A DNA stretch of 33,038 nucleotides from Euryarchaeota archaeon UBA258 (GTDB lineage: Archaea > Thermoplasmatota > Poseidoniia > Poseidoniales > Poseidoniaceae). The stretch covers positions 21,172 through 54,209 of the forward strand of contig DAPR01000060.1 of the NCBI GenBank assembly GCA_002502605.1. The letters run 5' to 3'. The notes below the pieces were generated by a model, which worked only from the letters and a program-made list of their open reading frames with translations, made no database searches and was not told the origin of the DNA. The position numbers were made by a program, and so were the translations under genes. Of the stretch, positions 1 to 33,038 are shown one piece after another (position 1 is the first letter of the stretch; every line of letters starts with the position of its first letter).

Positions 1-1547
1 GATCCTTCTGCGTTAAACACCAAGTAGGAATTGTCTGGGGCAATGGTCCCGATGTTGGTGTAATAAATCATACGAGAATAACCACGTTTTCCGTAGATGT
101 TCTCTTCCCAGTCAATCCAAACTCTTCGTTCTTCTTCGAGCATGTCCAACACTTCGATGAAGTCATCGTATTCGAAATTTCGATAAGACCACGCATTAAT
201 GATGATTTCATAGGCTTCATCAATGTCAATTTGGTTGATAATAACCAAACCAATCATGAATTGAGCCACGACATCTAAGCAATTTTCGGGGAAATCCAGA
301 CGATCCATATCTCCAGTTTGGATGGCCGCTTGGAGCGCTGCAAGTTCCAATAAATCATCCACACTTGATGGAAGGAACCTCGCCCTTGGGATGCCGCCAA
401 CGTGGTGGCCAGCACGGCCAATTCGTTGCAATGCGGTGGCGATGTCGCCCGGACTACCAATTTGCAAGACCAAATCAACTGAACCAATATCGATGCCCAT
501 TTCCAGCGAGGAAGAGGTGACAACCGCCCTCAGGTGTCCATGTTTGAGTTTCTTTTCCACATCGAGACGAATTTTCTTGTCCATTGATCCGTGGTGTCCA
601 GCAACAAGCTCGCCAAGGTAAGGGCGCAACTTGAGCACGATGTTTTCCGTCATTTTTCTGGTGTTAGCAAACACCAGTGTGGTGTTGTGAGCAGCAATTA
701 AATCAGCGACTGCTTCGATGTTTTTGTCAAAAATTTTCATCACAGAAAGATCACTAAATTTAGGATCAGTGATTAGGATATCCAGGTCAAGTTCCCGGGA
801 ACCTGAGACTTTAGCAATGCAGACTTTGGTCGATTCTGTGCGGCTTTCTTTGTCGTCACTCGCAACGAGAAATTCTGCAACCGTTTCAAGAGGCTCCATT
901 GTCGCAGAAATTCCAATCCGCTGAACAGGTCGTGTCAGCAGGGTGTCAAGGTAAGACAAGGTGAGCGCAAGATGCACACCGCGTTTAGTTGGGACCAACG
1001 AATGCAATTCGTCGATGATCATGTACTCGACTTCACTGACGATGGGCTGAAACCTTGGCGATGTGATGGCAATGGCCAAACTTTCGGGGGTTGTGATGAG
1101 AATGTGTGGTGGGTTTCTCAGCATTTTCTGTCGTTCATTTTGTGGTGTGTCGCCTGTCCTTAGTCCGACGCGAATCTCTTGGGCGCGGTCAGGGAGGTAG
1201 CGTTCTGAAATTTCTTTCAGTGGCCCTAATAAGTTTCTTTGAATGTCATTCGCCAAGGCCTTAATTGGGGATATGTAGACGCAGTATACTCTTTTTTCCA
1301 GCTTGCCATCAAGGGCACGGCGAACCAATTGGTCAATAATCGAAAGAAAAGCGGTGAGTGTTTTACCAGACCCTGTTGGAGAACAGAGCAAGAGGTGTTC
1401 CTGATCAATAATGGCCGGAATTGCTAGTTTTTGTGGTTCCGTAAAGTCTGGGAATTTATCCTTAAACCAATTGCGAACGGGAGGACATAACCGCTCCAAC
1501 AGTGCCTCTGTTTCCAGAGGATTGTTGAGATAATGGATATTTGCCAT
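1..1547 (-). CDS. lhr: Lhr-family DEAD/DEAH helicase, N-terminal part (gene runs off left edge)
   Basis: ATP-dependent superfamily 2 nucleic-acid helicase of the Lhr (large helicase-related) type, which unwinds DNA or RNA:DNA hybrids and is thought to act in repair or RNA metabolism. The 515 visible codons hold the whole helicase core in order: Q-motif-like FTEPQKLAI (about 35-43), Walker A SPTGSGKT (56-63), SPIKALAND (93-101), TTPESLA (152-158), the DEAD-box variant DELH (179-182), SATM (214-217), LVFANTR (291-297), SSSLEMGIDIG (345-355) and QRIGRAGHH (374-382). The QIGSPGDIATALQRIGRAGH block is characteristic of Lhr proteins. The family is usually 850-950 residues, so roughly 400 C-terminal residues (winged helix and Lhr-specific domains) lie outside the window. 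The ATG at 1547 is preceded by GTGAGG with a six-base spacer. Family assignment is firm; the exact cellular role is not settled by sequence. Confidence 0.9.
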   Translation of the reverse strand, partial: MANIHYLNNPLETEALLERLCPPVRNWFKDKFPDFTEPQKLAIPAIIDQEHLLLCSPTGSGKTLTAFLSIIDQLVRRALDGKLEKRVYCVYISPIKALANDIQRNLLGPLKEISERYLPDRAQEIRVGLRTGDTPQNERQKMLRNPPHILITTPESLAIAITSPRFQPIVSEVEYMIIDELHSLVPTKRGVHLALTLSYLDTLLTRPVQRIGISATMEPLETVAEFLVASDDKESRTESTKVCIAKVSGSRELDLDILITDPKFSDLSVMKIFDKNIEAVADLIAAHNTTLVFANTRKMTENIVLKLRPYLGELVAGHHGSMDKKIRLDVEKKLKHGHLRAVVTSSSLEMGIDIGSVDLVLQIGSPGDIATALQRIGRAGHHVGGIPRARFLPSSVDDLLELAALQAAIQTGDMDRLDFPENCLDVVAQFMIGLVIINQIDIDEAYEIIINAWSYRNFEYDDFIEVLDMLEEERRVWIDWEENIYGKRGYSRMIYYTNIGTIAPDNSYLVFNAEG

Positions 1548-1590
1548 TTTTTTCCTCACTTTCCCGTGACTCGGAGTCCATTGGAAGGAG

Positions 1591-1598
1591 TAAATTAA
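1591..1598 (-). promoter_or_regulatory. TATA-like box for the helicase gene
   Basis: On the minus strand this reads TTAATTTA in an AT-rich patch between the ferredoxin stop and the helicase ATG. Transcription starting about 25 bases downstream would give a leader of roughly 20 bases that contains the GTGAGG ribosome site. An interrupted palindrome GACTC-G-GAGTC (1568-1578) sits close to the expected start of transcription. Placement is by eye only. Confidence 0.35.
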
Positions 1599-1642
1599 TG
1601 TATTGTCAATAAAGTTCAATCAATCTTTGACTCAAGGCCTGC

Positions 1643-1957
1643 TTAAGCCCAGCGCAGTCCACCTTTTTTCCACCTGTTTACCGGTTCTGTGGCTGGTGGT
1701 GGTGGTGGATGGAGAAGTGGGGAATCTTTTGCGTTTGGTGGACTCTTGATTTCGTGGAGTGCATTGGTCGGGCATGAGCCTATGCATGAGAGGCAACCAA
1801 CGCATTGTGATTCAACGACAACAATAGGGCGTTTTGGCTTGGTGCGCTCGGGGGGAGATTCCATCAGTGGCAACAAGGCTTCGAATGGACAGTGTGGGAT
1901 GCAGAGATCGCAGCCGGTGCAATCTGCCTCGATGATTGCCACCATCGATTGTCCCAT
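1643..1957 (-). CDS. Ferredoxin with two [4Fe-4S] cluster motifs and a proline-rich tail
   Basis: Small electron carrier of the bacterial-type 2[4Fe-4S] family. Two CxxCxxCxxxCP motifs are visible: C13, C16, C19, C23 (CTGCDLCIPHCP) and C52, C55, C58, C62 (CVGCLSCIGSCP). The linker between them (about 28 residues) is longer than in minimal ferredoxins, and the C-terminal 30 residues are Pro- and Lys-rich (a PPPPP run), an unusual extension. The start could be the ATG at 1957 or the ATG at 1945; the second gives the more typical N-terminus MVAIIEADC and has GGGA just upstream. The gene sits 95 bases upstream of the helicase on the same strand and is divergent from glyS. The redox partner cannot be told from context. 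Confidence 0.85.
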   Translation of the reverse strand: MGQSMVAIIEADCTGCDLCIPHCPFEALLPLMESPPERTKPKRPIVVVESQCVGCLSCIGSCPTNALHEIKSPPNAKDSPLLHPPPPPATEPVNRWKKGGLRWA

Positions 1958-2067
1958 GCTTTTGGCAATTCGCCATGCTTCTTAACGCTACGCTTGACCA
2001 TTTTGGGCATGTTTTCGACGGTGAGGTTGAAAGGGAGTCCGCCATAGGATGGTTGAGCGTGGATTCG

Positions 2068-3738
2068 ATGCAACATGACGCTGAGCGGCTTGAACGAATG
2101 TCGGGTATGTTGAAGCGCAGAGGCGTGATTCTTCCCGCGTTTGAAATCCACGGCGGAGCCAAAGGCCTCTATGACTTTGGACCAGTCGGTGGGCGACTCC
2201 GCAACCGCGTCAATCAAACATGGATCAACCATTGGCTCTCGCTTGGTAATATTGTCGAACTCTCCTGTCCTACCGTCACTCCATACGCTGTTTTGGAAGC
2301 ATCGGGTCACGTTGGTGAGTTTTCAGATTTCATGACGGTGTGTGGCCAGTGCGAAGAAGCAAGCCGAGCAGACACACTGTTGGAAGACGCCCATTCAAAT
2401 CCTGACGCACTCAATCTTGGTGAACTTCAGGGCCTTCTTGACAGCGCACAACCATGTTGTCCGAACTGTCAAGCCGTAGATTGGAGCCCAATTACCGCTC
2501 AAAATTTGATGTTTAACACGACCATCGGCGCTGGTTCTTCGGGCCGACCCGGTTTCATGAGACCAGAAACAGCTCAGGGAATGTTCACATCATTCCCTGC
2601 TCTTTTACGACACAATCGAGACCGTTTACCCTTTGGGGCTATTCAGGTCGGGAAGGGATACAGAAATGAAATTTCACCCCGACAAGGCATGATTCGTTTG
2701 CGTGAATTTAATATGGCGGAATTGGAGTATTTCTTCAATCCACACGTGGATCAAAACCATGACTTTTCACAGTGGGCCAACACCAAAATGGAATTGATTC
2801 CCGATGGTCAAGATTCCATCAAGTTGAGCATCCCCGAAGCGCTGGACGCAAACATCGTTCGGCATTCAACGGTTGGCTACTTCATGGCACAAACTTACGA
2901 CTTTTTACTCAAGGTAGGAATCGATCCTGAACGGCTGAGGTTCCGACAACATGAAGCAGATGAAATGGCTCATTACGCAAGCGATTGCTGGGATGCAGAA
3001 ATTTTAGGGTCCTATGGCTGGATTGAATGCGTTGGTATCGCTCACCGTGGCTGCTATGATCTCGAAGCACATGAAAAAGCCACAGGAAAAACCCTCAGGG
3101 CTCGCAGAGAATTCGAAGAACCAAAAGTAGTGGAAATTGATGGATGGACCATTGATGGGGCTACAGCTGGTCCTGTCTTCCGCGCCCTCGCTGGTGCGGT
3201 GAAGAAGGCCGTAGAATCGCTTGATGCTCAAACGGTATTCCCAATGTCGATGACGCTTCCAACCGGCGAAGAAATCGAAGTCAAAGCAGAACATGTGAAA
3301 CGAGTTCAACGCACTGAAACCATCACTGGTGAATGGTACATTCCACACGTCGTTGAACCTGCGTTTGGGATTGACCGAATCATTTGGCACATTCTCGATC
3401 ATGCTTATGATGAACGCGCAAAAGATGGCGAGCAATACACCATCCTCCGCTTGAGTGAACACGTCGCACCTGTGGATTACTGTGTGTTTCCTCTGTTTGA
3501 AAAAGATGGCATGGGGCAATTGGCCCGTGACATCCACCGAACATTATGTGCGTCCCCAGGAACAGTGTCCATCTACGACAGCAGCGGTTCTATAGGTCGG
3601 CGTTACGCAAGAGCGGATGAAATCGGAGTGCCAAACTGCATCACCGTTGACCACCAATCCCTCGAGGACAAGACAGTGACGGTTAGGGATCGCAACAGCG
3701 GTGAACAAAAGCGAGTCCACATCAACGATCTTGTGTAA
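2068..3738 (+). CDS. glyS: Glycyl-tRNA synthetase, archaeal/eukaryotic (alpha2) type
   Basis: Class II aminoacyl-tRNA synthetase that charges tRNA-Gly with glycine in the cytoplasm. Visible parts: N-terminal RRGVILPAFEIHGG and FGPVG; a Cys-rich insertion with CGQC (92-95) and CCPNC (130-134) that could bind zinc; RPETAQGMF (165-173); motif 2 RNEISPRQGMIRLREF (199-214); motif 3 FGIDRI with R437; and a C-terminal anticodon-binding domain with DSSGSIGRRYARADEIG and CITVDH. The open frame continues upstream to 1936, but the ATG at 2068 puts the usual 15-20 residues before the RRG motif and avoids overlap with the divergent ferredoxin gene, so it is preferred; 1975 is an alternative. About 556 residues, normal for the family. 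rfcL follows 65 bases downstream on the same strand. Confidence 0.95.
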   Translation: MQHDAERLERMSGMLKRRGVILPAFEIHGGAKGLYDFGPVGGRLRNRVNQTWINHWLSLGNIVELSCPTVTPYAVLEASGHVGEFSDFMTVCGQCEEASRADTLLEDAHSNPDALNLGELQGLLDSAQPCCPNCQAVDWSPITAQNLMFNTTIGAGSSGRPGFMRPETAQGMFTSFPALLRHNRDRLPFGAIQVGKGYRNEISPRQGMIRLREFNMAELEYFFNPHVDQNHDFSQWANTKMELIPDGQDSIKLSIPEALDANIVRHSTVGYFMAQTYDFLLKVGIDPERLRFRQHEADEMAHYASDCWDAEILGSYGWIECVGIAHRGCYDLEAHEKATGKTLRARREFEEPKVVEIDGWTIDGATAGPVFRALAGAVKKAVESLDAQTVFPMSMTLPTGEEIEVKAEHVKRVQRTETITGEWYIPHVVEPAFGIDRIIWHILDHAYDERAKDGEQYTILRLSEHVAPVDYCVFPLFEKDGMGQLARDIHRTLCASPGTVSIYDSSGSIGRRYARADEIGVPNCITVDHQSLEDKTVTVRDRNSGEQKRVHINDLV

Positions 3739-3768
3739 ATCTCAACGGTCCTCTTGCCGCTTGCGTGG

Positions 3769-3776
3769 TACATATT
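3769..3776 (+). promoter_or_regulatory. TATA-like box upstream of rfcL
   Basis: TACATATT centred about 31 bases upstream of the preferred rfcL ATG (3804), a distance compatible with a leaderless or near-leaderless archaeal transcript. It overlaps the alternative upstream GTG start at 3765, which argues against that start being used. Found by eye only. Confidence 0.35.
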
Positions 3777-3803
3777 GAAGAACCCTCGGAAGAAGGTACG
3801 GTC

Positions 3804-5345
3804 ATGCCTGAGGTGAGCGACTGGACAGAGCGCCATCGACCCACTTCGGAACGTCACCTTGAGGGCAATGAAGTTCAGCGTAGGAAAATTAGAGCATGGC
3901 TTGATGATTGGCAAAACAGCACGCCAAAGAAAAAATCCATTTTGTTGGTTGGCCCCCCGGGTGTCGGCAAAACCTCTGTTGCTCGTGCCATTGCTCAAGA
4001 CCTCGGTTGGAATGTGATCGAACTCAACGCTTCGGATGCACGGAATGCTGCGGCCATTCGGAAAGCAGCCACTCAAGGAAGCACACATCGTTCACTTTTC
4101 CACGACCCGAACGCGAAAAAACAACGAACATTGATTCTTTTGGATGAAGTCGACCATATCTCTGGAGGCCTTAGAGCGGTGAGCCAAGACCGCATCGAAA
4201 AAGCCATGCAAGGTGAAGACGATGCTGGACGGACCACTACGCTGAGCGGTGATTCAGGTGGAAAGGCAGAGCTGTTGAACTTGGTCAGCAACACAAAACA
4301 GCCAGTCATTTTGGCTTGCAATGAAATAATGGGCCTATGGGGGAAATCTTCGAGTTGGCGCTCAACACGGGATCGCTTCAAGCCTCACATGGAGATCATC
4401 ACATTCGAACGTGCCAGCAATGAAGCGCTAAGTCGGATTGCAAAGCGAGTGCTAAGAGAGGAATCATTGGATTTCGATGATGCTGCGGTCCAAGCGCTGG
4501 TGAAGAGCAACCCAGGTGATTTACGGGCTTTGGTGAGGGATTTGCAAGTGCTCTCCTCAACCGCTAAGGGAGCCATCACAAAAGCGATGGTCGAGGCTCA
4601 AGCCAGTTCAGGCGCTAGGGATTCGACCTTGGAAGTGTTTCCTGGCCTCGATGCTCTCTACCGTTCGACAAGTGCTGCTGAAGCCATCAAATTCGGCCGC
4701 CTGATCGATAAGCCCCCGAGTGAACTCATCAACTGGGTTCATTGGAACAACGCATCACTGTTCCCTGAAAAGGATTCAATCGCACGGGCCAACCAGACGC
4801 TCTCCGTCGCTGCTCGAATGCTGATGGGCCAATACCAAAACACTGCTCACAGGTCGTGGTATTGGAGCGGCCAATTGGCCAGCCTCTCCGCTTCAATTCC
4901 AAACAAAGCCGTGTTCCGAGACCGAATCTATTCTTCCTATCCTGCATTTTTGCGCCGTCAAGCATCATGGGTCCGTCCAGCGATTGTTGAACGCCTGTCA
5001 GAATTTTCAGGCTCAAGTAAAGCAGCTGTTCGCGATGAGATGCTCCCACTTCTTTCTGCCATGGTCAAAGACGATCCAAACATAGGGGATTCCAATTCAT
5101 TTGACCTATCGATTCGCCTTGGTTTCTCTGCTGAGGAACACGCCTCAATGGCAGGGCTACCCCTCTCGCGCCGTTCCACGAAGGATTTGATAAAGTCATA
5201 CAATGAGGCACTTGACGCTTATGTGGCTTCAACCGTTCTCGAACCGCTTGAGGAACTTCTAGATGAGCCAATCAGTGAAGTTCAAGACGTTGATGATGAC
5301 GGCAAAGAGGACAAAGGCTCTTCTGGACAAATGAAGTTGTTTTGA
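3804..5345 (+). CDS. rfcL: Replication factor C large subunit (clamp loader)
   Basis: AAA+ ATPase that, with the small RFC subunit, loads the PCNA sliding clamp onto primed DNA. Starting at ATG 3804 the protein is 513 residues. It begins with the family signature DWTERHRP (6-13), then Walker A VGPPGVGKT (49-57), IELNASDAR (72-80), Walker B LILLDEVDH (110-118) and the lid/sensor region ending PGDLRALVRDLQ. The C-terminal third is helical with an acidic linker (DVDDDGKEDK) and ends in GQMKLF. That ending resembles the start of a PCNA-interacting peptide (Q-x-x-L) but lacks the usual double aromatic. A GTG at 3765 would add 13 residues before the conserved start and is less likely. The stop is three bases from the convergent trkH stop. 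Confidence 0.93.
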   Translation: MPEVSDWTERHRPTSERHLEGNEVQRRKIRAWLDDWQNSTPKKKSILLVGPPGVGKTSVARAIAQDLGWNVIELNASDARNAAAIRKAATQGSTHRSLFHDPNAKKQRTLILLDEVDHISGGLRAVSQDRIEKAMQGEDDAGRTTTLSGDSGGKAELLNLVSNTKQPVILACNEIMGLWGKSSSWRSTRDRFKPHMEIITFERASNEALSRIAKRVLREESLDFDDAAVQALVKSNPGDLRALVRDLQVLSSTAKGAITKAMVEAQASSGARDSTLEVFPGLDALYRSTSAAEAIKFGRLIDKPPSELINWVHWNNASLFPEKDSIARANQTLSVAARMLMGQYQNTAHRSWYWSGQLASLSASIPNKAVFRDRIYSSYPAFLRRQASWVRPAIVERLSEFSGSSKAAVRDEMLPLLSAMVKDDPNIGDSNSFDLSIRLGFSAEEHASMAGLPLSRRSTKDLIKSYNEALDAYVASTVLEPLEELLDEPISEVQDVDDDGKEDKGSSGQMKLF

Positions 5346-5348
5346 TGC

Positions 5349-6986
5349 TCAGTCCTTATCGTCGTCTTCCATAAGACGGCGGTACAGCGCGATGGCGGAA
5401 CGGTCTGATTGGACCTTCTCTTCTTTTCTCCAGGTGTGTGGGTGAATCAAAATAACGGCTGTGAGCAATTCCAGTCGACCAAACCACATCAAAATTGAGG
5501 TGATAAGGAGGGCACCTGAATTCATGCTCGCCCATGTGTCGTGTGGGCCATACTCGCCGAGCGCCGGTCCCGTGTTGCCCAATGAGGAAGCGACAACTGT
5601 GATGACGCTCTCGAATGTGTTGTCTGGCATGAAGATCGCTAATATGATGCTTGAGAGGCCAAACAATCCGACCCAAACGATCAGCATACCAACAATGAGG
5701 CCGATTTGATTGCCCTCAACGACTTCTCCATTCATACGAATTTGATCAATTTTACGAGGTTGGGCAATTTTCACGAGTTCCCTCATTGCAACCTTAAACG
5801 CCAATGTGACGCGAAGGAGTTTCAATCCGCCTGCCGTTGAACCGGCACTTGCGCCAACGATCATCAAGACGAAAATGATGAGGTGGGTTACAAGCGGCCA
5901 ATCGCCACCGTTTGAGTAATCTCGGTAATTGGTGGTCACAAATCCTGAGGATGTGCCAATCGATACAACATGGAAGAGGCTGTGGCGCAACGATGTGCCA
6001 ATCCCGGTGCCAGAGCCAATTAATGCTGCTGCGATGGCAAGGGTTGCAACGAGGATGTAAATGAGGTAGTATCGAAATTCTTCATCGCCAAAGGCCTTCT
6101 TAATTTCTCCTTCTTTGATGAACCACAACAGGGTGAAATTGATTCCACCGATGAACATGAAGGCGATGACAATTGTCTCCACCGCGATGGAATCAAAATA
6201 GCCAATGCTCGCGTCGTGTGTCGAGAACCCACCAGTTGGAAGCGTCGTCAAAGAATGGTTGACCGCGTCAAACCAATCCATGGGCGTTGCTGACCACAAC
6301 AGTAAGAATTCAATGCAGGTCAGAACAATGTAAAGGGTCCACAAGGCAATAGCTGTCTGCTTCAGTTTAGGGCGCAATCGTGACAACGAAGGGCCGGTTA
6401 ATTCAGCACGTGCGAGGGCCATTCCTCCACCGATGACTCTTGATAAGAGCATCATGCCAAGCATGATGATTCCCATACCACCAAACCATTGGGTGAGAGA
6501 TCGCCATAAAAGGAGACCTTTAGCTTGGCTGTTGATGCAATCTTCGGTGACACCGGGAATGCAATTTGGACTCATGTTTGGTGCGATGACCGTGGCTCCA
6601 GTGGTGGTGAAACCCGACATTGATTCGAACCAAGAATTGATCGCACCTCGGCCGATGTCCATGATGCTAGGATCAATCATAAATGGTCCATTGAACATGC
6701 CTCCGAGCCAATATGGCAGGGCTCCAATGAACACTGCAATTGGCCAGACCAACGCCACACCTGCGAACGCTTCTCGGTCTCGAAGCCGTTCGCTTGTGTT
6801 GGTGCGGGTGCCAAAGCTAAGCATGATAAGGCCAACAGAAAACGAAATCAGACTCGGTAGGGCAAAGGCTCGCAATGCCAACTCAATCGAATCAAGCATG
6901 CATGTGATGATGCCACACAACACCAGCGGAATGGCAAGGGCGATGAGGGTCCACCCTAAAATGAGGTACAAGACGTCGGAGCGCAT
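5349..6986 (-). CDS. trkH: TrkH/KtrB-type potassium channel-transporter subunit
   Basis: Integral membrane subunit of a Trk-type potassium uptake system. The sequence is hydrophobic throughout, with the four pore-loop repeats of the superfamily: GFTTTGAT, LPTGGFSTHD, SIGTSSGFVTT and SLGNTGPALGEYG, each carrying the selectivity-filter glycine. GSTAGGLKLLR, a conserved cytoplasmic motif, is also present. The frame opens at a GTG (6995) that overlaps the trkA stop, but the ATG at 6986 has AAGGTG eight bases upstream, so it is preferred; this gives 545 residues, close to the family norm. It lies directly downstream of trkA, whose product gates this channel, so the pair should be one operon. Confidence 0.93.
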   Translation of the reverse strand: MRSDVLYLILGWTLIALAIPLVLCGIITCMLDSIELALRAFALPSLISFSVGLIMLSFGTRTNTSERLRDREAFAGVALVWPIAVFIGALPYWLGGMFNGPFMIDPSIMDIGRGAINSWFESMSGFTTTGATVIAPNMSPNCIPGVTEDCINSQAKGLLLWRSLTQWFGGMGIIMLGMMLLSRVIGGGMALARAELTGPSLSRLRPKLKQTAIALWTLYIVLTCIEFLLLWSATPMDWFDAVNHSLTTLPTGGFSTHDASIGYFDSIAVETIVIAFMFIGGINFTLLWFIKEGEIKKAFGDEEFRYYLIYILVATLAIAAALIGSGTGIGTSLRHSLFHVVSIGTSSGFVTTNYRDYSNGGDWPLVTHLIIFVLMIVGASAGSTAGGLKLLRVTLAFKVAMRELVKIAQPRKIDQIRMNGEVVEGNQIGLIVGMLIVWVGLFGLSSIILAIFMPDNTFESVITVVASSLGNTGPALGEYGPHDTWASMNSGALLITSILMWFGRLELLTAVILIHPHTWRKEEKVQSDRSAIALYRRLMEDDDKD

Positions 6987-6991
6987 TGTGA

Positions 6992-8410
6992 TCACACCTT
7001 GAATCGCTTTTCGATGTCTTGCATTCGATCTGGCGTTGAAAAGATGATCAACCGGTCACCGTTCAGCAACGCTTTGTCAGGTGATGGTCGTAAAGACTCC
7101 CAGATTCCATTGTTGTTTTTCCTCTGAATGAACGCAATTCTCATCCATTCAGGCAAATTCGCCTCGACCACTCGCTTACCAGAAAATCGAGCACGCTCAT
7201 TGACTTCCATGCTGATACCGACGATGTTTGGGATGTTGGTGAGCAGGGCATAAGCACCCGCAGCCTTGGTGTGAATTTGTGCGAGCATGTTGTCCACTGC
7301 AACGCGTTTACGATCAACGGCGAAAGTAATGCCCATTCGTTGGGTGACTTTCACCAGATCTGCATCGTAGAGCAGAAGGCCTGTTCGGTCAACCCCCATG
7401 TCACTGGCCAACAATGCAGCAGCGATGCTTGCAAGGTCGTTCTCGAGTGCAGCGATGGCAATGTGGTGGTCAGGAATTCCAATTTCTGTCAATATGTCTC
7501 GATCGAGGTGGTCGCCATGAATCACTTCGAGGTTCGGATTGGCTCCAATTTTGGAACCCGACAAATCGTTTGCCCGTTGCAGATCACGTTCGATGACGGT
7601 GACCTTTGCCCCTGAGTTGAGCCAATCATCAGCGATGCGTTGGCCAATTTTGGTAGCACCAATGACTGCAACCTTTGGGTTGACAGGGAAATCGGTTGCT
7701 TCATGGCCAAAAATATTAAGGATTCGATTAAAACTTGACAATCCAGTTGTTGCGACAGCAATTCTGTCGTTTGGTACGAGCATAAAATCGCCATCAGGGA
7801 CAATGCTTCGCTCGCCTTCGCGCTTGAGTCCAACGATCAGTGGCATGCCGCCTTCAATGTGGTTTGATGCCTCCCTCAGCGTTTGAAACACCACGCTCTT
7901 GGCTTGGCTTGTCACGTCCAATTCGATGATGAATGCATCATGGCCGAAGGGGATCACCTCCTCAATGGAAGATGAACGCAGTCCTGAGTGGAGCCTCTGA
8001 ATTGCGCCCTCCAGGGGATTGATCACGTGGTTGACTTTTGCCCATTCCCTCAAATGACCGTTGTTTTGTTCTTCTAGGAAATTCATTCCTCGGACGCGGC
8101 AAATGGACAACAAAGGTTCAGCATTATCACCTGCGATTTCGCTGTGAGCGTGTTCTGCTAGTGCGCAAGCCAAGAGGTTGCGCTCATCTGAATTGGTGGC
8201 AGCAACGAACACAGTAGAGATGCCAATACCTGCTTCGTACAATTTTTCACGAGTGGTCAAATCTCCATGAATCACAAGCACATCGAGGTTCTGAGCGTTC
8301 TTGACAGCTCTCGAATCTGAATCAACCAAAACGACATCGATGTCTTCAGCTCGCAATGCTTTCGCTAAATCCGTTCCAACCCGTCCGGCTCCTCCAATAA
8401 TGATTCGCAT
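6992..8410 (-). CDS. trkA: TrkA, NAD-binding regulatory subunit of potassium uptake
   Basis: Cytoplasmic ring-forming subunit that binds nucleotide and gates TrkH. It has the full tandem RCK architecture of bacterial TrkA: RCK-N (MRIIIGGAGRVGTDLAK, 1-17, with the GxGxxG dinucleotide fold), a TrkA-C domain around VPNDRIAV, a second RCK-N (KVAVIGATKIGQRIAD) and a second TrkA-C near the end (NGDRLIIFSTP). The second glycine motif is degenerate (GATKIG), so the first half probably binds NAD(H). The preferred ATG (8410) has GGGTGA six bases upstream, and the TGA in that site is the stop codon of the preceding gene; the GTG at 8419 is the alternative. 472 residues, near the 458 of the E. coli protein. 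Confidence 0.93.
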   Translation of the reverse strand: MRIIIGGAGRVGTDLAKALRAEDIDVVLVDSDSRAVKNAQNLDVLVIHGDLTTREKLYEAGIGISTVFVAATNSDERNLLACALAEHAHSEIAGDNAEPLLSICRVRGMNFLEEQNNGHLREWAKVNHVINPLEGAIQRLHSGLRSSSIEEVIPFGHDAFIIELDVTSQAKSVVFQTLREASNHIEGGMPLIVGLKREGERSIVPDGDFMLVPNDRIAVATTGLSSFNRILNIFGHEATDFPVNPKVAVIGATKIGQRIADDWLNSGAKVTVIERDLQRANDLSGSKIGANPNLEVIHGDHLDRDILTEIGIPDHHIAIAALENDLASIAAALLASDMGVDRTGLLLYDADLVKVTQRMGITFAVDRKRVAVDNMLAQIHTKAAGAYALLTNIPNIVGISMEVNERARFSGKRVVEANLPEWMRIAFIQRKNNNGIWESLRPSPDKALLNGDRLIIFSTPDRMQDIEKRFKV

Positions 8411-8415
8411 GATGT

Positions 8416-10005
8416 TCACCCAAGATTTTCTGCTAGAACAGGGACCCTGTAACTTCCACCGTTCATTTCTGACACCACGCTCGTATAGACAGGTGGAGAC
8501 CGTTCAACGCCGGTTGTGTACCATGCTGGTTGGTAATAAGCATTCAATAAATCACCGCTCGCATCGGGCTGTTCAATCCATGCCAAATAAGCGGTTGGTG
8601 TATGCAACAACCACTTGTTGTTGACAACGTCAACTTGACCTTGAACATAACACTGCGAGAGTACAATGTTGTGCTCTATGCAATAGTCTTCACTGAATGG
8701 AAGCTGAATGTAGGCCCATGCGTGCGCTTCCCATTCGAGGAAGTTCGCATCGGTCAATGCTCCGAATGCATACCACCCAGGCATCCCTTTGACCCGCAAT
8801 AGGGACAAGAACGCATTGGTTTGTTCGTCGCAATCTCCAAGGCCTGCTGCCAGGCATTCAGGCCCACTGCGGGCGATAATTGGTGAATTTCGATCGTATT
8901 CTGCATTGGCATGGAGGTAATCGAACACTGCGCGTGCATACCCGTAAGCGTTGTCATTTTCCCCTTCAGGTAAGGACTGAATGATTTGGTTTGACAGAGC
9001 GGTAACGTCATCGTTTTGAGCATTGATTGCCCAGCCTCCGAGCGAGCGTGAATCAAGGATTGGACTGACACCTCGGTCGTACCATTTTTGCCCGCGGTAT
9101 TGTTGTGATTCTCCAAAGGCATCACGCAAGGAAATGTCATCAAAAGTACCGCTCGTATCCATTTGGATTCCTTCTTCAATTCCATTGATCCGAGAATCAA
9201 CACGTCCCGAATCCCACCAAGAATACGATGTGCTCTTGAGGCCAACAGTCATCGCAACGCTCGCAGATTGACCTGGTGCAAGATTAAGTTGAACCTTCAC
9301 ACAGGTACTGACTCCACACTGCTCGCCATCTGGACCGTACCCCGGCCACCAAACTTCATGCCCTGCCGAGGTGGTGATTTTATCGTCTGCTGAACGGATC
9401 GGAAGTCCATCTAACGGGATTGCGATTGGAGCGCCTCCGTTTATGATCACGCTCACTGAAGTAATGGTTTGTAAATTGGTGGTCAGCATGGCTGATGAAT
9501 TGTCCGTATAGGCGTATTGCTGTTCAGATCCATTGAGCGACGCAACATCATTTGGTATAATCAAATTCTCAACCAAATAGCCCTCCGCGCCATTGTTTTG
9601 GGCTTGTATTGTCTTTGTCACCTCGTAATCCACTTCCATTGGATACACACGAGCGGGCGCTGCTTTCAGATAGAGCGTTTCTTTGATTGAGGCAATTTGA
9701 CCAATGGTTGCTTCTTGAACGACAGGTGAGGTGAAGACGAACGCTAGGAACACAACAACAACGAGAAGCCTCGATTTGTTCCATCTTCGCTTCATGATGT
9801 TTTTTGATCGCCCTGTGTGAGTTTGGATGACACCTCTGCCAGTTGGTTTTTTTGTCATTTTGTAGGTTGTGTCCTTTGAACCATGATTGAATTGTTGCTC
9901 CATTGCGAATGATTTCGAACGAAGGTTTGCCAACACGCGTCCGCATGAATAGCAAATCGTGTCACCCGGATAGGTGACACTCCGACAATAAGGGCAGGAA
10001 CCCAT
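8416..10005 (-). CDS. Membrane-anchored transglutaminase-like protein with N-terminal zinc ribbon
   Basis: A 529-residue protein with three parts. Residues 4-21 form a zinc ribbon (CPYC then CYSC, CxxC-x10-CxxC). A basic stretch leads into one membrane segment at about 79-97 (LLVVVVFLAFVFTSPVV). The rest is an exported domain with a transglutaminase-like core: GDCDEQTNAFLSLLR places the nucleophile at C392 and EAHAWAYIQLP gives H428. The usual Asp of the triad, normally within a W-x-x-x-D-P motif, appears replaced: the best matching site is WLLHTPT with Thr at 469. The fold is clear; catalysis as protease, peptide cross-linker or other is unknown. It heads the trkA-trkH unit, its stop overlapping the trkA ribosome site. 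An excellent TATA box lies 26 bases before its ATG. Confidence 0.82.
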   Translation of the reverse strand: MGSCPYCRSVTYPGDTICYSCGRVLANLRSKSFAMEQQFNHGSKDTTYKMTKKPTGRGVIQTHTGRSKNIMKRRWNKSRLLVVVVFLAFVFTSPVVQEATIGQIASIKETLYLKAAPARVYPMEVDYEVTKTIQAQNNGAEGYLVENLIIPNDVASLNGSEQQYAYTDNSSAMLTTNLQTITSVSVIINGGAPIAIPLDGLPIRSADDKITTSAGHEVWWPGYGPDGEQCGVSTCVKVQLNLAPGQSASVAMTVGLKSTSYSWWDSGRVDSRINGIEEGIQMDTSGTFDDISLRDAFGESQQYRGQKWYDRGVSPILDSRSLGGWAINAQNDDVTALSNQIIQSLPEGENDNAYGYARAVFDYLHANAEYDRNSPIIARSGPECLAAGLGDCDEQTNAFLSLLRVKGMPGWYAFGALTDANFLEWEAHAWAYIQLPFSEDYCIEHNIVLSQCYVQGQVDVVNNKWLLHTPTAYLAWIEQPDASGDLLNAYYQPAWYTTGVERSPPVYTSVVSEMNGGSYRVPVLAENLG

Positions 10006-10027
10006 ACATGTGAGGCTGGGCGGGCGT

Positions 10028-10035
10028 TGTATAAC
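10028..10035 (-). promoter_or_regulatory. TATA box for the transglutaminase-trkA-trkH unit
   Basis: On the minus strand this reads GTTATACA, centred about 26 bases upstream of the ATG at 10005. There is no Shine-Dalgarno-like sequence before that ATG. Together these point to a leaderless transcript starting at or very near the start codon, a common archaeal arrangement. Confidence 0.5.
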
Positions 10036-10087
10036 CGTTGTGTGCGGAAGACCCCATAAATGCTTATTTCAAATAAAGCGCTAAAAC

Positions 10088-10106
10088 CACCTCGACAAGT
10101 GAGGTG
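10088..10106 (-). terminator. Short hairpin downstream of the membrane protein gene
   Basis: Perfect six-base inverted repeat CACCTC/GAGGTG with a seven-base loop, located 30-48 bases past the stop of the gene that ends at 10136. On the minus strand it is followed by GGTTTTAG, a weak T tract. It could end that transcript and so separate it from the TATA box near 10031. No long U run is present, so termination is only a suggestion. Confidence 0.3.
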
Positions 10107-10135
10107 TAGGTTAAGTAAGCACTCCTTTACTTAAT

Positions 10136-10948
10136 TTAAGCCGTTTGTTGGTCTCCATTATCGATGTTCCGTGCCTCACGAACTTGTCTGGCCCACATCT
10201 TTCGAAGGCGTTTCTTTCCTTCGCTTGGTATTGAATCCCAAATCCAAACTTTTGCCTTTTTGTCGATCAGCAAGGTGAACGGTATGATGAAGACCCAAGC
10301 CAGGGGGTCGATCGTTGCGAATGAGAACATAACGACGTAAGAACAACGCCAAAATGTGGACCGGAGTACAGCACCCCATCGTTTTCCTTGAAGCATCAGG
10401 TGCCCATGAAAACTGCAGATGAGGGCTTCTGTCCGGGGTGCAAACAAACCGAAACCAATGGTTGTCACCCAAAGTTTCCCTGAGAGGATGGTGTCATATC
10501 CAGCGTACACTCGATAGAGGTGAACCATGCCCATCATGGCTCCAATCGCTAACCCCAGTGCCCAACCGCTGGTCGGCTGGGATGAGCCTGAACGGACACG
10601 CTCACGGCGCAGCAACATGTGGGCAGCAATCGATGCAACGAGGCAGATGAACAGCAAATTGATTGGACTCACAATTGGTGCCTGTTGATCTTCCACCATC
10701 CGAAGGTACGGATTGAGGATGTAGTTGTGAGTGAGCGAGGCGTAGACTCCACCCAGCAAAAGACCCCAGAATACATTGCTCCAAGCCGTTGGAAGGTCAT
10801 AAAAACCAGAATACTTGGTCATGACCCCTCGCCAACCAAGCGTCATTCCCAACAAGGAGGTGACGGATGCGGCCTGAAACAGAAAAAATGCTGAGGCCAT
10901 GGTTGAGGGGTGTAGGGTGCCCTTCATCAAAGCGTTGCCCCAATTCAT
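10136..10948 (-). CDS. Multi-pass membrane protein of unknown function
   Basis: Not recognised. Using the ATG at 10948 the product is 270 residues with about six hydrophobic segments, including SAFFLFQAASVTSLLGMTL, AWSNVFWGLLLGGVYASL, INLLFICLVASIAAHMLL, GWALGLAIGAMMGMVHLY, LWVTTIGFGLFA and PLAWVFIIPFTLLI. The C-terminal 45 residues are basic and presumably cytoplasmic (KKRLRKMWARQVREAR). A TTG at 10966 would add six residues. It is divergent from get3 with about 40 bases between the starts; adjacency to two membrane-targeting genes may be chance. No catalytic or transport motif was seen. Confidence 0.7.
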   Translation of the reverse strand: MNWGNALMKGTLHPSTMASAFFLFQAASVTSLLGMTLGWRGVMTKYSGFYDLPTAWSNVFWGLLLGGVYASLTHNYILNPYLRMVEDQQAPIVSPINLLFICLVASIAAHMLLRRERVRSGSSQPTSGWALGLAIGAMMGMVHLYRVYAGYDTILSGKLWVTTIGFGLFAPRTEALICSFHGHLMLQGKRWGAVLRSTFWRCSYVVMFSFATIDPLAWVFIIPFTLLIDKKAKVWIWDSIPSEGKKRLRKMWARQVREARNIDNGDQQTA

Positions 10949-10990
10949 AGACGGCGTTGGATTCAAAGACCCCGAAGCCCAGCAGACAGT

Positions 10991-12250
10991 ATGGCTCGGC
11001 TCTTGTTGTTTGGTGGAAAAGGCGGCGTTGGCAAAACAACAACATCTGCCGCAACAGCCGTTTGGCTTGCCGATGCAGGTTTACGCGTCCTTTTAGTTTC
11101 GAGTGACCCAGCCCATTCGACCTCTGATTCTCTAGGTGTCAAATTGGATTCAACCCCAACTGAAGTGGAGGGTGTGCCGGGCCTGTTTGGTTTGGAAATG
11201 GACCCTGAATCGAAGATCTCTTCTGTCCTGCCGAAAATGGGTGAAATGATGAATGGTATGAATGGAAGCGGTGGACTTGGTGGGTTAGGCAGCCTGAGCA
11301 TGATGCTTGATCCAAACGCCAAAGAAGAAATGGATTCGGTACGTGATGAAGTAAAAACCTCAGATATGGTGATTCCTGGGTTGGATGAGGCGCTGGCTTT
11401 TGATGAACTGCTTCGGCATGTCGAAGATCCAAATTGGGATGTGATTGTGTTTGACACTGCCCCGACGGGTCACACATTGCGGTTCTTATCGCTTCCAGAG
11501 TTGATTGAATCATGGAGCGATCGATTGATTCGAATGATGCGGGTATCCGGTGGATTGCGCTCAATGATTTTTGGGCGAAAAGAAAGCGATTCAATGAAAG
11601 AAGAACTCGAACGATTTCGTAGAAGGGTCCTTCATGTCCGACGTGTGCTTTCCAATGAGGAAATAACATCGTTTACATTGGTGACAATCCCTGAGCGAAT
11701 GGGCATTAACGAGACCCTTCGGGCCCATGAGTCGCTGCTTGAATACAACTTACCCGTGCCGAATTGTCTTGTGAACCGCCTCACGCCTGAATTTGATCAT
11801 CCATTTTTGGCCAATCGAAGAACAGCTGAACTCGGCCGTGTTGCAGAATTAGAACAATCCATGCCAGACGTCAACATCGCAACAATGGAACTGCTTGATG
11901 ATGAGGTGGTTGGGATTGAAGCGCTACGAACGGTAGGATCTCGCCTGTATGGGGAAGTCCAAAACCATCCTGAAGACCTCGGCCCTCACACCATTGGTGA
12001 GGCTGTCAAACATTCTATACACCGGGGTATGACGAAGCACATTGAAGGTTCCATTGAACGTATTTCTTTGCACTATCCCGGTATCGATCGTGATGATCTC
12101 TCCTTGCGCAGTGAGGACGGCGTTTTGTTTGTCGGCCTCAACGGCCGTGAGCGAGAAGTCGTCACTTCTGTGCCAACAAAAGCAAGCCAAGTGAAAGCGA
12201 AATTAGAGGGTGATGTTCTTCACCTCGATGTACCGCTTGATGAAGCGTGA
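10991..12250 (+). CDS. get3: Get3/ArsA-family ATPase with C-terminal HSP20-like domain
   Basis: Soluble P-loop ATPase of the Get3/TRC40/ArsA family, which in eukaryotes and archaea shields and delivers tail-anchored membrane proteins. Visible motifs: deviant Walker A GGKGGVGKTT (8-17), switch I DPAHSTSDSL (39-48) and switch II DTAPTGHTLRFLSLP. A Met- and Gly-rich stretch at 83-105 (MGEMMNGMNG and onward) and a second Met-rich segment (IRMMRVSGGLRSMIFG) lie where the hydrophobic client groove is expected. The last 60 or so residues (DGVLFVGLNGREREV to HLDVP) look like the alpha-crystallin-type domain found at the end of prokaryotic and plastid Get3 proteins. 419 residues. Arsenite efflux is less likely because the protein is single-copy in domain layout and no arsB or arsR is nearby. 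srp54 follows after 51 bases. Confidence 0.88.
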   Translation: MARLLLFGGKGGVGKTTTSAATAVWLADAGLRVLLVSSDPAHSTSDSLGVKLDSTPTEVEGVPGLFGLEMDPESKISSVLPKMGEMMNGMNGSGGLGGLGSLSMMLDPNAKEEMDSVRDEVKTSDMVIPGLDEALAFDELLRHVEDPNWDVIVFDTAPTGHTLRFLSLPELIESWSDRLIRMMRVSGGLRSMIFGRKESDSMKEELERFRRRVLHVRRVLSNEEITSFTLVTIPERMGINETLRAHESLLEYNLPVPNCLVNRLTPEFDHPFLANRRTAELGRVAELEQSMPDVNIATMELLDDEVVGIEALRTVGSRLYGEVQNHPEDLGPHTIGEAVKHSIHRGMTKHIEGSIERISLHYPGIDRDDLSLRSEDGVLFVGLNGREREVVTSVPTKASQVKAKLEGDVLHLDVPLDEA

Positions 12251-12301
12251 GTCACGCTGATTGATGGGTGCATTGAAAGGGGGAAGCCGGTAGGGTGAGT
12301 C

Positions 12302-13672
12302 ATGGCACTCGAAGGCCTTTCTAGGGGTATTTTCCGCTCCATCGGGTTGCTCAAGAATAAACGCAAGTTGGATGATGAAGAACTTCGTGAAATGACACGT
12401 AGCCTTCGTAGGGCGCTTCAAGAAGCTGATTTCAACGTTCGTCAAACCAAAGAAATTGTCGAGCGAATGGAGTCAAGACTTCGAGAAGAAACACCGCGTC
12501 CCGGCATCACAATGCAAACGCATGCCATGAACATCCTCTACACCGAACTGGTCCGCTTACTCGGTCCTGCCCATGAATTCCAACCTCATGGAGCAACCCT
12601 TCTGTTGGTTGGTCTGTACGGACAGGGAAAAACAACCACGACCGCTAAATTGGCAGAATGGTACCGCCGGAAGCATGGTCTTCGCGTGGCGGTCATCGAG
12701 GCTGACGTGCATCGACCTGGTGCCTATGCCCAACTCTCGCAACTTTTGGAAGATTCAACCGTGCAAGTCTACGGCGAACCTGAAACAAAGGATGCGCCAA
12801 CCATCGTCAGAAACGGTTTGAAAGCATGTGCGGCTGCAGATCTTGTGATCGTCGACACTGCTGGACGGCATCAACTCGATCAGGAATTGGTTGATGAATT
12901 AGAACAAATTTCTGGCCTGACGCGCGCCAACGAGCGGTGGCTCGTCATCGATGCACAAGTAGGACAGGCAGCGGGTCCCGTTGCTGCATCCTTCCATACA
13001 CTTGCGGGTGTCACTGGCATTGTCATCACCAAATTGGACGGAACGGCACGCGGCGGTGGCGCTCTTTCTGCTGTGGCTGCAACCGGTGCCCCAATCGTCC
13101 ACATTGGTGTTGGAGAGAACATCGGGGATTTGGAGAAGTTTGAATCCGATCGGTTCATTTCACGTCTTCTTGGTATGGGCGATATTCAGGGCCTCATCGA
13201 TTTGGCTCCTGAGGACATGGACGAAGAAGAAGCCATGCGTTTGACTCAGCGCCTGATGAGTGGACGATTCACCCTCAACGACATGTACAAACAAATGGAA
13301 ATGATGTCTAAGGTTGGAACGATTGACAAACTGATGTCTTTTTTGCCAGGCAACATGCTTGGTGGAATGGGTGCCATGTCAAAGGGGCAAAAGGAAGCCA
13401 TGCAAGGCAACCTTGATCGATATCGCACCATCATGGACAGCATGACGGCATGGGAAAAGAACGAACCAGCCAAAATCAAGGCTGACAGGATCCGCCGTGT
13501 TGCTCGTGGCGCTGGGGTTCGAGAAAAGGACGTGCGAGAACTTATCGCCCAATGGAACCGTTCCCGCAAGATGATGAAAGGCATGGGCGGAAACCGCAAA
13601 CTCAACAAACAAATGCGGAAGATGATGAAGGATGGAGACATGGATTTGGACCCATCTTCCTTTGGTATGTGA
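12302..13672 (+). CDS. srp54: Signal recognition particle GTPase SRP54
   Basis: Binds signal sequences emerging from the ribosome and, with 7S RNA and the receptor FtsY, directs them to the membrane. N domain at 1-95; G domain with G1 GLYGQGKTTTT (the usual second position variable), DVHRPGAYAQL, G3 DTAGRHQLD, G4 TKLDGTARGGGALS and the closing GVGENIGDLEKF. The M domain follows, rich in Met (LPGNMLGGMGAMS, RKMMKGMGGN, KQMRKMMK), which forms the hydrophobic signal-binding groove and the RNA-binding helices. 456 residues, typical of archaeal SRP54. The ATG has GGGTGAG two bases upstream of TC-ATG, a good ribosome site. Same strand as get3, so two targeting factors may be co-transcribed. Confidence 0.96.
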   Translation: MALEGLSRGIFRSIGLLKNKRKLDDEELREMTRSLRRALQEADFNVRQTKEIVERMESRLREETPRPGITMQTHAMNILYTELVRLLGPAHEFQPHGATLLLVGLYGQGKTTTTAKLAEWYRRKHGLRVAVIEADVHRPGAYAQLSQLLEDSTVQVYGEPETKDAPTIVRNGLKACAAADLVIVDTAGRHQLDQELVDELEQISGLTRANERWLVIDAQVGQAAGPVAASFHTLAGVTGIVITKLDGTARGGGALSAVAATGAPIVHIGVGENIGDLEKFESDRFISRLLGMGDIQGLIDLAPEDMDEEEAMRLTQRLMSGRFTLNDMYKQMEMMSKVGTIDKLMSFLPGNMLGGMGAMSKGQKEAMQGNLDRYRTIMDSMTAWEKNEPAKIKADRIRRVARGAGVREKDVRELIAQWNRSRKMMKGMGGNRKLNKQMRKMMKDGDMDLDPSSFGM

Positions 13673-13695
13673 TGGCGAGACTCAACTTCCGTCAA

Positions 13696-13704
13696 TTCAT
13701 ATAG
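13696..13704 (+). promoter_or_regulatory. TATA box for the M28 peptidase gene
   Basis: TTCATATAG centred about 25 bases upstream of the ATG at 13725, inside the 52-base gap after srp54. The ATG has no convincing ribosome binding site, which fits a leaderless transcript. Confidence 0.45.
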
Positions 13705-13724
13705 GGACACCCTGAGCATTCACC

Positions 13725-15074
13725 ATGAACCCTCTCCGATCAGTGCTGTTAAGCCTCCTCATGATCAGCATGGTCATGTCTGGCTGTTACGGTGAAACAG
13801 AAGTGAAGGAATCGAGTATCCTTTTCCTCGATGAATCATTGAATGCAGCCACTGCACCCAGGGGGCAAGTGTACACACTTCACGTTGAATCGAACATTGA
13901 TTACACCATTGAACGAACCCCTGGAGCCTTCTTCATGGACGAATATGGTGTGTACAGAGACGATGTCATCATGGACTTTGATGCAGATGTCCAAACCGTT
14001 GATGTTCTTATCTTGGACACGGAACGGACATTCATTGGATTCAACGTGACAGCTGATTCCTTGGTTGCCAATCATACGGTCCAATTAGAGGAAAGTTCTG
14101 AACTCATGCTCGTCGATGGTAGGCGTGCCTTCGAAACCATCGACATGCTGACGAACTCCTACAACAACCGTTGGTGCGCTTCAGCCTCAGTTCACGAGGG
14201 TGGTGCAGCGTACGAAGCAGCTGCAGAAGCAATGGCCGAAGAAATGCGATTGATGGGCTTTGATTTTGTTGAAGTCACTCGCTATGATGATGATCCCGAC
14301 CAACTCAATGTTGTTGGCTATAATTGGGGCCGAGTCACCCCTGACGAATACATCGTAATAGGAGGGCATTTCGACATCGCCTACATGTTTACCCCACCTG
14401 GTGGCGGTACGAACGAAGGGGCCAACGACGACACATCAGGTTCGACCGTTTCGTTGGAAATGGCCCAAGCCCTTGCACAGATGGAATTTGATCATACCGT
14501 GGTGGCAGGTCTATGGGCGTGCGAAGAAGAAGGTCTCCTCGGTTCCCTTGCTTACGTTGAACACCTTCCTGAAAATGTATCAGTTCGCGCTTACATGAAC
14601 TTCGACATGGTCTCGCTCAACTATCCGATTGTACCTCTATCGGAACCAATTATCGGCCCTGGCGGAGAACTTTTTTCGGCAACAAAATACGACTGGACCA
14701 TCAGCATCGCTGGTGCAAATCAATCCAACATGGAACGAATGTATGATTGGGTTGGCACCACGATTGATGATGATTTGTCCTATCAGCCAACCGACGCTAA
14801 TCCGATCACTTGGCAGATTTCTGAATCGTGTGCATCTGATCATTGTGCGTTCTTCTCAGAAGGGTATCCAACATTCAATTTCTTTAGCCCCGGTGGCGAC
14901 ATTTCGTTCTGGCAGGAATGGCATTCTCCATCAGACACATTCGAATTTATGACGGCTAAAGCTGGTGGTCAAGAAGGCATGGAAAGCGGTTTTAACAGCC
15001 TTGTATGGAGTTCTCTGGATCTTTTCATCAGGGTGGACAATGCCGAAGATTTCCACGGCACATGGACCGAATGA
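13725..15074 (+). CDS. M28-family zinc metallopeptidase, predicted lipoprotein
   Basis: Predicted surface-anchored exopeptidase. The N-terminus is a signal peptide with a lipobox ending MSGC, so C21 is the likely lipidated residue. A poorly conserved domain spans about 25-140. The M28 co-catalytic zinc domain follows, with ligands and catalytic residues in family order: H215 (GGHFD), D235 (GANDDTSGS), the Glu pair in CEEEGLLGS (267-269), D294 (NFDMVS) and H400 (EWHSPSDT). 449 residues. M28 members are mostly aminopeptidases or carboxypeptidases; which one cannot be told. Together with the OPT transporter in this window it fits a peptide-scavenging lifestyle. It converges on proS with 57 bases between stops. 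Confidence 0.9.
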   Translation: MNPLRSVLLSLLMISMVMSGCYGETEVKESSILFLDESLNAATAPRGQVYTLHVESNIDYTIERTPGAFFMDEYGVYRDDVIMDFDADVQTVDVLILDTERTFIGFNVTADSLVANHTVQLEESSELMLVDGRRAFETIDMLTNSYNNRWCASASVHEGGAAYEAAAEAMAEEMRLMGFDFVEVTRYDDDPDQLNVVGYNWGRVTPDEYIVIGGHFDIAYMFTPPGGGTNEGANDDTSGSTVSLEMAQALAQMEFDHTVVAGLWACEEEGLLGSLAYVEHLPENVSVRAYMNFDMVSLNYPIVPLSEPIIGPGGELFSATKYDWTISIAGANQSNMERMYDWVGTTIDDDLSYQPTDANPITWQISESCASDHCAFFSEGYPTFNFFSPGGDISFWQEWHSPSDTFEFMTAKAGGQEGMESGFNSLVWSSLDLFIRVDNAEDFHGTWTE

Positions 15075-15131
15075 TACCACCTCATATCCCAGCAAAACAG
15101 AGATGACGTAAACTCGAACTTCTATGGCTCC

Positions 15132-16661
15132 TCAATACGTTTTGGCTAAGAGAACTCGACGGCGTGTAGGCGTTCCACTCATGTGACACGGACGCACTGA
15201 TTCGTACTCATCGGTGGAATCACCTAAAAATGCAAAGCCGGTTAATCGTTCAATTGTTTCAGCGTGAGCATCTGTGCCATCGAATGGCAATTCGTAAATG
15301 TGGCCGTCTTTGACTTCGCCTTCAAGAACATAGGCACCATCGACCAAATTGATTGCGGGCAACGGTTGGACAACATCGTTCATGTGGGCGTGTGACCGAC
15401 GGCGCAACTCCTCTGAAATTTCTTCGAGGATTGACAGGCATGCTTCTTCTATTCCATCAAGAGGAATTGGCTCTTTGCCCCCTGTTCTTCGGGCTGCATA
15501 GGCTGTTCCTTGAGCGAGATCCCGTGGGCCTAAGTCGAGGCGAAGCGGCACGCCTTTGATTTCCCAATCGTAGTACTTCTGGCCTGCACGAATGTCGCGT
15601 GAATCAACCTTGACCCGCAGACCATGACGGCGCAACTTGGCCGCTAATTCATCAGCGGCAGCCACCGTGTCGACTTCTGAATTCTTCTTGATCATTGGAC
15701 AGACGACCACTTGGAATGGTGCTACCGCGGGTGGCATGATGAGTCCGTTTTCATCTCCATGCATACCAACCACTGCACCCAACAAGCGTTCCGACATGCC
15801 GTAAGTCGTTTGATGGCAATGTTGCTGTTGAGCATCGAGGTTTTCGTATGTTAAATCGAATGCTTTCGCCCACTGGTCTTGGTAATGGTGGCATGATGCC
15901 ACTTGGAGGGTTCGTCCATTTGGCATCACTGCGTCGATACCGATTGTGTACCATGCGCCAGGGAATGTATCCCAAAGAGGACGCTTTGCCTTGATCACCG
16001 GAAGGCATAGGTCATGCATGATGGTGTCAACGATTTCCAAATCCTGTTCGATTTGCCGTGTTGCGTCGGCTTCGTCTGCGTGGGCGGTATGCGCTTCGAA
16101 AAAGTGAATTTCCCTCACCCGAATAAACGACCTCGTCTGTTTAGTTTCATATCGGAAGGTGTTGACCATTTGGTAAACTTTCAGCGGTAAATCCTTGTGA
16201 GAACGAATCCAAAGTGGGAACATAGTGTACATTGCCGTTTCGGAGGTTGGTCGCAAAAACATCGGAATGTCAAGTTCATTTTCACCAGCGTGTTTGACCC
16301 AATAAACTTCTTTTTTGAAGCCGCCTTCTTCCTCTTCATCGCGAAGGTCATCAGGGTCGACACCCTCCTCTCTTGCGCGCTTCAACCGGGCTACGAGAGC
16401 GTTTTCACGATCAAGGAGGTTCTCTGGGATGAGGAGTGGGAAATTGACTTCTTCATGGTCGGTTCGCTCCATCTCTCGATGAGTCAACGCGTCGATGAGC
16501 TTCATGGTTTTCCAACCATAGGGTCGCCACACATCCATGCCCTTGATTGGATAGCGTTTGTCAACCAATTCCGCCGCTTCAACAATGAAAGGGTACCATT
16601 CGTTGAAGTTCTCTTCTTTCGAAGGAATGCCTCGCTTGGCCTTACCCGGTCCTTGGCTCAT
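15132..16661 (-). CDS. proS: Prolyl-tRNA synthetase, archaeal/eukaryotic type
   Basis: Class II synthetase that charges tRNA-Pro. Signatures seen: FNEWYPFIVEAAELVDKRYP near the start, PTSETAMYTMFPLWIRSH, motif 2 TFRYETKQTRSFIRVREIHFFE, an anticodon-binding domain (VDSRDIRAGQKYYDWE, LDLGPRDL) and a C-terminal domain ending AKTY. A C-terminal Tyr that reaches back toward the active site is known for this ProRS type. The bacterial editing insertion is absent. The frame is open to 16793, but the first 44 residues would overlap the upstream gene and resemble nothing; ATG 16661 is preferred (509 residues), with ATG 16688 a close alternative. Last gene of a long minus-strand run. Confidence 0.95.
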   Translation of the reverse strand: MSQGPGKAKRGIPSKEENFNEWYPFIVEAAELVDKRYPIKGMDVWRPYGWKTMKLIDALTHREMERTDHEEVNFPLLIPENLLDRENALVARLKRAREEGVDPDDLRDEEEEGGFKKEVYWVKHAGENELDIPMFLRPTSETAMYTMFPLWIRSHKDLPLKVYQMVNTFRYETKQTRSFIRVREIHFFEAHTAHADEADATRQIEQDLEIVDTIMHDLCLPVIKAKRPLWDTFPGAWYTIGIDAVMPNGRTLQVASCHHYQDQWAKAFDLTYENLDAQQQHCHQTTYGMSERLLGAVVGMHGDENGLIMPPAVAPFQVVVCPMIKKNSEVDTVAAADELAAKLRRHGLRVKVDSRDIRAGQKYYDWEIKGVPLRLDLGPRDLAQGTAYAARRTGGKEPIPLDGIEEACLSILEEISEELRRRSHAHMNDVVQPLPAINLVDGAYVLEGEVKDGHIYELPFDGTDAHAETIERLTGFAFLGDSTDEYESVRPCHMSGTPTRRRVLLAKTY

Positions 16662-16723
16662 GATTGCTCTCGGCAATCTCTTGCTCATCAAGATGACGCT
16701 TCTTCTTTGCTCGATGCACTGGG

Positions 16724-16963
16724 TTATCGGGTTTGGATGTAGGCCCACACTGCAGCAAAGCACCATGCCGCTTCCAAGATCAAAAAGGCCCATTCTTCTA
16801 TGAGAAAAGCCCGGATGCCAAGAAGGGCTGAACCAACAGCCATGAGGGCCAAATAACTGGTCTGTTTACTGTGAAGCACATTTCGAGTTTCAAGAACAAA
16901 TGCGGCAAGAATTGCCATCATTCCTATGTAGGAAAGGACCTCCGTTGCCGTTTCTAGCATCAT
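16724..16963 (-). CDS. Small three-helix membrane protein (CBU_0592-like)
   Basis: 79 residues with three hydrophobic segments: LSYIGMMAILAAFVL, YLALMAVGSALLGIRAFLI and WAFLILEAAWCFAAVWAYI. The layout, a first helix, a G-x-x-L-L-second helix and a closing LE-x-x-W third helix, resembles the small CBU_0592-like domain of unknown function. The ATG (16963, or 16960) follows a GTGA that is also the stop of the preceding gene, suggesting translational coupling. Function unknown; the family resemblance is from pattern only. Confidence 0.65.
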   Translation of the reverse strand: MMLETATEVLSYIGMMAILAAFVLETRNVLHSKQTSYLALMAVGSALLGIRAFLIEEWAFLILEAAWCFAAVWAYIQTR

Positions 16964-16968
16964 TAAAA

Positions 16969-17544
16969 TCACGATCGACGCATGAGCACAACAATGCTGA
17001 TTGTGAGCACGAGCACAGCGACCACGTCAGGGATACCGTAAGCACCTTCTTGCAAAGGAAGGGACCAACCCATGCCTGTGTCAAGGTTGTGAAGATCAAG
17101 TAAATTCATTCGCGTATAACCGTCGGCAGGGCAAAGGTCACTTGCTTGACAGTTGTTGCCAAGCACAGATTGGAACAAGCCAAAGAGGTTCGCAACGACG
17201 AATGCTAGCCCAGCCCCAAGACCGTAGACGAGGGGATTCATCTTTCCCTTGGCGCCAGGAATCGGTGCGATTGCTGGAAGACCACCTGCCGGAAGATCAG
17301 GAAGTGGTGCTGCAGTGCCAATATCGCCAATGACCTCAATCAACATGTCTGTGGGCGGTGCCACTTCTGTCACATCGGCAACCGGGTTGTCGACCATGTC
17401 CCTTGCCTTCTTAGGCCGAGCGGGTGCGATTTTGATTCCGTAGAGACGGTCAGCAAGACTGACAAGCGCAGGGTCTTCAGCGATGTCCTCAGGGGAAAGG
17501 TCTCCATCCAACAACTGCTGAAGCCGGTCTCTTGATGAACTCAT
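16969..17544 (-). CDS. Two-helix membrane protein of unknown function
   Basis: 191 residues from ATG 17544, which has AGGGGG seven bases upstream. The N-terminal 100 residues look cytoplasmic: a charged helical start (RDRLQQLLDGDLSPEDIAED) then a Pro/Ala-rich linker. Membrane segments are at about 103-128 and 173-188, ending in MRRS. Between them an exposed loop of about 45 residues carries C132 and C138, which could form a disulfide. No family recognised. Its stop is coupled to the next small membrane protein, so the two may work together. Confidence 0.65.
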   Translation of the reverse strand: MSSSRDRLQQLLDGDLSPEDIAEDPALVSLADRLYGIKIAPARPKKARDMVDNPVADVTEVAPPTDMLIEVIGDIGTAAPLPDLPAGGLPAIAPIPGAKGKMNPLVYGLGAGLAFVVANLFGLFQSVLGNNCQASDLCPADGYTRMNLLDLHNLDTGMGWSLPLQEGAYGIPDVVAVLVLTISIVVLMRRS

Positions 17545-17569
17545 GGTAAACCCCCTATACACCAAGCGG

Positions 17570-17594
17570 GGAGGACTTCATTGAAGAATCCTCC
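17570..17594 (-). repeat. Inverted repeat after the transaldolase stop
   Basis: Arms GGAGGA-CTTC and GAAG-AA-TCCTCC around a three-base loop: ten paired bases with a two-base bulge. It lies between the transaldolase stop (17625) and the next gene start (17544). On the minus strand it is not followed by a T run, so it could be a processing or stability hairpin rather than a terminator. On the plus strand it is followed by TTTT, but no plus-strand gene precedes it. Confidence 0.45.
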
Positions 17595-17624
17595 TTTTCC
17601 AACAACGCTTCGATTTGTTCGGTA

Positions 17625-18287
17625 TCAAGCGTTTCCAGCCTTTTCGACTTCAGCCCAATCTCGCATGAATCCTTCAAGGCCTTTGTCGGTTAAGGGATGA
17701 GTCATGAGTTGACGGAAGGTCTTTGCTGGCATTGTTGCGGTATGAGCGCCCAATTGAATGCACTGGAGCACATGTGTCGGGTGCCTGATGGATGCTGCAA
17801 GAACTTTGGTGGTGATCGTGGGATAATTGTTCCAAGTTTCCATAATCTCCGCAATCAGGTTCATTCCATCATGTCCCGTATCGTCAATTCGACCAATGAA
17901 TGGCGAAACATAGGTTGCCCCTGCTTTCGCCGCCATCAAGGCTTGAGATGCTGAGAAAATTAGGGTGACGTTCGTTTTGATGTTCGCTTCTGTGAGAATT
18001 TTAGTCGCAGCCAACCCTTCTGGAGTGCATGGAATTTTGATAATGACATTTTCTGGCAACTCATCCTTGAGCGCCATGCCCTGAGCGACCATTCCTTCGG
18101 TGTCCATTGCCGTGACTTCTGCCGAGATTGGGCCGTCACAAATGGAGGCAATTTCTGCAACGACTTGCTTAAAATCTCGACCACTTTTCTTAATCAATGA
18201 AGGGTTTGTGGTCACACCATCTAAGATGCCCCAAGCTGCAATTTCACGAATTTCATCTACGTCGGCTGTGTCCAAAAAGAACTCCAT
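17625..18287 (-). CDS. tal: Transaldolase, TalC/MipB (fructose-6-phosphate aldolase-like) subfamily
   Basis: Class I aldolase-fold enzyme moving a dihydroxyacetone unit between sugar phosphates in the non-oxidative pentose phosphate pathway. From ATG 18287 it is 220 residues, the size of the short single-domain subfamily. Seen: [11 protein letters not shown] (3-13), GVTTNPSLI (24-32), SAEVTAMD (55-62), the Schiff-base lysine K84 in [22 protein letters not shown] and VLAASIR. E57 occupies the position that is Gln59 in E. coli fructose-6-phosphate aldolase; Glu there is the transaldolase state, favouring true transaldolase activity. Ten extra residues are possible from ATG 18314 but do not match the family start. 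The two transketolase subunits lie just upstream. Confidence 0.92.
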
Positions 18288-18343
18288 GAAGGTCGGTTGT
18301 TGGACCCACCCCATCAAGTATGCGCCTGAACTTTCAAAACATT

Positions 18344-18706
18344 TCAGACGTATTCCGTGTATTTTGCAGATGAACCACGGACCAAATCTGCGGGATATTT
18401 TTCTGCATTGAGGATGATTTTTTTATTCATTAATTCAATCGGGTCGAGGCCTAAAATACTGGACAATCGGAGGCAATACAACATCACATCGGCCAACTCA
18501 TGAGAAAGGTTTTGCATTAGATTTGGATCATTCTTAGCATCATCAACCGATGGGTTCGACCATTGAACAGTTTCGGCCAACTCTGCCGCTTCAATTCCAA
18601 TCGAGGCAATGATGTTTTTGATGGTGTGAAATTGTTCCCAATCCCGTTCTTGGATGAATGATTCAAGCACACGGTTCGTTTGAGCGAGGCGATCGGTATC
18701 GGCCAT
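18344..18706 (-). CDS. MazG-like nucleotide pyrophosphohydrolase
   Basis: All-alpha NTP pyrophosphohydrolase that would hydrolyse nucleoside triphosphates (often non-canonical ones) to monophosphate and pyrophosphate. 120 residues, a single MazG-type domain. The Mg-binding acidic motif is present: E39 and E42 in [10 protein letters not shown]70 and D73 in [13 protein letters not shown]. The ending [20 protein letters not shown] matches the small stand-alone members of the family. Lies between tktC and tal on the same strand, so it is probably co-transcribed with sugar-phosphate enzymes; no functional link is evident. The exact substrate is unknown. Confidence 0.85.
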
Positions 18707-18727
18707 GGTCGTTGTCTAGCCACGACC
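18707..18727 (-). repeat. Inverted repeat abutting the MazG-like start codon
   Basis: Perfect six-base arms GGTCGT/ACGACC with a nine-base loop. The hairpin ends immediately before the ATG at 18706, where a ribosome binding site would be expected and none is seen. It could modulate initiation or mark the 3' end of the tktC message. Confidence 0.35.
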
Positions 18728-18742
18728 CTAATGGTTCTTGGC

Positions 18743-19678
18743 TCACTTTCGCGTGATAGCTCGCTGGGCGGCTTTTGCAATGTGCGGGGCCGAAATTTGC
18801 ATGACTTCCAACATCTCATCGGCTTGTCCTGACTCTCCAAACCGATCAGGGACACCGACCCGCTCCAATGGAGCAAGGGTGTTCGAAACGAGGTGCTCAG
18901 CAACAGCGCCACCAAGTCCTCCGATGATGTTGTGATCTTCAGCAGTGACGAGCGCACCACATTGTTCGACAAGCCTGTCAATCAAAGCACCATCCAGCGG
19001 TTTGAGGGTGTGCATATCCACAACACACGCCGACACGCCTTCTTGCTTCAGACGGTTTGCTGCTTTGAGTGCTTCAGATACCAAAACGCCACAAGCGATG
19101 ATGGCCACATCTGTACCTTCTTCCAAAACGACTCCTTTACCAATTTGAATCTCGGCTTCCCTTCCGTCGTAGAGCACTGGAGTTTTGTTGCGTGCGGTAC
19201 GCATGTAGGATGGTTTTCCAAGTGCGGGTAATTGCATGGTGAGTGCTCGAGTGCTCACATCATCGCAAGGATGCATCACGACAACGTTTGGAAGGGTCCT
19301 GAACACTGCGAGGTCCTCAATGGATTGTGCGGATGATCCGTCAGTACCGGTGTGTGTACCACCGTGGCTTCCACAAAGATGGACTGGCAAATTAGGACGA
19401 GCCACTCCGTTTCTCATTTGTTCGAAGGCACGTTCGGTGAAGATGGCGAAGGTGCTGGCGAATGGAATGTAACCTGCGGAGGCCAAACCAGCGCCAACCA
19501 ACAGCATGTTTTGTTCACCAATTCCACATGAAACTGTTCGCTCAGGATGTGCTTTTCTAAAGTGAAGGGATTTGGTTGATTTTCCTAAATCCGCTTCCAA
19601 CACCACAACCTTCGGATTGTCTGCAAGGTCGAGCAATGCTTGGCCGTAACCATCTCGGGTTGCTGCCATCCGGGTCAT
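18743..19678 (-). CDS. tktC: Transketolase, C-terminal subunit (pyrimidine-binding and C-terminal domains)
   Basis: Second half of a split transketolase. Contains the Pyr domain with the catalytic-cofactor Glu (E55 in CGIGEQNMLL), ASTFAIF, the GSHGGTHTGTDGSSAQS loop and the C-terminal domain (VVDMHTLKPLD, TAEDHNIIGGLGG). 311 residues. The ATG overlaps the tktN stop as ATGA and has GGGAGGTGG upstream, a strong ribosome site, so the two subunits should be made in equal amounts. Related dehydrogenase E1-beta or DXS proteins are excluded by the paired N-subunit and by the DHNIIGGLGGAV signature shared with split transketolases. Confidence 0.92.
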   Translation of the reverse strand: MTRMAATRDGYGQALLDLADNPKVVVLEADLGKSTKSLHFRKAHPERTVSCGIGEQNMLLVGAGLASAGYIPFASTFAIFTERAFEQMRNGVARPNLPVHLCGSHGGTHTGTDGSSAQSIEDLAVFRTLPNVVVMHPCDDVSTRALTMQLPALGKPSYMRTARNKTPVLYDGREAEIQIGKGVVLEEGTDVAIIACGVLVSEALKAANRLKQEGVSACVVDMHTLKPLDGALIDRLVEQCGALVTAEDHNIIGGLGGAVAEHLVSNTLAPLERVGVPDRFGESGQADEMLEVMQISAPHIAKAAQRAITRK

Positions 19679-20508
19679 GCTTCCACCTCCCCGAGTTCCA
19701 TCATGGCTTGATTGTACTGTTCCTCATTTGGAGCAGCTCCGTGGAACGATGGATTGTTCTCCATGTAAGAAATCCCACCACCCTTGATGGTGTGTGCAAT
19801 AAGAATTGAAGGTCCGTTGCAATTTTCTTCTGCCTCGAGGAAATCAAGTCCGTCCATGACGTCTTGCATGTTGTGTCCGTCAATTTCTTTGACGTTCCAA
19901 CCAAAAGCCTTCCACTTTGCCGGTATGTCGAACATGCGCATTTGTTCCTCACAAAAATCATCGTTTTGTATGCGGTTCCGATCCAAGATCACCTTTAGAT
20001 TGCCCAATTCGTGATGAGCGGCAGCCATTGCGGCTTCCCAAACGCTTCCTTCTTGCATTTCTCCGTCACCAATCATGACAAAGGCTCTCCGGTCGCTGTT
20101 GTCGAGCCTTGCTGCAATAGCACAACCCATTCCAAACGACAGGCCCATGCCAAGCGAACCGGCGGAGAAATCAACTCCGGGGCACCACTTCATGTCAACG
20201 TGGCCTTGACAGACACCACCAAGAACTCTGTATGATTTCAAATCCTCATGGCTGATGAATCCCATTTCCGCTAAAATGGCATACATACCAGGAGAGGCGT
20301 GACCCTTCGACAATATGAATCGATCTCGGTCGTTCCATTTTGGCTCCGATGGTCGAACGCGCATGCGCGTGGCATACAGCGCAGCGAGCAGATCAATTTC
20401 AGATAATGAGCCACCGGGGTGGCCTGCTTGGGCACGATAGACCATCTTCACAATCTCTACCCTGCACTTTCGTGCAATTTCTTCAATTTCTTCAATGCTC
20501 GTTGACAT
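19675..20508 (-). CDS. tktN: Transketolase, N-terminal subunit (TPP-binding)
   Basis: First half of the split transketolase, binding the diphosphate of thiamine diphosphate through magnesium. Seen: AGHPGGSLSEID (H30 region), SKGHASPGMYAILAEMG (67 on), FSAGSLGMGLSFGMG, and the TPP motif GDGEMQEGSVWEAA (147-160) closing near N178. From ATG 20508 (AGGGGA six bases upstream) it is 277 residues, normal for this subunit; a frame extending to 20562 adds residues that match nothing. With tktC it transfers two-carbon ketol units between sugar phosphates; transaldolase is encoded two genes downstream. Confidence 0.93.
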   Translation of the reverse strand: MSTSIEEIEEIARKCRVEIVKMVYRAQAGHPGGSLSEIDLLAALYATRMRVRPSEPKWNDRDRFILSKGHASPGMYAILAEMGFISHEDLKSYRVLGGVCQGHVDMKWCPGVDFSAGSLGMGLSFGMGCAIAARLDNSDRRAFVMIGDGEMQEGSVWEAAMAAAHHELGNLKVILDRNRIQNDDFCEEQMRMFDIPAKWKAFGWNVKEIDGHNMQDVMDGLDFLEAEENCNGPSILIAHTIKGGGISYMENNPSFHGAAPNEEQYNQAMMELGEVEA

Positions 20509-20580
20509 ATAATCCCCTGCCATTTCTAAGGCCTTAACGGGCGACCTTTGATGGTTGTGCATCGGATTGGTTGGCCGTCA

Positions 20581-20602
20581 GCCCCGATATCACTTTCGGG
20601 GC
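20581..20602 (-). terminator. GC-rich hairpin spanning the OPT stop codon
   Basis: Perfect seven-base arms GCCCCGA (20581-20587) and TCGGGGC (20596-20602) with an eight-base loop that contains the TGA stop of the OPT gene (20590-20592). No T run follows. It may stabilise the 3' end or slow polymerase between OPT and tktN; the terminator call is tentative. Confidence 0.4.
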
Positions 20603-22644
20603 AACAACGCAGCCTTGAATCGAGAGGCAACATCCATGGCGACAACAACAGCATCGCTCATTAGATTGCCGCCCTTTGGAAGGGCGCGGGTCGCAAGCCA
20701 AATGAACACAGCCACGAACCAACCAAAGAAGACCAACGAGAAGAGATCATTGAGGGTGACCACGCCGAAGATTTCTGGCAAACGGATATCGGCTACAATC
20801 AACACGGCAATGAACACGCCGAGGATCGACTCACCAGCAATGAATCCTGCTCCAATAAGCACGCCACGATTTTCGACTTCTTTCGCTGCGGATTGGGCTT
20901 GTTTGGATGGAATCATGTCAAGGCGGCCATCCACTCGGTAATGCGCCGTTCTTAGAGCGAAGAAGGAGATGATTCCACCAAGCATAATTGGAACTGAAAG
21001 GCCCAATGGCAGGTAGATTCCAATGGCCACGGACATCACTGGCATTTTCAAATAAATCAAAACGATGGCGATGATTGCCCCCAAGGTCACCATTTGGAGG
21101 TTGAGGTCCCCACCAAAAGCACCTTGGATGATGGCGCCAATCAACTCAGCTTGTGGTGCAAAGAGTGCGTTGCTGCAGTCGTATTGGTCCGCAACTGCAA
21201 GGTTCAGGTTTGTGTTGGCACAGGCGGTCTTGGAAATTTGGAAGGCATTATGCAAAAGCGCAAGCGTTGGTCCAATCACCACTGCACCGGTTAACACACC
21301 AATGATTTCTGCAACCTGCTGCCGCCAGGGTGTTGCACCAACCATGTGGCCGGTCTTCAGATCCTGCATGACGTCTCCAGCAATCGCTGCTGATGAAGCA
21401 ACAACTGCTGCAATTAACAATGTTGCCAGCATGAGTTCCTCAGTGCCCAAACCGAGCATGAAATCACCAACAATCCAAACGAGCGCTACAGTGAACAGGA
21501 GCGTGGCTATGGTCATGCCTGAAACTGGTGAATTGGATGAACCAACAACACCAGCGATGTAACCGGCAACTGCAGCGAAAAAGAACGCAACCACGCCAAG
21601 GAACAGGGCGCCAGCCAGTGCCAAACCGAACGAACCGGTTGCGTGCCAATAGTACAGGAACGTCATGAGAACAAGGAACCCACAAAACATGATGACCTTG
21701 TCAAGAGGCAAGTCGATTTCGGTACGAAGTGGTTCTTCGGTCTCATCCTCCGTTTTGATCAGGGCTTTTGAGAGACCTGTGATGATTGTTTTTCTCATTG
21801 ACCAGAGCGTGTACACGCCACCAACAACCATTGCACCGACACCAACATACCGGATTTGTTCAGCCCAGATGTCGTAAAAACCTTCGACGAGGGTTGGCGA
21901 ATTTGGCCAGCCATGAATAAGGCCGTACATTGGCACAAGAAGTCCGAACCCCAAGACACCTCCCAAGAAAATGAATGAGGCAATACGCACACCGACGATG
22001 TATCCAACAGAAAGCAAAGCGATGGACAAATCCATTCCTGCATACAAACGAGTGCCAAGGAACCCAACGGCCGATTCAACGGTGTGGTGAGTGACTTCGA
22101 ATCCCTTTACCATGAGTCCATAAATGGCACCAATGCCTAAGGCGTAAAGAATAGCCAATGCACCTTCGCCGCCTTCTTCTCCCGCGACCAGGACTTCACG
22201 GCATGCTACCCCTTCCGGGTATGGTAATGCTTCTTCAACGATGAAAAGACGCCTTAGGGCAATCGTAAACATCGTCCCTAATAGCCCACCAAGAGTGGCG
22301 ATCATGAGTGTGTCGAACCATTGAATTTCAGTCCAAAGACCAATCACCAACATGGCTGGTACGGTGAAAATCACGCCAGCCGCTAGGGACTCTCCAGCGC
22401 TTGCCATAGTTTGAACAGCGTTATTTTCTAGAATACTTACATCGTTGAAGATGCCGCGTAAGATGATCATTGACATGACGGCGGCGGGTATGCTTGCCGA
22501 AACAGTCATCCCTGCATACAAACCGAGGTATGCATTCGCAGCGGTCATCAAAATACCGAGCAAAATTCCAACCACAATCACACGCAGTGTCAATTCACTG
22601 GGTGATTCAGTAGCCGGAATATACGGCTGATGGTCGGCGCTCAT
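20590..22644 (-). CDS. OPT-family oligopeptide transporter
   Basis: Large polytopic membrane protein (684 residues, about 14-16 hydrophobic segments) of the OPT superfamily, which imports small peptides or metal chelates by proton coupling. The diagnostic N-terminal block NAYLGLYAGMTVSASIPAAV is present, followed by YPEGVACREVLVAGEEGG, the family's PxGxA-type cytoplasmic motif, and ATLLIAAVVASSAAIAGDVMQDLKTGHMVGATPWRQQ, shown here across positions about 425-460. The ATG at 22644 is preferred over an upstream TTG (22656); GGAAG lies just before it. Divergent from the P-type ATPase with 126 bases between starts. Peptide substrate is an inference; iron-siderophore type OPTs exist. Confidence 0.9.
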   Translation of the reverse strand: MSADHQPYIPATESPSELTLRVIVVGILLGILMTAANAYLGLYAGMTVSASIPAAVMSMIILRGIFNDVSILENNAVQTMASAGESLAAGVIFTVPAMLVIGLWTEIQWFDTLMIATLGGLLGTMFTIALRRLFIVEEALPYPEGVACREVLVAGEEGGEGALAILYALGIGAIYGLMVKGFEVTHHTVESAVGFLGTRLYAGMDLSIALLSVGYIVGVRIASFIFLGGVLGFGLLVPMYGLIHGWPNSPTLVEGFYDIWAEQIRYVGVGAMVVGGVYTLWSMRKTIITGLSKALIKTEDETEEPLRTEIDLPLDKVIMFCGFLVLMTFLYYWHATGSFGLALAGALFLGVVAFFFAAVAGYIAGVVGSSNSPVSGMTIATLLFTVALVWIVGDFMLGLGTEELMLATLLIAAVVASSAAIAGDVMQDLKTGHMVGATPWRQQVAEIIGVLTGAVVIGPTLALLHNAFQISKTACANTNLNLAVADQYDCSNALFAPQAELIGAIIQGAFGGDLNLQMVTLGAIIAIVLIYLKMPVMSVAIGIYLPLGLSVPIMLGGIISFFALRTAHYRVDGRLDMIPSKQAQSAAKEVENRGVLIGAGFIAGESILGVFIAVLIVADIRLPEIFGVVTLNDLFSLVFFGWFVAVFIWLATRALPKGGNLMSDAVVVAMDVASRFKAALLPRK

Positions 22645-22723
22645 ACCAACTTCCAAAACAACCCAGTTTGTGAACGCATCGCTGCTAGAGTCAAGGGAAT
22701 GCCACCATTATTATCATAAGTCC

Positions 22724-22730
22724 AATATAG
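22724..22730 (+). promoter_or_regulatory. TATA-like box for the P-type ATPase gene
   Basis: AATATAG, centred 44 bases upstream of the ATG at 22771. A start of transcription near 22753 would leave a short leader that includes GGTGA at 22761-22765. The same 126-base gap has an AT-rich patch on the other strand (22708-22720) that could serve the divergent OPT gene. Confidence 0.35.
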
Positions 22731-22770
22731 AACCCCTTATTCTAGGGTCCGCCCTACTTTGGTGAATTCC

Positions 22771-25692
22771 ATGGCACAACAACAATGGCACGATGTGACT
22801 TCTGAAGACACTTATCTCACGCTCGAGACCCAGCCTGAAGGCTTAACTGCTTCTGAGGTTGATATTCGACGAGCTAAGTACGGTGAAAACAAGCTTCAAG
22901 AACCAGAAAAAACCCCAGCATGGTTGCGTTTCCTTTCCCAATACAACGATCCACTGAATTATCTTCTCATCGGAGCTGCTCTTGTTGCTCTCTCAATACA
23001 TCCAGATCAACCGGGAGATGCTATTTTCATTTTTTCAGTCCTCACTGCAAATGCAGTGTTTGGATTTTGGCAAGAAGGACAAGCGGAACAGGCGATGGAT
23101 TCGCTCAAACAAATGGCAGTTTCAAGTTGTATTGTTGTCCGCGATGGCGTTGAGCAAGAGGTGCCTACGCCCCTCTTGGTTCCCGGCGACGTGGTCAAAC
23201 TGGAAGAAGGCATCAATGTGCCAGCCGACGTTCGCGTGGTCGAGTCCTATCAATGCAAAATCGATGAATCATCGTTGACTGGTGAATCTGACAGCATCAA
23301 GAAAACCACAGCACCGCTCCCTACCGAGGCATTGCTTGCTGACAGGAATAACATGGCTTACATGGGCACAAGTGTAGCCACTGGCCGTGCTGTCGGCATT
23401 GTGGTCAACATTGGAATGAACACCGAACTTGGCCGGATTGCCAGTGATATCGTCGGCTCCGAGTCGCCAAAAACTCCACTTGAGCACAAACTCGAATCCC
23501 TGGGTAAATTCCTAGGCATTGTAGCGCTTGTCGTAGCGGTTCTCATGGTCGCCATCAAGATGATGATTGCCTATGGCGATCCGACAGCCGATTTGCGAGA
23601 GGTGGCGGTTGAACAATTCATCGTGGCCATTGCCATCTTTGTTGCCATTGTTCCAGAAGGCTTGCCAATTATCCTCGTTATTACGCTCGCGCTTGGTATG
23701 CGGAATATGGCCAAACACAAAGCGATTATTCGACGGATGAAGGCTGTTGAAACGCTTGGTTCCACAACTGTCATTTGCTCTGACAAAACCGGTACACTCA
23801 CCAAGAACCAAATGACTGCACGCCAATTGACCACTACGGATGGTACATTTACAATCTCGGGTGAGGGTTTCAAACCAAAAGGTGAACTCTCTTACAACGG
23901 AAAAACAGTCACTGGAGAGGAACTCTCAGGGTACCAAAGCGATCTTGCCTTCCGTCTCTCTGCCGCATGCTTGAGCCTGTGCCATAACTCTCAAATTTCT
24001 AAAGTGGATGGCCAATGGCAGGCGCTTGGCGACCCAACAGACTCAGCATGTGCTGTTCTTGGTTGGAAAATCAACGGTGATGTGAAGAAATTTGCTCAAC
24101 GCCATTCACGGCTCCATGAATTCTTTTTCGACACCAACAGAAAGCGGATGTCGGTGATTCACGACTACGAAGGCGAACGTTGGGTCTTTTCGAAAGGTGG
24201 TGCCGGTGGATATGTTTCTCTTGTGAACTGGAAAATTAAAGATGGAGAAATCGTTCCTATTGAGGATGCAGACTTCGATCTAGCCTCTGAGGCCAACAAG
24301 GCCATGGCAGGACAAGCCATGCGCGTCATCGCACTTTGTGCTCGTCGTCTTGATGAGGACGAAGACATCGAGGACATCAACACAGTTGAATCAAGCTTCA
24401 TTTTCCTAGGACTCGTTGGTATCATGGACCCGCCACGAGCCGAAGTGAAAGATGCTATTGAAGTGTGTCAGCGTGCGGGTATCCGCGTGAAAATGATCAC
24501 TGGTGATCAACAATACACTGCGGAAGCCATTGGTCGAGAGTTGAACATTACCGAAGGTGGCATACCACCAGTCAACGGTAATGCTTTGGCGGATTTTGAT
24601 GATGAACAATTGAGTGAAGCATCGGCTCAAGCCTCCATCTTCTCCAGAGTGACACCTGAACAGAAAATGCGGATTGTCTCATCACTACAAGACCAAGGGG
24701 AAATTGTGGCCATGACCGGTGATGGTGTCAATGACGCCCCCGCTTTATCTCGTGCGAACATCGGAATTGCAATGGGCATCGCAGGTACTGACGTAGCAAA
24801 AGACGCAGCAGACATGGTGCTCCAAGATGACAATTTTGCCAACATTGTCCATGCTGTTGAAGAAGGTCGCAAAATTTACCAGAACATTCGCAATTTCGTG
24901 CGCTATCAAGTCTCTACGAACGTCGCAGCTGTTGCTTTGATCATTATTTCGACGTTCTTGTTCGGTTGGAATTTACCTTTGACCGCAACACAAATTCTCG
25001 TGATCAACATCCTGATGGATGGTCCACCAGCCGTCGCGCTTGGTGTTGAGAAAAACCACGGGGATGTCATGAATCAACCACCGCGTCCAGTCAATGAAGG
25101 CATGCCTAATTTCAGTGACATCACCCTAATCTTCTATCTTGGTGCTGTGATGGTCACTGGGACGCTGATTGTCTTCTTCCTTGCAGGTGGTGGAGTGGGT
25201 ACTTGTGAGATCCACCCGCTGCAAACTGAAGCAGAGGCTCCATTCGATGTCGCCCAATGTGAACTTGGTGAGCGAATGGGCGATGAAGCCAATGAAGAAC
25301 AACTCGCCGCAATTCAGGCCTCGGAAACAAACAACGAGGAATTGTTCCAACATGCTCAAACCATGACGTTCTCCGTGTTCATTGTCTATCAACTGTTTAA
25401 CGTGATGAATTGCCGAAGCAATAGGGAAAGCGCGTTTAAACTTGGTTTATTTTCAAATCAATGGATCAATTACGCCTTTTTATTCTCGCTCGGTTTGTTG
25501 ATGTTCTTTGTTCAACTTGCAGAACACAGCATTCCATTCACCACTTTACTGGTGGGTGACTTGATGTCAACAACAGTGTTAACTGCGACGGATTGGGCAA
25601 TCATATTCGCGGTATCCGGTTCGGTTTTTGTCATCGACGAGTTCAGAAAATTCATCGTTAACTCGAACTTCTTCACACCAGGTTCTCAGTGA
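22771..25692 (+). CDS. P2-type cation-transporting ATPase, calcium-pump-like
   Basis: Ion pump of the P-type ATPase superfamily, 973 residues. It has the cation-ATPase N-terminal domain (1-75), actuator TGES (170-173), M4 VPEGLP (294-299), phosphorylation motif DKTGT with D338, KGGAGG nucleotide-binding loop, MTGD and TGDGVNDAPAL hinge. Ion-site residues match plasma-membrane Ca pumps rather than SERCA: E296 in M4, N717 in M5 with Ala at 720 where SERCA has a Glu, and N746-x3-D750 in M6. This predicts one calcium site. An acidic loop with two Cys (CEIHPLQTEAE to AQCELGERMGDEANEE) follows M7. ATG 22771 has a perfect GGTGA five bases upstream. Na/K-type specificity is less likely but not excluded. 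Confidence 0.9.
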   Translation: MAQQQWHDVTSEDTYLTLETQPEGLTASEVDIRRAKYGENKLQEPEKTPAWLRFLSQYNDPLNYLLIGAALVALSIHPDQPGDAIFIFSVLTANAVFGFWQEGQAEQAMDSLKQMAVSSCIVVRDGVEQEVPTPLLVPGDVVKLEEGINVPADVRVVESYQCKIDESSLTGESDSIKKTTAPLPTEALLADRNNMAYMGTSVATGRAVGIVVNIGMNTELGRIASDIVGSESPKTPLEHKLESLGKFLGIVALVVAVLMVAIKMMIAYGDPTADLREVAVEQFIVAIAIFVAIVPEGLPIILVITLALGMRNMAKHKAIIRRMKAVETLGSTTVICSDKTGTLTKNQMTARQLTTTDGTFTISGEGFKPKGELSYNGKTVTGEELSGYQSDLAFRLSAACLSLCHNSQISKVDGQWQALGDPTDSACAVLGWKINGDVKKFAQRHSRLHEFFFDTNRKRMSVIHDYEGERWVFSKGGAGGYVSLVNWKIKDGEIVPIEDADFDLASEANKAMAGQAMRVIALCARRLDEDEDIEDINTVESSFIFLGLVGIMDPPRAEVKDAIEVCQRAGIRVKMITGDQQYTAEAIGRELNITEGGIPPVNGNALADFDDEQLSEASAQASIFSRVTPEQKMRIVSSLQDQGEIVAMTGDGVNDAPALSRANIGIAMGIAGTDVAKDAADMVLQDDNFANIVHAVEEGRKIYQNIRNFVRYQVSTNVAAVALIIISTFLFGWNLPLTATQILVINILMDGPPAVALGVEKNHGDVMNQPPRPVNEGMPNFSDITLIFYLGAVMVTGTLIVFFLAGGGVGTCEIHPLQTEAEAPFDVAQCELGERMGDEANEEQLAAIQASETNNEELFQHAQTMTFSVFIVYQLFNVMNCRSNRESAFKLGLFSNQWINYAFLFSLGLLMFFVQLAEHSIPFTTLLVGDLMSTTVLTATDWAIIFAVSGSVFVIDEFRKFIVNSNFFTPGSQ

Positions 25693-25747
25693 ATTTTCCC
25701 CATGGGTTCATCCACATCTTCAAGAATGCATCATGGTAGGAACGAAT

Positions 25748-26962
25748 ATGTCAGCATGGACAACATCGCGGTTTGACGCTGGTTCAAACCAAGATTGGCA
25801 ACAGCGCCTGACAGAATCACTTCAGCAAGGTTCCGACTGGAGCGAGGCCATCCAACCGCTGGTCACAAAATTGGCCGATGGCAAGTCACTCTCATTAGAA
25901 GACGGACTCACCCTCTACAACCACCCAAACCTCAGTGAAGTTGGCCGGTTAGCCCATGAGGTTCGAACCGCTCGCTTCGATGACAAGGCGTTTTTCAACA
26001 GCAACGTCCATGTCAATCAAACCAATGTTTGCGTCTTAGCCTGTAAATTCTGTGCCTTTCGCAGAAGTAAAAAGGCAGAAGATGCGTACGCAATGGATGT
26101 CAGTGATTATCTCGAAGACCTTGGCCAGTATGCCGAATTTGTAGATGAAGTCCACTCCGTTGGAGGCCTTCACCCGGATTGGGGGATTGATCATTATGAG
26201 GAACTTTTCCGCGCAACAAAATCACGGTTCCCCCACATTACCATCAAAGCACTCACCGCTGTTGAAATCAAACATATTTCGCAACTTTCCAACCTTTCAT
26301 ACACTCAAACGCTCCAGCGGTTGAAGAATGCCGGCTTGGGTTCATTACCAGGCGGTGGTGCAGAGATTCTAGACGATGACGTCAGGGCCATTATCTGCAA
26401 CGGAAAAGAGAGCTCTCAAGAATATCTTGATATCCACAGGTCGGCCCACGAAGTCGGTCTTTCTACGAACTGCACCATGCTCTTTGGAACCATTGAAACG
26501 CTCAAACAACGAGTGGAACACATGATCTCTTTGCGCGAACTTGCCTCAGAAACGGGTGGATTCCAGTGCTTTGTCCCCTATCCTTTCCTCCCGGATGACA
26601 CACGCCTGCCTGAAGCACAATTAGCGACGGGAAGTGAGATTCTACGAACCATTGCAGTATCTCGTCTCATGCTTCATTCAATCCCTCACATCAAGGCATA
26701 CAGGATGAACATTGGCGATGAACTGGCAGAACTCGCTCTTCAATTTGGAGCAGATGATATTGACGGGACTGTTCAGAAGGAATCAATCATGCATTTGGCA
26801 GGATCGACAACACCACTGGATCATGACCGGTATCAATTATCCCGTTTGATCAAAGATGCAGGGTGCGTCCCAATTCAAAGAAACACCACATACGAACGGT
26901 TTGAAATCTATGTTGCACCTGAACCAAAACGCCGCAAAAGATTGACAGTTATACAGGAGTAG
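25748..26962 (+). CDS. mqnE: Aminofutalosine synthase (radical SAM), MqnE
   Basis: Radical SAM enzyme of the futalosine menaquinone pathway; joins the enolpyruvyl-benzoate made by MqnA to adenosine through SAM chemistry. From ATG 25748 (TAGGA seven bases upstream) it is 404 residues. The [4Fe-4S] motif CxxxCxxC is C95, C99, C102 (CVLACKFC) within NVHVNQTNVC. Also seen: GGLHPDWGIDHYEELFRATK, IKALTAVEIKHIS, LGSLPGGGAEIL, STNCTMLFGTIET and DGTVQKESIMHLAG. The KALTAVEI, TNCTMLFG and DGTV-x-E signatures fit MqnE better than the related cyclase MqnC. mqnA follows after eight bases; mqnD lies 3 kb further on. The N-terminal 50 residues are an uncharacterised extension. Confidence 0.85.
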   Translation: MSAWTTSRFDAGSNQDWQQRLTESLQQGSDWSEAIQPLVTKLADGKSLSLEDGLTLYNHPNLSEVGRLAHEVRTARFDDKAFFNSNVHVNQTNVCVLACKFCAFRRSKKAEDAYAMDVSDYLEDLGQYAEFVDEVHSVGGLHPDWGIDHYEELFRATKSRFPHITIKALTAVEIKHISQLSNLSYTQTLQRLKNAGLGSLPGGGAEILDDDVRAIICNGKESSQEYLDIHRSAHEVGLSTNCTMLFGTIETLKQRVEHMISLRELASETGGFQCFVPYPFLPDDTRLPEAQLATGSEILRTIAVSRLMLHSIPHIKAYRMNIGDELAELALQFGADDIDGTVQKESIMHLAGSTTPLDHDRYQLSRLIKDAGCVPIQRNTTYERFEIYVAPEPKRRKRLTVIQE

Positions 26963-26970
26963 ATGGACAA

Positions 26971-27777
26971 ATGCAAGTCCCTCAACCTCCCCAATGGAAG
27001 CGCATCATTGGTCGCGTGGCCTTCCTTAATTGCGATCCACTTTTTTATGGCCTTGGCGATGAGTGGCAAGTCCTTCCCGCTCCACCTTCATGGCTGACCG
27101 GACACCTCTTGAGAAGAGATTGCGTTTTAGCCCCCATACCAGCAGCAGACTATGCGCGACATGCAGATGAACTGGTTCTGGTCCCCGAAATAGGAATTTG
27201 CAGCAAAGGAGAAGTTGGAAGCGTTTTGGTGTTTGGCGATATGCCTCTGTCAACCATGAAAAGCATCGCATTGCCCACAGACTCTATGACATCCGTCGCA
27301 CTCCTCAAGTACATTTTGAAACAAGAACGTTTGAAGCCACAAACTCACTTGATGGGGCCTGATTTGACCACCATGCTTTCGAAATGTGATGGAGCCCTTC
27401 TCATCGGCGACCGTGCTTTGGAGGAAGCCAAAAAACAACCAGAACGCGTTCAACTCGATTTGGGTCAAGCATGGTTGAATCGAACTCAAAAGCCAATGGT
27501 TTTCGGCGTCTTCGCTGCCAGAAAAGACACACCAATAGAAGATGTGCAAGCCGCACAGGAAGCCTTGCTTCATCGCCTTTCACATTTTGAAACTGACCCT
27601 GTGACAAGAAAGGCAGTGATCGAATGGTCGATGTCCAAATCAGACCTCAAATATGAACGGTTGAACCGTTACTTTGGAGAAGTGTTCAATCGTTTAGACC
27701 CTGAACACATTCAAGGATTAGAAGAATTCTTGGTCGAAGCTTGCGATCTCACCCAAGGATCTTCATTCGCTTGGTGA
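26971..27777 (+). CDS. mqnA: Chorismate dehydratase, MqnA
   Basis: First enzyme of the futalosine route: dehydrates chorismate to 3-enolpyruvyl-benzoate. Periplasmic-binding-protein-like fold without a signal peptide. Seen: GRVAFLNCDPLFYGL near the N-terminus (family has G-R-I-x-x-x-N-x-x-P), SMTSVALLKYIL, GALLIGDRAL and KPMVFGVFAARKD. 268 residues, typical. It is packed against mqnE, surely one operon. Its last 15 bases overlap the 3' end of the convergent WD40-like gene. Confidence 0.87.
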   Translation: MQVPQPPQWKRIIGRVAFLNCDPLFYGLGDEWQVLPAPPSWLTGHLLRRDCVLAPIPAADYARHADELVLVPEIGICSKGEVGSVLVFGDMPLSTMKSIALPTDSMTSVALLKYILKQERLKPQTHLMGPDLTTMLSKCDGALLIGDRALEEAKKQPERVQLDLGQAWLNRTQKPMVFGVFAARKDTPIEDVQAAQEALLHRLSHFETDPVTRKAVIEWSMSKSDLKYERLNRYFGEVFNRLDPEHIQGLEEFLVEACDLTQGSSFAW

Positions 27778-29970
27778 AGTGTCTTCTTCATCTTTATCGG
27801 CTTGAGTCACAACCCTTCTGGTCTTCCGCTTCGTCGTTTCACTCACCTTGACAACTCGTTTTTTGCTGGTTGATCTCTTCTGGACAGGAGGGTTCCCTCC
27901 TCCATCCAAGCGCTTTCTCTTTACCGTTGTAATAGGGCCATCTCTGGTTGTGGATGGGCTCACTTTCCTACGCTTAGTTGATTGAACTGAGCGATCGCTT
28001 GTTGTGTCCCGAACAGTAGTTTTTGAATCGACGAGATGTTCTGTTTCGGTTTCAACATTGGATGCCTCGTTCAAAGTTTCTTGCTCAATTTGTGCGCTTG
28101 GTTCAGCCACGTCTTCTTCGGAACTAGGCTCATCGTCATCATCTTCATCAAAGATGTTGAGATCCATTCCCATTGTATTTTTAGTCCTCAATACAAGCAA
28201 AATACCTCCTCCAAGGAAGCCAAGGACGACGACAAAGAGAATGGGATAATCAGCGAATAAACCCACACCTTTCTGAGTCAAGGTAGGCTCTTTGACAACA
28301 CGTTCTTCCAATGTGAGTTCCAAAGGAGATTCAGTGGTCCACCAAGGAGACAATTCGACATCATTTGCCCCGTTTGCAGAGAGGACCACATGAATGGGAT
28401 GCATTTCTGCAAGATGGGTCAATGACGCATCAGTGGCTACAGTTTGCTCTTCGAACCTAACAGTCAACGGAAATGCCGGTGACGAGGACAGGTTGAAGGA
28501 AATAGTGTATTCAACACCGATGTGAGTTTTGAAATCATTTTGCGCACGAAGCGTCATGCCTTCGCTTACCGCGCAGTTCACGACCCCACCTTCTAATTGA
28601 CCTTCAGAAAGCATCAACGTATCTTTCCACTGTTCGAGGATTCTTGTTTCATCGTGGTTGGCACAAATGGAGCGGGCAAATAAATCGGTCTCGCTGACAC
28701 TGAGTTGGGCATCCTCAATGACAGATATTCTCGACATATTTCTGATTGAGGATGAAAGGACGATATCTAATTTGATCCGATCCTTAATGGTCATGTGCGT
28801 GGCGTTCATTTGAATCGTAAGTGAACGAATATGATCTTCGTGAGGGGAGCGTGAACAATCAGTTTCTATCTCGCCGCAGTAGGTATCCCACTGGTCCAAT
28901 ATCGCATCGCCATCGTCGTCATCATCAAGGGTATCAGGGATGCCGTCTCCGTCGAGGTCAGCTCCGGCCACACCCATTCCTTCAGGCACGGAATGGCTGC
29001 CATACCCGGCTAAGTGAAGAGTATTGGTCGCTGCGTAGAATTCTTGGATTAACCCAAATTGGTTTTCGATAGTTGCAACATCGAGCACCTGATGAGCCAT
29101 AGAGGTTGCTTCCACTTGTTCAAATGTAGAAGCATCCAGCGTCAGTAATCGCGGTTCATCTCCGTTTTCAGTCAAGTGAATGTAGGTCCCCTCGTGAGAC
29201 CATGACATGCCGCCTCCGGAAGTGAATTGCGTGCTTTGTAATGCACCACCGGCGAAGGAGAAGGTGTTCAACGCTCCGTCTGTGGTAAGCGATGCTATGC
29301 GTGTGTCAGTTGGATCAAAGGAACATGCTTTGAGTTCATTCCCAAACTCCCATTTTTTGGATGTTGGCGTACCATCGCTGTTCCACATAACCATTCGCCC
29401 AGACTCATCTCCGCTGATGATGTGGCCACCATTGCTTGTGAATCCGACACATGTTACGTCCGTGTTATGCTCACCAGTCAAACTCCGCTCAATTTCCATA
29501 TCGGAAATACGGATTAAATCAATGCCATTATTGGCGTTTGGAACGGCGAGCAAAAGACCATCTGGGGACCAGGCAATGTCCACTGGCCGTGCGTTTGCAG
29601 CTTGCTGCTTAGCGCTCATGGTCATGCTTTGGACATCGAATAATTGAATGGTGTCGACCTTCGTTTCAGAACCTGATATCGCAATGGCCAATTGAGAACC
29701 ATCTGGCGAAAATTCCAGCGATTCGACGGGTCGATCAACATCAATAATTTCAATCAGCGACAAATTTTCTAGCCACATAATGGCCATGTGGTCATCGTAA
29801 CCGCTCGCTAGGTATTTCTGTTCAGAATCAATGGTTAGGGCGGAAGATCCGTCAGTGGCCTCCACGGTAGTGGCGCCAGTGAACGATATGGTTGACGCAC
29901 TTGAGGCCACAGGCATAGAAAGCATCACCAACAGCATGAATGCAATGCAACCAGTTGATTTGACCCCCAA
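27763..29970 (-). CDS. Exported WD40-like protein with Ca-binding-type repeat, one membrane anchor and charged tail
   Basis: From the TTG at 29970 the product starts MGVKSTGCIAFMLLVMLSMP and ends its signal peptide at VASSA, and AGGGGAG lies seven bases upstream; the longer frame from ATG 30081 would bury this signal, so TTG is preferred (735 residues). Residues about 40-330 form beta-propeller repeats (SPDG, LASGYDDHMAIMW, IISGDESGRMVMW). A thrombospondin-type-3-like acidic repeat (DLDGDGIPDTLDDDDDGD, about 338-355) follows, then a beta-rich region, a membrane segment (about 571-592) and a cytoplasmic tail of 140 residues that is first acidic (DEDDDDEPSSEED) and then Lys/Arg-rich (KRRK, KRKR, KKR, KRKTRR). 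Looks like a surface scaffold or sensor; function unknown. Confidence 0.8.
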   Translation of the reverse strand: MGVKSTGCIAFMLLVMLSMPVASSASTISFTGATTVEATDGSSALTIDSEQKYLASGYDDHMAIMWLENLSLIEIIDVDRPVESLEFSPDGSQLAIAISGSETKVDTIQLFDVQSMTMSAKQQAANARPVDIAWSPDGLLLAVPNANNGIDLIRISDMEIERSLTGEHNTDVTCVGFTSNGGHIISGDESGRMVMWNSDGTPTSKKWEFGNELKACSFDPTDTRIASLTTDGALNTFSFAGGALQSTQFTSGGGMSWSHEGTYIHLTENGDEPRLLTLDASTFEQVEATSMAHQVLDVATIENQFGLIQEFYAATNTLHLAGYGSHSVPEGMGVAGADLDGDGIPDTLDDDDDGDAILDQWDTYCGEIETDCSRSPHEDHIRSLTIQMNATHMTIKDRIKLDIVLSSSIRNMSRISVIEDAQLSVSETDLFARSICANHDETRILEQWKDTLMLSEGQLEGGVVNCAVSEGMTLRAQNDFKTHIGVEYTISFNLSSSPAFPLTVRFEEQTVATDASLTHLAEMHPIHVVLSANGANDVELSPWWTTESPLELTLEERVVKEPTLTQKGVGLFADYPILFVVVLGFLGGGILLVLRTKNTMGMDLNIFDEDDDDEPSSEEDVAEPSAQIEQETLNEASNVETETEHLVDSKTTVRDTTSDRSVQSTKRRKVSPSTTRDGPITTVKRKRLDGGGNPPVQKRSTSKKRVVKVSETTKRKTRRVVTQADKDEEDTSPSE

Positions 29971-30105
29971 ACAATGACTCCCCTTAGGCTTTGATGAATC
30001 AATCAACACTGAAAACAAATCGGTGAATGCATCACAGATGTCGGAATTGTACAACTCAGGAAAAAATAGCGGTTGGTTCATCAAGGACGCGCCTGTCGAA
30101 CCTCC

Positions 30106-30993
30106 ATGGTGGCTCAGTTACCCCTCGATGAAAACGGCAACAAAATTGTTCGAATTGGTCACTCCCCCGACCCAGATGATGCGTTTATGTTCCACGCCAT
30201 GACAACCGGGGCCTTTCCAACACCAGGTTACAATTTTGTCCACGAATTGCAAGACATCGAAACCCTCAATCACCGTGCAATGAATTGCGATCTCGAAGTT
30301 TCAGCAGTTTCCATCCACGCTTTCCCCGAAATTTCCGAGAACTATGCTTTGATGAATTGTGGTGCATCGATGGGTGAGGGCTACGGCCCAATGGTTGTTT
30401 CAATGCAAGGTGCAAGTGAGTCAGATGTTCGAAGCAATGTCATTGCCGTTCCGGGCCTGAAGACCAGTGCCTACATGGGATTGCGCTTGGCTTGGGGGGA
30501 TTGTGAAGTTGCGGTTGTTCCTTTTGACGAAATCATTCCAAGAGTCCTCGACGGAACCTACTTGAGTGGCCTCATTATTCACGAAGGTCAACTGACCTAT
30601 GTTGAACACGACCTCCACGTTCACATCGACCTTGGCGTTTGGTGGAACGAGCGAACGGGTGGCTGGCCAATGCCGCTCGGAGGAAATGTCGTCCGGCGTG
30701 ATCTTGGCTCAAAAGCAATGGAAGACATCACCATGTACACTAAAATGAGCATCGAGTATGCTCTGAAGTCACCTGCTGAAGCACTTGAATTCGCCAAGAA
30801 ATGGGGCAGAGGAATTGACGATGAAACGAATAAGGAATTCGTGAGCATGTACGTCAATGACCGTACAATCGATTACAAACAAGAAGGTCGTGCTTCTATC
30901 CGCCAATTCATCACCGAAGGACAAGAACTCGGTCTGATTGATCAAACCTTTAATCCTGCAGAGATGCAATTTATTGGCTCAAATGAGTCCTGA
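30106..30993 (+). CDS. mqnD: MqnD-like 1,4-dihydroxy-6-naphthoate synthase
   Basis: Predicted to convert cyclic dehypoxanthinyl futalosine to 1,4-dihydroxy-6-naphthoate. Binding-protein-like fold related to MqnA. Family blocks: IGHSPDPDDAFMFHAM (MqnD has SPCPND-F-F), LQDIETLNHRAMNCDLEVSAVSIHAF, YALMNCGASMGEGYGPMVV and LGVWWNERTGGWPMPLGGNVVRRDLG. The DPDDAFMF form marks a subgroup distinct from bacterial MqnD, so the exact reaction is less certain than for mqnA. ATG 30106 gives 295 residues; no ribosome site is visible. Ends 12 bases before the next gene, whose ribosome site GGTGA lies just after this stop. Confidence 0.78.
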   Translation: MVAQLPLDENGNKIVRIGHSPDPDDAFMFHAMTTGAFPTPGYNFVHELQDIETLNHRAMNCDLEVSAVSIHAFPEISENYALMNCGASMGEGYGPMVVSMQGASESDVRSNVIAVPGLKTSAYMGLRLAWGDCEVAVVPFDEIIPRVLDGTYLSGLIIHEGQLTYVEHDLHVHIDLGVWWNERTGGWPMPLGGNVVRRDLGSKAMEDITMYTKMSIEYALKSPAEALEFAKKWGRGIDDETNKEFVSMYVNDRTIDYKQEGRASIRQFITEGQELGLIDQTFNPAEMQFIGSNES

Positions 30994-31005
30994 GTGGTGA
31001 TTTTT

Positions 31006-31488
31006 ATGGCTGAAAGGGCGCCGGGAGTGAGCCAATATGGTTCGGTTGACCCTGCCCCCCCGCAGAACACAGGAACACTCGATGAGTGGTCGGCTCTCCT
31101 GATGGATGAAACGGCACCAATGTTCCAAAGAATGCGAACAGTGTTCTCTCTTCGCAACGACGGGTCAGACGAAGCATGCTTAGCATTGTGTGGAGCGTTC
31201 ATATCAAGCAGTGCATTGTTGCGTCATGAATTGGCGTATGTGCTTGGCCAAATGCAAAATCCTACGGCCTTACCAACCCTCATCGAAAGGCTCAGCGACG
31301 ATCAGGAGCATATCATGGTTCGACACGAAGCTGCCGAAGCAATGGGGGCCATTGGCGACCCAAGCGTGATGCATGTGCTTGAAGCTCACCTCGGCGACGC
31401 GAATCCAGAAGTTGCAGAATCTTGCGAAGTCGCCCTTGATTTACTTCAATGGTGCAAATCACCACAGTGGGAAGAAACCAGTTGGTAG
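31006..31488 (+). CDS. Half-length deoxyhypusine hydroxylase-like HEAT-repeat protein
   Basis: 160 residues of HEAT repeats matching the C-terminal half of eukaryotic deoxyhypusine hydroxylase (DOHH), the diiron enzyme that hydroxylates deoxyhypusine on translation factor eIF5A. In order: SVDPAPP (13-19), matching the linker that opens the second half of human DOHH; FSLRNDGSDEACLAL; SALLRHELAYVLGQMQ with H74-E75; MVRHEAAEAMGAIGDP with H107-E108; and AESCEVALDLLQW. Spacing between the two His-Glu pairs is 33 residues, as in each half of human DOHH (56/89 and 207/240, from memory). Eukaryotic DOHH needs four pairs, so this protein would have to dimerise. ATG 31006 has GGTGA six bases upstream. 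Alternative: a general HEAT/PBS-lyase protein. Homology is strong; activity is inference. Confidence 0.78.
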   Translation: MAERAPGVSQYGSVDPAPPQNTGTLDEWSALLMDETAPMFQRMRTVFSLRNDGSDEACLALCGAFISSSALLRHELAYVLGQMQNPTALPTLIERLSDDQEHIMVRHEAAEAMGAIGDPSVMHVLEAHLGDANPEVAESCEVALDLLQWCKSPQWEETSW

Positions 31489-31498
31489 GTTCAACGAG

Positions 31499-31520
31499 GC
31501 TCAAGTTCAAAGACTTGAGC
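31499..31520 (+). repeat. Perfect inverted repeat between the DOHH-like and zinc-protein genes
   Basis: Arms GCTCAAGT and ACTTGAGC, eight bases each, loop of six. It begins 11 bases after the DOHH-like stop and ends 27 bases before the next ATG. No T run follows. It could be a processing hairpin, a partial terminator or a palindromic operator. Confidence 0.45.
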
Positions 31521-31547
31521 GTCCACAGCACAAACAAGGGGACAGCA

Positions 31548-31757
31548 ATGCCACACGAACACATCACCCTCGCTCAAGCACCAAATGGTGAAATTGGCCC
31601 TCGCTGTGAATCATGCGGCGTCCGCCTTACTTTTGGCAACGCTATGGTTGTTGGCAAGTTCTACATGTGCTGGGAACACTACGTTGAATCAACCGGTGCA
31701 GACACCGCAACATCAGTCGGAGAAGCGGAAGAACGTTTCTGGATGACCAACGAATAA
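31548..31757 (+). CDS. Small CxxC-CxxH putative zinc-binding protein
   Basis: 69 residues from ATG 31548, which follows GGGGA. C20-x2-C23 and C41-x2-H44 (CESC and CWEH) are spaced like a treble-clef or zinc-ribbon site. The rest is short and polar, ending EERFWMTNE. No family recognised. The frame extends upstream to 31449, but that part overlaps the DOHH-like gene and lacks a ribosome site. Sits between the DOHH-like gene and priS on the same strand, 53 bases before priS. Confidence 0.65.
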   Translation: MPHEHITLAQAPNGEIGPRCESCGVRLTFGNAMVVGKFYMCWEHYVESTGADTATSVGEAEERFWMTNE

Positions 31758-31810
31758 GCGCCCTCAGTGTTCAAGAACCCTCGTTCTTTCAGTGGATTGG
31801 AGGGACTTTA

Positions 31811-33013
31811 TTGGCAACAGGTTGGGCTAGGTTTGCACATCGTTTTGGTGCATACTATCGCAGTTCAGAATTTTGGACACCTCCGCGCATGAAAACCAGA
31901 GAATGGATGTTCATTCCATTCGGGGGGGCGCCTCCAATCCGCCACAAGGGATTCAGTGATATGCAAGGGGTCCGTCAATTCCTTACAGACCGAGCAATGC
32001 ACTCTTGCTTCTACTCAACCGCATATTGGGAGCGCCCTTTTGAGATGAAAATGGCCGATAAAAATTGGCTGGGTGCTGATTTAATTTTTGATTTAGACGG
32101 TGATCACTTACCGGGTGTGACCGACAAAGATTTCCCGGGAATGCTCGAAGTCATCCACGAACAAGCATGGTCGTTGTGGAATGACTTTCTTGAACCAGAA
32201 TTTGGATTTCAAGAAAAATACTTGCAAGTGACCTTTTCGGGCCACAGAGGGTTCCACCTCCACTATCGAGATCCATCGCTCTTCCATCTCGATTCAGAAG
32301 CTCGAAGGGAAATGGTGTCATACATCAGAGGCGAAGGCGTGGATGTCAAAGGGGGACTCGCGCGATATCACGACCTTTCGAGCGAGGGTTGGACGCGTAG
32401 AATTCGCGATGGAATGGGTGGCATGATTGCTAAATTGCAGGGCATTGCTGAAAAAAATGAGGGTCACAAAAAAGTGATTAAAACACTCCATGAAGGATTG
32501 AAGTCACAGTCTCAACGCGAAGGTCGAAAATCAACTAAAGGACCGACATCCATCGAACAACTCGCATCCATTGTCAATCATCCAGACCGTGCCTCTCGAT
32601 TGAGGGATGGGAATTTTGGAGTCCTCGATAAACATCAGGCCCTTTTTCTGGATTTGCTCAAAACGGATACTTCAGTGGTTCTGGGTTCGGCGGGTGAAAC
32701 CGATGAAGTTGTTACCATCGACGTTCGTCGGCAAATTCGATGGCCTACATCGCTTCATGGCAAGTCGGGCATGAGGGTGAGTGAATTCCCTCTATCGAGG
32801 CTTGATCCTGACGGTTCGAATCCATATTCACCCCTTCATGAAGCACTCGCATTAAGCACTCAAGACATGCTAACAGTGGAAATGACGGTCGATGATTCAA
32901 TTGCCCAATTCGGCGACAACGTGTATGATAAGGCCAGTGGTGACCAATTTGAAATTCACGAAGCAGGTGCTACGTTTTTGGTTCTCAAAGGATGGGCAAA
33001 AGTCATTGCATAG
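31811..33013 (+). CDS. priS: DNA primase small (catalytic) subunit PriS
   Basis: Catalytic subunit of the archaeal/eukaryotic-type primase; makes RNA primers with PriL. Archaeo-eukaryotic primase fold signatures: the metal-binding pair D94 and D96 in LIFDLDGDHL, the nucleotide-binding motif SGHRGFHLHY (143-152), third Asp D304 in TIDVRRQIRWP, and SLHGKSGM (314-321). 400 residues. The start is a TTG with GGAGGG seven bases upstream, giving MATGWARFAHRFGAYYR; the next Met is 27 residues in and would cut into conserved sequence. Only one Cys (C66) is present, so the zinc knuckle seen in Pyrococcus PriS is missing. Ends 25 bases before the window edge. Confidence 0.93.
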   Translation: MATGWARFAHRFGAYYRSSEFWTPPRMKTREWMFIPFGGAPPIRHKGFSDMQGVRQFLTDRAMHSCFYSTAYWERPFEMKMADKNWLGADLIFDLDGDHLPGVTDKDFPGMLEVIHEQAWSLWNDFLEPEFGFQEKYLQVTFSGHRGFHLHYRDPSLFHLDSEARREMVSYIRGEGVDVKGGLARYHDLSSEGWTRRIRDGMGGMIAKLQGIAEKNEGHKKVIKTLHEGLKSQSQREGRKSTKGPTSIEQLASIVNHPDRASRLRDGNFGVLDKHQALFLDLLKTDTSVVLGSAGETDEVVTIDVRRQIRWPTSLHGKSGMRVSEFPLSRLDPDGSNPYSPLHEALALSTQDMLTVEMTVDDSIAQFGDNVYDKASGDQFEIHEAGATFLVLKGWAKVIA

Positions 33014-33038
33014 CGAATATAATTCCTTTGAAAACTCG

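What the first reader, a model, noticed from the sequence alone, without database searches (positions are those of the whole stretch)
31006..31488. Archaeal protein equivalent to the C-terminal half of eukaryotic deoxyhypusine hydroxylase
Seen: HEAT repeats with LLRHELAYVLGQMQ and MVRHEAAEAMGAIGDP, two His-Glu pairs exactly 33 residues apart, a SVDPAPP segment before the first repeat and AESCEVALDL at the end. Known: human DOHH is a tandem duplication with His-Glu pairs at 56/57, 89/90, 207/208 and 240/241 and a very similar SVDPAPP linker between its halves (recalled, not searched). Archaea make deoxyhypusine on aIF5A, but to my knowledge no archaeal hydroxylase of this type is generally assigned. 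Inference: a homodimer of this half-length protein would rebuild a four-pair diiron site, so it could be either an archaeal hypusine-forming enzyme that resembles the ancestor of eukaryotic DOHH before its duplication, or a truncated gene acquired from a eukaryote.
Basis: partly seen in the sequence, partly recalled or inferred. Interest (0 to 1): 0.82.

Follow-up and report, generated by a model that had tools for sequence, protein, structure and literature searches.

The report
Half-size archaeal deoxyhypusine hydroxylase homologue
A marine archaeon and its relatives carry a protein that matches one half of the eukaryotic enzyme that finishes the rare amino acid hypusine on a translation factor, an enzyme reported as missing from archaea, so it may be the missing archaeal enzyme and may show what the eukaryotic one looked like before it doubled.

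The parts
31006..31488 (+). half-size (single-arm) DOHH homologue, 160 aa, HEAT-like helical hairpins
31042..31062 (+). SVDPAPP segment, residues 13-19, equal to the linker before the C-arm of eukaryotic DOHH
   Evidence: alignment; the pattern [STG][VIT]DP[AP]P is found in 127 of 128 archaeal ORFs
31225..31230 (+). His74-Glu75, aligned with human His207-Glu208 (and His56-Glu57 of the N-arm)
   Evidence: ligand and substrate roles from PMC9117371 passages
31324..31329 (+). His107-Glu108, aligned with human His240-Glu241 (and His89-Glu90 of the N-arm)
   Evidence: roles
30073..30993 (+). MqnD-like gene (PF02621) directly upstream on the same strand, probably co-transcribed; not part of the enzyme

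Best explanation
The ORF encodes a single-arm homologue of deoxyhypusine hydroxylase. Two copies most likely pair face to face, as the N- and C-arms do inside eukaryotic DOHH, so that two sets of His, His and Glu hold two irons and the Glu residues also hold the deoxyhypusine side chain. The diiron site would activate O2 and hydroxylate deoxyhypusine on aIF5A, after deoxyhypusine synthase has attached the aminobutyl group to the lysine. Shown here: homology, predicted fold, conserved residues, and presence of aIF5A and deoxyhypusine synthase in the same genome. Inferred: dimer, iron, reaction.
Against: No biochemistry. Only one arm is present and no dimer could be modelled here. The gene is not beside aIF5A or deoxyhypusine synthase in any of 130 loci tested with this genome's proteins as queries, within the flanks held. 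It is missing in 31 of 127 sampled genomes of the order, some over 90% complete, and all 31 have COX1, so oxygen use does not predict it there. Many COX1-positive families outside the order lack it. Thermoplasma acidophilum is reported to contain hypusine (PMC9599864 passage); whether it has this gene was not tested, so the protein may not explain all archaeal hypusine. No spermidine synthase was found in 58 family genomes, so the aminobutyl donor may differ.
Confidence: 0.77

Rival explanations
1. It is a DOHH-family diiron hydroxylase whose substrate is not aIF5A, for example something linked to the menaquinone genes beside it.
For: It sits directly behind an MqnD-like gene: 115 of 130 loci hold that gene, in all 115 on the same strand and directly upstream. 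The window also has MqnA-like and MqnC/CofH-like genes.
Against: The substrate-side residues known from DOHH (the Glu residues, the Gly) are kept. No MqnD match appears in the nine DOHH loci from outside the order, so the neighbourhood is not tied to the gene, although those flanks are short. aIF5A and deoxyhypusine synthase are present.
Confidence: 0.12
2. It is a C-arm fragment of a eukaryotic DOHH gene that archaea acquired.
For: The archaeal proteins share the SVDPAPP linker with the C-arm and the window protein scores higher against it; one archaeal group joins the eukaryotic C-arms (98/84).
Against: The eukaryotic C-arms form one side of a branch without the archaea (100/95). Placing archaea with metazoan, stramenopile-like or fungal-like C-arms is rejected (AU p 0.024, 0.032, 0.0027; these three groups were chosen after seeing the tree). 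The gene is spread over several families of the phylum, with synteny inside the order. A transfer from before the last eukaryotic common ancestor is not excluded.
Confidence: 0.08
3. It is an ordinary HEAT/PBS-lyase-type scaffold and the His-Glu pairs are incidental.
For: Pfam sees only HEAT-type repeat families above their cut-offs, HEAT_2 and HEAT_PBS.
Against: DOHH outscores natural generic HEAT proteins by a wide margin, NblB and CpcE models are far under their cut-offs, and the pairs are kept in every ORF counted. The one generic HEAT hit in the survey (L042) has no His-Glu pairs.
Confidence: 0.02

Closest known systems
Human deoxyhypusine hydroxylase (DOHH, PDB 4d4z)
   Same: 45-47% identity over the C-arm, same fold, His-Glu pairs, Gly after the first pair, SVDPAPP segment
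   Different: The human enzyme has two arms and four His-Glu pairs in one chain; this protein has one arm and two pairs
Other eukaryotic DOHHs (fungi, oomycetes, animals, protists)
   Same: Found by a profile of archaeal single arms; the same pairs, split over two arms
   Different: Two arms per chain; the 27 used in the tree were selected for that, and their arms form two separate groups
Generic HEAT_PBS proteins (NblB, CpcE, L042)
   Same: HEAT-like helical repeats
   Different: Models far below family cut-offs; L042 lacks His-Glu pairs

Membership tests
Canonical eukaryotic DOHH | Sequence similarity specific to DOHH over other HEAT proteins | tested here: met
Canonical eukaryotic DOHH | Two arms, eight HEAT repeats and four His-Glu pairs in one chain | tested here: not met
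   One matched stretch and one set of two pairs in 128 of 128 archaeal ORFs; no second copy found in its own 79% complete genome at E <= 10
DOHH arm (filed here as a single-arm homologue) | His-Glu pairs 33 residues apart, with iron-anchoring and substrate-binding residues | tested here: met
   121 ORFs with spacing 33, 7 with 32; Gly in 128 of 128; Met three before the second His in 126 of 128
DOHH arm (filed here as a single-arm homologue) | Fold of the DOHH arm | tested here: met
   Predicted model only:
Hypusine pathway | aIF5A with the modified lysine and deoxyhypusine synthase in the genome | tested here: met
   All 105 carriers in the 389-genome sample also hit deoxyhypusine synthase, but so do 380 of 389, so this is weak evidence
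DOHH | Diiron centre and O2-dependent hydroxylation of deoxyhypusine | not testable with these tools
   Needs purified protein
DOHH | Two arms facing each other (here: a homodimer) | not tested
   Only a single chain was folded
NblB / CpcE (PBS-lyase HEAT) | Score over the NCBIfam equivalog cut-off | tested here: not met
   22.2 of 300 and 19 of 330 bits

The most novel reading that the evidence does not exclude
Eukaryotic DOHH arose by duplication and fusion of a single-arm, homodimeric archaeal enzyme of the kind still found in Thermoplasmatota, and that archaeal enzyme makes hypusine on aIF5A today.
Probability: 0.5. Interest if true: 0.87.

Novelty: new variant of a known kind. Interest (0 to 1): 0.74.

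Why it matters
Hypusine has been found in several archaea, yet papers from 2016 to 2021 state that no archaeal DOHH homologue is known. This gives a concrete, small, expressible candidate in a widespread marine archaeal group. It also offers a living one-arm form of a two-arm eukaryotic enzyme, so the origin of eukaryotic hypusination by duplication can be tested directly.

Tried and rejected
Generic HEAT protein: rejected by scores and residues. Broken or truncated gene: rejected, since the half-size form is the rule among the archaea seen. A second, N-arm-like partner in the same genome: not found at E <= 10, but the assembly is 79% complete. Full-length prokaryotic DOHH: among the 80 best of 243 loci in named genomes the one non-archaeal record was a contig of a Verrucomicrobiaceae MAG whose reading frames look split and eukaryotic by eye, read as contamination; the other 163 loci were not shown. 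Viral contigs: 27 stretches matched a pattern, none encoded a relative. Pfam PF01287 missed aIF5A, so a longer NCBIfam model was used. The relatives option did not go beyond the phylum in the rows shown, so Asgard and other archaeal phyla are untested. A first tree build kept one eukaryotic protein only, because of a wrong spacing limit in my script; it was redone. The redone tree used 27 two-arm proteins that I picked by hand, 26 from the 120 listed and one, and 25 archaeal arms; proteins without two clear pairs were not picked. Before the His-Glu counts I dropped L054 (eukaryotic) and L042 (generic HEAT, no pairs). These counts are partly biased: 79 of the 128 loci came, whose patterns hold these residues; the other 49 ORFs and the 120 proteins did not. 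COX1 counts include one match (G071) with E only 7.4e-4.

Full report
What is there. The window is part of a 1.88 Mb, 79% complete assembly. The ORF at 31006-31488 gives 160 residues from the ATG, or 164 from a GTG at 30994. Above Pfam's cut-offs there are only HEAT_2 and HEAT_PBS. No NCBIfam model reaches its cut-off.

Relation to DOHH. Against PDB sequences the best match is human DOHH, 228.5 bits in all: 124.6 bits to the C-arm with the SVDPAPP linker aligned and 104.9 bits to the N-arm. A profile built from eight members outside the order also finds DOHH first, at 313.6 bits, and its 120 listed hits in the protein database include DOHHs from shark, chytrid fungus, oomycete, insect and amoeba. 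These archaeal proteins are thus DOHH homologues as a family, not only this sequence.

Active site. A review lists His56, His89, Glu90, His207, His240 and Glu241 as anchoring the irons, and Glu57, Glu90, Glu208, Glu241, G65 and G214 as binding the substrate (PMC9117371, passages). The window protein has H74-E75 and H107-E108 at the C-arm positions and G81 at the place of G214. Of 128 archaeal ORFs from fetched loci, 128 have both pairs (121 spaced 33, 7 spaced 32) and the Gly, and 127 have the linker pattern; each has one matched stretch and one set of pairs. Two ORFs were left out before this count: L054, eukaryotic, and L042, a generic HEAT protein without pairs. Of the 120 listed database proteins, 120 have both pairs. 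Some loci come from the same genome twice, and 79 of the 128 were found with patterns that contain these residues.

Why a dimer. A review describes DOHH as a symmetrical dyad of two four-repeat arms that together form the binuclear iron centre (PMC8153317, passages). A one-arm protein would need two copies to do the same. This is inference; no complex was modelled.

Pathway. The genome has one aIF5A hit (104.3 bits, cut-off 75.45) with SKPGKHGSAK; that this holds the modified lysine is recalled. A deoxyhypusine synthase is over the cut-off of an NCBIfam equivalog (368.6 of 350) and has GGGISKHH, which I recall as the catalytic-lysine motif. A second synthase-like gene sits with an AdoMetDC-like and an agmatinase-like gene. 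PMC10407285 (passages) describes speB, speD and speY clustered in Marine Group II/III, reports arginine decarboxylase activity for such SpeD proteins, and assigns SpeY to homospermidine. I found no PF01564 spermidine synthase in this genome or in 58 genomes of the family, and no BpsA in this genome. The aminobutyl group may therefore come from homospermidine; that would give the same deoxyhypusine (inference).

Distribution. In a 389-genome sample of the phylum 106 genomes match. Of these, 96 are among 127 of the order and 10 among 262 others. One of the ten is the generic HEAT protein L042, leaving nine carriers in six families. All nine have COX1, against 75 of 262 outside the order (P 9e-6 by genome; 2e-4 to 4e-4 by family for 55 or 48 families), as expected for an O2-using enzyme. 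Within the order 87 of 96 carriers and 31 of 31 non-carriers have COX1, so oxygen use does not predict the gene there. Deoxyhypusine synthase is found in 380 of 389 genomes, and none of the nine without it is a carrier; being nearly universal it says little. In named genomes 243 loci encode relatives; of the 80 shown, 79 are archaeal and all half-size.

Neighbourhood. Of 130 loci, 115 hold the MqnD-like gene and 117 PriS; none has a match to this genome's deoxyhypusine synthase, aIF5A or speD within the flanks held. In all 115 the MqnD-like gene is on the same strand, directly upstream. Both families of the order share this, which points to vertical inheritance in it. The nine loci from outside the order show no MqnD match.

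Tree. With 27 eukaryotic proteins cut into arms and 25 archaeal proteins (117 columns, linker left out), the N-arms (99/93) and C-arms (100/95) each form one side of a branch. The archaeal proteins lie between them, in two groups: the order plus one family, and the others. Few columns for so many rows, as the program warns. Keeping all archaea together is not rejected (AU p 0.383). Nesting them with metazoan, stramenopile-like or fungal-like C-arms is rejected (p 0.024, 0.032, 0.0027). A recent eukaryotic origin is thus unlikely. The root is unknown, so the data fit an archaeal single arm as ancestor but also an older duplication with loss, or a very early transfer.

Novelty. Statements that no archaeal DOHH is known were seen in PMC5178350 (2016), PMC6105217 (2018), PMC7773846 (2020) and PMC8153317 (2021) (passages only). 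My searches for an archaeal DOHH listed no paper whose title or abstract start describes one; most of these lists were capped (30 of 52, 25 of 1,299, 14 of 14, 15 of 112, 12 of 13, 30 of 52, 15 of 31 papers) and the library is open-access only. Some relatives already bear the JGI name deoxyhypusine monooxygenase, while NCBI names are HEAT repeat domain-containing or hypothetical protein. I therefore rate it a new variant of a known kind.

Noticed in passing
25628-26962, 26971-27777 and 30073-30993 (+): Three genes that look like futalosine-type menaquinone synthesis (radical SAM with CofH/MqnC region and two PF02621 genes) lie close together, the last directly before the DOHH homologue.
   Followed up: partly
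L002 1486-3898 (same genome, contig C75): speB - speD - synthase-like cluster, with no PF01564 spermidine synthase in 58 family genomes; resembles the published arginine decarboxylase / SpeY cluster of Marine Group II (PMC10407285, passages).
   Followed up: partly
31548-31757 (+): Small 69-aa protein with CESC and CWEH by eye, perhaps a zinc ribbon, between the DOHH homologue and priS; matched in 115 of 130 loci; no Pfam or NCBIfam family over its cut-off.
   Followed up: no
27763-30084 (-): 773-aa WD40-like beta-propeller protein, with a possible transmembrane segment and a charged tail by eye, between the menaquinone genes.
   Followed up: no
L054: A contig in a Verrucomicrobiaceae genome bin carries a DOHH in split reading frames and looks eukaryotic by eye, so the bin seems contaminated.
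   Followed up: partly
Survey of the order: The gene was not found in 31 of 127 sampled genomes of the order, including some over 90% complete, so it may have been lost more than once.
   Followed up: no
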